Positions 1 through 64,000 of a stretch of 64,000 bases of DNA are shown one piece after another (position 1 is the stretch's first letter; each line of letters starts with the position of its first letter). The DNA comes from Pseudomonadota bacterium (GTDB lineage Bacteria; Desulfobacterota; Binatia; UBA1149). A program made the translations under genes and the position numbers. The notes below the pieces were generated by a model that made no database searches, had not been told where the DNA came from, and saw nothing but the letters and a program-made list of their open reading frames with translations. The stretch lies in NCBI GenBank assembly GCA_014382245.1, contig JACNKC010000115.1, positions 1 to 64,000 of the forward strand. The letters run 5' to 3'.

Positions 1-1
1 C

Positions 2-310
2 GGCGAGGTTTCCAGTTTTGATTGGCGTACGCGCCGGATTACCGACCCGGCGTGGGATTCCGGCATCGGCTGGCTGGTCGAGAAAAGCGGCGCGCCCGTC
101 GTGCCGGCCTATATCAGTGGCCGCAATAGCTGCCACTTTCTCGCTGCCGTGTCCGAGGGGCTGGCCCGGGCGGCGCGCGAGCTCGAGGTCAACTGCCTTG
201 TGACCGGCGTAAGCGGTCGCTCTTTGCCCTACAGGGTGTTTCGCGGACAAGTACTGAAGAAGTTGCCCAAGCTTCTGCCGGCTTCCTGCAGGTTGATGGT
301 ATGCGACTGA
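2..310 (+). CDS. Putative hemolysin-like lysophospholipid acyltransferase, C-terminal part (truncated by window start)
   Basis: Frame +2 open from window start; GEVSSFDWRTRRITDPAWDSGIGWLVEKSGAPVVPAYISGRNS resembles the PlsC-like acyltransferase region of COG3176-type proteins. Confidence 0.6.
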   Translation, partial: GEVSSFDWRTRRITDPAWDSGIGWLVEKSGAPVVPAYISGRNSCHFLAAVSEGLARAARELEVNCLVTGVSGRSLPYRVFRGQVLKKLPKLLPASCRLMVCD

Positions 311-1467
311 CCCCGCTGAGAAGAATACTGCTGGTGGCGGGCTTGTTGCTGGCTGCCGCACCGCTGCTCAGCCGTTCTGGCTGGGCAGAGTCCGCTGCTC
401 TAACCGACAAGCGAGTCGATGTGGAGCCCAGCGGATTTGAAGAGAAGGCCTGGCCTCCCCGCGAAATCGTCAGCCACTTTTTCGTTTCCGGTCTCGACAA
501 GGGTTCGCAGGGGACGCAGACCGTGGTGGGCAGCAGCCATACCCACACCGTGGTGGCTGGCGATACCCTGCTTGAACTCGCCCGGCAGTACGACCTTGGT
601 TACAACGAAATTCTCGGGGCCAACCCGGTGGTCGACCCCTGGCTGCCCGACAGGGGCGTGGCCCTGCTGCTGCCGTCAGAGTGGATCCTGCCAAGTGGCC
701 GCTACGAAGGGCTGGTGGTCAACATCCCGGAGATGAGGATGTACTACTACCTGCCCTCGCCGCGCAAGGGTGCGCGGTCGTCAACGGTGATCACGTACCC
801 GGTTGGTCTCGGTCGGCAGGACTGGCAGACGCCGGAGGCCGACTTCCGGGTGCGCGGTAAGACCAGGAACCCGACCTGGGTGATACCGGCGTCAATTCGC
901 GCTGAGCGTTTGAAAGAACTCGGCCGCAGGGATTTCACCATCGCCGGTGGGGACCCTGAAAATCCACTGGGCCGTCACCGCATAGAGCTCACCCTGCCCT
1001 CCTACGCCATCCACGGCACCAACAAGACCTGGGGCGTGGGCATGCAGGTCAGCCACGGTTGTGTGCGCTTGTACCCCGAAGACATCGAGGCAGTGTTTCC
1101 GCTTATCAAGGTGGGCTCGAAGGGGCGCTTTACCTACCAGCCCGTCAAGGTGGGGCTGCGCCGTGGCCGCGTGCTGGTCGAAGTGCACGAGGACATTTAC
1201 GGGCTGCAGCCGGGAGCCTGGGCGATCGCAAACGGGTTGATAAAAGACATGGGGGTCACGGCCCACGTTGATCCCGAACTGCTCGAGGCCGCGATCGAGG
1301 CTATGAACGGTATTCCTACCGATGTTGGTTATGTTGATTGGCCCGAAGAAGACCTCGGGGAGTCGCCGCAATTCAACCAGGTAGGCGATCCGATGAACGA
1401 GGGCGACGGCAAGTCGGCCGGCCTCGGCAATCGTCCGCAGGCGCTTACCACTTCGTCGTCAAGCTGA
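301..1467 (+). CDS. L,D-transpeptidase (YkuD) with LysM domain
   Basis: LysM-like HTVVAGDTLLELARQYDLGYNEILGANP and YkuD catalytic motif HGTNKTWGVGMQVSHGCVRL; hydrophobic N-terminus. Confidence 0.93.
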   Translation: MRLTPLRRILLVAGLLLAAAPLLSRSGWAESAALTDKRVDVEPSGFEEKAWPPREIVSHFFVSGLDKGSQGTQTVVGSSHTHTVVAGDTLLELARQYDLGYNEILGANPVVDPWLPDRGVALLLPSEWILPSGRYEGLVVNIPEMRMYYYLPSPRKGARSSTVITYPVGLGRQDWQTPEADFRVRGKTRNPTWVIPASIRAERLKELGRRDFTIAGGDPENPLGRHRIELTLPSYAIHGTNKTWGVGMQVSHGCVRLYPEDIEAVFPLIKVGSKGRFTYQPVKVGLRRGRVLVEVHEDIYGLQPGAWAIANGLIKDMGVTAHVDPELLEAAIEAMNGIPTDVGYVDWPEEDLGESPQFNQVGDPMNEGDGKSAGLGNRPQALTTSSSS

Positions 1468-1939
1468 CTCCGAAATGGTGGCTGTCCACCTTTGACTTGA
1501 GCTTGAGAGCCGGAAGTCTACTCATTCCGGGCAGCTCCTGGGCCACCCCGCTTACACTTTCTGTGACCGAGTTGATGCTGTCGAGCGGCAGCTGGGCACT
1601 GCGTTCGGCCGCGTTGGTGATGACCGCGATGGCCGAAGCGCTGCGGGTCAGCATCGAGTCGGGCCCGTACTGCTCGCGAAACATGCGTGCCGCTTCGTCC
1701 GGGGTCCGAGCAAAATGCCTGCGCACTGCTTCCTGGTCGGTGGCCCAGTTGCGCTTGGCTGCAGCGTCGTACTCAAGGGTACGCCAGGCTTTTTCTGCAA
1801 TATCGGCGGTATCAGATTCCAGCGCCTGTTGGTCGCCAGGAGCGGTGGCCGGGCCACTCCCCGTTTCGGCTGTTGCCGTTGCGGCGCAGAGAAACACGGC
1901 CAGCGCTATAGCTGCCGCTACTCTGAATACCCAAGCCAT
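1445..1939 (-). CDS. Hypothetical secreted protein
   Basis: 164 aa ORF with N-terminal signal-like MAWVFRVAAAIALAVFLCAATATA; convergent with the L,D-transpeptidase. Confidence 0.6.
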   Translation of the reverse strand: MAWVFRVAAAIALAVFLCAATATAETGSGPATAPGDQQALESDTADIAEKAWRTLEYDAAAKRNWATDQEAVRRHFARTPDEAARMFREQYGPDSMLTRSASAIAVITNAAERSAQLPLDSINSVTESVSGVAQELPGMSRLPALKLKSKVDSHHFGVSLTTKW

Positions 1940-1982
1940 ATAACATGGTCAGCATGCTGTGGGAGAGTCGTCAATAGGCAAT

Positions 1983-2018
1983 AAAAAAGGCCGCCCCCTG
2001 TAAAGGGGGGCAGCCTTA
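1983..2018 (-). terminator. Rho-independent terminator for the minus-strand gene ending at 2085
   Basis: Minus strand reads AAGGCTGCCCCCCT-TTAC-AGGGGGCGGCCTT followed by a T-tract. Confidence 0.75.
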
Positions 2019-2084
2019 TAAATCGCGGGCCAGGGACGCTCCGTGCCTGCCGAAAAAAGCTGTTGCCTCGTTCGGGGGGGGGCT

Positions 2085-2498
2085 TCAGGAGGCCTCCTGC
2101 AACTCGGCGGCAACGGGCTCGGCTTCATCGAATTGCGTCAATAGCGCTTCGCGCTCCAACAGCGATACGATGCGAGCGGAGTTGCGCTTGATCGGTGCCC
2201 TGCTCTGTCTCCAGCGCGAAAGCCCGCGGCGGATGTATTCGGGATTGAGCCCCAGCACTTCGCAGATGTTTACGTAGGAGAACGACCATTCGCGCTCATC
2301 GGCGTCTATCCAGTCCGCGGCATCATCAAAAAGCAGCCTGCCGCGCGGGTCGCGGGCCAGGGCGTATTTCTGGTAGCACTCCACGGCGTCCTGCAGCACG
2401 GCGAGCATCAGCCTGCGCTCGCGTACCATTCCGCCTTCACGGGTGAAAGCTGCAAAAAACTGGGCCGGCAACAAGGTGTCTGGTTCAAATAAATTCAT
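2085..2498 (-). CDS. Conserved hypothetical protein, possible HTH/DNA-binding
   Basis: 137 aa ORF with HTH-like WSFSYVNICEVLGLNPEYIRRGLSRWRQSR; followed by a terminator. Confidence 0.7.
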   Translation of the reverse strand: MNLFEPDTLLPAQFFAAFTREGGMVRERRLMLAVLQDAVECYQKYALARDPRGRLLFDDAADWIDADEREWSFSYVNICEVLGLNPEYIRRGLSRWRQSRAPIKRNSARIVSLLEREALLTQFDEAEPVAAELQEAS

Positions 2499-2608
2499 GA
2501 AACTATCCGCCCTGTTTTAAAGTCCGGGGCAGGACTTCGAGCTGGTCGCGTTAAGAGTTCCGCATCTATGATGCATGGCGTTATTAGACCCCAGTTCCCT
2601 CGGTATTG

Positions 2609-2667
2609 GAAGATAACATATCATGAAATAGTTTCAGTCTCATGATAAGCAGCGCTTATTTATCTTC
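2609..2667. promoter_or_regulatory. Nested inverted repeats upstream of the 137 aa gene
   Basis: GAAGATAA(2609-2616)/TTATCTTC(2660-2667) enclosing TATCATGA(2619-2626)/TCATGATA(2640-2647) and TGAAA-TAG-TTTCA(2624-2636). Confidence 0.4.
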
Positions 2668-2996
2668 TTTCCGTTGTCTTCCTGGAGCCGTTGTCGGCGC
2701 CCCTGTTTTTCCAGCCCTTGCCCTCTGGGCAACCGGCTGGCCGTTTATTGTTGGAATACTCCCCGGTATCTCTGGCGGCCCGTTTCATCCGGCCTTACGG
2801 GCAGGGGGGGGTAGTGGAACCCGGCTGCTGGACACCCCTGGAAAGAATCGCTCCCGATGGGCGTTAATAAACCACCCTGATGCGCCACCTGTCAATAGGT
2901 TTCTGCACACTAATGGTATTTTCTTGCACTACCCGAACGGGGGTTCAGCGAAAGACCTGCTCCAGTAATGGGTTAGGAGGCGCGGCGCAAAAGCGG

Positions 2997-4373
2997 CTAC
3001 CGCGCGCAATTTGCCTGGGAAACCAGCCTGTCGACATTTCCGGACCAAGGCCCCTCCCACAGCTCGATGATCTCGTCTGCCGGGCAGCGCTGGGCCGATA
3101 GCAGTTCTTCGAGGCCGTCGAGATGGCGAGTCTCGTCGCGTCCCTGCCCATCCATGGCTTCGGGATTGGCCTCGGCCTGTCGCTTGAGGCCTTCTCGGGC
3201 TACTTCCAGCAACTCGAGACCGTAGCGACCAAGAGTGTGCTGTTTGACCCTCGCAGACAGCGCCACGCGAGCGGCATCCTCGTGCAGCTCGGCCAGGTGG
3301 TCCAGCGGCCAATGCTTCAGCAGGTCCCAGGCGGCCAGCAAGCAGTCATCATCGTAGAGCAGGCCCTTGAGCAGGGCCGGGGTCGCCAGCATCAGCCGGG
3401 GAGGCTGGTTGTCGGCCGAGCGTGCCTCGATCCAGTTCTTGAGCCTGACCTCGGGAAACACTGTAGACAGGTGGTAGATCCAGTCGCCCATCAGGGCCTG
3501 CTCTCCAGCCACGCCCTTCTGCATGAACTGCCGGAAGGTCAGCCCTTCCGAATCCACGCAGTTATCGTCCCTGAGCACGAAGTACATGGGAACGTCGAGG
3601 GCGTAGTCAGTATAAGAGGCAAAAAAGGAGTTGCTATCAAAAACAAAGGGCAGGTAGCCGCAGCGGTCAGAGTCGGTATCGCTCCACACGTGTGCCCGGT
3701 AGCTGCGGTAACCGCTGGGCTGACCGTCTACGACCGGCGAGTTTGCAGACACCGCGACCAGCAACGGAGCCATCGCCATCGCGACCCGAAACTTGGCCAG
3801 CGCGTCGGCTTCGCTCGAGTAATCAAAGTTGGATTGCACGGTGGCCGTCTGCTGCATCATGCGGTGGCCCAGCGAGCCGGTGCGCAGCATGAACTCGCGC
3901 ATTACCCGGTAGCGTCGCTTGGGCATCCAGGGCATTTGAGGCAGCGGGGTCTTGGGGGATATACCCAGCCCGAGAAACGAAAGGCCGAGTTCGCGCCCGG
4001 CCCTGCTCACTTGCTCGAGGTGGCGGCTGAGTTCATTCTCAGCCTGGTGCAGACTTGAGAGGGTGGCGCCCGACAACTCGAACTGCCCTCCAGGCTCCAG
4101 GGTGATCGAGGCCCTGTCGTCGTGCAGGGCGATCACCTGGCCGCCTTCTTCTACAGGTGTCCAGCCGAATTCGCGGGCAAAAAAAGTCAGCAGCTCTCCT
4201 ATACCCGAGGGCCCCTCGTAGGCCACCGCCTGTCCGCTGGCCGTGTGGACCACGGGCTGCTCGTATTCTACGCCCACTTTCCATTGTTCGCGCGGTGTAC
4301 AGCCGGCCTCGAAGTATTCGACGAGCTGGTCTATCCCCTTGATCGGGGCGTCGGCCTGGCTTGAGTCAGCCAC
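2997..4373 (-). CDS. gshA: Glutamate--cysteine ligase (GCS2, plant/alphaproteobacterial type)
   Basis: 458 aa; WKVGVEYEQPVV...YEGPSGIGELL, LEPGGQFELSGA, MMQQTATVQSNFDYSSEADA. Confidence 0.9.
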   Translation of the reverse strand: MADSSQADAPIKGIDQLVEYFEAGCTPREQWKVGVEYEQPVVHTASGQAVAYEGPSGIGELLTFFAREFGWTPVEEGGQVIALHDDRASITLEPGGQFELSGATLSSLHQAENELSRHLEQVSRAGRELGLSFLGLGISPKTPLPQMPWMPKRRYRVMREFMLRTGSLGHRMMQQTATVQSNFDYSSEADALAKFRVAMAMAPLLVAVSANSPVVDGQPSGYRSYRAHVWSDTDSDRCGYLPFVFDSNSFFASYTDYALDVPMYFVLRDDNCVDSEGLTFRQFMQKGVAGEQALMGDWIYHLSTVFPEVRLKNWIEARSADNQPPRLMLATPALLKGLLYDDDCLLAAWDLLKHWPLDHLAELHEDAARVALSARVKQHTLGRYGLELLEVAREGLKRQAEANPEAMDGQGRDETRHLDGLEELLSAQRCPADEIIELWEGPWSGNVDRLVSQANCAR

Positions 4374-4382
4374 CTCGGGTTC

Positions 4383-4769
4383 TCAGCGTTCGCGCCCGCA
4401 GGCCGCGCAGAAGCGATCCCGTTGCCCGTAGCGCTGGCCACAATCAACACAGAAACCGGGTGCCTGCGAGGCCGTGGCCGTGGCAGTGGCATCGACCGAC
4501 GGAGTTCCTTCCAGTTGGGCCATGGCTTTCATAGCACGCTCTTCGTAGTCGGATCGAAGGATTTCGTAGTCCTCGTCACTTAACTTACCCGTGGCCTGGT
4601 CAAACTCGGCTTCCCTGATGGCGGTAAGGGCCACGAACTTTTCACGTTCCCAGAGTTCTTTTGAGGCTTCGGTTTCGGCCTCCACGCTGGCACTGGCCGG
4701 GCGCAGCAGCGGCCAGCTTATCCACGCTGACGCGGCGGCCATGGCCAGCAGGGCGACAAGGGTGCTCAT
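4383..4769 (-). CDS. CcmI-like small membrane protein with C-terminal zinc ribbon
   Basis: N-terminal TM plus EREKFVALTAIREAEFDQATGKLSDEDYEILRSDYEERA (CcmI-like) and CVDCGQRYGQRDRFCAACG zinc ribbon; start overlaps the ccmH stop by 4 nt. Confidence 0.7.
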   Translation of the reverse strand: MSTLVALLAMAAASAWISWPLLRPASASVEAETEASKELWEREKFVALTAIREAEFDQATGKLSDEDYEILRSDYEERAMKAMAQLEGTPSVDATATATASQAPGFCVDCGQRYGQRDRFCAACGRER

Positions 4770-5307
4770 CGGGACAGTTTCTCCAGCTCGCGCGTGACCC
4801 GACGCCTGTCCTCGTCGCTTCCCCTGGTCGGCGCGTGGCCACCGTCGGCCGAGGCGTCGTCGCCGTCCGGCGGGTCGGCGCCGCTTTGTGAATGGCGACC
4901 GGGTTTTTTCAGAACCCGCGCTATCAGCAGGCCGCCGAGCAGCACGGCGAAGGCTGGCATGGTCCACGCAAGCAGGTTGAAGCCCGTGAACCCGGGCGCG
5001 GAGAGGATTTTTTCGCCGTAGGTGTCGGCGTAGCGCGCGAGGATTTCTTCACCGCTTTCGCCCGCGGCGAGAGATCGTTTTATGTCGTCGCGTATCGGCA
5101 GGGCGGAGCTGCACTGCAGGTGATTGCAGTTGCGCACCGTGAGGCCGCAACCGCATTGGCAGGTAAGATGTTCTTCTACTTTCTTCTGCGACATGTCCCC
5201 GGCCGAGACCGGCGTTGCTATTGCCAGCAGGCCGCTGGCCGTTGTCGCAGCCAGCATAAAGGCCGCCAGCCCCCGGGTTGTCCTGCGCAATCGTGGTGCC
5301 ACTCCGG

Positions 5308-5311
<4 letters not shown>
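4766..5311 (-). CDS. ccmH: Cytochrome c maturation protein CcmH family (variant motif)
   Basis: Signal peptide, HLTCQCGCGLTVRNCNHLQCSSALPIRDDI, C-terminal TM; overlaps ccmF by 4 nt. Confidence 0.82.
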
Positions 5312-7286
<1,975 letters not shown>

Positions 7287-7290
<4 letters not shown>

Positions 7291-7694
7291 TCGTGCCCCG
7301 TCTGCTCGGGCTCGTACTTGGAGGGGCAGCTGGTGATTATGGTGTCGGCCTCGAAAGCCTGCGCGCCGGCGTAGGGGCCCTCGACCACGACGTCCCGGTC
7401 CTCGGCAAACATGTCGGGCAGGATACCTTCGTAGCTAACCTCGATGGACTGGTCCTGTTCCATGTCGTCGAGCGTGAAGTTGAGGCGAAGCTTCTGCTGG
7501 TCCCACTCGATCGAGCCGGGCGCCACGCGGCCGGCGACGCGCACGGTGGATTCGGCAAAGGCCTGGTCGGCCTCCAGGTACTCACTCACCGTGACCATGT
7601 ACATGCGCGTCTGGTCAACGGCTGTGAATATGAGAAAGGCCACCGTCGTTATGATGATGCTGATGCCTATGGTGAACCTGGTTCGGGTGCTCAA
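7287..7694 (-). CDS. ccmE: Heme chaperone CcmE (CxxxY variant)
   Basis: N-terminal TM, RVAGRVAPGSIEW...VSYEGILPDMFAEDRDVVVEG, C-terminal CPSKYEPE in place of HxxxY. Confidence 0.87.
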
Positions 7695-7820
7695 ATTAAT
7701 ACTCCGCTGGCCTGCCGCTCGCCGGAGAGACAGGCACAGAACAATTTAACGCCTGCGGGGTGACCAGCCAAGCGGTCTGTTTCGATCGGGGGCCAGTCCG
7801 CGTCTCCGGGGGCAAACAAG

Positions 7821-7895
<75 letters not shown>

Positions 7896-8002
7896 TCGAG
7901 CCGTGGATTCTAGTCGGGCGCGGTACCGGGTCAATTCGGGACCGGGGGGCGCGGTGGCGACCGCGCCCGGGTGTGGTAGAAAAGCCACCGGAGAAGCGAG
8001 CG

Positions 8003-8461
8003 ATGCAGGAACGACCAAGCTGGGACGAGTATTTCATGGCAATAACTGCAGAGGTGGCCAAGCGCTCCACCTGCACGCGGGCGCAGGTGGGGGCGGTAAT
8101 AGTGCGCGAGCGCAGCATACTGGCCACGGGTTACAATGGCTCGCCCGCCGGCATGCCCCACTGCTTCGACGTGGGCTGCCTTGTCTACGAGTCGCATACC
8201 CCCGACGGCAACATCGAGGAAAACTGCTTTCGCACCATACACGCCGAGATCAATGCCATAGCCCAGGCCGCGCGTAACGGCTCGAGTATAGCCGGTGCCG
8301 ACGTCTACGTTACCCATACGCCCTGCATTCACTGCCTCAAGGTACTGGTCAACACGGGCGTCAAGCGGGTGGTCTACGCCAAGGCTTACAAGCTCGATAC
8401 CATAGAGGAGCTGCTCGACCGTTCGGGCATGCAGCTGCAGCAGGTCGAATTGGCTGCCTGA
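8003..8461 (+). CDS. dCMP/deoxycytidylate deaminase family protein
   Basis: HAEINAIAQAARNG...THTPCIHCLKVLVNTGVKRVVY zinc-deaminase motifs; start chosen at MQERPSWDEYFM. Confidence 0.9.
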   Translation: MQERPSWDEYFMAITAEVAKRSTCTRAQVGAVIVRERSILATGYNGSPAGMPHCFDVGCLVYESHTPDGNIEENCFRTIHAEINAIAQAARNGSSIAGADVYVTHTPCIHCLKVLVNTGVKRVVYAKAYKLDTIEELLDRSGMQLQQVELAA

Positions 8462-8494
8462 CCGCGGCCGATGGCTGTGCAGCTACCGCCGGGC

Positions 8495-11248
8495 TTAGAG
8501 CTCGAGGTGCTTCTTCAGTTCGACGCCGGTGTGAGACTGTTCGCAGCCGGCTACATCCATCACCGAGCCCTGCACGATCACGCGGCCGCCACCGTCACCA
8601 CCCTCGGGGCCGAGGTCTATGACGTGGTCGGCGTGGGAAATGAAGTCGGTGTGGTGTTCCACCACCAGTACCGAGTGGCCTCGCTCGACCAGGCCGTCGA
8701 GTACTTCGATGAGAACATGTACGTCCTGCAGGTGAAGCCCCGTTGTAGGCTCGTCAAATATGAACAGCGTGCGACCGGCCTTGCTCTCCTCGGCGAGGAA
8801 AGAAGATAGTTTCAGGCGCTGCGCTTCTCCACCCGAAAGCGTGGACGTGGCCTGCCCGAGAGCGAGGTAGCCCAGCCCGACCGCCACCAGCCCACCAAGC
8901 TTGCGAGCCATGGCCGGGCGATTGGCAAAAAATTCGAGCGCTTCGTCCACTGTCATGCCGAGCACGTCGTTGATGTTGCGGTCCTGGTAACGCACCTCGA
9001 GCACGCGTTTCTTAAAACGATGTCCGCCGCAGTCGTCGCAGGGCACGGTTATGTCGGCCATGAAGTGCATTTCGATGGTGACCGAACCGGTGCCCTGGCA
9101 GTGTTCGCAGCGGCCACCCGAGGTATTGAAGGAGAACGCCCCGGCGCTGATGCGTGTGCGCCGGGCAGCCGGAGTGGCCGCGAACAACTTGCGAATGTCG
9201 TCGTAGAACTTCAAGTAAGTAGCCGGGTTCGATCTCAGCGAACGGCCTATGGGGGCCTGGCTCATCATTAACAGCTCGTCGATCTGGTCGAAGCCGTCAA
9301 TACCGTCGCATTCGCCGGCTTCCTGGCCGCCGTTGCCGGTCTGACGCAGGTAGCCCTCGTACAGCACCTGCTCGACCAGCGTCGATTTGCCCGAGCCCGA
9401 GACCCCGGTCACGCACACCAGTTGTCCCAGCGGTATGCTGAGCTCGTCTATGTCGAGGTTGTTTTCCCTCGCGCCGCGTACCAGCAGCGAGCCCCGGTCT
9501 GCGAGGCTGCGTTTCTGGCGGGCGATGGTGCGTATGAGCAGCACGCGCCCGGTCGCGGTGTCGGTACCCGCGAGCCCGGCCGGCTTACCCTCGTAGACCA
9601 GCTTGCCGCCGAGGTGGCCACCGCCGGGGCCGATCTCGACCACGTGATCGGAGCCGTTGATGAGCGTGGGGTCATGCTCCACGAGCACCACGGTATTACC
9701 GAGCTTGGTGAGTCGCTTGAGTACCTTGAGCAGCATGCGGCTGTCACGCGGGTGCAGGCCCACGGTGGGCTCGTCGAGTGCGTAGAGGGTGTCGGTGAGC
9801 GCGCTTCCCAGTGCGGCCGCCAGGTGGATGCGCTGGGCTTCTCCTCCCGACAGGGTGCGGGCCTGCCGCGCGAGCGTCAGGTAGCCGAGCCCCACGTCGG
9901 CGAGGTAAGCCAGGCGGTTGCGGATCTCGCGCATGATCGGGCGGGTGCGCTCGGTGGCCTCGGGCGAGAGCTTGAGCCGCGCCATGATACGGGCGAGGTC
10001 GGCAATGCTGAGGGCACAGAAGTCGCCCACGTTGCGCCGTCCTATTTTGACGGCCAGGGCCTCGGGCTTGAGTCGTTGGCCGCCGCAGTCATCGCACGGG
10101 TGGTAGCTGCGGTAGCGAGCGAGCAGTATTCGTACGTGGGTTTTGTAGCGACGTCCTTCGAGCCACTTGAAAAAACCCTTCACCCCCGGGCTGTCGCGGT
10201 CGCCCTCGATGACCCAGTTCCTCACTTCTTCGGGCAGCCGCGCCCAGGGTAGTTCGGTAGAGTAACCCAGGCGCTCGGCCGCCTTGACGAAGTCTTCCTG
10301 CACCTCGGCAAAAGCTGGTGTGCTCCACGGGGCCACCGCTCCACCCCGCAGCGAAAGCGATTGGTTGGGGATGACCTTGTCAAAGCTCAAGTCGACCACG
10401 CGACCGAATCCCTCGCAGGTGGTGCAGGCTCCCAGCGGGCTGTTGAAGCTGAAAAGGTGTGGAGTAGGCCGCGTGTACTCGCGGCCGCAGGAGCGGCAGC
10501 AGAAGGCGTTACGATAGACCGCCCGCACTTCGGGCTCGCCCTGCACCGACACGCTGGCTACGCCGTCGCCTAGTTCGTAGCAGTGCTCCAGGGCTTCCTG
10601 CACTCGCTCTGCGCTGTCGGCCCTGAGAACCAGGCGGTCGAGCACGACGTCGATTTCGTCGCGCTTGAAGTAGTCGCTACCGGCTTCCGAAAGGTCCATC
10701 GCCTTTCCATCTATGAGCAAGCGGTTGAAGCCCTGCCCGGCAAAGGCTGCTGCCGCCTCTTCGGGTTCCAGGCCGTGCAACGGCACCCTCGCGTGGAACA
10801 GCAGGCGCAGGCCTTCTTCCCACTCCAGTACCCGCGCCGCGGCTTCGGCCGGACCGTCGGCACCGAGCTCTTCGTTGCAGTCCACGCAGCTCGCTGTACC
10901 CGCGTGGGTCATGAGCAGGCGCAGGTAATCGAGGACCTCGGTTATGGTGCCCACCGTCGAGCGCGCGTTGCGAATCGAGTTTTTCTGCTCGAGGGCGATG
11001 GCGGGGGGAATGTCGCTTATGGAGTCAACGTCGGGGCGTTCCATCTGCTCGAGGAACAGCCGCGCATAAGTGGATAGCGATTGTACATAGCGCCTTTGCC
11101 CCTCGGCGTAGAGGGTGTCGAAAACCAGCGATGACTTACCCGACCCCGATACGCCCGTAACGACCGAGAGCTTGCGCATGGGAAATCGGCAGCTGACTTC
11201 GCGAAGGTTGTTGGTGCGTGCGCCGGCCACCCGGATGGCTCTTTTCAC
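8495..11248 (-). CDS. uvrA: Excinuclease ABC subunit A
   Basis: GARTNNLREVSCRFPMRKLSVVTGVSGSGKSSL, ABC signatures LSGGEAQR x2, GRCEHCQGTGSVTIEMHFM zinc module; ORF opens to 11317, GTG start chosen at 11248. Confidence 0.97.
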   Translation of the reverse strand: MKRAIRVAGARTNNLREVSCRFPMRKLSVVTGVSGSGKSSLVFDTLYAEGQRRYVQSLSTYARLFLEQMERPDVDSISDIPPAIALEQKNSIRNARSTVGTITEVLDYLRLLMTHAGTASCVDCNEELGADGPAEAAARVLEWEEGLRLLFHARVPLHGLEPEEAAAAFAGQGFNRLLIDGKAMDLSEAGSDYFKRDEIDVVLDRLVLRADSAERVQEALEHCYELGDGVASVSVQGEPEVRAVYRNAFCCRSCGREYTRPTPHLFSFNSPLGACTTCEGFGRVVDLSFDKVIPNQSLSLRGGAVAPWSTPAFAEVQEDFVKAAERLGYSTELPWARLPEEVRNWVIEGDRDSPGVKGFFKWLEGRRYKTHVRILLARYRSYHPCDDCGGQRLKPEALAVKIGRRNVGDFCALSIADLARIMARLKLSPEATERTRPIMREIRNRLAYLADVGLGYLTLARQARTLSGGEAQRIHLAAALGSALTDTLYALDEPTVGLHPRDSRMLLKVLKRLTKLGNTVVLVEHDPTLINGSDHVVEIGPGGGHLGGKLVYEGKPAGLAGTDTATGRVLLIRTIARQKRSLADRGSLLVRGARENNLDIDELSIPLGQLVCVTGVSGSGKSTLVEQVLYEGYLRQTGNGGQEAGECDGIDGFDQIDELLMMSQAPIGRSLRSNPATYLKFYDDIRKLFAATPAARRTRISAGAFSFNTSGGRCEHCQGTGSVTIEMHFMADITVPCDDCGGHRFKKRVLEVRYQDRNINDVLGMTVDEALEFFANRPAMARKLGGLVAVGLGYLALGQATSTLSGGEAQRLKLSSFLAEESKAGRTLFIFDEPTTGLHLQDVHVLIEVLDGLVERGHSVLVVEHHTDFISHADHVIDLGPEGGDGGGRVIVQGSVMDVAGCEQSHTGVELKKHLEL

Positions 11249-11373
11249 CTCACTGTCTCCACGCCCGGTGGGCTGCAGGGGTAGTGGTAGGGGGGCGTGT
11301 CGCCATGGCCGCGGCAATCCGTGTCTGCATAAGGAGGCTTTCTTCGAGTTGGCAAAACACGGACACTATCAGA

Positions 11374-12087
11374 ATGCTGACCGCTGACAAGGGATTGGGC
11401 GCTGCCGGCCGCGGGCCGGGTTTCAGTTGGGGCTTCGGCGGCCGCGAAACCGGGCTACCCTCCGGCTTGCTGACGGCCAGGCAGGTGCACGGTCGCCGCG
11501 TGGTGGAGCTGCCCGCGGCGCCGGCGGGAACAGCACGGGCTCCGGGTGGCCATGCAATCGAGGCCGACGGGCTGGTGAGCAGGGGCGGGTCGATAGTGGC
11601 GGTGCGGACTGCCGACTGCGTGCCCCTGCTCATGCTGGCCGACGTTGCTGGAGAGGCTGGCAACGAAGCCACGGCTGGTGTCGACAGAAGGCCATGGGCG
11701 GCGGCCGTGCACGCCGGCTGGAGGGGCAGCCTGGCCGGCATCGTTGACGCCGCGGTAGAGCACGCGCTGGCCAGCGGCTACCGGGCTTCGTCGCTGCGGG
11801 TGGTTCTGGGTCCATCGGTGGGGCCGTGCTGCTACGAGGTATCGGCTGAGCTGGTAGAGCGTTTCAGCTCTGCGGGCATGGCCACTACCACCACTGCTGT
11901 CGGTCAACCGGCCATCGATCTCCGGGCCATTAACACCGCCCGTCTCGTGGCCATGGGCGTGAGAGCGTCGCGTATAGAATCAACGGGACCCTGTACCTGC
12001 TGCCACGCCGAGGGCTACTACTCGGTGAGGGCCGATCGCGCCGAACAGGGCCGGCAGTTGAGCTGGATAGGTTGGGCCGAGGGCTAG
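11374..12087 (+). CDS. pgeF: Polyphenol oxidase/purine nucleoside phosphorylase, laccase-domain (YfiH) family
   Basis: ARQVHG, RTADCVPLLMLAD, AAVHAGWRGSLAGI, CTCCHAEGYYSVRAD. Confidence 0.9.
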   Translation: MLTADKGLGAAGRGPGFSWGFGGRETGLPSGLLTARQVHGRRVVELPAAPAGTARAPGGHAIEADGLVSRGGSIVAVRTADCVPLLMLADVAGEAGNEATAGVDRRPWAAAVHAGWRGSLAGIVDAAVEHALASGYRASSLRVVLGPSVGPCCYEVSAELVERFSSAGMATTTTAVGQPAIDLRAINTARLVAMGVRASRIESTGPCTCCHAEGYYSVRADRAEQGRQLSWIGWAEG

Positions 12088-12105
12088 TCGGCTGCGCAGC
12101 GGGCC

Positions 12106-12453
12106 GTGTTGGTGTACACTGGGGGGGCCGTGAAACGATTACGCCCAGTTGTAGTAAGGCCTGCTGTTGTCGCCCTGCTGACGGCACTGCTGCTGTCAGC
12201 GCCGTTGTTACCGGCGCTGAGCCCCATGCACGCGATGGCTGGCTCCAGTTCGTCTGAAGCCGGCGCTTACGAGGACACGGATTCACAGCCGCTCAAGCTT
12301 GTGTACTACCTCGTTTACCCGGTGGGTAAGTTGATCGAGCTGCTGGTGTTCAAGCCCATACAATTCGTGGGATCGTGGATGACCGGCGAGCGCGAAGAGC
12401 CTGACCCCGCCAGCACAAAGACAATTGGGCCCAGGGCGATGCCCTCGCGCTGA
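12106..12453 (+). CDS. Hypothetical small secreted/membrane protein
   Basis: 115 aa ORF with signal-like N-terminus and KLVYYLVYPVGKLIELLVFKPIQFVGSWM. Confidence 0.55.
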   Translation: MLVYTGGAVKRLRPVVVRPAVVALLTALLLSAPLLPALSPMHAMAGSSSSEAGAYEDTDSQPLKLVYYLVYPVGKLIELLVFKPIQFVGSWMTGEREEPDPASTKTIGPRAMPSR

Positions 12454-12474
12454 TCGGGTCGACTTCTCCCAGGC

Positions 12475-12519
12475 GATTCTATCCGGGTCGATTCTGTCCG
12501 GGTCGATTCTGTCCGTGTC
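12475..12519. repeat. 15-bp tandem repeat, 3 copies
   Basis: GATTCTATCCGGGTC / GATTCTGTCCGGGTC / GATTCTGTCCGTGTC back to back, running into the pcrA stop codon. Confidence 0.85.
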
Positions 12520-14779
12520 AGACCGCCTCGAGCTTGGCGAATTTTACCACCAGGCGCTTGAGGCCAACCTGGTCGAAGCGCACCTCGACTTTTTCTGAGT
12601 CGCCGCTTCCCGAGCAACTCGACACGCGACCGGCTCCGAACATGGGGTGCACGACCCTGGCGCCCTCGGCCCAGGTCTGCTGGGCGTAAGAGCGGCCGGC
12701 CGGCGTGGTGTCGGACCGGGCGTTCTGCTTGCGCGCCCCGCTATAGCCCTGTCCGCCATAAGCCTGGGCACCCTTACTTGCCGACATTCCGCCGCGAGTA
12801 CTGCTTTGCCGGGTGACGATTCTTTCCACCACGGCTGCAGGCAGCTCATCGAGGAATCTTGATGGCAGGTTTTCCTGCAGAGTGCCGTACAGGCTGCGCC
12901 TACTGGCGTGAAGCAATGACAGCTGGCGGCGGGCGCGGGTGACGCCCACGTAACAAAGCCTGCGCTCTTCTTCCAGGCCGCGCCCGTCCTCGGCCATGGA
13001 GCGCGCGTGCGGAAAGACGCCCTCTTCGGCACCGGCGATGAACACGCGGTCAAACTCCAGCCCCTTGGAGTTGTGCAAGGTCATCAGTGTCACGTGGCCA
13101 CCTTGCTCCTCGTAGTTGTCGACGTCGGCGTTGAGAGCCAGTCGTTCGAGAAAAGTAGCCAACGCTCCTAGTACGGGATCGGAGCGGGTGGGGTCCGCGT
13201 CGTCAGCGTTATCGTCAGCATCGGCGAACTCGCGTTCGTCGTATTCCTCGTCGAACTCCTGGCTGACGGTCAGCAGTTCGTGCACGTTTTCAATGCGGCT
13301 GTCGGCGTCTTCTCCGTCGTGGTCGTGCAGGTGGTCCTCGTAGGAGGTGTCTTCCAGTATGGCTTCGAGCAGCGGCGTTACCGCGGCCCTGTTCATGGCC
13401 AGCCAACGCCGGGCGAGTACTCGGAAGTCGTTGAGCCGACGCCGTGGCGCGGGCGAAACGAACGACAAGGGATCGCTGCCTTCGAGCAAATCCCAGGCCG
13501 TGCCGTCACGATTGCGCGCCTCCACTATCAGCCGTTCCCAGGTCGTACGGCCAATGCCCCTCGTGGGCACGTTTATAACCCGCGCGAGGCTGATCTCGTC
13601 GCGGGGGTTGGCAATGAAGCGCAGGTAGGCAACGAGGTCCTTGATTTCGCGACGTTCGTAGAAGCGTGTGCCTCCGACGATCACGTAGCGGATGCGGGAG
13701 CGCACGAGTTCTTCTTCTATGGCCCGCGACTGGGCGTTGGTGCGGTAGAACACGGCCACGTCACCGGGGTCGCCCTCTGCCGCCTGGGCCACTATGTAGC
13801 GTGCCTCGTCGCGTTCGTCGGTGGTGGTCACCACGTGCACTTTCCGTCCCGCGGTGGCATCGGTCCACAGTTGCTTGTCCTTGCGGTCGCCGTTGTTGGC
13901 TATCACCCCGTGCGCCGCTGCCACTATGTTGCCGCTGGAGCGGTAGTTCTGTTCGAGCCTCACGACTTCGGCGCCGGCAAAGTCGCGCTCGAACTCCAGT
14001 ATGTTGCGCAGGCAGGCTCCCCTCCACGCGTAGATACTCTGGTCGTCGTCACCCACCACGCAGAGGTTGCCGTGGCCACCGGCGAGTCGCGACACCAGCA
14101 GGTACTGGGCGTGGTTGGTGTCCTGGTACTCGTCTACCAGTACGTAACGAAAACGCTGCTGGTAACGCTCGAGCAGTCCCGGCGCACCGCGAAACAATTC
14201 GAGCACCCGTGTTATGAGATCGCCGAAGTCCATGGCGTCGAGTGCGCGCAGGCGTCTTTCGTAGGCGGCGTAAAGCGGCACCAGGTCGTCGAAGGCGCCG
14301 CGGGCTTCTTCGTCGGCCGGGCTGCGGGCCTCGTGCTTGGCGTTTTCTATGAAGTTGCGCAGGGTTTCGGGCCTCAGTACGGCGGGGTCCAGCCTGGCGT
14401 CGGTTATTACGTCACGCGCGATTTTGAGCTGGTCGTCTCCGTCCATGATCGTAAAGGATCGGGAGCAGCCCAGTTCTTCGCAGTGTCGGCGCAGCAGGCG
14501 CGCCCCCATGCCGTGAAACGTGCCCACCCACAGCTCGTCGGCGGTGTCGCCCACCATTGCGCGGCAGCGCTCCACCAGTTCGCGGGCGGCCTTGTTGGTG
14601 AAGGTAACGGCCAGGATCTCCCAGGGACGGGCCCGGCCCTCTTCGAGCAGGCGCGCTATGCGGTGCACGAGGACGCGGGTTTTTCCGCTGCCCGCGCCGG
14701 CCAGGATGAGCAGGGGGCCGTCGTTGTGCTCGGCGGCTTCGCGCTGGGCCGGGTTAAGGCTGTCGAGATCAAGTGGCAT
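12518..14779 (-). CDS. pcrA: UvrD/PcrA-type SF1 DNA helicase
   Basis: LNPAQREAAEHNDGPLLILAGAGSGKTRVL, VDEYQDTNHAQY, GDDDQSIYAWRGA, TLMTLHNSKGLEF, YVGVTRARR. Confidence 0.96.
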   Translation of the reverse strand: MPLDLDSLNPAQREAAEHNDGPLLILAGAGSGKTRVLVHRIARLLEEGRARPWEILAVTFTNKAARELVERCRAMVGDTADELWVGTFHGMGARLLRRHCEELGCSRSFTIMDGDDQLKIARDVITDARLDPAVLRPETLRNFIENAKHEARSPADEEARGAFDDLVPLYAAYERRLRALDAMDFGDLITRVLELFRGAPGLLERYQQRFRYVLVDEYQDTNHAQYLLVSRLAGGHGNLCVVGDDDQSIYAWRGACLRNILEFERDFAGAEVVRLEQNYRSSGNIVAAAHGVIANNGDRKDKQLWTDATAGRKVHVVTTTDERDEARYIVAQAAEGDPGDVAVFYRTNAQSRAIEEELVRSRIRYVIVGGTRFYERREIKDLVAYLRFIANPRDEISLARVINVPTRGIGRTTWERLIVEARNRDGTAWDLLEGSDPLSFVSPAPRRRLNDFRVLARRWLAMNRAAVTPLLEAILEDTSYEDHLHDHDGEDADSRIENVHELLTVSQEFDEEYDEREFADADDNADDADPTRSDPVLGALATFLERLALNADVDNYEEQGGHVTLMTLHNSKGLEFDRVFIAGAEEGVFPHARSMAEDGRGLEEERRLCYVGVTRARRQLSLLHASRRSLYGTLQENLPSRFLDELPAAVVERIVTRQSSTRGGMSASKGAQAYGGQGYSGARKQNARSDTTPAGRSYAQQTWAEGARVVHPMFGAGRVSSCSGSGDSEKVEVRFDQVGLKRLVVKFAKLEAV

Positions 14780-14872
14780 CGTTGGCCGGGGAGCCGCCCC
14801 TAGGGCATTCTTCCCGGGGCACTGTGCCCGAGGCCCGGGCTGTCCTCAAGTGCTGCCCGCGCTTTATCCTTC

Positions 14873-15532
14873 ATGGCGAAGTATCAACACCACGACGCGG
14901 CCTGGCGAAGGGCAAAAGACGAGGGGCTGCGATCCCGGGCGGCTCTCAAGTTGCGTGAGATTGACGGCAAGTTCCGTATTTTTCGTCGCGGAGGCAGGGT
15001 GCTCGACCTGGGCTGCTGGCCCGGGGGGTGGCTGCAGGTGGCCGCCGCGGCCGTGGGTGGGGGTGGGCGGGTTGTGGGAGTTGACCTGCTGGCCGTGGAC
15101 GAACTCGAGATCGCCAACGTCGTCACCCTGGTTGGCGATCTCGCCGACGAAGCCGTCTGCCGGGAGGTGCTCGAGGAACTGGGCGGAACCGCTGACCTGG
15201 TGTTGAGCGACATGTCGCCTTCGCTGAGCGGCGTGCGTGCCGCCGACCGAGCGCGGCACGAGCGCCTGGTCGAACTTGCGATAGACGTTGCCGGCAGGAC
15301 TCTATCGCGGGGCGGCGTACTGGTCGTGAAATTGTTCGCCGACATTCCACAGGAAATAACGGCCGGCCTGCGCACGGATTTTGGCAAGGTGTCGCGCTTC
15401 AAGCCGCCCACCACGAGGAAGGGTTCGCGGGAGATTTACCTGGTGGCGCGCGGGTATCGAAAACCGCGCGAAGCCGCCCCGCCTGGCGCCGGGACACTCG
15501 CTGATGAACGCGGGGATACAAAGGTGCCGTAG
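14873..15532 (+). CDS. rlmE: 23S rRNA (uridine-2'-O-)-methyltransferase RlmE/FtsJ
   Basis: RSRAALKLREID, VLDLGCWPGGWLQV, SDMSPSLSG, VVKLF, RKGSREIYLVARGY (K-D-K-E pattern). Confidence 0.9.
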   Translation: MAKYQHHDAAWRRAKDEGLRSRAALKLREIDGKFRIFRRGGRVLDLGCWPGGWLQVAAAAVGGGGRVVGVDLLAVDELEIANVVTLVGDLADEAVCREVLEELGGTADLVLSDMSPSLSGVRAADRARHERLVELAIDVAGRTLSRGGVLVVKLFADIPQEITAGLRTDFGKVSRFKPPTTRKGSREIYLVARGYRKPREAAPPGAGTLADERGDTKVP

Positions 15533-16404
15533 TGGGCAGTATAGAAGTACTGAGGACGGTAGCCCCGGTCTTTCTGCTCGCCGGCGTGGGGTGGGGCCTG
15601 GCACACTGGCGCAGGCTATCGATAGACACGCTCACCGAGGTGGTCATGTACATCGGCGCTCCCTGCCTGGTGTTCTCATCGCTATCGAGCGGTACAGTTC
15701 ACGCGGCCGAGACGGGCACACTGGTGGGCGCCTGCCTGGTCATGGTCGGCGGCACGGCACTGGTGGCCAGGCTGTTGTTCGCCGCCTCGGGTAGCCGTCC
15801 GGGCCCCTACCTTCTGCCGGCCATGTTCATGAACGCCGGCAACATGCTGTTACCCCTGTGCCTGTTCGCGTTCGGCGACGAGGGGTTGGTGCGCGGGGTT
15901 ATAGTGTTCGCGACGATGTCGGTTTTGATGAGTTCGCTCGGTGTCTACGTGGCGGGCGGCAAGCGGCCGGGCGAAGTTTTTCGCCTTCCCTACATTTACG
16001 CGGCTGTTGCTGGACTGGCGGCGGGCTGGACCGGCGTCGAGTTGCCCGAGCCCGTGCGGAGGTCGGTCACGCTGCTGGGCGACCTGGCGATCCCGCTTAT
16101 GCTGCTGGCTCTCGGTGCGCGCTTGCAGCAGCAGGCCGTACCCTCGCTGAAAGGACCGCTTCTGGCCACCGCCGCGCGCATGGGCGGTGGCTACCTCGTG
16201 GCGTTGCTCTTTGTCTGGGTCACCGGCGTGGACGGGGTGACCCGCAGCGTGCTCATGCTGGTGTCGGTAATGCCATCGGCTGTAATAAACTTTGTCTTTG
16301 CCCAGAAGTATGGCGACGCCGCTACCGAGGTAGCGGCTACCGTTTTCGTGAGCACCCTGGTGTCACTCGTTGCCATCCCGCTGGTGCTGGCCTTCGGGCT
16401 CTGA
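15532..16404 (+). CDS. AEC (auxin efflux carrier) family transporter
   Basis: 290 aa multi-TM; PVFLLAGVGWGLAHWRRLSIDTLTEVVMYIGAPCLVFSSL...MFMNAGNMLLPLCLFAFGDEG; GTG start overlaps the rlmE stop. Confidence 0.85.
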   Translation: MGSIEVLRTVAPVFLLAGVGWGLAHWRRLSIDTLTEVVMYIGAPCLVFSSLSSGTVHAAETGTLVGACLVMVGGTALVARLLFAASGSRPGPYLLPAMFMNAGNMLLPLCLFAFGDEGLVRGVIVFATMSVLMSSLGVYVAGGKRPGEVFRLPYIYAAVAGLAAGWTGVELPEPVRRSVTLLGDLAIPLMLLALGARLQQQAVPSLKGPLLATAARMGGGYLVALLFVWVTGVDGVTRSVLMLVSVMPSAVINFVFAQKYGDAATEVAATVFVSTLVSLVAIPLVLAFGL

Positions 16405-16479
16405 AAGCAGCGCCGCCCTTTATTAGCGGGGCCAATCCCGCCCTCTGGCGCAAGCGGGCAACAGCCCGTATCATGCACG

Positions 16480-17985
16480 GTGGCCATGAGTAGTATCAAA
16501 AGCTTTGCCCTGTCCTTGTCCAGCTGCCTGCTGGTGTTGTCAGCCGCGTTGTTACCAGTCACCCTGTTGCCTGCCCCGGCGATGGCCCAGGAGCCGCCGG
16601 CCGTTCGCACCGGGATAGAAGAAGTGGCAGCTACCGTTGGTTCCAAGGCCGGTGTCCAGGCCCTCCGCCGGGCGGCGACAGCCCGGGCCAGCAGTCGGGC
16701 GGTCGAACTGCTGTCGCGCTACGTACGCATCGACACCGTAAATCCACCGGGCAACGAGTCGCGTGGTGCACATTTTCTCGCGTCGGTACTTGAAGAGTCG
16801 GGCATAAACGCACGAGTGTTCGAGTCGCGTCCCGGCAGGGGCAACGTATACGCGCGCTTGCGAGGCGACGGCAGCCGGCGGCCGGTAATCCTGTTGAGTC
16901 ACATTGACGTGGTTCCAGCTGATCCCGGGCAGTGGAGCGTTCCCCCCTTCGAGGCCGTCGTCAAGGACGGGTCGCTCTACGGGCGCGGGGTGCTCGACTG
17001 CAAGGGCATCACCACCATACAGTTGCTTGCCATGCTGGCCCTGAAGGAGTCGGGCACAACCTTGTCGCGGGACATTATCTTCCTGGCCACGGCAGACGAG
17101 GAAACCGGCGGTCGCCTGGGTGCCGCTTGGATGCTTGATAACCACTACGACCTGCTCGGCGATGCCGAGTTCGTACTCAACGAGGGTGGGTTCATTCACC
17201 GCGACCCGGGCAAACCGGTGGTGTTCAAGCTCGGCGTGGCCGAAAAGAGCCCGTGCTGGTTTCGCGTGACAGCCACCGGCGAGCCCGGGCACGGTTCGCG
17301 ACCCGCCGCCGAGACGGCGGTCACGAGGCTCGTAGACGCGTTGGCCAAGCTTACTGCACGCGAGAAAAAGATCGAGGTTGGCCCGGTAGTGGCCGGTTAT
17401 TACGCGGCCTACGCGGCCTTGGACGAAGAGCGCGCCCGGCAGTATCGCCAGCTGGAGCGTTCCCTGGAGTCAGTCGAGTTCAGGGACTGGTTCATGGCCG
17501 ATCCGGCCGCGGCCGCGCTGGTGACCAACACCGTGGCGCCCACGATGCTCGAGGCTTCGGTCAAGACCAATATCATCCCGGCGACCGCGACCGCCCAGGT
17601 AGACAGCCGCCTGTTGCCCGGTCACGACTGCGTTTCGTTTTTGTCAGAGCTTCGCCAGGCCGTCGGTGGGCCAAACGTCCGGATAGAACCCATCCTCAGC
17701 TTCGCGTCGACCCAGTCGCCGATGAACAACGAGTTGACCGAGGCGGTCGAACGGGTGGCCGCCACAATGGACGAGCGGGCGATAGTGCTGCCCGCCCTGC
17801 TGGGCGGTTTTACCGACAGCCACTATTTCAGGGAGAAGGGTATCCACGCCTACGGCATGGTTCCACTGGAAACTTCGCCCGAGGAACGTTCAACCCTGCA
17901 CGGTCCCGACGAGCGCATTTCAGTATCGTCGTTGCAGGATGCTGTCGGGCGCATGGTCAAGCTGTTGCTTGAACTCGGCGGCTGA
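16480..17985 (+). CDS. M20 family metallopeptidase (secreted)
   Basis: Signal peptide; VILLSHIDVVPADPGQWSVPPFEAVVKDGSLYGRGVLDCKG, ATADEETGG. Confidence 0.92.
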   Translation: MAMSSIKSFALSLSSCLLVLSAALLPVTLLPAPAMAQEPPAVRTGIEEVAATVGSKAGVQALRRAATARASSRAVELLSRYVRIDTVNPPGNESRGAHFLASVLEESGINARVFESRPGRGNVYARLRGDGSRRPVILLSHIDVVPADPGQWSVPPFEAVVKDGSLYGRGVLDCKGITTIQLLAMLALKESGTTLSRDIIFLATADEETGGRLGAAWMLDNHYDLLGDAEFVLNEGGFIHRDPGKPVVFKLGVAEKSPCWFRVTATGEPGHGSRPAAETAVTRLVDALAKLTAREKKIEVGPVVAGYYAAYAALDEERARQYRQLERSLESVEFRDWFMADPAAAALVTNTVAPTMLEASVKTNIIPATATAQVDSRLLPGHDCVSFLSELRQAVGGPNVRIEPILSFASTQSPMNNELTEAVERVAATMDERAIVLPALLGGFTDSHYFREKGIHAYGMVPLETSPEERSTLHGPDERISVSSLQDAVGRMVKLLLELGG

Positions 17986-18085
17986 CGGCGTTAGCCGGGC
18001 TGGTCCGCAAGCCCGCGGGGAACCGGGGCCTGTGCAGTAGCGGCCACGTTTCGGGCGTTGTCTGAAAATATAGTGCCGTGGTGTT

Positions 18086-18143
18086 TGCCCCCCGGGGGCA
18101 TTCGATAGTATCCTTGACTGATGGACCCGTGCTGTTGACGGGT
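18086..18143 (+). promoter_or_regulatory. Two hairpins in the leader of the 18204 gene
   Basis: TGCCCCC-C-GGGGGCA (18086-18100) and ACCCGT-GCTGTTG-ACGGGT (18125-18143). Confidence 0.35.
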
Positions 18144-18203
18144 GTCGGCTGGTCGAGGGACCGGTAGTGGTTGTGAGTGGAGAGATGAGGAGGCGGCAGG
18201 CTA

Positions 18204-19187
18204 ATGGCCGATTACGGCACCGGTTCTACGAGTTTTATGAAATCAGTTACGAGTTTCCTGGACGCACTGCGAAGCTTTGAGCGGGAAGCCGCCATGCTCG
18301 TGGGCAAGGCAGCTGGGGGTAAGCGGGGGCTGAATATCCCCGACCTGAATATTCCCGGGCTGAATCTGCCGGGCATGGGCCTCCTGGGCGCGGGTGTATC
18401 CACGGCGGCCGTGGCCAGCCTGAGGAGCTTGCTGTCGGGTAGCGCCGAGGGGAGAGCGAAGGCTTCGGCTGGGGGCCTGGGCCGCGCGGGCCTGCTGGCC
18501 CTGCTGGGACTGGCTGACCGTGATTCGCTGGAGGAGCTGAGCCGGGAGCTCGGTGACCTGGGCGGGCAGGTCAGCGAACTCAGGGAGCGCGAGCTTGCCA
18601 CTGTCGGTATTCTCGGCCAGCTCAGGGCGCGCACGGCTCGGTTTGAGTCGGCGGTTGACGGCCTGGCGAGGGTGCAGGGAAGAAGCTGTGCCGTGCAGGA
18701 TCGCAGGCAGAAAGACAGCGACGGCTTTCGTGAACTCGTGCAGTCGCGTGATGACCACGTCACCCGTCTTCTGCGCGACACCAGTGCCCAGCGTGCGCGA
18801 CTCGAACAACTCGACGCGCGCGTGGAGAGGCTGTCTACGGTCAGCCAGGCCGCCGGCGAGACGGTCACCGAAGACGGGCAGATGGCCGATCGCGTGGATG
18901 AAATCGATTCACGGCTTGGCGATTTTCGCAAGATACAAAGCAACGGGGCGCATCGTGTGGCCGAGAGCCTGGACCTCGTACGCGAGCGGCTCAGTCGGCT
19001 GGAGGCGAGAACCGCCGAGGTGTCTCGCGAGGCGCGCATCAAGACCGGTCGCCTGGACGCGCTGGCCAGGCACGTCGCGGTGGTGGACGGCCGATTAGCC
19101 AGCGCCATCGGCAAGCAGGCAGACACGCCGAGGCCGCTGCGGCGGACTGAGCCGGCCAGCATAATGGTAGGAGAAAGGACACTGTGA
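18204..19187 (+). CDS. Coiled-coil protein of unknown function with LNIPG pentapeptide repeats
   Basis: 327 aa; LNIPD-LNIPG-LNLPG then long heptad-like helices; stop overlaps next gene start (GTGA). Confidence 0.75.
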   Translation: MADYGTGSTSFMKSVTSFLDALRSFEREAAMLVGKAAGGKRGLNIPDLNIPGLNLPGMGLLGAGVSTAAVASLRSLLSGSAEGRAKASAGGLGRAGLLALLGLADRDSLEELSRELGDLGGQVSELRERELATVGILGQLRARTARFESAVDGLARVQGRSCAVQDRRQKDSDGFRELVQSRDDHVTRLLRDTSAQRARLEQLDARVERLSTVSQAAGETVTEDGQMADRVDEIDSRLGDFRKIQSNGAHRVAESLDLVRERLSRLEARTAEVSREARIKTGRLDALARHVAVVDGRLASAIGKQADTPRPLRRTEPASIMVGERTL

Positions 19188-19720
19188 CGAGCCCAGTAAC
19201 GGGGGCGCTTGTCGCTGCCCTTCTTGTAGCGCTGTTGCTGCCCGGTTGTTTCAGTGACGAGCCGGTTGAAATGAAAATGCAGCCCGCCGTCGAGAAGCGT
19301 GAGGGAATGGCTTATTACGTGGGTGGCCCCACCTTTCTGCCCGACCGCTACGGACGGCTCAGGATAGCCCGCTTCAACGGTCCGGTACTCGACCCGGTGA
19401 ACCGTGGCCTGATGATTGGCGTTGAACGGCGCGATGACGACAGCTTCGAGTATCGCACCTGGATAGACGGCAGGATGGTCGCGCGCTCTTCGGGCTTTTT
19501 CGACGAAGGCGGGTTCATGTGGTTTACGGAGAGGGAACAGTTCAGCCCCGAAGGCATTCGCCTGAACAAGCAGGTGTTGACCTACGACGACGAACAGCAG
19601 GTCATGCACAGTCACGCGGAACACTTCGACGGAGAAGGCGCCGTCATTACTACCCTGGACCTGGACATTCCCTACACGCCCGAGCCGGACGACCTCGACG
19701 ACGGTAGCTCCGAAGAATAA
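19184..19720 (+). CDS. Putative lipoprotein of unknown function
   Basis: N-terminal lipobox-like LVALLLPGCFSDEP; 178 aa; overlaps upstream coiled-coil gene. Confidence 0.75.
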   Translation: MTSPVTGALVAALLVALLLPGCFSDEPVEMKMQPAVEKREGMAYYVGGPTFLPDRYGRLRIARFNGPVLDPVNRGLMIGVERRDDDSFEYRTWIDGRMVARSSGFFDEGGFMWFTEREQFSPEGIRLNKQVLTYDDEQQVMHSHAEHFDGEGAVITTLDLDIPYTPEPDDLDDGSSEE

Positions 19721-19741
19721 GCCCGAAGGGCGACTGTTGCC

Positions 19742-20542
19742 GTGCGCGTAGTACCCGTCCCCCAGCTCTTCGATAATTATGCCTACCTCGTCATAGACGA
19801 GCGGAGCTCTGAGGCTGGCGTTGTTGATGTTTCCGATGCGGGGCCGGTTGCCGAGGCGGCCGAGCGCGAGGGCGTGACCCTGGTCGCCGTAATGTCGACC
19901 CATCATCACCCCGACCACGTGGGCGGAAACATGGACCTGCTGGCAATGCAGCCCGAGGGCGCCATGCGGGTGTTTGGCTATGCCGGCGATGCCGAACGTA
20001 TTCCCGGAATCACCGACCCGCTCGACGACGGCCAGGACTTTGAGATGTGCAGAGCAGGTGGCTCGTCCGCAGTACGTGGCAAAGCTATTTTTATTCCTGC
20101 CCACACCCGTGGCCACATAGCCTACTGGTTTGCCGACGAATCGGCGGTGTTTACCGGCGATACCTTGTTCGCGGCCGGCTGCGGCAGGCTGTTCGAGGGA
20201 GACGCTGCGCAGATGAAAGCATCGCTTGAAAAACTCGCGAGCCTTCCTGACGATACCAGGGTCTACTTTGGCCACGAGTACACCCAGTCGAACCTGGCGT
20301 TCGCCCTGACTCTCGAGCCCGGCAACGAGCAACTGGTGAAGAAAGCCCGCGACGTCGAGTCGCTGCGGGCCCAGGACCTGCCTACCGTCCCGAGCACGAT
20401 AGCGGAGGAGAAACTCACCAACCCCTTCCTCAGGTCGGACAGCGAAGAGCTGCGCGCGTCGGTCACGGCACTGTCTGGGGAATCGCCGGTTGACGACGTC
20501 GCCGTCTTCGCTGCCACGCGCAGGCTCAAGGATAATTTCTAG
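19742..20542 (+). CDS. gloB: Hydroxyacylglutathione hydrolase (glyoxalase II)
   Basis: LFDNYAYLVID, STHHHPDHVGGN, FTGDTLFAAGCGRLFEG, YFGHEYTQSNLAFAL. Confidence 0.94.
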   Translation: MRVVPVPQLFDNYAYLVIDERSSEAGVVDVSDAGPVAEAAEREGVTLVAVMSTHHHPDHVGGNMDLLAMQPEGAMRVFGYAGDAERIPGITDPLDDGQDFEMCRAGGSSAVRGKAIFIPAHTRGHIAYWFADESAVFTGDTLFAAGCGRLFEGDAAQMKASLEKLASLPDDTRVYFGHEYTQSNLAFALTLEPGNEQLVKKARDVESLRAQDLPTVPSTIAEEKLTNPFLRSDSEELRASVTALSGESPVDDVAVFAATRRLKDNF

Positions 20543-20549
20543 GCCGCTG

Positions 20550-21956
20550 CTACGGACGCTTGGCCGCCGCCGGGTTTGCCGCGGGCGGTAAAGGTTCCAG
20601 TGGCCGGTACACCTGCAGGGGCCGCTTGGCGTGAGGAAAAATGCTTACACTTTGCCGGCTGTAGCGGCTCCCCGCCCAGGCGTCAAAGTCGCGGCGCAAC
20701 GGCCCGTGCCAGCGTCGCCCTATTACCATCAGTCGCGGAGGGTCCTTGTCGAGATCGGCCAGCAGGGCGTCCATTCCTCCTGACTCTGCAGCGGCAAAAG
20801 CGTCGACCCCGAACCACATGTAAGGCCACTTCCAGCCGTTGCGGCGATCGAGGTGGAGCAGCAGCTCGGGTACGCCCACGGCGATAACGCGTGCTCCCGG
20901 GGGCAACTGGCCAGCCAGTCGTTGGAATCTGGCCTGCTGCGTGGCCAGGTCAAGCGGGGGCAACAGGCGATCGCGGCTGGGGGTCATGGCCAGCACGAGG
21001 GCGAGCAGGGGCACTGCAAACCGCAAGTGGGCAATGGCTCGGTGGGAGAACAATCGCGGCAGGCCCGCGCCGAGCAGTGCCGCCATCCCTGGAACGAGCA
21101 GAAGCGTGTCCGGCCAGGCCTGGAAGCTCACCAACGTCATGCCCAGGTAGGCGGCGGTGGCCACTGCCAGTCCCGACACGGAGTGGTCGCGACGGGCCAC
21201 AAACAGCCCCAGCAAAGCGGGCACGAGCAACAACATTTCCGGCCCGTTCCATGTGTTCAGCTGGCGCAGTACCCTGGCGACGCTGCCGGAGGGTGCGCGG
21301 GCGTGAAAGGCTATGTAGTCAAAGTTGAACGTCACCGCCTGTGAAAAGAAATCAGTCAGCGCGCCGTGATGCCACAACCAGGCCAGCAACAGCGCCACCG
21401 GCGCAGCCGTGCCAGCCAGCAAGCGCAGGAGCGACGACGGCGTGCGCCGGAGTTCGAAGGCAGCACCCAGCAGGAAACAGAGGCCCGGTTGCCAGCACAA
21501 GGTGGCAGCGCCGGCGGCTATACCCGCAACGATCGGGCGACCGCTGCGGGCCGTGAGCAGCGCGGCCAGGCCCAGGGCAACGGTCAGCACCTTGGGCCTT
21601 GCCCCTTCCGCCGCGGCGACTACCCACTGGTCGGCCGACAGCATGAACAGGGCCGACGACAGTGCCACCAGTAGCGCTCGCCGCCCGCCCATTAGAGCAA
21701 AGAGCAGGGCCGGGGCCGCCGCCGCGAACAGCAGGAACAGCAGGTGCACCCCGGCCACCGGCCGGGCGCCCACGGCGCTTGCTGCCAGCGCTCCGGTGGA
21801 CCCGAGCAGGGCGGCCAACGGTGTCTTGTGAAGAAAAATATCCCTGTAGGGTATAAGTCCGCGCGAAACCTCTACCGACATGTAATCCCAGGTCGCGGGG
21901 TCCAGGCCCAGTGGACGCGAGAGGGGGTCAAAGCTGAACAGGAAAAGCAGTGACAA
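20550..21956 (-). CDS. Multi-pass membrane protein, putative glycosyltransferase family 39-like
   Basis: 468 aa polytopic protein; GLIPYRDIFLHKTPLAALL near N-terminus, many TM segments. Confidence 0.65.
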   Translation of the reverse strand: MSLLFLFSFDPLSRPLGLDPATWDYMSVEVSRGLIPYRDIFLHKTPLAALLGSTGALAASAVGARPVAGVHLLFLLFAAAAPALLFALMGGRRALLVALSSALFMLSADQWVVAAAEGARPKVLTVALGLAALLTARSGRPIVAGIAAGAATLCWQPGLCFLLGAAFELRRTPSSLLRLLAGTAAPVALLLAWLWHHGALTDFFSQAVTFNFDYIAFHARAPSGSVARVLRQLNTWNGPEMLLLVPALLGLFVARRDHSVSGLAVATAAYLGMTLVSFQAWPDTLLLVPGMAALLGAGLPRLFSHRAIAHLRFAVPLLALVLAMTPSRDRLLPPLDLATQQARFQRLAGQLPPGARVIAVGVPELLLHLDRRNGWKWPYMWFGVDAFAAAESGGMDALLADLDKDPPRLMVIGRRWHGPLRRDFDAWAGSRYSRQSVSIFPHAKRPLQVYRPLEPLPPAANPAAAKRP

Positions 21957-22104
21957 CAGGAATACGAGTGCAGTCGCAGCCGCGTCGCCGGGCCCGGGGA
22001 AGCGAGTATCCTGTGGTGGCTTGTCCAGTGCGTCTCTATGGGCGCGGGGTCATTGGCCCCCGCGCCGCTCTTCTGTTTATCCTGCGCAGCCTTAGAATAA
22101 AGCC

Positions 22105-22719
22105 ATGAGTAGAATGATAGGTCTCACGGGGGGCATAGGCTCCGGAAAATCCACGGCGGCCGCCATAATGGCGTCGCTCGGTGGAGTGGTTATCGACGCC
22201 GACCGTATCGCCCACGAGATTTATCTCCCCGGTACCGACGGGCACGCGGCGGTGCTCGGGCTGTTCGGCAATGCCGTGTTGGCTCCTGACGGAAGTATAG
22301 ACCGGCAGTTGCTCGGGCAAGTGGTCTTCAACGACCGCGGTAAGCTCAACCAGCTCAACGGGCTCATTCATCCACTGGTGCGAAGCGAGGTTGCGGGGCG
22401 CATGGCCGATGCCCACCGCGACCACCCGCAAAGCGTGGTCGTGGTTGAGGCCGCGTTGATGACCGAGACCGGCTGGACCGGCGGTGAGGGCGAACTGTGG
22501 GCCGTGCTCACCGACCCCGAACTGGTGGTGGGCAGGTTGGTGTCGGGGCGGGGCATGACGGTAGACGAAGTGAAGCTGCGGGTCGCCGCGCAGACCGACA
22601 ACGCGGCGCGCCGCGCGGTGGCCGACCGGGTGATCGAGAACAACGGTACCGTGGACGAACTCGAACGCGCCGTCGAGGTCGCTTGGTTGGAGTTCACCGG
22701 CGAAGGTTCGGCTGCTTGA
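22105..22719 (+). CDS. coaE: Dephospho-CoA kinase
   Basis: MIGLTGGIGSGKSTAAAIMASLGGVVIDADRIAHEIY...LIHPLVRSEV. Confidence 0.95.
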   Translation: MSRMIGLTGGIGSGKSTAAAIMASLGGVVIDADRIAHEIYLPGTDGHAAVLGLFGNAVLAPDGSIDRQLLGQVVFNDRGKLNQLNGLIHPLVRSEVAGRMADAHRDHPQSVVVVEAALMTETGWTGGEGELWAVLTDPELVVGRLVSGRGMTVDEVKLRVAAQTDNAARRAVADRVIENNGTVDELERAVEVAWLEFTGEGSAA

Positions 22720-24302
22720 ACCTGGCCGATCGTATCGAGCAGGCCGCCCGGCGCTGGGCCGACGATATCGTACTGCTCACTGTCAGCTCGGATCCTGATG
22801 ATCCCGGGGGCGGTCCTGTAACGGGGCAGACCACCTGGAAAGAACTTTACTCGATGGTATTGGGGCTGTGTTCGGGTTTCGCTGATGGGGGCTTGCGCCG
22901 CGGCGACCGGCTTGCGGTGCTCATGCACAACAGTTGCGAGATGGTGGCCAGCGAGTGGGCCTGCCTCGTCGCCGGGTTCGTGTGGGTGAGCTTCAACACG
23001 CGCAGCTCGGCGGTCGAGCTCACCCGGCTGTTGGCCGATTGCAGTCCCGGCGTGCTGCTGGTGTCCAACGAGTGCGCGGGGCTGGTGGGGTCGGTTCAGA
23101 TTCCCGAGGGTTGCCGGCTGGTATTCGTGGGGAGCGAGGAATGGTTGCAACTGCTGGCTGCTCCGATGGGCAAAAAGGGATGGGAACAGGAGGGCTGGGC
23201 CGCGCCCGCTGAAGACGATCCTGTAAGGATACGCTACACCTCGGGGACCTCGGGCAAACCGCGCGGGGCCGTACAGCCGCTGCGTTGTTACGACGCGTCG
23301 GTTGAGGCGGTGACCGAGGTGTTGGGCGACCCGGGCCGTGACGAGGTGTTGTTGCAGGTGGCGCCGATGACCCACGCCGCTGGCGCGATGCTGTTGCCCT
23401 GCTTGCTCGGCGGTGGGCGGGCGGTGTTACTCGATCGTTTTGATGCCCGCTGCTTCGGGCCCCTGGTGCGCGTGCACGCCGTGACCTCGGTTTTCCTCGT
23501 GCCGACCATGCTCGCACGGGTTCTTGACCGCGACGCCGCTGCCTCCGACCTCGCTTCGCTGCGTAGGATCATCTATGGCGGCGCGCCCATGCCCGTGCAT
23601 CGGCTGCTGCAGGGCCTCGAATTGCTTGGCCAGGTGTTCATACAGATCTACGGTCTCACCGAGTGCACTTGGCCGGTAACAACGCTGCTCCGGTCCGAGC
23701 ACCCCTTGTCGGGAAGCCTGGACGAACGCAGCAGCAGGTTGAGATCCTGCGGCCGGCCGGCGCGACGGGTCGAAGTGCGGGTAGTCGACGAGTCGGGGCG
23801 GGATGTAGTGGGCGCGTTGCCGGGCGAAGTGCTGCTGCGCGGCCCCAACACGATGAGTGGCTACTGGCAGGCTGGCAGAAAGTCGACGGCCCGGGCTTCG
23901 GCTGACGAGGGCGACTCCCGCGGGCTCGACGAGCAGGGCTGGATGCATACCGGTGACCTCGGGTTTTTTGACGACGAAGGTTTTCTGACAGTGCTCGACC
24001 GGCTCGATGACACCATCATCACCGGTGGCTTCAACGTCTATCCGCGCGAGGTGGAGGACGCCTTGTCCAGCCATCCCGCGGTACTGGAGTCAGCCGTGGT
24101 CGGCCGCGATGACCCCGAGTGGGGCCGATCGGTGCACGCGGTGGTCGTGTGCAGGCCCGGCACCCAGGTCGACGAGCAGGAACTCAAGCAGCACTGCGCG
24201 GCGCTGTTGTCAGCTTACAAGAAGCCGCGCACGGTGGAGTTTGCCGACTTCCTGCCCCGCAATCCGTCGGGGAAAACGCTCAGGCGCGTGTTGCGGAGCT
24301 GA
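22716..24302 (+). CDS. AMP-dependent synthetase/ligase (acyl-CoA synthetase)
   Basis: RYTSGTSGKPRGAV, YGLTECTWPVTT, GWMHTGDLGFFDDEGFLTVLDRLDDTIITGGFNVYPREVE; TTG start overlaps the coaE stop. Confidence 0.93.
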   Translation: MNLADRIEQAARRWADDIVLLTVSSDPDDPGGGPVTGQTTWKELYSMVLGLCSGFADGGLRRGDRLAVLMHNSCEMVASEWACLVAGFVWVSFNTRSSAVELTRLLADCSPGVLLVSNECAGLVGSVQIPEGCRLVFVGSEEWLQLLAAPMGKKGWEQEGWAAPAEDDPVRIRYTSGTSGKPRGAVQPLRCYDASVEAVTEVLGDPGRDEVLLQVAPMTHAAGAMLLPCLLGGGRAVLLDRFDARCFGPLVRVHAVTSVFLVPTMLARVLDRDAAASDLASLRRIIYGGAPMPVHRLLQGLELLGQVFIQIYGLTECTWPVTTLLRSEHPLSGSLDERSSRLRSCGRPARRVEVRVVDESGRDVVGALPGEVLLRGPNTMSGYWQAGRKSTARASADEGDSRGLDEQGWMHTGDLGFFDDEGFLTVLDRLDDTIITGGFNVYPREVEDALSSHPAVLESAVVGRDDPEWGRSVHAVVVCRPGTQVDEQELKQHCAALLSAYKKPRTVEFADFLPRNPSGKTLRRVLRS

Positions 24303-25383
24303 GCTCGGCGCGTTCAAGGGCGATTTTAAGCAAGCTGTCCACCAGCTCGGCCGATTGCATTCCGGCCTCGGCCCACAGGCGCGGGTACATGCTTATCGGC
24401 GTGAAACCGGGCATGGTGTTGACCTCGTTAAAGAGAACCCGCTGCGTGGATTTCTCAACAAAGAAGTCGGCGCGGCACAGGCCGTGGCAACCGGCGGCCC
24501 TCCAGAAACGGCGAGCTATGTCTTCCATCTCGGCGAGGGTGTCGTCTTCGAGATCGGCCGGCACCAGCAAGGCGGTGTCGCTGCTGCCGCTGTACTTCTG
24601 CTCGAAGTCGTAGAAGCCGCCAGGCGAAACGATCTCTCCGGGCGGCGAGATCGCCACCTGTGACCAGTCGCCGAGCATCGCCAGCTCTACCTCCCTGGCA
24701 TCGGTGCCCTGTTCGACGATGACCCGCTGGTCCCAGCGCCTGGCTTCGTTGAGCGCCACCTGCAGGTCTTCGCCCGAGGCAACCCTGCTGATACCTACCG
24801 AGGAGCCAAGGTTGGCCGGCTTGACGAAGCAGGGGTAGCCGAAGGCCTTGTCCAGCCGCGCGGCTGTCTCGTCGGCGTCGAGGCCCGAAGCGTCGAAGAA
24901 CTCGACCTGGGCTATTCCGGCGGCGGCGGCCAGCTGCTTGGTCAGCAGTTTGTCCATGCACAGGGCCGAGGCCGCACAGCCGGAGCCCACGTAGGGCAGG
25001 TGGTTGCAGTCGAGCAAGCCCTGCAGGCTGCCGTCTTCACCACCGGGCCCATGCAGGACCGGAAACACCAGGTCGGGCCTGGCTGCGTCCACGCTTGAGC
25101 CGTCGTCGAGATACAGCAGCCTGCTGCGTGTGCCGTCCCAGGCCAGGCTCACCGCTCGCCCGGCCTGCTCGTCCACGTTTACCAGCTCGGTGGCTGCTCT
25201 TTCGAGCAAGTCGTCAAAATCGCCTGCCTTCCAGGCCCCCGAGCGGGTCACTCCCAGCACGGTGACCGCGTGGCCGGCGGCCAACAGGGATTCGCGCACC
25301 GCGCGGGCCGACCTCAGCGACACCGGGTGTTCGCCCGACGGCCCCCCGGCAAGGAGAAGTACGTTAAGCGAGTCGCCAGCCAT
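24280..25383 (-). CDS. ddl: D-alanine--D-alanine ligase
   Basis: LLLAGGPSGEHPVSLRSARAV, VFPVLHGPGGEDGSLQGLL, CFVKPANLGSSVGISRV, LFNEVNTMPGFTPISMYP; ORF opens to 25419. Confidence 0.95.
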   Translation of the reverse strand: MAGDSLNVLLLAGGPSGEHPVSLRSARAVRESLLAAGHAVTVLGVTRSGAWKAGDFDDLLERAATELVNVDEQAGRAVSLAWDGTRSRLLYLDDGSSVDAARPDLVFPVLHGPGGEDGSLQGLLDCNHLPYVGSGCAASALCMDKLLTKQLAAAAGIAQVEFFDASGLDADETAARLDKAFGYPCFVKPANLGSSVGISRVASGEDLQVALNEARRWDQRVIVEQGTDAREVELAMLGDWSQVAISPPGEIVSPGGFYDFEQKYSGSSDTALLVPADLEDDTLAEMEDIARRFWRAAGCHGLCRADFFVEKSTQRVLFNEVNTMPGFTPISMYPRLWAEAGMQSAELVDSLLKIALERAELSSATRA

Positions 25384-25517
25384 GGCTAGACGCTTTAGCA
25401 CCGGGAAGCGGGCAGGCAAAAGTCGCCCGTCGGGGGGCGGCTTGATGCAAGTGCAGGTTATGCAGGAAAAATCCTGGACGAGTATAAGCTGAAGCGTGGG
25501 TTTGAGCCGCCATCAGG

Positions 25518-25566
25518 CTTATGCATAAGTAATCCAACAGTTCACCGCGCTGTTGATAACCAACAG
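25518..25566. promoter_or_regulatory. Putative LysR-type operator region
   Basis: 12-bp perfect palindrome CTTATGCATAAG (25518-25529) and CAACAG-N9-CTGTTG-N5-CAACAG (25535-25566) just upstream of the LysR gene. Confidence 0.5.
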
Positions 25567-25588
25567 TAATAGCCGGGGCGAGGCAGTC

Positions 25589-26485
25589 ATGCATATAGAG
25601 ACACTGAAGATTTTCTGTGACGTGGTGGAGAACCAGAGCTTCTCACTGGCCGCCACGCAGAATTACATAACCCAGTCGGCCGTAAGCCAGCAGGTACGAG
25701 GTCTCGAGGAGCGCTACGGTAAGCGCTTGCTCGACAGGAAGCGTGGCAGCGTCAGGCCCACGGCCGCCGGCGACATTCTCCATCGTGGCGCGCGCGAGTT
25801 GCTGCATACCTTCAACGAAATGGAGGCCCAGCTGCAGGGGCTGAGCAACGTGGTGACGGGCAGCATACGCGTGGGTACCGTTCACAGCGTTGGCCTGTAC
25901 GAACTTTCAGAACCGCTGAAGGCCTACTTCGCCGATTTTCCCATGGTCAACGTCTACCTTGAGTACGACCGTTCGAGCCACGTCTACGAGCAGGTACTGC
26001 GGGCCAACGTCGACCTGGGCATCGTTGCTTACCCCACGGCCCGTGCCCAGATCACCGTGCTCGATTTCAGGACCGACCAACTGGTGGTCGTCTGTATTCC
26101 CGAACACCCGCTGGCCGAGCGCGGCAAGGTTGCGCTGGCCGATCTCGAGGGTGAGAAGTTCGTTGGTTTCGAAAAGGGCATCCCCACCCGACTGGCTCTC
26201 GATCGACGTTTTGCGGAGCGTAACGTCGAGGTCCAGTACGTCGCCGAACTGGACAACATCGAAATGGTCAAGCGGCTGGTCGAGGTAGGTGCGGGCATTG
26301 CTATTATTCCCGAGAAGGCCTGCATCAACGAGGTCAACAACGGCAGCCTGGTTAAACTCGAGTTGACCGACCCGGGCATGACGCGGCCGATCGGCATAAT
26401 CCACCGCACGGGTAAGCACTTCAGCCCGGCGGCCGAGAAGTTCATCGAGTACATGCAGTCCGCGCCCAAGTCGGATACGGGCTGA
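25589..26485 (+). CDS. LysR-family transcriptional regulator
   Basis: N-terminal HTH MHIETLKIFCDVVENQSFSLAATQNYITQSAVSQQVRGLEERYGKRLLDR and substrate-binding domain. Confidence 0.95.
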   Translation: MHIETLKIFCDVVENQSFSLAATQNYITQSAVSQQVRGLEERYGKRLLDRKRGSVRPTAAGDILHRGARELLHTFNEMEAQLQGLSNVVTGSIRVGTVHSVGLYELSEPLKAYFADFPMVNVYLEYDRSSHVYEQVLRANVDLGIVAYPTARAQITVLDFRTDQLVVVCIPEHPLAERGKVALADLEGEKFVGFEKGIPTRLALDRRFAERNVEVQYVAELDNIEMVKRLVEVGAGIAIIPEKACINEVNNGSLVKLELTDPGMTRPIGIIHRTGKHFSPAAEKFIEYMQSAPKSDTG

Positions 26486-26509
26486 CACGGGCGGTGCCCG
26501 GCGGTCCGT

Positions 26510-27466
26510 TCAGCTCGAGGCGAAGCCCTCGCGAAGGGCGGGCACGACCTGTTCGCTGAAAAGCTCGAGTGAATCGGGCTCGCCGAAATCGCCAAAAAGA
26601 ATGGTGAAGTCTGTCACCCCACCCCTGGTCTTAGCCAGCAGGCTCTCGGTCACCTGGTCGGGTGTGCCCACCACGGTCATGGTGTCGATGTCCACGAAGC
26701 TGCCTATCATGAGTTTTGCCAGTTCGAGTTTATCGGCCACCTGTTTTTCGTCGCGCCCGATGATCACCGCGGTCTGCTCACTTATGGTTATCTCGTCGGG
26801 ATCACGTCCGACTTCCCTGCAGTGGGCCTCGAGCACCTTTCGCAGCCTGGGAATCTCGGGCGCCTCGGGCATGGGGCAGTTCCAGCGCGTAGCGTGTCGC
26901 GCGACGATGCGCAGCAACACCTTCTCGCCTGCGCCGCCCACGGTTATGGGCAAGGGTTCCTGCACGGGCCGGGGCTCGCAGGGAGCATCGAGCACCTTGT
27001 AGTAGCGGCCTTCAAAATTTGTGCTCCCCCCGCTCAACATGCCGCGTATTATTTCGAGACCCTCGTCCAGTCGGTCGAGGCGTTCGCGTATGCCGGCAAA
27101 CTCGAAGCCGTAGGCCAGGTATTCTTCTTCCATCCAACCGCTGCCCATGCCCAGCTCGAGACGGCCGTCGCTGATGCGGTCGAGTGTACAGGCCATCTTC
27201 GCCACCAATGCCGGGTTGCGGTAGGAGTTGCAGCTCACGAGCAGGCCGAGCCGGAGCCGGTCGGTGGCCTCGGCCAGGGCGGACAGGGCGGTCCAGCCCT
27301 CAAAAAAATCCAGGCCCCGGGATCCGCCTGCAAAGAAGTGATCGACCAGCCAGAGGCCGTCCCAGCCCTGTTGTTCCAGGAGCAGGGCCTTGGCTCGAAG
27401 GGCCGGCCAGTCGGTGGCTACTTGCGGTAAGAACAGGGAAAACGTCAGGTCGCGCTTCATAGTCAC
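26510..27466 (-). CDS. LLM-class (luciferase-like) F420/FMN-dependent oxidoreductase
   Basis: GWDGLWLVDHF...LSALAEATDRLRLGLLVSCNSYRNPALVAKMACTLDRISDGRLELGMGSGWMEEEYLAYGFEF. Confidence 0.92.
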   Translation of the reverse strand: MTMKRDLTFSLFLPQVATDWPALRAKALLLEQQGWDGLWLVDHFFAGGSRGLDFFEGWTALSALAEATDRLRLGLLVSCNSYRNPALVAKMACTLDRISDGRLELGMGSGWMEEEYLAYGFEFAGIRERLDRLDEGLEIIRGMLSGGSTNFEGRYYKVLDAPCEPRPVQEPLPITVGGAGEKVLLRIVARHATRWNCPMPEAPEIPRLRKVLEAHCREVGRDPDEITISEQTAVIIGRDEKQVADKLELAKLMIGSFVDIDTMTVVGTPDQVTESLLAKTRGGVTDFTILFGDFGEPDSLELFSEQVVPALREGFASS

Positions 27467-27599
27467 CTCCTGGGCGAAAGCCGGAAGCTACCCCCGCAGC
27501 CCGGTCATGGCCAGCCACCTCCCTGCCCCTATGCGGGGTACCCTTCTTTTGCCGCGGGCTTGGGCGAAGGCCGCTCACAGGAGTATGATCAAGGTGTAG

Positions 27600-28300
27600 T
27601 GGCGAGACGCGACAGCGAGGAGGGCGCGGCCGAGGGTTTGTCTCACAATCCCTTCCGCGACGCGCTTGAGCAGGTAAAGGGCCGCGAGCAGAGCCCCGAG
27701 GAGGGCGCTGGCCGCGTGGCCTCACCGGCCGGGCCGGCAGCGCCTGCAGGCGAGGACACAAAGGCGGACGGCGGGCATTTTAGCCCTTCTCCTGTTGACG
27801 AAATCGCACAATTCAGGGAGGCGGTGGCGGGGACGAGTCCGCTCAGTAGTGGCGGTGGCCCTGTCCGCTTGAGGTCCAACCGTCCCCCCGTTGGCAGCCG
27901 AGGGCTCAAGGATCACCGCTTGGAACAGGTGGCCCGTTCCATGGTCGACCTGGGTCCCGCGCAGGCGGCCAGGCAGGGACTGGGTCGCGACCTGGTCTCA
28001 AGACTGGAGCGAGGAGAGTTCCCTGTGCAATCCAATATTGACCTCCATGGCATGGTGTTGGAAGATGCCATCGATGCGGTGCGCGTTTTCATTGCGCGCT
28101 GCAGGGCGGCACGGGAGCGTTGCGTACTGGTGGTAACCGGCAAGGGCAGGGGCTCGAACGGCGGTCGCGGTGTGCTTTGTGAGGAAATACCGCGTTGGTT
28201 GTCAGCGGTAGGAGCTGACCTGGGCGTGGACGCGTACAGCAGCGCGCTTCGTCGTGACGGTGGAGACGGAGCGTTGTACCTGCTGTTGAGCACCCGCTGA
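27600..28300 (+). CDS. Smr domain protein
   Basis: NIDLHGMVLEDAIDAVRVFI...VLVVTGKGRGSNGGRGVL...SALRRDGGDGALYLLL; ORF opens at 27560. Confidence 0.85.
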
Positions 28301-28354
28301 TGGGCGGGCGTACAGCGGCGGAAGGGTTGCGACTCGAAGAGTGGTGGCGGGGTA

Positions 28355-29626
28355 GTGGCGGTTGGAAGAGTGGCGGTCAGTATAGCGGTAGGAAATAAAG
28401 CGCCCGCGCTTGCGCAGGCGGATCCCGGACCGGGGCAGCACGGCAACTTTGTCCTCGTAGGCAACGACGGTGACGTTTACGAATCAGTACGCGGCGGCGA
28501 ACCACATCGGCTGACCTGGGGCTGGGTCGAACAGGACAACCGGCGCTACTACGCCTGGCCTGTGTTCTCGCCGGCGGGCGACAGGCTGGCCTGCCTCGGC
28601 GTGTGTGCTGGCCAGGAGACCGAAACCGACTCGGCCCTGTATCTCGTAGAGCGTGACGGTGTGAGCATGCGGGAGCTGTGGCGCAGCACCCAGGTGACCC
28701 CGGTGTGTCACAACTGGTCTGCCGACGGCAGGCACATTGCGATACTGTACGAAGCCAGCGATGGCCTCCACCTCGATCTCGTATCGCGTGGCGGCACCGT
28801 GGGACTGGATGGCCCCACCGTGCTCGAGGCCCTGGAGCACGGCTCGCCGTTGTTCTGGTCCTGGTCTCCCGACCCGGTGGTCGGCATGCTGGCGGTGCAC
28901 GTTGGTGGCAGCGCGAGTTTATCCGAAGACGCACGCTTGTTGTTGCTGGACGTAGACGAGTGCGCGGTCGAGATCGCGAGCCTCGAGCCCGGCGAGTTCC
29001 GCGTGCCGGTGTGGTCGCCCGCGGGTGACAAGATGGCGTACGTGGACGCGAGCGCCGGCGAGCAGGAGTTTCTCGCCGTGTACCGGGTCGAGGATGGCGT
29101 AAGCGAGATCGTGTGCCCGGTGGAGGGTCACGTGGTCATGGACTGGTCACGGGACGGCCGCACGCTGGCCATTTCGCAGGCCCTCGGCGAGAGCCCCCAC
29201 GTGTTTACCGGCGTCACCCTGGTCGACGTGCGCAGTGGAAACACCAGGGTGGTTCACGACAGCGACGTGGTGAGTTTTTTCTGGGCCGGCGAGGGCAACA
29301 GGCTGGTGTCTGTGGGCGTTGACGAAGGCCAGGGCGTGAGGATATCGGTTTTCGATGACAAGGGAGACACCAACGGCCCGGGCCCACTGCTCATACCCAG
29401 CCCCGAGATGGCCTATTTTCTCCAGTTTTTTGACCAGTTCTCGGTTTCTCATCCCCTGGTTTCTGCCGATGGACGGTCGCTGCTGTTGTCCGGCCGCTTG
29501 ACCGACGCCGCCGGTGGAAACCCCGACGACAATCTCCCTGACTCGGTTTACCTGGTCGACCTCGACGAGGGCTCCTTGATCACCGAGGTCGCCCAGGGCT
29601 GCTTCGCCTGCTGGAGCGGAGGGTGA
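28355..29626 (+). CDS. TolB/WD40-like beta-propeller protein
   Basis: Recurrent PD40-like repeats: VFSPAGDRLACLG, NWSADGRHIAILYE, VWSPAGDKMAYVD, DWSRDGRTLAIS. Confidence 0.8.
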   Translation: MAVGRVAVSIAVGNKAPALAQADPGPGQHGNFVLVGNDGDVYESVRGGEPHRLTWGWVEQDNRRYYAWPVFSPAGDRLACLGVCAGQETETDSALYLVERDGVSMRELWRSTQVTPVCHNWSADGRHIAILYEASDGLHLDLVSRGGTVGLDGPTVLEALEHGSPLFWSWSPDPVVGMLAVHVGGSASLSEDARLLLLDVDECAVEIASLEPGEFRVPVWSPAGDKMAYVDASAGEQEFLAVYRVEDGVSEIVCPVEGHVVMDWSRDGRTLAISQALGESPHVFTGVTLVDVRSGNTRVVHDSDVVSFFWAGEGNRLVSVGVDEGQGVRISVFDDKGDTNGPGPLLIPSPEMAYFLQFFDQFSVSHPLVSADGRSLLLSGRLTDAAGGNPDDNLPDSVYLVDLDEGSLITEVAQGCFACWSGG

Positions 29627-30216
29627 ATACGAGGTTCGGGCCCCAGCACCTGCTCAGCCTGGGCAGGGTGTTGCTGGGCCTCCTGGTCCTGTTTGAGCTG
29701 GCCCGCGCCCCGACGTCTGCGCTGGTCCTGCCTGCTGTCGTGCTCGCCTGCCTCAGCGACTGGTACGACGGCAGGGTGGCAAGGAGCCGACACGAGGAGA
29801 GCAACACCGGCCGCCTGGTTGATAACCTGTCGGACGCCGCCTTCCTCGCCCTTGCGTTCACCGGCTTCGCGCTCGCGACCACCTGGAGTCACCCCCTCAC
29901 CGGTTCGGCTGTGCGTTACACCGAGCACGCCAACTGGCTTCCGGCCGCCGCCCTGGTCCTGTCCTTCGGCAGTTACTCGGGCAGATGGTTGATCACTGCA
30001 CGGCGTGGCCAGGACATGTTGAGTTCAGAACGGGGACACGCCGCGGGCGTAGCCAATTACGTACTGGTGCTACTGGGCGGCCTGGCGGTTTTTCCCGGGG
30101 TGTTTGTAACGCGTTGGCTGCTTGAGCCCGCCTTCGTTACGGTTGTGCTCATGAACGCCACCGCGGCAGTAGACAACGTCGGCCTGGTATTCAGCGCGCG
30201 GGTTTCTCAAAAATGA
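29623..30216 (+). CDS. CDP-alcohol phosphatidyltransferase family protein
   Basis: Family motif DWYDGRVARSRHEESNTGRLVDNLSD matches DxxDGxxAR(x8)GxxxDxxxD; multi-TM. Confidence 0.9.
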   Translation: MNTRFGPQHLLSLGRVLLGLLVLFELARAPTSALVLPAVVLACLSDWYDGRVARSRHEESNTGRLVDNLSDAAFLALAFTGFALATTWSHPLTGSAVRYTEHANWLPAAALVLSFGSYSGRWLITARRGQDMLSSERGHAAGVANYVLVLLGGLAVFPGVFVTRWLLEPAFVTVVLMNATAAVDNVGLVFSARVSQK

Positions 30217-31142
30217 AAGTCATCGGCAGGACGGTCATCGTTCTTGCGGCCGGGCTGCTATTCGCGTGCACGCCCATCACGCGCTTCTACGAGATCCACA
30301 CCGACCGGCTGACCTGCGAGCAGGCCAACCGTTACGTCCACGACTCGCTGCGGCAGGCGAGAATGACGGTGACGGCTTTTCGACTGGCGTCGCCCGGTAG
30401 CCCGGGTTTCATCAGTGCCGAGCGTCACGACAAGAAGGAGACCGTTTCAGGCACTGTCGAAATACTCTGCGACGCCAACGGTGTTCACATTGTTCCCTCG
30501 GAGATCGGAATGGGCGGCGAGCAGTACTTTGAGAGGGTGGTGTTCCTGTCCATAACCGGCCGCGCCGATCTCAGCGCCGAAGACGTGAGGGCGGCCGACC
30601 TGAAGAAGAAACCAGCGGCCCCGTCTGACGCCGGCGTGGTGACCGTGACGCCACCGCCGCGCAAACACGTAGAGCGAAAGAAGAAAGCCGTGGGGGTAAT
30701 CGTGACGCTGGAACCGATCCGCGGTTTTGCCACCGTACTCGATTTTGAGGCGAACCTGTCGGCCGCCGGCCTGCTACCGGTCAAAGTGAGAATAGAAAAC
30801 GGGACCTCGCGGCACTACCGGTTTCACCCGGCCGATGTCGTTCTCAGGCGCGCGGGCAAGAGGCTGCGCGCTTACCCGCTCGAAATGAACGTCGCCGTGT
30901 CGAGTTTGCGCAAGGCGGGCCGCAGCGCCGAGCAGGCCGGCGAATCGCTGGGCGATGTGAAACGCGCGGTGGTTATCATGGAGCGCCGCCTGCTGCGCCC
31001 GGCCCAGCTGGAGCCGGGACAGGTCGTCGAAGGTTTTGTCTACTACAGCGACGGTGATTACGATCGCGCGCGGGTCATCATGGCCGACCGTGCAACGGGC
31101 GAGACCGAGGGCTTCCTGGTCGAGCTCGAAGACGGCGGCTGA
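30213..31142 (+). CDS. Hypothetical lipoprotein
   Basis: Lipobox-like LAAGLLFACTP; 309 aa; overlaps upstream gene by 4 nt. Confidence 0.75.
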   Translation: MKVIGRTVIVLAAGLLFACTPITRFYEIHTDRLTCEQANRYVHDSLRQARMTVTAFRLASPGSPGFISAERHDKKETVSGTVEILCDANGVHIVPSEIGMGGEQYFERVVFLSITGRADLSAEDVRAADLKKKPAAPSDAGVVTVTPPPRKHVERKKKAVGVIVTLEPIRGFATVLDFEANLSAAGLLPVKVRIENGTSRHYRFHPADVVLRRAGKRLRAYPLEMNVAVSSLRKAGRSAEQAGESLGDVKRAVVIMERRLLRPAQLEPGQVVEGFVYYSDGDYDRARVIMADRATGETEGFLVELEDGG

Positions 31143-31170
31143 ACTGAACGGCAGCTTTTGCCAGTGGCGC

Positions 31171-33252
31171 TCAGGAGCCGGCCTGGGCGCGCAGGTCGCC
31201 GACCAGGCGGCGGATGTCGGCGGCGCGGGGATTCCCTGCGTCGGTGTGCGCGAGCAGGCCTTCCCAGGCGCTGAGCGCGATCTTCCTGTAGCTCCGGGCC
31301 AGGGCCTCGTCGCCGTCCTGGGAGATGCTGGCGGCGTCCTTGAGAAACAGGACGCCGAGTTTGCGCAGCTGCTCGTTACCCTGGTTGCCTTCAAGCCCGG
31401 CCAGCCGGCTTACCGCGCGGGCGGCCTGCGCTGGATCTTGCAGGCGACGGAAAGAGTAAGCCCGCAGCACGAGCACCTCTGGCAGCAGGTCAGCCTGCTC
31501 GGGAAACTGCTGCTCGAAGCCGGCAAGCCTGTCCACTGCCGATAGCTTCAGCGATTCGTTTGCAGCTTCGAGACGGCCCGCCAGCGCGGCGGCCATGACC
31601 GTTGCCCTCGCCTCGAGCGGATCCAGCAGCCCGGCGGTGCCTCGGCCGGCGGACGTTCGCTTGCGGAAGTCGCTGGAGTGCGAGAGAAAACCGTCCAGCG
31701 ACGCGAGAGCGTTTGCCAGCTCGTCGGTATCGGGGTCATCGCCCGGGTCGCGGTCGGTGATCGACTGGAACGCACACTGCGACGATTGGAATCTCGATTT
31801 GAGCATGAAAGCGGCATCGCCGCGCACGCGTGCGAAGGCGTCGGCGCAGTCGAGGTACTGGCGATGGTCGCGGTGCCACTCGCCCATGCGAAACCAGGCT
31901 TCCCATGCGTTCTCGTGGCCGGGCGCGGCGTCGACGAATTCACGGGCGAGTTTCGAGTAGCGCAGGGCGGCGTCGTCGCGCGCCTGTTCGTCGGCCGAGA
32001 GGTACAGCGACTCCGCGGCCTTGAACCTGAACCAGGCGGCCTGTTCCCGGGCTACCGGGCCGGCTCCTTCAAGGGCCTGCCCGAGCTCGGCGATGCTGGC
32101 TTCCCACTTGCCCGAGTGGAACAAGCAGAAGCCGCGTCCAAGCCTGGCCTCGGACAGGTATTCACTGCGTTCAAAGAGAGCATCGTACAGCGGCCGCGCC
32201 CGCGGACAGTCGCCGCGCCTTCTCAGCGAGTCGGCGATGAGCAGCGTCACGAATCCACCGGTGCCGGCCGCCGCCCACTCCAGGGGGTCCTCAACCCCGG
32301 CGTCTACCAGCTGGCTGGCCTTGGAGCGCCAGTAGCCGGGGCTGGCGTGTAATCTCTCGAGCATGCGCGCCGCCTCCAGGCGCATGGAACCCCTGCTGCG
32401 GTCGTCGTAGCGGTCGCGGTATTTTCCAAGGCCCAGCAGCAGGGCCTTGGCCCGAAGGAACGCGGCGCGCAGCCGGTCCTCTTTTTTGCCGGCACCGGCC
32501 AGGAGGCTAGCGGTCTGTCGCAAAGCGGTTTCGATTCGACCGGTGGCCAGGGCGATGTCGGCCACGGCTGCTCGTATGTCGGTGGCTCGCCCGGCAGCGG
32601 GGCTCATTTCGAGCGCGGCATTGAGGTCGTCGAGAGCTTCGTCGTAGCGCTTCATCGCCTTCAGGGCGAGGCCGTGTCCGTAGAGACACTCCAGGACCAC
32701 GGCACGATCGCCCGCACCAAGGAAGTCAGCGAACCCCCGTTCGGCGCGTTGCAGTAGCCGCGTGCGTTGCTGTCCGCGACTTTCGTAGCGCATCGCAAGC
32801 TCGTAGCGAATCCAGTTGAGTCGATAGAGGAGCCTTTGCGCCAACACCTCGCGTTGCTTCCAGGCGGCCCTGTCCTGGGCGGCCTCGAGGTCGCCGTCCA
32901 CCTTTATGACGTCGTCCTGCATGCGCTGGATCACGTCGGTGTACCGCTCGCGTATCTGCTCGACGGTCGACAGCGTTAACTGCGCGGTGGGGCTGTCCAT
33001 CGTTCCGCTGCCAGCCAGGCGGTGGAACAGGTCCACGGCTTTCCCGGCTTTCTCGGTAAGCGATTTTTCCGCATCTTGATTCCAGGCGCGACGGTCGAGC
33101 GACTCGGCCCGGGCCGCCACCGCGCGGAGCTGGCCGCGCAGCTCGTCCAGCTCATCGGCCGCCGCGATTCCCGGCAGCAGCGGCAGCGCCGTCAACACGG
33201 CCGCCACGATCACGACAGCCAACGCGGCGCCAGTTCGAGGCGATGGCTTCAC
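31171..33252 (-). CDS. Large TPR-repeat exported protein linked to Exb/Tol genes
   Basis: Signal-like VKPSPRTGAALAVVIVAAVLTALPLLPGIAAA then repeated TPR-like helices; GTG start overlaps upstream exbD stop. Confidence 0.82.
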   Translation of the reverse strand: MKPSPRTGAALAVVIVAAVLTALPLLPGIAAADELDELRGQLRAVAARAESLDRRAWNQDAEKSLTEKAGKAVDLFHRLAGSGTMDSPTAQLTLSTVEQIRERYTDVIQRMQDDVIKVDGDLEAAQDRAAWKQREVLAQRLLYRLNWIRYELAMRYESRGQQRTRLLQRAERGFADFLGAGDRAVVLECLYGHGLALKAMKRYDEALDDLNAALEMSPAAGRATDIRAAVADIALATGRIETALRQTASLLAGAGKKEDRLRAAFLRAKALLLGLGKYRDRYDDRSRGSMRLEAARMLERLHASPGYWRSKASQLVDAGVEDPLEWAAAGTGGFVTLLIADSLRRRGDCPRARPLYDALFERSEYLSEARLGRGFCLFHSGKWEASIAELGQALEGAGPVAREQAAWFRFKAAESLYLSADEQARDDAALRYSKLAREFVDAAPGHENAWEAWFRMGEWHRDHRQYLDCADAFARVRGDAAFMLKSRFQSSQCAFQSITDRDPGDDPDTDELANALASLDGFLSHSSDFRKRTSAGRGTAGLLDPLEARATVMAAALAGRLEAANESLKLSAVDRLAGFEQQFPEQADLLPEVLVLRAYSFRRLQDPAQAARAVSRLAGLEGNQGNEQLRKLGVLFLKDAASISQDGDEALARSYRKIALSAWEGLLAHTDAGNPRAADIRRLVGDLRAQAGS

Positions 33253-33710
33253 AGGCGCGGCGCCATCCCCGTGGTGCCGCTGCGCGAAGAAAGCGGAAAG
33301 ACCACGTTGGCCAGCGACAGGCGCAGGCACTGGTTGTAGAGGCGGATGACGTGTTCGTAGGGAATCGAGGCAGAGGCATCGATGACCACCAGTGATTGCT
33401 CGGGGATGCCCTTCAAGTGCTCAGCCACGGCAGCGAAGTCAGCCGCGGGCCAGTCATCGATGAAGTACTGCACGCTCTCGCCGGCGTGGACCAGGCGCAC
33501 GATGGTTTCTTTTTCCTGCAGCTTCAGGTCGAAGCGCTTCTCTTCCATTTCGCCACCCATGGCGAGCTTTGAAGTCAGCAGGCCCTCGACGGTCGCCAAG
33601 GAAATGGTGAACAGGAAATAGGTGAGCAGCAGGAACACGCAGTCGATCAGCGGCGCCATGTGGAGCTCGCCCGATCCGCTACCGGGGCGCGATGTTTTTG
33701 GTCGACGCAA
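33249..33710 (-). CDS. ExbD/TolR-family protein (copy 2)
   Basis: MAPLIDCVFLLLTYFLFTI single TM with conserved Asp. Confidence 0.85.
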   Translation of the reverse strand: MRRPKTSRPGSGSGELHMAPLIDCVFLLLTYFLFTISLATVEGLLTSKLAMGGEMEEKRFDLKLQEKETIVRLVHAGESVQYFIDDWPAADFAAVAEHLKGIPEQSLVVIDASASIPYEHVIRLYNQCLRLSLANVVFPLSSRSGTTGMAPRL

Positions 33711-33714
33711 GGCC

Positions 33715-34155
33715 CTACCTCTGCTCCACGTTGTCGGCGGCCTGCAGGGCGGCGAGGCTCACGTCGGTGACCCCGGCGTCGGCAGCCATCCGCATCACTG
33801 CCTGTACGTTCTCAAAACGACTCGAGCGGTCGCCGCGTACTACGATTTCCAGTTTACGATGCTCGCTGGCCTCTGCCTTGCGGGCCTCGATGTAGCGGTA
33901 CAGTTCAGCCCTTGACCGTTGTACGCCCGACACCAGGTACACGCCTTCGCCCGACACGTTGACGGTCACGAGCTCAACGCGCTCGTCGGTTACCTCGCGG
34001 GCCTGGTCGGCGTTGGGCAGCTCAATGGTTTCTTCTCCTGCCTGGCCGAAACGGATCGACATGATGAAGAAGGTTATGAGTAGAAAGGCCATGTCTATCA
34101 TCGCGGTCGCTCGAAATGAGATCGCCCTCGGCCGATGTGAGTGAGCCCCTTTCAC
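33715..34155 (-). CDS. ExbD/TolR-family protein (copy 1)
   Basis: ATAMIDMAFLLITFFIMSIRFGQAGEE; EIVVRGDRSSRFENVQAVMRMAADAGVTDVSLA. Confidence 0.92.
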   Translation of the reverse strand: MKGAHSHRPRAISFRATAMIDMAFLLITFFIMSIRFGQAGEETIELPNADQAREVTDERVELVTVNVSGEGVYLVSGVQRSRAELYRYIEARKAEASEHRKLEIVVRGDRSSRFENVQAVMRMAADAGVTDVSLAALQAADNVEQR

Positions 34156-34934
34156 TTGCCGGCGATCCCGTTCCTCAACGGCGACACCGCGTCCTCGGCC
34201 TCGGCCACTACCTCGGCTGACAGTGCGTCGACCCGGTTGCGGAACATGCCGAAAGCATACAAGGAGGGGATGGCCACGATCAGGCCCATGACGGTGGTCA
34301 TCAAGGCTTCGAATATACCGCCCGCGAGCCTGCGAGGATCAACGCCACCGACGGCGACCGATATCTGGTTGAACGAATTGACCATGCCCATCACGGTACC
34401 CAGCAGGCCGAGCATGGGTGCGATGTTGGCGATCATGTTGAGGTGTTCGATTTTTCGCAGCAGCCGACCGGCGTTTTCATCGGCGCTGTCCTCCATCGCC
34501 TTGACGACAGCTTCGTAGCCACGGTCGTGTTCCTTGACACCTGCCGAAACTACGCGACCAAAGAACGAGCTTTCGCCCGAGCCGGTTTTTGTCTGCAGCT
34601 CGGCATAGCGTCCTTCGTCGAGCATCTTGCGCAGGTCCACGCGTTCTTCTTCGGGCATGAGGGTCTTGCGCCTGATCGACAGCGTGTATTCCACGATCAG
34701 GGCGACGGCCACCACCGACAGCAGCAGGATGACGTAGCCCACGATGCCGCCAAACTGCACGAGGTCCATGAGGCTGTAGTTGAGGGCCCCGTTGGCAGCC
34801 TTCGCAGCGCCTTCCTGGGCCGCCGCCGGCGTCGCCGACATCAGGAAAACAGCCGACAGCACTAAGGCGGTGGCGTTGAAGACGGCAGCCTTGCTCACCG
34901 ATCCGGGCGTGATGGAGTTTTTACGCTTGTTCAT
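34152..34934 (-). CDS. MotA/TolQ/ExbB proton channel family protein
   Basis: ANIAPMLGLLGTVMGMVNSFNQI...LAGGIFEALMTTVMGLIVAIPSLYAF; start MNKRKNS with GAGGAG upstream. Confidence 0.93.
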   Translation of the reverse strand: MNKRKNSITPGSVSKAAVFNATALVLSAVFLMSATPAAAQEGAAKAANGALNYSLMDLVQFGGIVGYVILLLSVVAVALIVEYTLSIRRKTLMPEEERVDLRKMLDEGRYAELQTKTGSGESSFFGRVVSAGVKEHDRGYEAVVKAMEDSADENAGRLLRKIEHLNMIANIAPMLGLLGTVMGMVNSFNQISVAVGGVDPRRLAGGIFEALMTTVMGLIVAIPSLYAFGMFRNRVDALSAEVVAEAEDAVSPLRNGIAGK

Positions 34935-34963
34935 GAAAAGGGGCTCCTCTGTTTTTTCGATTT

Positions 34964-36070
34964 TCAGTACACGGCATTGTAACGGTCTACTTCTTTCTGC
35001 CACTGCGAGCCGAAGGCAAAGTAGAGCACCTGCTCGGCCAGTTCTTCGTCGCTGCCGAGGGCGGCCATTTCGCCTCCGCCCGCGCTGGCCATTGCCCGGT
35101 AGCTGCGCCGGACTTCCTGGTAGAATTCGGGCAGGGGCGAGATTTTGTCGGGGGGCTCGCCGTACAGCCAGGTGTGGAGTCGGGTCTCGTAGCGTTCGTG
35201 CATGCGGCGGGTCAGGTCGATGGTGCTGAGTACGCCGCCGGTACCGTTGAATTCCCTGGCCAGCGCATCAATGGCGTCGAGATCCGAGGCGTGCGGCGGA
35301 GAGCTGCCAATCACGATGATTACTTTCTTGGACCTGCGTCGCCACGACAGCTCGTCCATGGCGGCTTCGACGCCCTGCCGGACGCCCTCTTCCCAGTCGC
35401 CACCACCGCCGGCTTCGATATCACCGATAAAGTTGCGGATCTTGCTGCCGTGAAAACTGAGATCGGACCAACGAACTACGAAGCGTTCTCCGCGGTCACG
35501 AAAGGCGACTACTCCAATTCGGGCTATCGGCACCAGCTCCTGTATGCGGCCGACCAGCTGGAGGCTGTTGTTCTTTATATCGTCGATGACGTCCTGCATG
35601 CTCGCGGTCGAATCGACCACCAGCGCAACGTCCAGTCCCGACTTGCGCAGGCTGCCCAGGAAGCTACCGAAACGGGCCGAGCGGCTGCCGGTGCTCGCGG
35701 TAGGGTTGTGGCGAGACGACAGGTCGCGCAGCCGATCGGCGCTGGGCATGGGAGCGGCAAAGCTGGCCAGCTCGGGTAGGCGCACGTCCCGGGGCCGCAC
35801 CCTTTGCACCTCGATGGGCTTTATCTCGACCGTTTCAATGAGGTTTTCGAGGTCGGCTTCATCGACGCTTTCTTCCTTGAGCGAAAGATGTACCCGCGTT
35901 TTATCTGATCTCAGCCCCAGGCCGAAGCCTTCTCCGCCAGCCGATATGGTGATCGTGGCCAGCAACAACACCAGCAGGAGGTGGAACAGGGCCGACACCG
36001 TGTAGCCCTCGAGGCGGCGGCGAAGCCCGGTGCTGTGCCTCAGGGCAAGAAAAAAGCGCTTAATGAACAA
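34964..36070 (-). CDS. von Willebrand factor type A domain protein with N-terminal TM
   Basis: LDVALVVDSTASMQDVIDDIKNN (MIDAS-like), RIGVVAFRDRGERFVV, VIIVIGSSPPHASD; probable TTG start at 36070, ORF opens to 36259. Confidence 0.85.
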   Translation of the reverse strand: MFIKRFFLALRHSTGLRRRLEGYTVSALFHLLLVLLLATITISAGGEGFGLGLRSDKTRVHLSLKEESVDEADLENLIETVEIKPIEVQRVRPRDVRLPELASFAAPMPSADRLRDLSSRHNPTASTGSRSARFGSFLGSLRKSGLDVALVVDSTASMQDVIDDIKNNSLQLVGRIQELVPIARIGVVAFRDRGERFVVRWSDLSFHGSKIRNFIGDIEAGGGGDWEEGVRQGVEAAMDELSWRRRSKKVIIVIGSSPPHASDLDAIDALAREFNGTGGVLSTIDLTRRMHERYETRLHTWLYGEPPDKISPLPEFYQEVRRSYRAMASAGGGEMAALGSDEELAEQVLYFAFGSQWQKEVDRYNAVY

Positions 36071-36123
36071 GGTCTTGCAGAGTAGCCGTCGCGCGGAAGG
36101 CTGACAAGACGGTATTTTGGGCA

Positions 36124-36137
36124 CCCCCTTAAGGGGG
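36124..36137. promoter_or_regulatory. 14-bp perfect palindrome between divergent VWA and ferredoxin-fusion genes
   Basis: CCCCCTTAAGGGGG near the midpoint of the divergent intergenic region. Confidence 0.4.
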
Positions 36138-36194
36138 GCCGCTGGGAGGGCCGATTTTTGTCTTTCTCCGTCGGTGTAGTCAGAATGGGGAGAT

Positions 36195-37019
36195 ATGGCT
36201 ACGGTAATAACCGACGATTGTATCAACTGCGCCGCCTGTGAGCCGGAGTGTCCGAACACGGCGATCTACGAGGGCGGAGTAGAGTATCAGCACCAGGGCT
36301 CGGCCCACCGGGCGCTGTCCGACGATTTTTTCTACATAATTCCCGACAGGTGCAGTGAGTGTGTTGGTTTTTTTGACGAGGAAGCCTGCGCGGTGGTCTG
36401 CCCCGTTGACTGTTGCATTCCGGATCCCGATCGTCCGGAGACCGAAGTGCAATTGATAGAAAGAGCCCGGATCCTGCACCCCGACGAGAACTTCGGCGAC
36501 AGCTTTCCGTCGCGCTTTTCGGATGACGCCGGTGGGGACGATGCGGGCGAGCCTGCGGCAGAGGCTGGGTCCGCTGCGACTGAAGGCGCGGCGGCTGCGA
36601 CCCCGGCTCCCGCGGCGGCTGCGACCCCGGCTCCCGCGGCGGCTGCGACCCCGGCTCCCGCGGCACCCGTGGTGGAGGCCAGCTCGGTTCTCGACTTCCC
36701 GGTGCCCGTGCTGTGCCGGAGCTGCGAGGGTGAGTACGAAGTAGACTTCAGGTTTCTTACCCCCGGTACCGTGCTGCGTTGCCCGCTCTGCCAGGCTTCG
36801 TTCAGTCCTGGCCAACGGGTGTTCCTCGAAATCTCGCGTAGACTCGACCGCTACGTTGACTTGATGAACGCGGAGGTTGACCGCCACGAGTCGGCGGTCA
36901 AGGACGAGGTCGAGAGCCACGAGGCCAACATAGCCGATATCAAGGAAGCCTCTGCTGATGAGCTGCGGCGTATAGTCGAGTCGCTGCTGGAACGCCCGCG
37001 GCGGTCCATGTTCGGCTGA
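36195..37019 (+). CDS. 2[4Fe-4S] ferredoxin / Ala-Pro linker / zinc-ribbon / coiled-coil fusion protein
   Basis: MATVITDDCINCAACEPECPNTAIYEGG...CSECVGFFDEEACAVVCPVDCC; (AAATPAPA)n; LCRSCEGEYEVDFRFLTPGTVLRCPLCQASF; charged helical C-terminus. Confidence 0.88.
   Translation: MATVITDDCINCAACEPECPNTAIYEGGVEYQHQGSAHRALSDDFFYIIPDRCSECVGFFDEEACAVVCPVDCCIPDPDRPETEVQLIERARILHPDENFGDSFPSRFSDDAGGDDAGEPAAEAGSAATEGAAAATPAPAAAATPAPAAAATPAPAAPVVEASSVLDFPVPVLCRSCEGEYEVDFRFLTPGTVLRCPLCQASFSPGQRVFLEISRRLDRYVDLMNAEVDRHESAVKDEVESHEANIADIKEASADELRRIVESLLERPRRSMFG
36591..36662 (+). repeat. 24-bp in-frame tandem repeat, 3 exact copies
   Basis: GCGGCTGCGACCCCGGCTCCCGCG x3 encoding AATPAPAA. Confidence 0.95.
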
Positions 37020-37040
37020 ACTCTACCGGACCCCCCTGTT

Positions 37041-38876
37041 TTGCACTCTGATATATACAAGTTACTTCTCGAAAGTCCCGATGAGGGCAACCCGGCTCGC
37101 CTGCTGCGACATGTATTCCCCGGTAGCGGTGAGGACACCGAGTTCGGCCGCAACTTTCTTCACCGCTTGCTGAGCGACGACGCACGTTTCAGCAAGGACA
37201 GCGACAGCGGCGACTGGAAGGCGGACACCGACAACCACTTCAGCAGGGATTTTTCGCGTGTGCCGTTTGTCGTGGTCGACCTCGAGGGAACAGGCAACAG
37301 CCCGGGCCGCGGGGGCGTCACCGAGGTGGGCGCGGTGAGCTACACTGGCGGCGAGATCACCGGCAGGTTTGAACAGCTGGTGAACCCGGGATCGCCTATC
37401 CCCCCTTACGTTTCGCGCATCACCGGCATCACCGATGAAATGGTCGCCGACAAGCCTCCCTTTGCAGAGGTGCTGGCCGACTTCGTCGAGTTTGCCGGCG
37501 ACGCGGTGCTGGTGGTGCACAACGCGGCCTTCGACGTGACCGTGCTCGATACCGGCTGCCGCCAGCTACTCGGACGTTCGTTGGACTTGCCCTACCTGTG
37601 CACCGTGGAGCTGGCCAGGCGCACCTGGCCCGAGCTGAGGCGCGTGGCGCTTGACTACCTGACCGAGCACTTCGAACTCAAGGCCGACGACAGGCACCGC
37701 GCGTTGGCCGACGCTGAGGTCACGGCCGGTGTGCTCGGCAAGTTCGTTGAAGACATGAGGGGGCGGGGCGTGTCGACCATAGAAGGGGCGCTGGCCCTGC
37801 TCGACGAAGAAGAGCCCCGACCTCGTCACGAGATAAATGTCAGCCAGCAGTGTCTCGAGGCGCTACCACGCGGACCGGGCTGTTTCAGGATGATCGACGC
37901 GGGCGGCGATGCGCTGTACGTGAGCCGGTCGGACAACGTGGCCGAGGCCGTGCTGCCGTGGTTCGTGGGTGCGCCGCATCTCAGCGACCGGCAGATGGGC
38001 ATGGCAGCCAGCACCCGTGACGTGGTGGTCAAGGCGGCGGGCTCCGAGACCGAGGCGGCCATGATAGAGGCCGAGCACGTGCGGCGGTACGAACCGACCT
38101 ACAACCGTGGCAGTAAGCATCTTCCGCGACCACACTTCCTGCGGGTCACGCTTGAAGATGAGTTCCCGGCCGTCTACGTAGCTCCGAGGCTGCGGGCCGA
38201 CCGGTCCCTTTACCTCGGGCCGTTCGGGACACCCGGGCTGGCCGAAGAGGCGGCGCGCTTGTTTGCGGCGCGTTTCGGTCTTCGCACCTGTGCCGGCGAG
38301 CTCGATGTATCGACGGATTTCAAGGCCTGCGAGCTGAAGGGGAAGGGTCGCTGTTCGAGCCCCTGCGACGAAACCGTTGATTCCCAGTCTTACGCGCAGC
38401 AGGTGCAGGAGTTCAGGGCAGCACTCGACGATGACGCCTTCGACGTGGAGGAAGTGCTCGGCAAATCTTCGAGACGCCGCTCGCGCAGGAGTTCGGCTTC
38501 GCGCATAGCGCGCGTTCACCGCAAGCAGCCCCTGCAGTGGTACGGCCAGCATTTTCTCGCGGTGTTGCCCGCTCTCGATGGTGGCAGGATGGTGTACGCG
38601 GTTGCCTGGGGACGGCTCGCGTCGACGTTTACCCTTCGAGCTGCCAGCGACGTTGAAAAACTTGAGAAGTGGTTCGAGGCTCTGGGTAGCGAACCCCCGG
38701 ATGGGCGCATGATGGGCAAGGTGGCCGTGTCCACGAGCATACTGGCCGACTGGGCCGTAAAGCATGGGGGCCGGGACGGCAGCCGGGACGGGGAAAGCAT
38801 GCTCAGGCTGGACTTAAGCGACCCCGGGACGATGGCCGACGCTTGCCGGCAGCTCCGGGCCGAGTTGGCCGCCTGA
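37041..38876 (+). CDS. DEDDh (epsilon-like) exonuclease fused to UvrC/Cho-like GIY-YIG region
   Basis: FVVVDLEGTGNSPG...HNAAFDVTVLD...HRALADAEVT exonuclease motifs; GPGCFRMIDAGGDALYVSRS...ETEAAMIEAEHVRRYEPTYN; UvrC-like Cys pattern RTCAGEL...CELKGKGRCSSPC; TTG start. Confidence 0.85.
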   Translation: MHSDIYKLLLESPDEGNPARLLRHVFPGSGEDTEFGRNFLHRLLSDDARFSKDSDSGDWKADTDNHFSRDFSRVPFVVVDLEGTGNSPGRGGVTEVGAVSYTGGEITGRFEQLVNPGSPIPPYVSRITGITDEMVADKPPFAEVLADFVEFAGDAVLVVHNAAFDVTVLDTGCRQLLGRSLDLPYLCTVELARRTWPELRRVALDYLTEHFELKADDRHRALADAEVTAGVLGKFVEDMRGRGVSTIEGALALLDEEEPRPRHEINVSQQCLEALPRGPGCFRMIDAGGDALYVSRSDNVAEAVLPWFVGAPHLSDRQMGMAASTRDVVVKAAGSETEAAMIEAEHVRRYEPTYNRGSKHLPRPHFLRVTLEDEFPAVYVAPRLRADRSLYLGPFGTPGLAEEAARLFAARFGLRTCAGELDVSTDFKACELKGKGRCSSPCDETVDSQSYAQQVQEFRAALDDDAFDVEEVLGKSSRRRSRRSSASRIARVHRKQPLQWYGQHFLAVLPALDGGRMVYAVAWGRLASTFTLRAASDVEKLEKWFEALGSEPPDGRMMGKVAVSTSILADWAVKHGGRDGSRDGESMLRLDLSDPGTMADACRQLRAELAA

Positions 38877-38943
38877 CGTGTTTCGGCGATTGAGCCTTCC
38901 CTTACCATCATCGCGACAGCTATCCTGAAGAGAGGATTCTCCG

Positions 38944-40782
38944 GTGACCCCCGCGGACAATGTAAGCAGCGACTCTGAGTTGGCGGTCGGCCAGGAAGGC
39001 CGGGCGAGCGCCCTGTGGTGGCGCCTGGTCTCGGAGAACAACGCGTGGCTGTTCGGCGCCGCGATCCTGATCGGCGCGGTAACCGCGTTGGCCAACGTGG
39101 CCTTTCACTGGGCCATCGACGGCGCCCACGATCTTTTCTGGAACCAGCTCGGCAGTGGCCTTGGAATTGGTGGCCGAGATGTTGGCGACAGCGTGCTGGA
39201 CGGGCTGGGTTCGCTGCCCCGGAGGTGGTGGCTGGTTCCCGTCGTCCCCATGGCCGGCATGTTCCTGCTGGTCATACTCGACCGCTGGTTTCCCGGCGAG
39301 GTCCAGGGCTACGGCCTGCCCAATTTTCTTGAGAAGGTAAACATCAAGGGCGGCTTCATCCGTCGCCGCTGGATAACGCTCAAGACCCTGTCGAGCGCCA
39401 TCACGCTGGGGTCGGGCATGAGCGCGGGCATCGAGGGGCCGATCGCGCAGATAGGCGGCTCGATTGGTTCGACGGTTTCAAGGGCCATACGTCCGTCGGC
39501 CGAACGCCTGCGGGTGCTCATAGCCTGCGGCTCGGCGGCAGCGATCGCCGCGACTTTTTCCAGCCCGATCGCCGGCGTCTTCTTCGCCCAGGAGATCGTC
39601 CTGCTCGGCGAGTTCCAGTCCCAGGCCTTCGCGCTCATAGTGTTGGCGTCGGGCGCGTCCACGGTGGTGTCCCAGTACATGCGCGCCGATCACCAGGTTC
39701 TGCACGCGCCATCCTTCGACTACCCGATAAACCACGAGCTGCTCTTCTACGTCTTGCTTGGCCTGATGTGCGGCCTGCTCGCGGTTTTCTACATCAAGTC
39801 TTTCTACGGGATAAGAGACTGGTTCCAGCGCTCGCGGCTGTCGCGCAGCGTCACCCCCATCCTGGGCGGGTTCATAGTGGGCGTGTCGTTGATATTTTTT
39901 CCGCAGGTCAGCGCCAGCGGTTATGCCACCATGAACGAGGTGTTCGCCGGTGGCCTGAGCGTGGGCCTGCTGTTGTCGCTGGTACTGGTCAAGATCGCGA
40001 TGACCGGCGTGACGCTGGGTTGCGGAGGATCGGGCGGGGTGTTTGCCCCGGCCATGTTCATAGGGGCCGTGTTCGGGGGTGGCTTTGCGTCGCTGGTGAA
40101 CATGCTCATACCCGGGGCGCTGGGCGCGAGTGGCAGTTTCGGGCTCATCGGCATGGGCGCTTTCCTCGCAGCCGCGACACACGCGCCGATGACCGCGATA
40201 TTCCTGTTGTGGGAAATGACCAGGGACTACAACGTGGTGCTACCCATCATGATCACCGCCATAACGGCCACCCTCGTGGCCCGGCGCCTGATGACCGACA
40301 GCATAGACAGCTACGACCTGAGTCGCCGCGGACTCGACATACACGCCGGCGCCGAGGCCAACCTGCTCAGGGGGCTTTACGTCCGGGGGCTGGTGAGCAG
40401 GGACTTCCAGCAGATTCCCGAGTCGATGGCCGTTACTGATTTTGTGCGCTACGTTACTAACAGCCACCACGTGTACTTTCCGGTAGTGAACCGGGATAAC
40501 GAGTTGACCGGGATAATCAGCATGCAGGACCTCAAGACAGTGCTGTTACACCGTGATGCCTGGCCGTTCCTGGTTGTCGGCGAGCTGGCAGAGACCGATG
40601 TACTCACCGTTTCGGGCTCGGATAACCTCTACGATGCCATGCAGTTGATAACCGCGCGCGGACTGGAGCAGGTGCCGGTGGTCGATGAATCCGATCGCAA
40701 GCGGGTCATAGGTATGCTCAAGCGAGCCGACCTGCAGAACTTTTACCAGAAGCGCCTGCTTGCCAGGGAGCTCCACGGCTGA
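38944..40782 (+). CDS. ClC-family chloride channel/antiporter with C-terminal CBS domains
   Basis: GSGMSAGIEGPIAQIGGSIGS, CGGSGGVFAPAMFIGAVFG; CBS pair at C-terminus. Confidence 0.95.
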   Translation: MTPADNVSSDSELAVGQEGRASALWWRLVSENNAWLFGAAILIGAVTALANVAFHWAIDGAHDLFWNQLGSGLGIGGRDVGDSVLDGLGSLPRRWWLVPVVPMAGMFLLVILDRWFPGEVQGYGLPNFLEKVNIKGGFIRRRWITLKTLSSAITLGSGMSAGIEGPIAQIGGSIGSTVSRAIRPSAERLRVLIACGSAAAIAATFSSPIAGVFFAQEIVLLGEFQSQAFALIVLASGASTVVSQYMRADHQVLHAPSFDYPINHELLFYVLLGLMCGLLAVFYIKSFYGIRDWFQRSRLSRSVTPILGGFIVGVSLIFFPQVSASGYATMNEVFAGGLSVGLLLSLVLVKIAMTGVTLGCGGSGGVFAPAMFIGAVFGGGFASLVNMLIPGALGASGSFGLIGMGAFLAAATHAPMTAIFLLWEMTRDYNVVLPIMITAITATLVARRLMTDSIDSYDLSRRGLDIHAGAEANLLRGLYVRGLVSRDFQQIPESMAVTDFVRYVTNSHHVYFPVVNRDNELTGIISMQDLKTVLLHRDAWPFLVVGELAETDVLTVSGSDNLYDAMQLITARGLEQVPVVDESDRKRVIGMLKRADLQNFYQKRLLARELHG

Positions 40783-40812
40783 TATCCGCCCGGGGGTCAA
40801 GGTTCAACGGCG

Positions 40813-41655
40813 ATGGCAGGAAAGGGAATAATCATAACGGCGGACGACCTCGGCATGTACCCCGAGGTGAACGACGCCGTCATGGATGGCTACGACTCGG
40901 GTATCATCTCGAGCACGGGCCTGCGCGTTAACGGTCCGGCTTCGCGGTCGGCCATGGTCTCGGCCTCCATGCGTTCGGGGCTGGGCACGGGCCTGCACCT
41001 GGTCTTGTGCGAGGGCACGTCCACGCTTTCGCGGCGTCACATACCCAACCTGGTCGACGCGGGCGGCCGCTTCGTGGACCGTCCCCTGGAAGCCATGTGG
41101 CTGTACCGCAGGGGCGGTGGACTGAAGAAGGAGCTGCGTGCCGAAATTCGCGCCCAGGTCGAGAAGTTCCTTTCCGGCGGTCTCGTACTGAGCTACGTTT
41201 CGAGCAGCTACGGCCTGCACCTTCTGCCCTCGGTGCTGTCTATTCTCAGGGAGCTGTCGCTGGAGTATCCGATCTGGGCCATGCGCAAACCCTGCGGCCC
41301 GACCTGGAAATACAGCAGGGAATTCGTGGTGGGTGACTGGGAGCGACGCGTCGAAAATGCTGCCATGCGCCCCGCTCTTGCCTGGGGACGACTGCGCTCG
41401 GGCAGGTTTCGCGGACCCGACCGGGTAGAGATACTGGGCCGTCATCGTCCGGTGACCGAGGGTGGCATGGTCGAGTTGCTCGCTTCGCTCAAGAGTGGCG
41501 TCACCGAGTTGGTGTGTCACCCTGGATCATTGCTGCCGCGTTACGACGGCATGGGCGAGGCCGCTGCGCTCACCAGCCCGATGGTTCGCAATGAACTCGC
41601 GGCGCGGGAAGACATCGACCTGGTCTCGTACCGGGATATTTCGGAAGAAGCCTGA
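40813..41655 (+). CDS. ChbG/YdjC/HpnK-family carbohydrate deacetylase
   Basis: IIITADDLGMYPEVNDAVMDGYDSGIISSTGLRVNGPA, GTGLHLVL, ELVCHPG. Confidence 0.88.
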   Translation: MAGKGIIITADDLGMYPEVNDAVMDGYDSGIISSTGLRVNGPASRSAMVSASMRSGLGTGLHLVLCEGTSTLSRRHIPNLVDAGGRFVDRPLEAMWLYRRGGGLKKELRAEIRAQVEKFLSGGLVLSYVSSSYGLHLLPSVLSILRELSLEYPIWAMRKPCGPTWKYSREFVVGDWERRVENAAMRPALAWGRLRSGRFRGPDRVEILGRHRPVTEGGMVELLASLKSGVTELVCHPGSLLPRYDGMGEAAALTSPMVRNELAAREDIDLVSYRDISEEA

Positions 41656-41682
41656 GCCCGGGGGCGATAATCCCGACGGCAA

Positions 41683-43041
41683 TTAAATCCCGAGGGCGAC
41701 GCTGAGCAGGCCGAGGAAGACGAGGAAGCCGAGCATGTCGGTTCCCGCCGTCACGAACACCGAGGAGGCAACCGCCGGGTCTGCTCCCAGCCGCCGCAAG
41801 CCCATGGGCACGAGCGTGCCGAGGGCCGCGGCGATGAGCATGTTGATGATCATCGCGGTGGCCATGACCGAGGCCAGCCTTACGTCACGCGTCCACGCGT
41901 AGACAGTAGCCGCGGCCACCGAGCCCAGCACCGTGCCGTTGAGCAGGGCGATTGTCAGTTCGCGGATTACGATGCGGCGGGTGTTATGCGGGCTCAGCTC
42001 GCCGAGCACCAACCCGCGTACCACCATGGTCATCGTCTGGACGCCCGCGTTGCCGCCCTGGCTGGCCACTACCGTCATGAAAGCCGCGGCGATGGCCACC
42101 TGGTGTATGGTGTCCTGGAACAGCGAGACCGCCGCCGCGCTCACGGTGGCGGTCATGAGATTCAGCCCCAGCCACGGAAGCCGGGTGCGCAGGGCCTTTA
42201 CGGGCCCGTGCAGGCCCAGCGGTTCGTCGCCCACGCCGGCCATCTTGAGCATGTCCTCGGTGGCTTCTTCTTCGATGACGTCGACCACGTCGTCAACGGT
42301 TATGCGACCGACCAGCAGTTCGGCAGCGTCGACAACCGGTAGCGAGAGCAGGTCGTATTTTTCGAACAGGTGCGCCACTTCCTCCTGGTCTACGGTCGCG
42401 CTTACCGACACGAGGTCACTGAGCAGGATCTCGTCCACCGACGAACCGTCGTCGGCCATGACCAGGTTGCGGACGGGTACGTAGCCTACGAGCTTTTTCT
42501 TGTGGTCGGTGATGAATACGTTGTGAATATCGTGAAAATCATCGCGGTGTTGCCTGAGGTAGGTGCGCACCTGTCGCACGGTGGTTCCAATATCCACCGA
42601 CGCTACCTCGGTTTTCATAATTCCGCCGGCACTGTCGTCGGGGTAGGAAAGCAGCCCCTGCACGTCCCGCCGGGTCTCCGGGTCGGCCCGGTGCAGGAGC
42701 ATCAGCTTGCGGTCTTCGGGAAGTTCGCCCAGAAGATCAGCGGCGTCATCGCTGTCGAGGCCTTCGAGCAGCGCGGCGATGTGTGCGTCGGCCAGGCGCG
42801 CGAGCAGGGCCGCACGGGCCGATTCGCCGACGTCGCTTATGACCTCGGCCGCGCGGTCGTCATCCAGTACCGAGAATACCGACAGGCGCTCGTTATCGTC
42901 GTCGAGCTGGTCGAGGATCTCGGCTATGTCGGCGGGGTGAAGGTGGGCGGTTTCCTGGCGTAGTACCAGGTCGTCGGCCAGCGCTGCCGCCGCAAACACG
43001 CGTTCGCGTGCTTCGCGCTCCTGCTCGACGGTGTCGCTCAT
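41683..43041 (-). CDS. mgtE: Magnesium transporter MgtE
   Basis: HPADIAEILDQLDDDNERLSVFSVL, CBS pair, ASQGGNAGVQTMTMVVRGLVLGEL. Confidence 0.95.
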   Translation of the reverse strand: MSDTVEQEREARERVFAAAALADDLVLRQETAHLHPADIAEILDQLDDDNERLSVFSVLDDDRAAEVISDVGESARAALLARLADAHIAALLEGLDSDDAADLLGELPEDRKLMLLHRADPETRRDVQGLLSYPDDSAGGIMKTEVASVDIGTTVRQVRTYLRQHRDDFHDIHNVFITDHKKKLVGYVPVRNLVMADDGSSVDEILLSDLVSVSATVDQEEVAHLFEKYDLLSLPVVDAAELLVGRITVDDVVDVIEEEATEDMLKMAGVGDEPLGLHGPVKALRTRLPWLGLNLMTATVSAAAVSLFQDTIHQVAIAAAFMTVVASQGGNAGVQTMTMVVRGLVLGELSPHNTRRIVIRELTIALLNGTVLGSVAAATVYAWTRDVRLASVMATAMIINMLIAAALGTLVPMGLRRLGADPAVASSVFVTAGTDMLGFLVFLGLLSVALGI

Positions 43042-44864
43042 TTCCGCTTTTCCTTGTCCCCGTGCCTCGCCCTGGTCAACAGGAGAGCCTCCCCGTCCGG
43101 GTCGCCGCCGTAGGTATAGCGCAGAACCTCCTGCAAGTAATAGTCGCCGGCAGGCGGGAGGGAATTCTCGTTTACCAGCAGCCAGGTGTCCTGCCCTTCG
43201 AACAAGGGCAGGTACTCGTCCACTCGGTATACGTTGCGACCGGCGTAGAAGACGGCTCCGTAGTCAAAGCTGCGGTAGAAAAACATCGGCGCTTCTTTTT
43301 CGGGGAGCTGCACGTTGACCCTCGCCATGAAATCGCGCAGGCCCTGTTCTCGTCCGAGCTGTGTTTGAAACACCAGTGGCAGCGCGAGCTGCGTCACGGC
43401 AATGGCCGAGGCGAGCAGCAGTGCCGACGCGACCGGTTTGTGACGGGCAAGGGCTGCCACCGCGCCGCTCGCGCCCAGCAGCAGCGTGGCCGCCCAGGCA
43501 AGACTGGCCACGGGATTGGCCGCAATGGTATCGCGGATAACCGGCAGGTTGGCGGCGTCGCTGCGACTGAGCAGCGGGTTCAGCCAGGCGGTGACATCGA
43601 CTCCGAGTGCTTGCGCGACCACCACGATGAGTGGCAACGCCAGCACGGCGGCCACCAGGCTCGCCAGCCAGGAGAGCACGCGCGAGGGCCGCGCGTCGGG
43701 CGCGGCCTGGTCGTTGGACGCCATCGACGCCCACCAGGCGCCGTAGAGCATGGCCAGCGCCGGGTAAAGGCTGAGCAGGTAGACGCCTCTTTTCGATCCG
43801 GCCAGCGAGTAGACGAGCAGCGTGACTGCAAACCAGCACAGCAACAGCGTGGTGGCCTGGTCGTGCTCGCCGCGGCGTGCGCGGGCCACGAGGCCGACCA
43901 CCAGGCCGGGTGCGAACAGGCTCCACGGTGCAAATCCACCGAGCAGGGCGGGCAGATAGTAGAGCGGGGAGTGTACGTGGCCCACACCCGGCGCCTGGGC
44001 ACTGACAAGTCGCTGCAGGTTCTCCTTCATGACCAGCTTTTCGAAAAACGGCATCCCACCTTCCCAGCCGGCAGCCAGGTACCAGGCTGCCGCCAGCGAC
44101 AGGATCGCAAGGCCTTTGCCGGGGCGCAGCCGCCGCAGGTATTCGCGGTCACCGCGCAGCAGCAGGAAGCAGGCAATAACGGCTACCGGGATCACCAGGC
44201 CTACCGGTCCTTTTGCCAGTACGGCCAGGACCGCGCAGGCGTAGAAACCCGACGACAGCGGTCTGCGGTCACGCAGGTAGTCGCGCATGAAGAACAGCAG
44301 CGCGCCGGTCGTAGCCGCGGCCAGTACCATGTCCACGCGCGCGGTGGTGGCCGAGATAGTCCACTGCACGGTGGTGAGCAGCACCAGGGTTGAGAGGAAA
44401 GCAGCCAGTGGTCCGAAGAATCTCGCGGCGGCGGCGGCTACGGCGGCGGCGCAGGCTATCGATGCCGCGGCCGAGGGCAGGCGCGTTGTCCATTCCGAAA
44501 CGAAACCCGCGGCGAGGCTCACGAGCGCACCCAGCCAGTGAAACAGAGGTGGTTTCGACGGCATCTCGTGGCCGTTTCTCAGCGGCAGTATCCAGTCCCC
44601 GTTTTCTACGATGGCCTGCACGACAATGGCTTCGCGGGGTTCACCCTTGGTGTAAAAGGGGACCTGCGAAATCGGTACGACGTAGAGCAGCGAGGCCAGC
44701 GTCAGCAGCAGGGGCAGCAGCAGGAGCCAGCCTCGATTGTGGTCCCCGGTGGTCGTCGCGGCTGTAGGGGCGGCAGTGGCCGGGGTGGCAGTGGCCGGGG
44801 TGGCAGTGGCCAGCGTGGCCGGCGCCCGCGAAGTGCTTGGAACTGGTGAGGGCGGCGGCGACAC
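43038..44864 (-). CDS. ArnT-like glycosyltransferase family 39 membrane protein
   Basis: PFYTKGEPREAIVVQAIVENGDWILPLRNGHEMPSKPPLFHWLGAL; multi-TM; overlaps the mgtE start by 4 nt. Confidence 0.88.
   Translation of the reverse strand: MSPPPSPVPSTSRAPATLATATPATATPATAAPTAATTTGDHNRGWLLLLPLLLTLASLLYVVPISQVPFYTKGEPREAIVVQAIVENGDWILPLRNGHEMPSKPPLFHWLGALVSLAAGFVSEWTTRLPSAAASIACAAAVAAAAARFFGPLAAFLSTLVLLTTVQWTISATTARVDMVLAAATTGALLFFMRDYLRDRRPLSSGFYACAVLAVLAKGPVGLVIPVAVIACFLLLRGDREYLRRLRPGKGLAILSLAAAWYLAAGWEGGMPFFEKLVMKENLQRLVSAQAPGVGHVHSPLYYLPALLGGFAPWSLFAPGLVVGLVARARRGEHDQATTLLLCWFAVTLLVYSLAGSKRGVYLLSLYPALAMLYGAWWASMASNDQAAPDARPSRVLSWLASLVAAVLALPLIVVVAQALGVDVTAWLNPLLSRSDAANLPVIRDTIAANPVASLAWAATLLLGASGAVAALARHKPVASALLLASAIAVTQLALPLVFQTQLGREQGLRDFMARVNVQLPEKEAPMFFYRSFDYGAVFYAGRNVYRVDEYLPLFEGQDTWLLVNENSLPPAGDYYLQEVLRYTYGGDPDGEALLLTRARHGDKEKRK
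44773..44817. repeat. 15-bp tandem repeat, 3 copies, in the N-terminal coding region of the GT39 gene
   Basis: GCAGTGGCCGGGGTG x2 then GCAGTGGCCAGCGTG; encodes (TATPA)-like repeats on the minus strand. Confidence 0.85.
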
Positions 44865-44977
44865 GACGCGCGATACTAGCTTGCCCGCGCAGCCGTTTCA
44901 CCAGCCGGGCGCCTGCTGCCGCGGCCAACGGCGGGCTTGCGCTGGCGTGTAAGCCAGACCGGGGCTAAGCTTTGTCC

Positions 44978-45445
44978 GTGGCCGAGCTGCAAACGAGACA
45001 ACTGCCCAGGCTGGGATCCGACGAGCTGGCGGATCTGCCGGGGCAGGGGCGCAGGGTGCTGCTGCTCTACAAGGCCAGCTGCCCCACCTGCCGCATCGCC
45101 CTGCCCCTGCTCGAGCAACTCTATCGCCGGGGTGAAGGCATTATCGACATCGTGGCCGTGTCCCAGGACACCCTGGAGGAGACCGAGGACTTTGTTCGCG
45201 ACAACAAGATAACCATGCCGGTGTACCTGGATAACCCCGGCTGGCCGCTGTCGACCGAGTTGGGCCTGGCCTCGGTACCGGTGCTGCTGCTGCTCGATGG
45301 AGACTCGCTGGGGTCGGCTATCGAAGGTTTCAGCCGCGAGGAGTACCGGCGGGAGATGGAGCTCATGGTCAGCGCCGCAGGGCTGGAATGGGATTGTGCC
45401 TATCTCTTCGATACCCCGGAGTTACCCGACTTCAAGCCCGGTTGA
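44978..45445 (+). CDS. Thioredoxin-like/peroxiredoxin-like protein
   Basis: RVLLLYKASCPTCRIALPLLEQLY ... NPGWPLSTELGLASVPVLLLLD (CxxC and cis-Pro region). Confidence 0.82.
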   Translation: MAELQTRQLPRLGSDELADLPGQGRRVLLLYKASCPTCRIALPLLEQLYRRGEGIIDIVAVSQDTLEETEDFVRDNKITMPVYLDNPGWPLSTELGLASVPVLLLLDGDSLGSAIEGFSREEYRREMELMVSAAGLEWDCAYLFDTPELPDFKPG

Positions 45446-45524
45446 GGCAGCCGTCACCTGCAGGGGTAGTTATCCCTGTTCTCCACTGGCGACCCGCTGG
45501 TCGTTGCCAACCCGGCCGGGCTGG

Positions 45525-46475
45525 TCAGCCGGTCTCGAGCAGTTCTTCTTCGGTTACTTCAGATTCGCCGTCGTCGCTGCCGGCCCACACGATCTTGCGG
45601 TAGTCGAAGTTGCGGTTGCCCAGCAGGTCGGATTTCACCACTTCGAAGTAAGGGGACAGGTCGAAGTCCCGTGGTGTGACCAGGTTGGGGTCGCAGGCTG
45701 TGAAGACCCCGTCGCTGACGAGGTCGGGCTCTGCCCGGCCGAACCACCTCTTGCGTGGCTTGCCGGTACCTACCTGCACGCGCCCGGAAACCCGCGGCGA
45801 TGTAACCAGTGGCTGGACCGGGTAACGTACCTTCTGAAAGGCAGAGGTTATCTGGGCCGAGCAGATTACTTCCTTGGACAAGGTGCCCGCATGCTCGAGC
45901 ATACTGCGCCGGAAGCGCTTGGGAACCAGGGTCACCGGAAAGAAGTAACGGAGCAGGTCGAATATATGTTCGACGTTGTACTTCGAGCCTATCTGGTCGA
46001 TGACGGTGGCGAGCACCGTGTTTAGGTCACCGGGTCGCAGCTTGAAGGGGCGGCATATTCTCACGTTGTGGTTGCGGTATTTTGACAGCGGAGCGGAGGC
46101 GACGCCGTTCTCGACAGTGGCCTCGACCAGCAGTGTCGAGGCTTCGTCACCGTATAAGCGGCGAAGTTCGTCGGCCTGGGGCCCACCTCGCTTGAGCAGC
46201 GCGTCACCGACGTAGAGCGCCGAGTGCGACCACGAACTCTGCGTCAGGTACTTGATGACTTCGCTTATGCGTTGGCTCCCGTCCACCAGCAGAACGTCGC
46301 CCGGCTGTATGACATGGCGCAGGCGACCCATGTCACTGGGCAACAGTTGCCGGTAGCCCATGCGTTCCCTGACAAGGATGGCCGTCAGACGGCCGATGAT
46401 GAACTGTTTCAGGCGCTGGTACATGTGCTCGCGGAGCTGTCCGCAGTCATACATTCTAGCGCCCGGAGGGTCCAC
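45525..46475 (-). CDS. YiiX-like permuted NlpC/P60 (papain-fold) protein
   Basis: VIQPGDVLLVDGSQRISEVIKYLTQSSWSHSALYVGD ... VICSAQITSAFQKVRYP. Confidence 0.75.
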   Translation of the reverse strand: MDPPGARMYDCGQLREHMYQRLKQFIIGRLTAILVRERMGYRQLLPSDMGRLRHVIQPGDVLLVDGSQRISEVIKYLTQSSWSHSALYVGDALLKRGGPQADELRRLYGDEASTLLVEATVENGVASAPLSKYRNHNVRICRPFKLRPGDLNTVLATVIDQIGSKYNVEHIFDLLRYFFPVTLVPKRFRRSMLEHAGTLSKEVICSAQITSAFQKVRYPVQPLVTSPRVSGRVQVGTGKPRKRWFGRAEPDLVSDGVFTACDPNLVTPRDFDLSPYFEVVKSDLLGNRNFDYRKIVWAGSDDGESEVTEEELLETG

Positions 46476-46592
46476 TGGGAATGCGTTTTCGCCGGCCGGG
46501 CTGATTTTCCCCCTACCGGGTGGCGGCTTTTCCCGCTAAGCCGGTCTATGGCCGCGGCGGCGCTGCGCGTCAATGGCGCCCCCTTGCGGGGG

Positions 46593-47981
46593 TCAGCCCA
46601 AGAACAACTGTTGAAGGACCACGCCCACCGAGATGGTGGCAAACGCGATGTAGAACAGGCTCACACTCGACATGGCCAGTCGCGCTGTCATCGAGGGTCG
46701 GCACAACTCGGGCAATTCGCGGATGTTGCTCCACAACAGCAGGGGGCAGTAGACCGCCATGGCTATGCCGCCGAAGAAGCCGGCCGAGAGCAGGAAGACA
46801 AACGGGGGCAGAGCCCCCCATGCCCAGGTGAGCGCGGTGCCCACCACCATCCAGCCCAGGGCTATGCCCCGGTACCAGTCCTTGAGGCTCCAGCGGCGGC
46901 TCCAGCGGTAGTTGTTGCGCAGCAGGTCTGAGCAGCTGCGAGCCACGCCGTCGAGCAAGGTGAGCTGGGTGGTGAACAGGCAGGCGATGCCTATGACCAT
47001 GAAGAGAATTTTTCCTCCCGGTCCCCACACGGTGTCCAACAGCACCGCCTCTTCGTAGAGCAGGGCCTCGTTGGACGGCACGATGCCGGCCGGGTGCAGC
47101 ACTGCCAGCGCGGCAAAGATAAACAACAGTATCGTCACGAGGTTGGTGAGCCAGAAAAAGATCACCTGGTCACGGGCCATGTGTTTGAACCATCGTTTCC
47201 AGCGGTCAGCGTTTGCGCTGTTATCGTCCGGGATCCAGGCTTCGTTTGATTCGCCGGAGTCGGCCAGGTGCCCGCACATTCCCCAGCCCTTGTCGCGCAG
47301 GTAATACGAGAACAACAGGTTGGCGGTTCCCCCGGCGCCGGCAAAGACGATGGCTGACAGCAGTTGGTAGGGCGGCATGTCGGGTGGCTTTACGCCCACC
47401 GAGGCTATGCCGCGGGCGAGCTCGGCGACGGTTTCTCCGTTGCCCAGCCTGGCCACTATCACCAGCAGGCCCAGTAGCATGAAGAGAACCAGGGCGGTGA
47501 CGATTTTTTCCATCCACCCGTAAACGTTGCGCGGTCCGAACATGACCAGCGCCACGATGGCGAAGGTGAGCGCGGTCCAGGCCCAGGGATCGCCGGGGCC
47601 ATCGAGTCCGACCACGAGCACCTTGACGGCGCCAGCGCAGGTACGCGCCCAGCCCGGCAGTATCCACGACACGACGTTGAGCAGCAGGAACACCGGCACC
47701 CAGCCGCGCCCCCGGCGGGCCAGGGCCCCGTATGCGCTTTCACCCGTGGCCAGGGTGTAGCGGCCTATCTCCAGGTTGATTATCAGTTGCAGGCTCACGC
47801 CGAGCACGGCGGCCCAAGCCACCGTGGCGCCGAAGCGGGCCGTGGTGACGGGCCAGATAACCAGCTCGCCCGCACCAATGGCCAGGCCGACGAGCATGAC
47901 ACCGGGCCCGAGCAGGCGCATGAAGCCACGCGGCTTGTCCGGGAGCAGGGCGGGGCGTAGCGGGGGAGGCGAAACAGGCAT
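46593..47981 (-). CDS. Nramp-superfamily transporter (Nramp-related)
   Basis: LLGPGVMLVGLAIGAGELVIWPVTTARFGATVAW; about 11-12 TM segments; lacks canonical DPGN. Confidence 0.82.
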   Translation of the reverse strand: MPVSPPPLRPALLPDKPRGFMRLLGPGVMLVGLAIGAGELVIWPVTTARFGATVAWAAVLGVSLQLIINLEIGRYTLATGESAYGALARRGRGWVPVFLLLNVVSWILPGWARTCAGAVKVLVVGLDGPGDPWAWTALTFAIVALVMFGPRNVYGWMEKIVTALVLFMLLGLLVIVARLGNGETVAELARGIASVGVKPPDMPPYQLLSAIVFAGAGGTANLLFSYYLRDKGWGMCGHLADSGESNEAWIPDDNSANADRWKRWFKHMARDQVIFFWLTNLVTILLFIFAALAVLHPAGIVPSNEALLYEEAVLLDTVWGPGGKILFMVIGIACLFTTQLTLLDGVARSCSDLLRNNYRWSRRWSLKDWYRGIALGWMVVGTALTWAWGALPPFVFLLSAGFFGGIAMAVYCPLLLWSNIRELPELCRPSMTARLAMSSVSLFYIAFATISVGVVLQQLFLG

Positions 47982-48010
47982 CGGCTGAGTCGAATCCGCT
48001 GCTTTGCTCT

Positions 48011-49093
48011 TCAGAGTATGCCGCGGTCGAGCAGGTACTCGGCTATGAGCAGGGCACCCTTGGCCGCGCCCATCTTGGTGTTGTGTGACACCAGCATGTA
48101 GCGCAGGCCGTGCCGGTACAGCGGCTCTTCGCGGATTCGGCCCACCGAGGTGGTCATACCGTCACCGGCGTCGCGGTCGAGCCTGGGCTGCGGCCTGAAG
48201 GGGTCGTCGTGCACGTATATCAGTGTTTCGGGCATCGAAGGCAGCTTGAGCCGCGCCGCCCGCTTGCCCGCCGTGCGCAGGGCCGCGGCCGCCTGGGCAG
48301 GTGTCGCAGGTCGTTCGAGTTCCAGCGATACGGCCTCGGTGTGGCCTTCGAGCACTGCCGCCCGCGTACAGGTGCACGACACCTTCACTGACGATTCCAC
48401 GAGCTTGCCGGCGACGACCTTGCCCAGCAGCTTGCGGGCCTCGGCGGTCACCTTTTCTTCTTCCGAGGGAATGTAAGGGATGACGTTGTCTATGGCGTCC
48501 AGCGCGGCTACTCCCGGCGAGCGGCCGGCCCCGGAAATGCCCTGCATGGATACCATCGATACTTTTTTGACCCCGAAGCGTTCGTCCAACGGCTTCAGGG
48601 TTATGGCCAGGCCGGTAACGGTGCAGTTGGGCTGGGGCAGGATGAATCCTTTCCAGCCACGGTTCTTCTGTTGGCGGCGTAGCAAGGTGGCCTGTTGCAG
48701 GCTGACGCCGGGCAGCAACAGCGGCACGTCGTCTTCGTAGCGAAAGGCGGAGGCGGTGCTCACGACCGGGGTGGTCTGTGCGTACATCGGCTCGAGGTCG
48801 ACGGCGACGTCGGATTCCACCGCCGAAAACACGAGGTCGACGTTGTCCAGTTTCAGGTCTTCCCCGTTCTCCACGGTCATGTCGAGCACCGATTCCGGGG
48901 GACTGCCGCCAGCCCACCAGCGCAGTGAACCACTGGACTCATGGCGCAGTGCATCAGCGTATTTTTTCCCCGCCGAACGGGGGGAAGCCCCCAACCGAGC
49001 GATCCTGAACCAGGGGTGCTGGGCCAGGGCCGCAACGAATTGCTGCCCGGCAATACCCGTGGCTCCGACAATAGCTACTTTCATTTTTTTCAT
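48011..49093 (-). CDS. asd: Aspartate-semialdehyde dehydrogenase, archaeal/fungal-like branch
   Basis: VAIVGATGIAGQQFV, PQPNCTVTGLAITLKPL, SMQGISGAGRSPGV, SCTCTRAAVLEGHTEAV. Confidence 0.92.
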   Translation of the reverse strand: MKKMKVAIVGATGIAGQQFVAALAQHPWFRIARLGASPRSAGKKYADALRHESSGSLRWWAGGSPPESVLDMTVENGEDLKLDNVDLVFSAVESDVAVDLEPMYAQTTPVVSTASAFRYEDDVPLLLPGVSLQQATLLRRQQKNRGWKGFILPQPNCTVTGLAITLKPLDERFGVKKVSMVSMQGISGAGRSPGVAALDAIDNVIPYIPSEEEKVTAEARKLLGKVVAGKLVESSVKVSCTCTRAAVLEGHTEAVSLELERPATPAQAAAALRTAGKRAARLKLPSMPETLIYVHDDPFRPQPRLDRDAGDGMTTSVGRIREEPLYRHGLRYMLVSHNTKMGAAKGALLIAEYLLDRGIL

Positions 49094-49274
49094 GCCGGTC
49101 TCACCTGTAAGTGACAGAGTTTACGCGTGCCTGCAGGGGATTGAAACCAGTTGCGGCTTGCCTGGGCAACCCTCGTTGTTTGAACGATCGTTAAGTGGTC
49201 CGGGCACATGCGCTGTGTGCGAAGGGGGGGGGTGAACTTGCCCGCCACGGCCGCCGGGGCTACTGTAATTGTGT

Positions 49275-49643
49275 ATGGCACGTTCCTCCGCTCGCAAGAA
49301 AACCCAACGCACCGCATCGGTGCACGAGTTTATGGCCCCCTTCGTCCGACGCGTACTCGGCTGGAGAGTAGGACCCAGGGGAGTACTCACGGCCAGGTGT
49401 TCGGTGGCGGGAGTCATCACGGTGGTGCATCGCTTTCGCGATGGGTGCAACGGCGACATCGTCGATCACCGCATTGCCCAGTTGAGGCCGGAGAAAGAAA
49501 GCGGTTACAAGCTCTTCTGGAAAAAGGGCAACGGGCGCTGGGCGGCTTACTACGACGATCGCGGAGACGCGGTCGAGGGTTCTCTTGCCGACTGCGTCGG
49601 CGAAATCTCCCGCGACCCCTTCGGCTGCTACTGGAATTCCTGA
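49275..49643 (+). CDS. Hypothetical protein (possibly DUF3024-like)
   Basis: ESGYKLFWKKGNGRWAAYYDDRGDAVEGSLADCVGEISRDPFGCYW. Confidence 0.6.
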   Translation: MARSSARKKTQRTASVHEFMAPFVRRVLGWRVGPRGVLTARCSVAGVITVVHRFRDGCNGDIVDHRIAQLRPEKESGYKLFWKKGNGRWAAYYDDRGDAVEGSLADCVGEISRDPFGCYWNS

Positions 49644-49672
49644 CCTCCCCCGTTACAGTCAGTCGCTGTAAA

Positions 49673-50671
49673 ATGACCTCTCCTTTCTGCGTGCCTCTGC
49701 GTCTTCTTTCGTGTTGTTTCTTGATTGCCACCTTGCTGCCGGGCTGCGCAGATCAACGACGGGTGCCGCGAATAGATCCCGTGCTGCGGGGTTGGGAGCA
49801 GGCCCAGGAGCCGGTAGACCTGCTGCTGCACGCGTTCAATACCGGCACCATGCGTAGCCTGCCCGGCGTCATGGCCAAGGGCGGAAGTTGGCAGGAGGCC
49901 AGCGAAATTCCCGTCCCTGCTTTCGTGGTCGAGCACGAGAGCAAGGGCCTGCTGGTGTTCGACACCGGTTACTCACCTGCAGTAAGGGATAGCCCGGAGC
50001 AGTACCTGGGCCCACTGCTGGCGGCGCTCGATCTCTGCCATACCGAGCCCGGGCAGTCCTTGCCCGAGCAGATGTCGGCGGCGGGCCTGGACCCGGCTGA
50101 CGTCGGCTACGTGGCGGTTTCACACTTGCATTTTGACCACGCGGGAAGCGTGGAGGCCTTTGCCGGGGCCACCCTGCTGTTGCCGCGCCGCGAGGAAGAG
50201 GGCGCGTGGGGTGCCCGCTGGTTCGAGGATTTTTTCTTCGAGCAGGACTGGGACGACCTGGAGCGGCGCAGGGTTATCGACTACGCGGCCACCGAGCCCT
50301 GGGCAACTTTTGACGGGCACCACGACGTATTCGGCGACGGCAGTGCCGTGCTCGTAGACCTGCATGGCCACACCGCGGGCACGCAGGGGCTGGTCCTGAG
50401 GGGCCGCGGCGGGGTGATACTGCTCACCGGCGACGCGGCTTACACCGAGGCCAGCTGGCGTTACCTGGCACAGCCGGCCTTCGCCCATAACATGGACGAC
50501 TGGTGGCAACAGGCCTGGCGCATAAACCGTTTCGTGGGTTTGCTCGAAGACGAGGGCGGTGTGCTGGTGGTACCGGGCCACGATCTCAGGTCGGTACGGG
50601 AGGCCGACCGCGCCGACCTGCGTTACCACGAGTTCGTGACCGTGCCAGCCGTCCAGGCCGTCGCCGACTGA
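49673..50671 (+). CDS. MBL-fold metallohydrolase, N-acyl homoserine lactonase-like, lipoprotein signal
   Basis: LLPGC lipobox; VAVSHLHFDHAGSVEAF, DLHGHTAGTQGLVLRGRGGVILLTGDAAY, VVPGHDL. Confidence 0.88.
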   Translation: MTSPFCVPLRLLSCCFLIATLLPGCADQRRVPRIDPVLRGWEQAQEPVDLLLHAFNTGTMRSLPGVMAKGGSWQEASEIPVPAFVVEHESKGLLVFDTGYSPAVRDSPEQYLGPLLAALDLCHTEPGQSLPEQMSAAGLDPADVGYVAVSHLHFDHAGSVEAFAGATLLLPRREEEGAWGARWFEDFFFEQDWDDLERRRVIDYAATEPWATFDGHHDVFGDGSAVLVDLHGHTAGTQGLVLRGRGGVILLTGDAAYTEASWRYLAQPAFAHNMDDWWQQAWRINRFVGLLEDEGGVLVVPGHDLRSVREADRADLRYHEFVTVPAVQAVAD

Positions 50672-50737
50672 TGTTTTACACGATGTCGGTACACGTTGGC
50701 CGTACTTGGTATACTCGTTGGGGGCAGGGGAGCGTCG

Positions 50738-51487
50738 GTGTACCGGGAAAATAAAATCATAGTGGTCATGCCCGCGTACAACGCGGAGGCTACATTGCGT
50801 CGCACCTGGGAAGAGGTAATGGCCCAGGGCGTGGTCGACCGGGTGATCGTGGTCGACGACGGCAGCGCCGATCAGACCGCTGCCATAGCGCGCACGTTTC
50901 CCGATACGACCGTGCTCAGGCACGACAGCAATCTCGGCTACGGAGCCAACCAGAAAAGTTGCTATCGGCTCGCCCTCGAAGAAGGCGCCGACATAGTCGT
51001 GATGGTACACCCCGACTACCAGTACACGCCCAGGTTGATTCCCGCGATGGTGGCGGTGATAGGCAGCGGACTGCATCCCTGCGCCATGGGTTCGCGGGTG
51101 CTCGGTGGCTACGCGCTCAAGGGGGGTATGCCGCTGTGGCGGTACATTGCCAATCGCTTTCTCACCGCGGTCGGCAACTTGCTGATGGGGTCAAAACTGT
51201 CCGAGCTGCACAGTGGCTACCGCGCCTTCTCCAGGCAACTGCTCGAGGAGTTGCCGCTGGACGCCAATTCCGACGATTTTGTGTTCGACAACCAGGTCCT
51301 GGCCCAGGTCGTGTGGCTCGGCTACACGGTGGCCGAGATCAGCTGCCCTACCAGTTACTGCAACGAAGCGTCGTCCATTAATTTTCGCCGCAGCGTGGTC
51401 TACGGGCTGGGCTGCCTGCGCACGGGTGTGCAATTCAGGCTCGCGCGCGCCGGGCTGCTGAGCTCGCCGCTGTTTCCGCCCGCCTGA
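50738..51487 (+). CDS. Glycosyltransferase family 2 (dolichyl-phosphate mannosyltransferase-like)
   Basis: IIVVMPAYNAEATLRRTWEEV...IVVDDGSADQTAAIARTF...VVMVHPDYQYTPRLIP; ORF opens at 50696. Confidence 0.92.
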   Translation: MYRENKIIVVMPAYNAEATLRRTWEEVMAQGVVDRVIVVDDGSADQTAAIARTFPDTTVLRHDSNLGYGANQKSCYRLALEEGADIVVMVHPDYQYTPRLIPAMVAVIGSGLHPCAMGSRVLGGYALKGGMPLWRYIANRFLTAVGNLLMGSKLSELHSGYRAFSRQLLEELPLDANSDDFVFDNQVLAQVVWLGYTVAEISCPTSYCNEASSINFRRSVVYGLGCLRTGVQFRLARAGLLSSPLFPPA

Positions 51488-51540
51488 ACGTACTTCTTCG
51501 GTTCGGTTTCCCCGGGGCGGTAAAACCTGGCCGCCAGCGT

Positions 51541-52089
51541 CTACAGGCCGTGCCTGTTGCAGTCTTCAAGCAGCACGTCCATGGCCATGGCCCTGAACCT
51601 GCCCCAGTTTGACCAGGACGGGACGATGTCTCGCAGCTTGCCAGCATAGTCGGGTAGCTCGGCCGGCTTGGCCTCGACCCACTCGGTTATTTTCTCGCCG
51701 GGGTCGTTGCTCTGCAGCACGCCCGAGGTTTCGCGGGTGAAGAACAGGTAAGTACAGAACCTCGACACGCGCTTGCCGTCGCTGTAACGAATGGCGGCCA
51801 CGAAGCGGGCCACGTCTACCTCGAGGTTGGTCTCTTCCCAGATTTCTCGCAGCAGTGCGTCTTCTATCGCCTCGCCTTTCTGTATACCGCCGGTGGGAAG
51901 GCGCATGACCGAGCCCGGGTAGCTGGCCTTGGTCTGCAGCAGGAAGCCACCGCTGGGCCGCAGGATGGCCATGCAGACTTCGCCGAGGCGTCGCCGCGAA
52001 ACCGGCGGAAAATCCAGCGAAGGCAACTCGAGGGTAAGCTGCCTGGGCGCACCGTACTTACTGGAGAGATGCTCGAGTTGCTCGTTCAC
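51541..52089 (-). CDS. NUDIX hydrolase
   Basis: Nudix box GGIQKGEAIEDALLREIWEETNLEV. Confidence 0.9.
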   Translation of the reverse strand: MNEQLEHLSSKYGAPRQLTLELPSLDFPPVSRRRLGEVCMAILRPSGGFLLQTKASYPGSVMRLPTGGIQKGEAIEDALLREIWEETNLEVDVARFVAAIRYSDGKRVSRFCTYLFFTRETSGVLQSNDPGEKITEWVEAKPAELPDYAGKLRDIVPSWSNWGRFRAMAMDVLLEDCNRHGL

Positions 52090-52198
52090 GCTGCTACGGG
52101 GCTCTCACGCGAGCCGTGACACGAATGATACACGAGCGCAGGCACCGGGGTAAGACTCGCGGTCGTTTTGCAGGAACGCCAACAGGCGGTCGCAGGTT

Positions 52199-53182
52199 TC
52201 AGACCGCGGCTACGTCTTCAAAACGGCCGCTGGACACCGAGCGGTAGCAGGCCTCGGCCACGGCTACCGCGGCCAGCCCGTCACGGTAACTGGCGGCCGT
52301 GGCCCCCCGCTTGCCCCCCACGCCGGCGGCAAAGGACTCGAGTATGGCGGGCACGGTCATCACCGGCGCGCCTGGCGTGAGCTCTCGCGGGCCGTCGGGG
52401 CCCAGGAAGTGAAGCGTACCCAGAACGTGGTCACCTACGAGCTGGCCGTGCTCGCCCGAGATTTCAATCAGGCCGTTACGGCTGTTGCTGCTTCGCGAAC
52501 AGTTGACCTGGGCCAGGGTGCTGCCGTTTGAGAGCTGCAGCGAGGCGACGAAGTTGTCCTCGGTGTCGGTGGTCACTGCGCTGCGCGTTGAGCAGGCCAC
52601 CGAGGATACCTCGAGGCCGGTGAACCAGCGCAGCAGGTCGAAGCAGTGGACACCGGTGTGCATGATGTTGCCGCCGCCCGATCTCGCCGGATCGTCGAGC
52701 CAATCGAGTTGCAGCTGCGGCGGAAAACGCTGGCTGAAGGTGAGTGTGTCGATGCGGCCCAGCCTGCCGATTTCGTCGCGCATGGCCAGGCAGAGCGAGT
52801 TGAAGCGCAGGGTGTGCCCGGCGATGCAGTAAATGTTGGCCGATTCGACAGCCGCGAGCATGGCCCGGCCAATTTCGAGGCCCGCTGCGACGGGCTTTTC
52901 GACCAGCAGGGGTTTGCCGAGTTTGGCCGCCAGGGTCACTAATTCGGGCAGCAGGGAGGGTACGGTCACCAGCACAACCGCGTCGACGTCGTCGCTTGCA
53001 ATCAGTTCACCTGCGTCGCCCGTCCAGCGACAGCCAAGGTTTCCGGCCAGGGCGAGACCCGCTGCTTCGTCGCGGCGGCAGATGGCCGTCAGTCGCAAAG
53101 CCTCCACGTCCTGCGCCGCGTGGCGCGCGTAGCGGCTGCCGTGGCGGCCCAGTCCGATGATTCCGAGCTTGGTGGACTGCAT
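52199..53182 (-). CDS. Gfo/Idh/MocA-family oxidoreductase
   Basis: KLGIIGLGRHGSRYARHA Rossmann motif; KPLLVEKPVAAGLE; GGNIMHTGVHCFDLLRW. Confidence 0.92.
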   Translation of the reverse strand: MQSTKLGIIGLGRHGSRYARHAAQDVEALRLTAICRRDEAAGLALAGNLGCRWTGDAGELIASDDVDAVVLVTVPSLLPELVTLAAKLGKPLLVEKPVAAGLEIGRAMLAAVESANIYCIAGHTLRFNSLCLAMRDEIGRLGRIDTLTFSQRFPPQLQLDWLDDPARSGGGNIMHTGVHCFDLLRWFTGLEVSSVACSTRSAVTTDTEDNFVASLQLSNGSTLAQVNCSRSSNSRNGLIEISGEHGQLVGDHVLGTLHFLGPDGPRELTPGAPVMTVPAILESFAAGVGGKRGATAASYRDGLAAVAVAEACYRSVSSGRFEDVAAV

Positions 53183-53188
53183 GGGTGG

Positions 53189-54064
53189 TCAGGCCCGGCG
53201 CTTGATCCAGTCGGCCACGGCGCGGCCTATTTCTTCGCCCGAGTCTTCCTGCACGAAGTGAGAGCCCTTGACGGTGACTTCTTCCTGGTTATTCCAGCCG
53301 CGGCAGAACTCGCGCGCCGCACCGACCAGTATGGCCCCCGGCTCAGCGTTGACGAAGAGCTTGGCGACGTCGCAAGTGGTGAGCCACTGGCCGTAGTTGG
53401 CGACGATTTCGACCACGTCGGCGGGTTCGCCTTCGAGCGGAATCTGTCGTGGCCAGGTCAGCGTGGGCCGCCGGTCTTCACCCGCCTGGGAAAAAGGTCG
53501 GCGGTACTCGGCCATTTCATCGTCGCCGAGGTCGCGCAGTATGGAGCCGGGCAGTACCTGCTCAACGAAGACGTTTTGTTCGAGTACCATGTCTTCGCCC
53601 GCTTCGGAGCGGAAGCCCTGGAAGACGCCGCGGGCCGCGTCGGGCCACTCGTCCCAGGTGAGAGGCATTACTATGGCTTCCATGTAGGCGATGCCCTTCA
53701 CCGCGTCTGGGTGGCGGCGGGCCCAGTCAAAACCCAGAGCCGAACCCCAGTCGTGGACCACCAGCGTCACGTTCTCGGTCACGCCCAGGGTCTCGAGTAA
53801 AGCGTCGAGGTATTCGCGGTGCTCCACGAAGCTGTAGTGGTCGGGTCCGCTCTCGGGCAGCTTGTCGGAGTCGCCCATGCCCACGAGGTCGGGCGCTATC
53901 AAGCGGCCGAGTCCCTCGAGCGGAGGCATGACGTCACGCCACAGGTAAGAAGACGTAGGGTTGCCGTGCAGCAGCACTATGGGGTCGCCCTCGCCCTGCT
54001 CCACGTGGGCCATGGCCAGGCCGTTGATCTCGGTGAAGGTCTTGCGTTGTTTCCAATCCGCCAT
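53189..54064 (-). CDS. dhaA: Haloalkane dehalogenase (HLD-II/LinB-like)
   Basis: [95 protein letters not shown]; catalytic N, D-W, E, H all present. Confidence 0.95.
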
Positions 54065-54065
54065 G

Positions 54066-54869
54066 TCAGTTTCCTGTGAAGGTTGGTCGTTTCTTGTTGA
54101 CGAAGGCGTCCACGCCCGCGCGAAAGTCAGCCGTGCGGCCCGAGTCGGCGATGGCCCTCGCCTCCAGTTCCATCTGTGTCTCGAGCGATTGCTGCAGTCC
54201 TGACAGCAGCAGTGCCCTGCTGCGGCCGTAGGCCAGGGTCGGACCGGCAGCTAGTTTTGCAGCGAGCTTGTCGGCTTCCTGCTCAAGTTCTTCGTCGTCG
54301 ACCACGCGTGTGACCAGTCCCCAGTCGAGCGCCTCGTCGGCCGACAGCACGCGATTGGTGAGCACCAGCTCCTGGGCCCGTCGCAGGCCGACCAGGCGGC
54401 TCAAGAAGTAGGTGGAGCTGCCATCCGGTGTAAGGCCGACACCCGTGTAGGCCATGGTGAAGCGTGCCGAGCGAGCGGCCACGACGAGGTCGGACAGCCC
54501 GGCCAGGGCCAGGCCGGCACCGGCCGCCACGCCGTTGACCGCGGTAACCAACGGGGCGTCGCCCCGCAGCAGTCGCGACCAGGCCGAGTGCATGAAGCCG
54601 GTCATCTCCTTGAGCAAGGCAGGGGCCTTGTCGCCTGCCGACGCGAAGGCAGCCACGTCTCCACCCGCGCAGAAGGCCTTGCCCGTGCCGCTTATGAGCA
54701 CGCACCTCGCGGCGGGGTCTTCGTCTATGCGGATGGCTACGTCTGACAGTTCGCGGCAGGTAGGCAGGTCAAGCGAGTTCATCGCTTCGGGGCGGTCGAG
54801 CGTCAGCCGCGCGATTCCCTCTGAGACCTGGTAGTTGATGTTCTGGTAGTTGTTGGCTTCGTTGGACAA
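54066..54869 (-). CDS. Enoyl-CoA hydratase/isomerase family protein
   Basis: [66 protein letters not shown]. Confidence 0.93.
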
Positions 54870-54950
54870 GGCGGTTTACCCCCGTCGCGACGAATCCCAC
54901 GCCTGCCAGCCTGAGTCAAAGTGCATGCGTTTGAGCCGGAAGCCTCTACG

Positions 54951-56651
54951 CTACTCGGCCGAAAGCACCGTGACGTCCGGGGCGCTGTCGAGGCCGGTGC
55001 GCACCAGGCGAGCAGCCGAAACTCCACCGTGGATCTGCATCTCAAAGAATGCCAGCGTCGCCGCGCGCGTGAGTTCGTGCTGGCGAGCAAAGAACATGTG
55101 CGTGGGTGGAGGCAGGGGGCAGATCGGCTCGCAGGCCGACCCCGTGGTGTCTACGCCGGCAGCCGCGCCGCCGAGAAAACCCGGGTCGAAGCCGCCACTG
55201 GACGGCAGGGGTCTAGGGTCACCGGGTTGGAGAAAAACGCCGGTACAGATTCCCTCGTCGCCGTTTTCTTCGGGGGCGAAGGTGAGCCTGTCGGCGAAGC
55301 TCATGTGGGTACCGCCGTCGAGGGTAACCAGGAACTTCGACGGATCGGCCAAGCTGTAGGGCACGGCCTGGTTACTGTTGTATGGAGTGATGAGGTCCTC
55401 GTCGCCGCCCAGTATCATCAGCGGTGCGCTGCCGCCGTCGTAAAAGGTCTCGGTAAACGCGCAGGCAAAGGGGGCAAGCGCCACCACGGCGTCTATGCGC
55501 GGGTCTACGAGATCCAGGTGGTAGCCCGACAGCAGCACGGTGGCTCCGCCCAGCGAGTGGCCGGTGGCACCAACCCGCGTGGTATCAATGGCTCCGAAGA
55601 AAAAGTCGCCTGGGTCGGCGTTCATGGTCTCGAGGCTGTCGAGCAGGAAGGAAAGGTCCAGTGCCTGGTTGGCCAGGTCGAGCAGCGTCGAACCACCGGG
55701 GGCAGACAACCACGACAGCGGAAAGTTGGGGGCTATTACTATGTAGCCTCGACTGGCGAGGTGTCGGGTGAGGCCGGCCGAATCAGAGTTGACGCCACCG
55801 AAACCATGCGCGCGCACGACCACCGGCCACGGAGCACCGGAGGTCTGCAGGGGGGCGTTTACGAATTGTCCGAACGCGGGCGAGACCACGCCCGGGTACC
55901 AGATCTGTACTTCCAGGCTGCGTTCGGCGGCACCGGGAAAACTCCCGTTGGCGGGTACCGTCCTGCTGCTGTCGACCAGCGTGAGCGACTTGTTGCCCAC
56001 GCCGTACTCCCGCAGCTCGGCGAAATCTTCTACGCCGAGGTCGGCGAGGTCGGCTTCGATTTCAATGTAAGCGTCGTCAACGTGGGCCGACACGGCGGCG
56101 GTGTCTCCCGTTGAAGGGCACTGGCCGCCGGCCTTGGTTTCAGCTTTATCGAATCCGGACGCGAACTTGGAGTCACACTTGGTAAAATCGGGCGCGGCAA
56201 CCTTGGCTTCGGCCTTGGCCTGGGCCTTGAGAACGCAAGCCAGCTGTTTACCGGAGGCCTTGAGCTTGGCCGCACGGCACTTAGAGGCGGTCTTGGTCGA
56301 GTCGCCGTTTCCGACCAGTTCCAGTGTCACCTGCGAAGCGACCAACTCGAGCCTGGGCTCCACCGCGGCCACGGTGCCACCCGCGCGGCACTGCTCCTTG
56401 GCTTCGACCTTGGCAAAAGCTGCGGCCAGTTTGCTCGCACACTTGGACACGTCGGCGGTGGTGCCTTTGATCTCGGCCTTGGCCTCGGCCTTGAGCCTGC
56501 ACAGGCCGGCCTTACCGGCCTGCTTGAGCTTGTTCATCTTGCACTTGGTCTCAGAGGTCGGCCCCGCAAGTGCGGTGGGTGCGGTGGCCAGCGCAACAAA
56601 AATAAAAAGGCCCAGAAGGGCTGCGACGTTCTTGGGGCGGACGGTCTTCAT
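54951..56651 (-). CDS. Secreted alpha/beta hydrolase (chlorophyllase/PAF-acetylhydrolase/PETase-like fold) with duplicated Cys-rich N-terminal module
   Basis: Signal peptide; two KC-x(n)-C...KC...C Lys/Ala-rich modules; VVVRAHGFGGVNSDSAGLTRHLASRGYIVIAPNFP, GATGHSLGGATVL, LGGDEDLITP, GTHMSFAD. Confidence 0.85.
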   Translation of the reverse strand: MKTVRPKNVAALLGLFIFVALATAPTALAGPTSETKCKMNKLKQAGKAGLCRLKAEAKAEIKGTTADVSKCASKLAAAFAKVEAKEQCRAGGTVAAVEPRLELVASQVTLELVGNGDSTKTASKCRAAKLKASGKQLACVLKAQAKAEAKVAAPDFTKCDSKFASGFDKAETKAGGQCPSTGDTAAVSAHVDDAYIEIEADLADLGVEDFAELREYGVGNKSLTLVDSSRTVPANGSFPGAAERSLEVQIWYPGVVSPAFGQFVNAPLQTSGAPWPVVVRAHGFGGVNSDSAGLTRHLASRGYIVIAPNFPLSWLSAPGGSTLLDLANQALDLSFLLDSLETMNADPGDFFFGAIDTTRVGATGHSLGGATVLLSGYHLDLVDPRIDAVVALAPFACAFTETFYDGGSAPLMILGGDEDLITPYNSNQAVPYSLADPSKFLVTLDGGTHMSFADRLTFAPEENGDEGICTGVFLQPGDPRPLPSSGGFDPGFLGGAAAGVDTTGSACEPICPLPPPTHMFFARQHELTRAATLAFFEMQIHGGVSAARLVRTGLDSAPDVTVLSAE

Positions 56652-56848
56652 GCGGTACAGTCTCCCGGCTTACCTGCGAGGGCAGGGCCACTGCAGACTA
56701 TAGAAAGGATGGGGGTGTTTTGTCCAGTGATTTAACTCGTGAACCCCCCTTGTGGGGGCTTGCAATCGTGGGTGTGCGAACTTATTCGTCCCAGGTGACC
56801 GCTGCAGCAACTACGGGGGCGATTATCGAGCCGCTGACCACACGGCGC

Positions 56849-57490
56849 ATGCCCCACGTCCTCAAGCGTTTGCGCGACGCCTACGCGGGTTGGGACGCTC
56901 CGGTGGTCACGCTCATAGCCGAGACCACGCGCGACCCTTACCGCGTGCTGGCTTCCTGCATCCTGAGCCTGCGCACCCAGGACGGTGTCACGTCGGAGGC
57001 CAGTCGGCGACTGTTCGCGTTGGCCCCCGACATAGAAAGTCTGGCTCGGGCCGATCCGGCCGAAGTGCGCGAGGTGATCTACCCGGTCGGATTTTACAAG
57101 ACCAAGGCCCCTCAACTGGTAGAGATGTGCAGACAGATAGTCGAGGATCACGGCGGCCGCGTGCCCGACGACATTGACACGCTTCTCACCTTCAAGGGCG
57201 TGGGTCGCAAGACGGCCAACCTGGTTCTGACCTCGGGTTACGGCATGCCGGCCATGTGCGTGGACACCCACGTGCACCGTATCTCGAATATCTGGGGCTA
57301 CGTGTCCACGCGCACGCCCGAGCAGACCGAGATGGCGCTGCGGGCAAAACTACCCCGGCGCTACTGGCACGAATACAATGACCTGCTGGTGGCTTTCGGC
57401 CAGACCCTGTGTCGCCCGATTTCGCCAAAATGCAGCGAGTGCCCGGTGGCCAGGTTTTGTCCGCGCCTGGGCGTGGGCAAGAGTCGCTGA
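56849..57490 (+). CDS. nth: Endonuclease III
   Basis: LASCILSLRTQDGVTSEASRRL, TFKGVGRKTANLVLTSGYGMPAMCVDTHVHRIS, CRPISPKCSECPVARFC [4Fe-4S] motif; ORF opens at 56720. Confidence 0.94.
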   Translation: MPHVLKRLRDAYAGWDAPVVTLIAETTRDPYRVLASCILSLRTQDGVTSEASRRLFALAPDIESLARADPAEVREVIYPVGFYKTKAPQLVEMCRQIVEDHGGRVPDDIDTLLTFKGVGRKTANLVLTSGYGMPAMCVDTHVHRISNIWGYVSTRTPEQTEMALRAKLPRRYWHEYNDLLVAFGQTLCRPISPKCSECPVARFCPRLGVGKSR

Positions 57491-57495
57491 GACGC

Positions 57496-60400
57496 TCACG
57501 CTCGGGTAACGCGGCGGTACACGCGCGGCAGTTCGCCGGGCAGCGAGCTTATGTCGTCTATGACCGAGTAGCGCGCGCCGGGGCACATGTCGCGCAGGTA
57601 GTCGTGTCCCGAGGGGTCTATGGTTATGCAGAAGCTGCCCACGCCCGAGCGTTCCAGCTCCTGCAGGGCCATGGCGGTGTCGCGTATGCCGTAGGTGTTT
57701 GAGCGCCGGTCTTCGCCGTAGTCGCTGTCCTGCGGAAACCCGTCGCTTAGAAGTATCAGGTGGCGGGAGCGTGCGCTCACGCGGGACAGCTTGTCGGCCG
57801 AGTGCCTCAGCGCGGTGCCCATGCGCGTTGAGCGACGGGGCTGGATGGCACCTATGCGACCCTTCACCATCGGTCCCATGGTCTCAACGAAAGACTTGAC
57901 CTGGTAGTACTCCACGTTGTGCCGGCCGTTACCCGAGAATCCGTAGATGGCCCAGGAGTCGCCGATGTCTCCGAGCACATCGGAAAGCACCACCAGGGTT
58001 TCCTTTATCAGGTCAATTACCAGGCGTGGCTCGCCGTCGCTGTCGGCCAGGGGCTCGTCGGTAGACGCGCTCATGTCGACCAGGAACAAGGTTGCCACGT
58101 CGCGTTCTTCGCGGCGACGGGAGATATAGAAGCGATCAGTGGGCGACCTGCGCGACTTGAGCTCGGCCTGGGCGTCGACCAGGGCGTTGAGGTCGAAGTC
58201 GTGGCCGTCTTCCATGCCGCGTACCTTGCGGTACTGCTCGGGTTTCATGCGGTTGAATTCCTGCCGCACCTGCGAGAGCAGCTCGCCCGAGCGGCCGATG
58301 ACCTCGAGATAGTAGTGGCCGCCGTCGCCCTCGATGCTGGTCTCCTGCAGGCTGCACCACTGGCGGCGGTAGTCCGACACCTCGTAGTCCCACTCGTCGT
58401 AGAGATAACTGTCGGTGTGCACCTGTTTGCGCAGCCAGTCGCGCACGGCGGCCGTATCGCCGCGATCCATCATGGCACGCAGTTCGCGCAGCGAGTCCGA
58501 GGGGAGCTTGCCCAGCAGGTCGGTGATGTAGAGTCCCAGCCCCGGTTGCTCGCTACCGTGCGACTCGGAAAGCTTCAGAGAATCAGCCTGTTCAAGCAGG
58601 CGGCGTATTTCATCAGTGCTCATCGCCGTACCGGGGGCCTCGCCGTCGCCGTCGGCTTCGCACAGTTGCAGCTCTCGCTCGCCCGGGTCCAGGGATTCGC
58701 CGTCGTCGGGACCGGCCGTGGCCTTGTCGTTACCGGCCGCGCCGGGCATCGGGCCTGCCGGATCTTCGCCCATATCGCCGGGGTCGAGAATCGTCGCCCC
58801 GCCCAGCTCGATGAAGTTGTCAGGGTCGTCCGGGTCCTCGGCCCTCGAGTCGGCCAGGGCGAGCAGCGGATAGAGGGCGGCAAACAGGGTGGCGCTGTCG
58901 TACACGCTCGCTTCGGGACGGCGGAGTTGCCGCAGTGGTTCGGCCAGGGCCGCGGCCGAGCGGGCCAGCCGCGGCTCCAGGTCTTCGTGCTTGGCCCCGC
59001 CCACGGTGAGATGAAACAGCGCTTCGAGCAGCAGGTCGGCCGGGCGATCGGCCGCCTGCGGCGGTGGGTTGTCCGTGTAGTGGGCGCCCAGCCGTTGCAT
59101 GTCGATGGCCAGGCCGGGAAACTCGCGCTGCAGGCACGCGTCTATTCTCGCCCCGTCGAGCAACACGAACAGGCCGTGTGCGAGCAGCGGGTTGGGGTAG
59201 GACTCGAGCAGGGCCGTGAGGCCCGTCGACTCGTCGGCCGGCTTGTTTTCACGACCTGTAACGGCGGGCGGCGACCAGCCCAGGCTCTTGAAGTAATCGA
59301 GGTTGAAGTCAAAGCTGCCGTACTCCCAGCGGCCGGCTACATGGGCAACGGTGAGCTTGTACATGAGCAGGTTGTCTTCGCTGCTCGAGAACAGGCTCAC
59401 TCTTTCGGGAAGGCGCAGGCTTGTTTCATCGTCCGGCGACAACGGCGGTCTCAGCCAGGTGCCGGTCGACGCAACGAGCTGAAAATGTCGGCGTGACATC
59501 ATGCGCAGGTAGCGTTGCATGAGGCCTTCAATCTCTTCGAACTGCATGCTCGCGCTGTGCTCGACGAGCAGCTTATGGGCTGTCCTGGTGTGTATGGCCA
59601 GGTGGGCGAGCAGCGCCGCCTGGCCGCGGTCGGCCAGTTCGCCCGCTTGCTCGAGCCATAGCTCGACGCCCTCGCGCCCGCCCTCGTCGAGCGCCCGGTG
59701 CATGGACCTGAGGTAGGTGGGCAGCGCCGAGGGCAGCAGGCGAGCCACCGCGGGTGCGCGCGACAACAAGAACAAGGCGTCGTCCTGTTCGAGGTCGTGC
59801 AGGGTCGCCGACAGCAGGCGTAGCGCGTCGGCCAGTCCTTCGGCTGCTGTTGTCGGCTTAAGCACTTCTTCGACGGCTTCGAACAGTGCACGGCGACAGT
59901 CGGCGGCAAGAGATTCCAGCGCTGCTGGCAACGCGCTTACCAGTTCGCGTGCCGCGAGAGCGTCACCGGCGGACAGGTCAGCGCAGAGCTTGAGACAGCG
60001 CTCCTGCTCCGAGGCTTCGAGGCAGGCGAGTTCGTGGGCGAGTCGCGGCGGCCAGGGGGGGGCCTTGCGGCGGCCGGGTTGGCGGGCCGACACACAGCGA
60101 CTCCAGTGTCCCACCGACCCCGGGGCTAGCACGTCCAGCAGGCCGGGCATCGTTTCCACCAGCGCCCGGCCGGCCATTTCCTCTCGCCAACCGCCTTCTT
60201 CGAGCAGCTCGAGGGTGGCATCGCGCCAGGCGATCAGGGCGGTGGGGGCTAGTGTGCCGCTTTCCAGTGCCTGCGTGGTCGCCTCGGCAAAGTCGCTGCC
60301 GAGGCGACGCGAGCGCTCCAGCAGTGCGGCGCAGCAGGCCAGCCACTGACCGGGTTCGAGCGGCGCGCCTTCGCGGTAGAGATAATGGCTGGCCCCGAAC

Positions 60401-60681
60401 CAAGCGGACGCTGCGTCGCGCTGCTCGAGATCCTGCCCGAGAAGGGTGACGGTGTCGGCCAGCCAGTCGTGCAGGCGCGCCGGTGAGTCGCGGGTTACCG
60501 CGGCAGCCGCGACCAGGAAGGAGTGCGCCAGCGTGACCGAGCGAAGCGCCAGCAGGTCGCCGGCGGCCAACAGTTTTTCGCGGTCGGCGGGTGGGAGTGA
60601 AGCCACCGTCTCAAGCGCGGCTTCGCCCTCACTGTCGTCGGCCAGGTGGCGGCTCGACAACCACTTTCGTTTGTCGCTCAC
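57496..60681 (-). CDS. norD: NorD/CbbO-like protein with C-terminal VWA domain
   Basis: 1061 aa; C-terminal VATLFLVDMSASTDEPLADSDGEPRLVIDLIKE MIDAS, RSTRMGTALRHSADKL; downstream of NorQ-type AAA gene. Confidence 0.85.
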   Translation of the reverse strand: MSDKRKWLSSRHLADDSEGEAALETVASLPPADREKLLAAGDLLALRSVTLAHSFLVAAAAVTRDSPARLHDWLADTVTLLGQDLEQRDAASAWFGASHYLYREGAPLEPGQWLACCAALLERSRRLGSDFAEATTQALESGTLAPTALIAWRDATLELLEEGGWREEMAGRALVETMPGLLDVLAPGSVGHWSRCVSARQPGRRKAPPWPPRLAHELACLEASEQERCLKLCADLSAGDALAARELVSALPAALESLAADCRRALFEAVEEVLKPTTAAEGLADALRLLSATLHDLEQDDALFLLSRAPAVARLLPSALPTYLRSMHRALDEGGREGVELWLEQAGELADRGQAALLAHLAIHTRTAHKLLVEHSASMQFEEIEGLMQRYLRMMSRRHFQLVASTGTWLRPPLSPDDETSLRLPERVSLFSSSEDNLLMYKLTVAHVAGRWEYGSFDFNLDYFKSLGWSPPAVTGRENKPADESTGLTALLESYPNPLLAHGLFVLLDGARIDACLQREFPGLAIDMQRLGAHYTDNPPPQAADRPADLLLEALFHLTVGGAKHEDLEPRLARSAAALAEPLRQLRRPEASVYDSATLFAALYPLLALADSRAEDPDDPDNFIELGGATILDPGDMGEDPAGPMPGAAGNDKATAGPDDGESLDPGERELQLCEADGDGEAPGTAMSTDEIRRLLEQADSLKLSESHGSEQPGLGLYITDLLGKLPSDSLRELRAMMDRGDTAAVRDWLRKQVHTDSYLYDEWDYEVSDYRRQWCSLQETSIEGDGGHYYLEVIGRSGELLSQVRQEFNRMKPEQYRKVRGMEDGHDFDLNALVDAQAELKSRRSPTDRFYISRRREERDVATLFLVDMSASTDEPLADSDGEPRLVIDLIKETLVVLSDVLGDIGDSWAIYGFSGNGRHNVEYYQVKSFVETMGPMVKGRIGAIQPRRSTRMGTALRHSADKLSRVSARSRHLILLSDGFPQDSDYGEDRRSNTYGIRDTAMALQELERSGVGSFCITIDPSGHDYLRDMCPGARYSVIDDISSLPGELPRVYRRVTRA

Positions 60682-60685
60682 TGCG

Positions 60686-61510
60686 TCAGTCGGGCGGGAA
60701 AATAGACGACACCAGTTCGGCCACGGCTTCCTGCGTGGCCGGGTCGTCGCTGAGGGCCCGTATCATGGTCGCCTCGCAGGCCCGCTGCCGGGTGGTGCCG
60801 TGGTTGATCAGCTGGGCAGCGTAGAGAAGCAGGCGCGTGCTCACGCCTTCTTCGAGTCCACCCGATTTGAGTTCCCGCACGCGTTCGCCGAGGTGGGCAA
60901 GATCCATGGCCGTTTCCAGATCAACGCCGCTTTCGTGGGCGATTATTTCAGCCTCGCGGTCTCGCGGCGGGTAGCCGAACTCAAGCGTCACGAAGCGCTG
61001 TCGAGTGGATGGCTTGAGATCCTTGAGTACCGATTGGTAGCCGGGGTTGTACGACACCACGAGCATGAACCCGGGATGGGCCTGGGCGATCTCGGCGCGC
61101 TTGTCTATGGGCAGTATGCGCCGGTGGTCGGTGAGCGGGTGGATGAGCACCATGGTGTCCTTGCGAGCCTCGACCAGCTCGTCGAGATAGCACACGCAGC
61201 CGCTGCGCACCGCGCGCGTGAGCGGGCCGTCCATCCACACGGTCTCGTCGCCCCGGATGAGATAGCGGCCTACCAGGTCGCTGCCGGTCAAGTCCTCGTT
61301 GCAGGCAACGGTGATGAGGGGCAGGGGCCGGTCGTCGCTGGCCTTGACGAGTTTCCACGCCATGTACTCCACAAATCGGGTCTTGCCGCAGCCCGTAGGC
61401 CCCTTGAGTAATATGGGCAACTGCAGCTTGAAGGCGGCCTCAAAGATCTCAACCTCGTCGTTGATGGGGAGGTACCATGGGGCGTTTTCGTCGTGTTCTT
61501 TACCGCTCAC
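60686..61510 (-). CDS. norQ: CbbQ/NirQ/NorQ-type MoxR AAA+ ATPase
   Basis: [21 protein letters not shown] Walker [42 protein letters not shown]. Confidence 0.93.
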
Positions 61511-62781
61511 GGCAGGTCTTCCGGCTGGTCGAAGGCGCCGACCAACTCTACGCCGTCCAGCTTGTCCATGGTGAGGCCGCTCTCGCTGTCGACCAACGCT
61601 ATGTTGATCGCGTCGTCGAGGGAGCTCTTTTCGGCCAGCGAGGACAGGGCTTTGTTGATGCGCGACTTGAAAAGATTGCGCACCACCGGTGGCATCTTGT
61701 CCATGGGGAAACTATTCAGCTTTACTTCGGCCGACGAATCAGAACTCCAGGTGATGGCGACCACCCGCGGGCCCACTATGTGGTGGTCGAGCAGCAGTCG
61801 GTCAGCGCCACGCTGGAAATCGCTGGTGGCATTGCCTTCGGCTTTGCCACCGCCGCTGTCCGTTGCCGCAGCATCGGCGCCACCCGTGCGGCTGCGCGGG
61901 GTGGGCCCGGCTGCCTGTCGACTCTCCAGTGACGCCACGAGCGCGTCGACACGACGTTTCTGTTCCGGATCGCTGGCGATGTTCCCTGCCTTCTTCAGGC
62001 TCGCCAGTGCGCCCTCGCGGTCGCCCATGCCGTTCTGCACCAGGCCGAGATTGAACCAGGCCTGCATGAAGCCCGGTGTTTTCTCGGTGACCTCGCGGTA
62101 GGTGTCGCGTGCCTCTTCGCGGCGCTCCTGGAAGAGCAGCGACGAGCCGAGGTCAGTGCGTACCGCCGCGTCGTCGGGGTCGATCTGGAGGTAACGATTG
62201 AAGAGTTCTTCGGCGCGCGCGAACTTCCGGGCGTTGTACTCCAGGTTGCCGTACATGCGGATGGCTTCGGCCGAGTCGGCGTCGAGCTCGAGTACGTGGT
62301 CCAGGGCCAGCCGGGCCTTGTCGACGTAGGACGGATCGAGCAGGCCTGCTCGGTAGCGCGCGCGGGACAATATCAGCCAGGACTCGAGATCATCGGGGCT
62401 GGCCTCGGCTGCCTCCGAAAGCCTATCGAGCACGCGCGTTACTTCTTCGGGCAGTTCCACCATCGGGTGGTCGGCCGGGGCGAGGTCGAGCGCGGGGGCT
62501 GAAGCCGTCGCCCCGGTAGCGCCGGGTGCACCTGATACAGAACGCTGCTGGGAGGGAGGGGGGGCTTCGAGCCGGTAAACGCCCAGGCCGCCAAGGGCAA
62601 ACAGCAGGCCAAAAACCGCCAGTGCGAGCGGGTTTGCCCTGATTTCACGGGGCTTGTCCCGCCGCGCGGTGCCGCAGTCGCCGCACCAGGCCTGCCTCGA
62701 TGAGAGGCTGGCGCCGCACTTGGTGCAAGTGTTCGATTTCGATTGCCTGCTCACGTCCTCACCTGCCTTATCAGGTATCAT
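61507..62781 (-). CDS. Zinc-ribbon plus TPR membrane protein
   Basis: [19 protein letters not shown] zinc ribbon, one TM, TPR repeats ([31 protein letters not shown]); overlaps the norQ start by 4 nt. Confidence 0.82.
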
Positions 62782-62930
62782 GACGCTGGTGAAGTCGGCG
62801 CGATCGGCCCCGGGGCCGGGTGGAGGAAGCCGCCAGCCAAAAAAACGGCAGCTGCTGCACGACTGTTCTATAATTCAGGCTGGCTGCCTGCATGGCGAGT
62901 CACGGTCAGGGAGACAACGGTAAAGCGACA

Positions 62931-64000
62931 ATGATAAACAAATTGAAACAGTTTTGGTCAAACTTGAGCCCTACACTCCGGTCGTGGCTGTCCACGGCAG
63001 TGAAGGCAGTCATAACGGTGGGCGCTTTCTACCTGCTGCTCTCGCGCCCGTTGCCCAACGACGATGGTCGCAGTGTGACGACATTCACCGCAATCCGAGA
63101 GTTCATACCCAATATCGACATGGACAACTTCTGGAGGTTCGTGGCGTTGGCCGCTGGCATAAAGTTCATAGGCATACTTGCCAGCATGTATCGCTGGGTG
63201 CTGCTGCTCAAGGGCCAGGGCATAGCCCTTCCGTTCAAGCATATATTCGGCTCGTTTCTCATCGGCCGTTTCCTGGGCACCTTTCTGCCGTCCACCGTCG
63301 GTCTTGACGGCTACAAGCTCTACGACGCGGCCCGCTTCAGTGATCGCACTGTCGAGGTAACGGCCGCGACGGTGATTGAAAAAGTCCTGGGCATCCTCGG
63401 AATTTTCTTTACCTTTCTCGTCGCTATGCCGCTGGGCATTTCGATTTTCGGAGACAACGCTTTCCGCGTCGCCGCGCTCACGGTGCCCATCGCGTCGGCC
63501 GTGTTACTGCTGTTTTTCACCATGCTGTTCAAGCCCGGCCTGGTGCAGTGGGTGATAGAAAACTTTCCCATCCCGGCGCGCGACAAGATAACGGATTTCG
63601 TCACGCGGGTGTCCAAGGCTGCGGCGGCATACAGCGACAAGCGCTTGTTGTTGCTCAACGCGGCAGTGCAGAGCTGGCTCGTGCACTTCACGACGGCGGC
63701 GATGTACTTTTTTACGGCGCTTGCGGTGGGTGCCGTGGGTGCGAGCTTCTGGGAAGTGACCTTTGCCTCGTCGATACAGATTTTTGCGACCGTGATATCG
63801 CCGTTTACCATTGCCGGCGAAGGTATCCGTGAAATTGCGCAGACCTTCCTGCTGGGCGAAAAAATGGGCACTTCGCAGGCCATAATATCTGCCGCGCTGG
63901 GCTTCTGGGCGGCCGAGGCCCTGACCCTGATGGGCGCGTTCTTTCTCTGGGCTCGCCCCAAGGATTACCGGCCCGAGTGGGTACTGGTGGACGGCAAGTC
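62931..64000 (+). CDS. Lysylphosphatidylglycerol synthase TM region/UPF0104-family membrane protein (truncated by window end)
   Basis: Open frame from ATG 62931 (MINKLKQFWSNLSPTLRSW) through window end; FLPSTVGLDGYKLYDAARFSDRTVEVTAATVIEKVLGI, FTIAGEGIREIAQTFLLGEKMG. Confidence 0.82.
   Translation, partial: MINKLKQFWSNLSPTLRSWLSTAVKAVITVGAFYLLLSRPLPNDDGRSVTTFTAIREFIPNIDMDNFWRFVALAAGIKFIGILASMYRWVLLLKGQGIALPFKHIFGSFLIGRFLGTFLPSTVGLDGYKLYDAARFSDRTVEVTAATVIEKVLGILGIFFTFLVAMPLGISIFGDNAFRVAALTVPIASAVLLLFFTMLFKPGLVQWVIENFPIPARDKITDFVTRVSKAAAAYSDKRLLLLNAAVQSWLVHFTTAAMYFFTALAVGAVGASFWEVTFASSIQIFATVISPFTIAGEGIREIAQTFLLGEKMGTSQAIISAALGFWAAEALTLMGAFFLWARPKDYRPEWVLVDGK

Follow-up and report, generated by a model that had tools for sequence, protein, structure and literature searches.

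What does an ExbB/ExbD-type motor energise when the genes beside it are not those of a known partner? We address this question for a five-gene minus-strand cluster in a window of 64,000 nucleotides, the whole stretch of DNA analysed. The cluster is carried by contig C39 in the draft genome (2.94 Mb) of an uncultured Candidatus Binatota bacterium and runs from 36070 to 31171 in the order VWA, ExbB, ExbD-a, ExbD-b and TPR.

34964..36070, minus strand: VWA force-transducer candidate, 368 aa, TTG start (Pfam VWA, 4.7e-7)
34152..34934, minus strand: ExbB/TolQ-type proton-channel subunit with an N-terminal signal-like segment (Pfam MotA_ExbB, 4.9e-29)
33715..34155, minus strand: ExbD/TolR subunit a (ExbD-a), transmembrane (TM) Asp D21 (Pfam ExbD, 8.5e-17)
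33249..33710, minus strand: ExbD/TolR subunit b (ExbD-b), TM Asp D23 (Pfam ExbD, 4.5e-12)
31171..33252, minus strand: TPR alpha-solenoid, predicted to be exported and periplasmic, 693 aa (Pfam TPR_2, 5.5e-9)

All five open reading frames are present in the order given by the original prediction, which was made from the sequence alone, and Pfam supports each assignment; several TPR families match the product of the last gene, the best at 5.5e-9. The ExbB frame is open from 35003, with ATG 34934 as its likely start, which leaves a gap of 29 nt after the VWA gene, and 4 nt separate ExbD-a from ExbD-b. The predicted 4-nt start/stop overlaps are found at the other two junctions, both as GTGA: ExbB/ExbD-a (34155/34152) and, if the TPR gene starts at GTG 33252, ExbD-b/TPR (33252/33249). 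The two ExbDs had been called distinct, each keeping the TM aspartate; the pair is 20% identical, and the residue is present in both (D21 and D23). As for the TPR protein, described as exported and 719 aa long, export stands and the length does not. A comparison of N-termini of relatives shows that GTG 33252 gives a clean Sec signal, and the gene most likely starts there rather than at 33330.

We then considered how the VWA protein could be connected to the motor. Its single TM helix, RRRLEGYTVSALFHLLLVLLLATITIS, contains the docking-motif residues S26, H30 and L37. Aligned by eye, S-x3-H is common to this helix, E. coli TolA (SAVLH) and E. coli TonB (SVCIH), and the Leu that lies at +11 from the Ser in TolA and TonB is likewise found in the window protein. 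Among 41 aligned proteins (that of the window and those of class relatives), H30 is invariant (41/41), S26 is Ser in 40 and position 37 is mostly Leu, with the remaining TM positions variable. A strand-like segment after the helix (VHLSL in the window, INVKIVE in relatives) resembles by eye the motor box of TonB (ISVTMVT) and TolA (IDAVMVD); the lone AF2 chain shows no strand there. In the AF2 models, all of single chains, the VWA protein comprises the TM helix (14-44), a disordered linker (45-130; pLDDT low, 36-51 in most blocks) and a vWA domain (131-367; pLDDT mostly about 90 or higher). Vwa and integrin beta I domains were the Foldseek matches of this domain (E 5e-10). The DSTAS that had been read as MIDAS-like is the first MIDAS loop, D-x-T-x-S, and is nearly invariant (D153 in 41/41, T155 in 39/41, S157 in 41/41). 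Metal binding is plausible from these residues, and metal-dependent gripping is only putative because loops 2 and 3 are atypical (GGGDW, with D225 in 36/41, and then GSSPPH). An SxxxH anchor of the TonB/TolA type, with a disordered linker behind it and a vWA domain at the C-terminus, gives good support to the earlier suggestion that the VWA protein is an energised partner, and we consider it probable that the protein is a motor-coupled arm.

Such an architecture has recently been predicted, independently, in other phyla. Williams-Jones et al. 2025 (PMC12204202, section 8, Fig. 4a,b) described a family of vWA force transducers with an SHLS TM motif, a disordered linker of ~100 residues and a C-terminal vWA domain, whose genes adjoin tolQ, a heterologous tolR pair and a TPR gene, a gene set found in the PVC group. 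The authors docked a vWA transducer to its motor with AF3 and suggested a role in gliding; as of that paper, no deletion phenotype had been reported. (AglZ/AlgZ is named in section 8 as a vWA gliding protein; the title of the cited paper has CglB, and the name is probably a slip.) The window has the same five kinds of gene, an SHLS-type TM helix (with Thr41 in place of the final Ser), a linker and a vWA domain. It differs in that VWA comes first and TPR last, and in that Binatota also possess a second motor lineage, in which ExbD is single or occurs as two near-copies. A second family in the same paper, TPH-vWA, likewise joins a vWA domain to a TM helix and neighbours TolQ, but it lacks SHLS and tolR and carries the TM Asp itself; in the window, the ExbDs are separate proteins and the helix has SxxxH.

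The window can also be linked to the published family by sequence, through two Phycisphaerales loci (L142 and L144) with the published order TPR-ExbB-ExbD-ExbD-VWA. Their VWA proteins are homologous to that of the window (E about 1e-47) and have SLVFH and SLIIH in the TM helix; S-x3-H is likewise present in the VWA sequences of loci L136 and L137. The sequence link to PVC members rests on the two Phycisphaerales loci, Tichowtungia having been left out of the comparison. The claim of an undescribed system thus fails, since the same architecture and gene partners are already in print. The cluster belongs to this recently predicted kind, in a phylum that goes unnamed in the main text of PMC12204202, whether as Binatota or as UBP10; the supplement of that paper may list members.

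Next, we asked how far the module is conserved. Scanning a class sample with two peptide patterns revealed the VWA gene in at least 45 of 58 genomes, a lower bound, the genomes being mostly drafts; the window protein is 98% identical to that of UBP10/Candidatus Binatota genome UBA1149. When 41 VWA loci were read out, ExbB was adjacent in 39, ExbD in 39 and TPR in 36, and all three lay within 5 kb of VWA on the same strand in 36. This co-occurrence is far beyond chance. The orders in Binatota and Phycisphaerales loci are VWA-ExbB-ExbD-ExbD-TPR, VWA-ExbB-ExbD-TPR, ExbB-ExbD-VWA-TPR, VWA-TPR-ExbB-ExbD, ExbB-ExbD-ExbD-VWA and TPR-ExbB-ExbD-ExbD-VWA. Non-conservation of gene order in relatives had been named as a sign against a functional unit. 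The order is indeed reshuffled, yet the content is kept in 36/41 loci, and content kept through at least five gene orders argues for a unit rather than against it. Flanking genes are not conserved beyond close relatives, and thus the five genes are the unit; receptor, TolA, TonB and Pal are not part of it. Some Binataceae have motor and VWA without an adjacent TPR gene, or VWA alone (L080, L083), so that the TPR protein may be unnecessary or come from another locus. Extra VWA genes without an adjacent motor (L080, L083 and L115, of Binatota family f12 or Binataceae type) keep the SxxxH helix and look as if several arms shared one motor, like multiple TonBs; some of these loci end at contig ends. 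A Binatota-type vWA motor cluster also occurs in an entry titled Klebsiella pneumoniae (CAMBFS010000071.1), a title that looks like that of a mislabelled metagenome bin.

In a tree of 98 ExbB/TolQ proteins, the VWA-linked ExbBs branch apart from TolQ and ExbB (M. xanthus AglR and Tichowtungia sequences were left out of the trees). Type I motors (support 98/88) comprise the window, seven other Binatota-type loci, L136, L167, L168 and L170 from outside the class, and the two Phycisphaerales loci; the window ExbB thus groups with Planctomycetota. Type II motors (100/97) account for 46 VWA-linked rows and most of Binatota. A third VWA-linked group is small, consisting of the pair L137 and L171. 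The row L061_4601, though labelled VWA, represents a second and distant motor that happens to lie near a VWA locus. Since branches are long, the deep branching order is unsure. Type I loci encode two unlike ExbDs (17-30% identical) and type II loci one ExbD or a near-copy pair (56-69% identical), most Binatota systems having a single ExbD. The TM Asp is retained in the ExbDs of both types, and the TM motif is found in all type I relatives. Both types occur together in two genomes (G050 and MAG Co_bin.149), in each of which the VWA, ExbB and TPR proteins of a locus fall with their own type. As the VWA and TPR trees match locus type, arm, motor and TPR are inherited together within Binatota. In the same two trees, Binatota type I is not united with non-Binatota type I, and motor and arm may therefore have had different deep histories. 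Cumulatively, what is new here is the following: 1) the module is common in Binatota; 2) its order is reshuffled while its content is kept; and 3) it has two main motor lineages, a structure that we have not found described.

A motor with one TolQ-like and two TolR-like subunits, together with exported TPR proteins in the wider Glt machine, is also known as AglRQS of Myxococcus xanthus (PMC3169522). By this likeness the cluster would drive surface motility or secretion, with TolQ and two TolRs moving envelope cargo and the VWA and TPR proteins acting as cargo adaptors, in keeping with the gliding role suggested in PMC12204202. We regard this as unlikely. AglRQS, likened here by gene content, is a separate three-gene cluster lacking a vWA transducer, and no vWA protein is mentioned in its description (PMC3169522). 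Moreover, a single ExbD is present in most Binatota systems, no further motility gene is co-conserved with the cluster, and motility goes unmentioned in the Binatota genome survey (PMC8262859), as do Tol-Pal, TolQ, ExbB and outer membrane.

The TPR protein was examined for clues to its function. A lipobox is absent from it and from most inspected relatives, and the protein is therefore probably soluble and periplasmic. Its AF2 model is all helical (pLDDT 90.6). Solved relatives were discarded as a guide, as they are generic TPR solenoids with TM below 0.4; matches to a Campylobacter flagellar periplasmic scaffold (9hmf) are of equally generic quality, and the structures thus give no functional lead. 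That the TPR protein is a direct partner is plausible, and as a direct ligand of the VWA protein it has, in our judgement, a little less than an even chance. Vwa and TPR proteins also occur together in Bat operons, and BatB (3ibs) is among the Foldseek matches of the VWA domain. The pair could on this ground be a sensor or assembly factor gating the motor, a Bat-operon-like module attached to a proton channel, rather than a puller. This is quite improbable given that the strictly conserved SxxxH is a hallmark of force transducers, and no link between Bat proteins and ExbB/ExbD is known.

In addition to the partners encoded in the cluster, we looked for canonical ones. The original prediction saw no TonB, TolA, TolB, Pal or receptor gene at the locus and proposed a genome-wide search for tolQRA and tonB. 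None of these genes adjoins the cluster; tolQRAB and pal lie on contig C129, and C49 and C60 each encode an ExbBD-TonB system, accompanied on C60 by a TonB-dependent receptor. TonB_C matches in the genome are confined to C60, C49 and C129. Among relatives, no TolA or TonB gene is co-conserved with the cluster. Like Tol-Pal, the cluster has motor subunits and a single-TM transducer with SxxxH and a long linker, but a vWA hand takes the place of the TolA C-terminal domain and TolB and Pal are missing. It shares motor and docking motif with ExbBD-TonB and differs in lacking a TonB C-terminal domain and a receptor. It is thus highly improbable that the cluster is a duplicated Tol/Ton motor energising a TolA or TonB from elsewhere in the genome, with the VWA and TPR proteins as accessory regulators: ExbB/ExbD homology and the ability of TolA and TonB to use each other's motor (PMC12204202) speak for it, but the VWA protein carries its own motor-docking motif, the cluster ExbB belongs to a lineage apart from TolQ and ExbB, Tol-Pal and Ton are already at hand in the genome, and no gene for TolA or TonB travels with the cluster among relatives.

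Several further candidates were set aside. A beta-propeller-like protein near the cluster (P0009, 28355-29626, plus strand) shows a weak match to the TolB propeller (2e-8), scoring 33.6 bits where the cut-off is 343. It is not the TolB of this genome: it lies on the opposite strand to the cluster and is kept in only four near relatives, and the genuine TolB is on C129. For a Zorya defence system (ZorA/ZorB), a PADLOC search with E values up to 1 found nothing, and the ExbB/ExbD genes of a Fibrobacter paper form a TonB-family cluster different from that of the window. The C60 locus (L165) of the same genome, with DUF3450, a long TtpC-like ExbB, ExbB, ExbD, TonB, TPR and a TonB-dependent receptor, is a TonB2/TtpC-type system.

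We consider it likely that the cluster encodes a dedicated machine of the vWA force-transducer kind driven by the proton motive force (PMF). Judged from sequence, it would most likely use the PMF to pull, by way of the vWA domain and the TPR solenoid, on a partner in the periplasm or outer membrane. By homology, the motor would consist of five ExbB subunits around a pore occupied by the unlike pair ExbD-a and ExbD-b, in a 5:2 ratio. The motif suggests that the VWA helix docks on the motor exterior through Ser26 and His30, at the site used by TonB and TolA. The linker of ~85 residues, beginning with the motor-box-like segment, would be tugged by the periplasmic domains of the ExbDs, and the C-terminal vWA domain would replace the TonB/TolA hand in gripping a partner. 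The most likely target would be the co-encoded TPR solenoid itself or some component of the envelope presented by it; put more broadly, the target may be TPR or an outer-membrane/peptidoglycan partner. With each proton-powered cycle, a complex in the periplasm or outer membrane would be pulled or remodelled, and the machine would act in parallel with Tol-Pal and Ton and not as their replacement. A more specific version, which we hold to be doubtful, is that the type with two unlike ExbDs is mechanically distinct: an ExbD-a/ExbD-b heterodimer rotor would drive a vWA hand that depends on metal and works on a TPR track in the periplasm, for an envelope process other than Tol, Ton, gliding or secretion, and would coexist in some cells with a single-ExbD vWA machine.

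If the dedicated vWA machine is real, a vWA-hand class of PMF-powered envelope machine stands beside Tol and Ton, and diderms have a new way to work at the outer membrane. Binatota is a phylum in which most members carry the vWA motor module, and its data indicate that the module of motor, arm and TPR outlasts gene reshuffling, with lineages sometimes found in one cell. Lineage structure and module conservation should make partner prediction and the choice of a model organism easier.

Two further genes of the window are on the plus strand. The first (36195-37019), divergent from the VWA gene, encodes a YfhL-like 4Fe-4S ferredoxin domain joined by an extended Ala/Pro linker to a zinc-ribbon-like segment at the C-terminus. 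The product of the second (37041-38876) combines a DnaQ-type exonuclease and a UvrC-like region in one fusion protein, which PRK07883-type models match below their cut-off.
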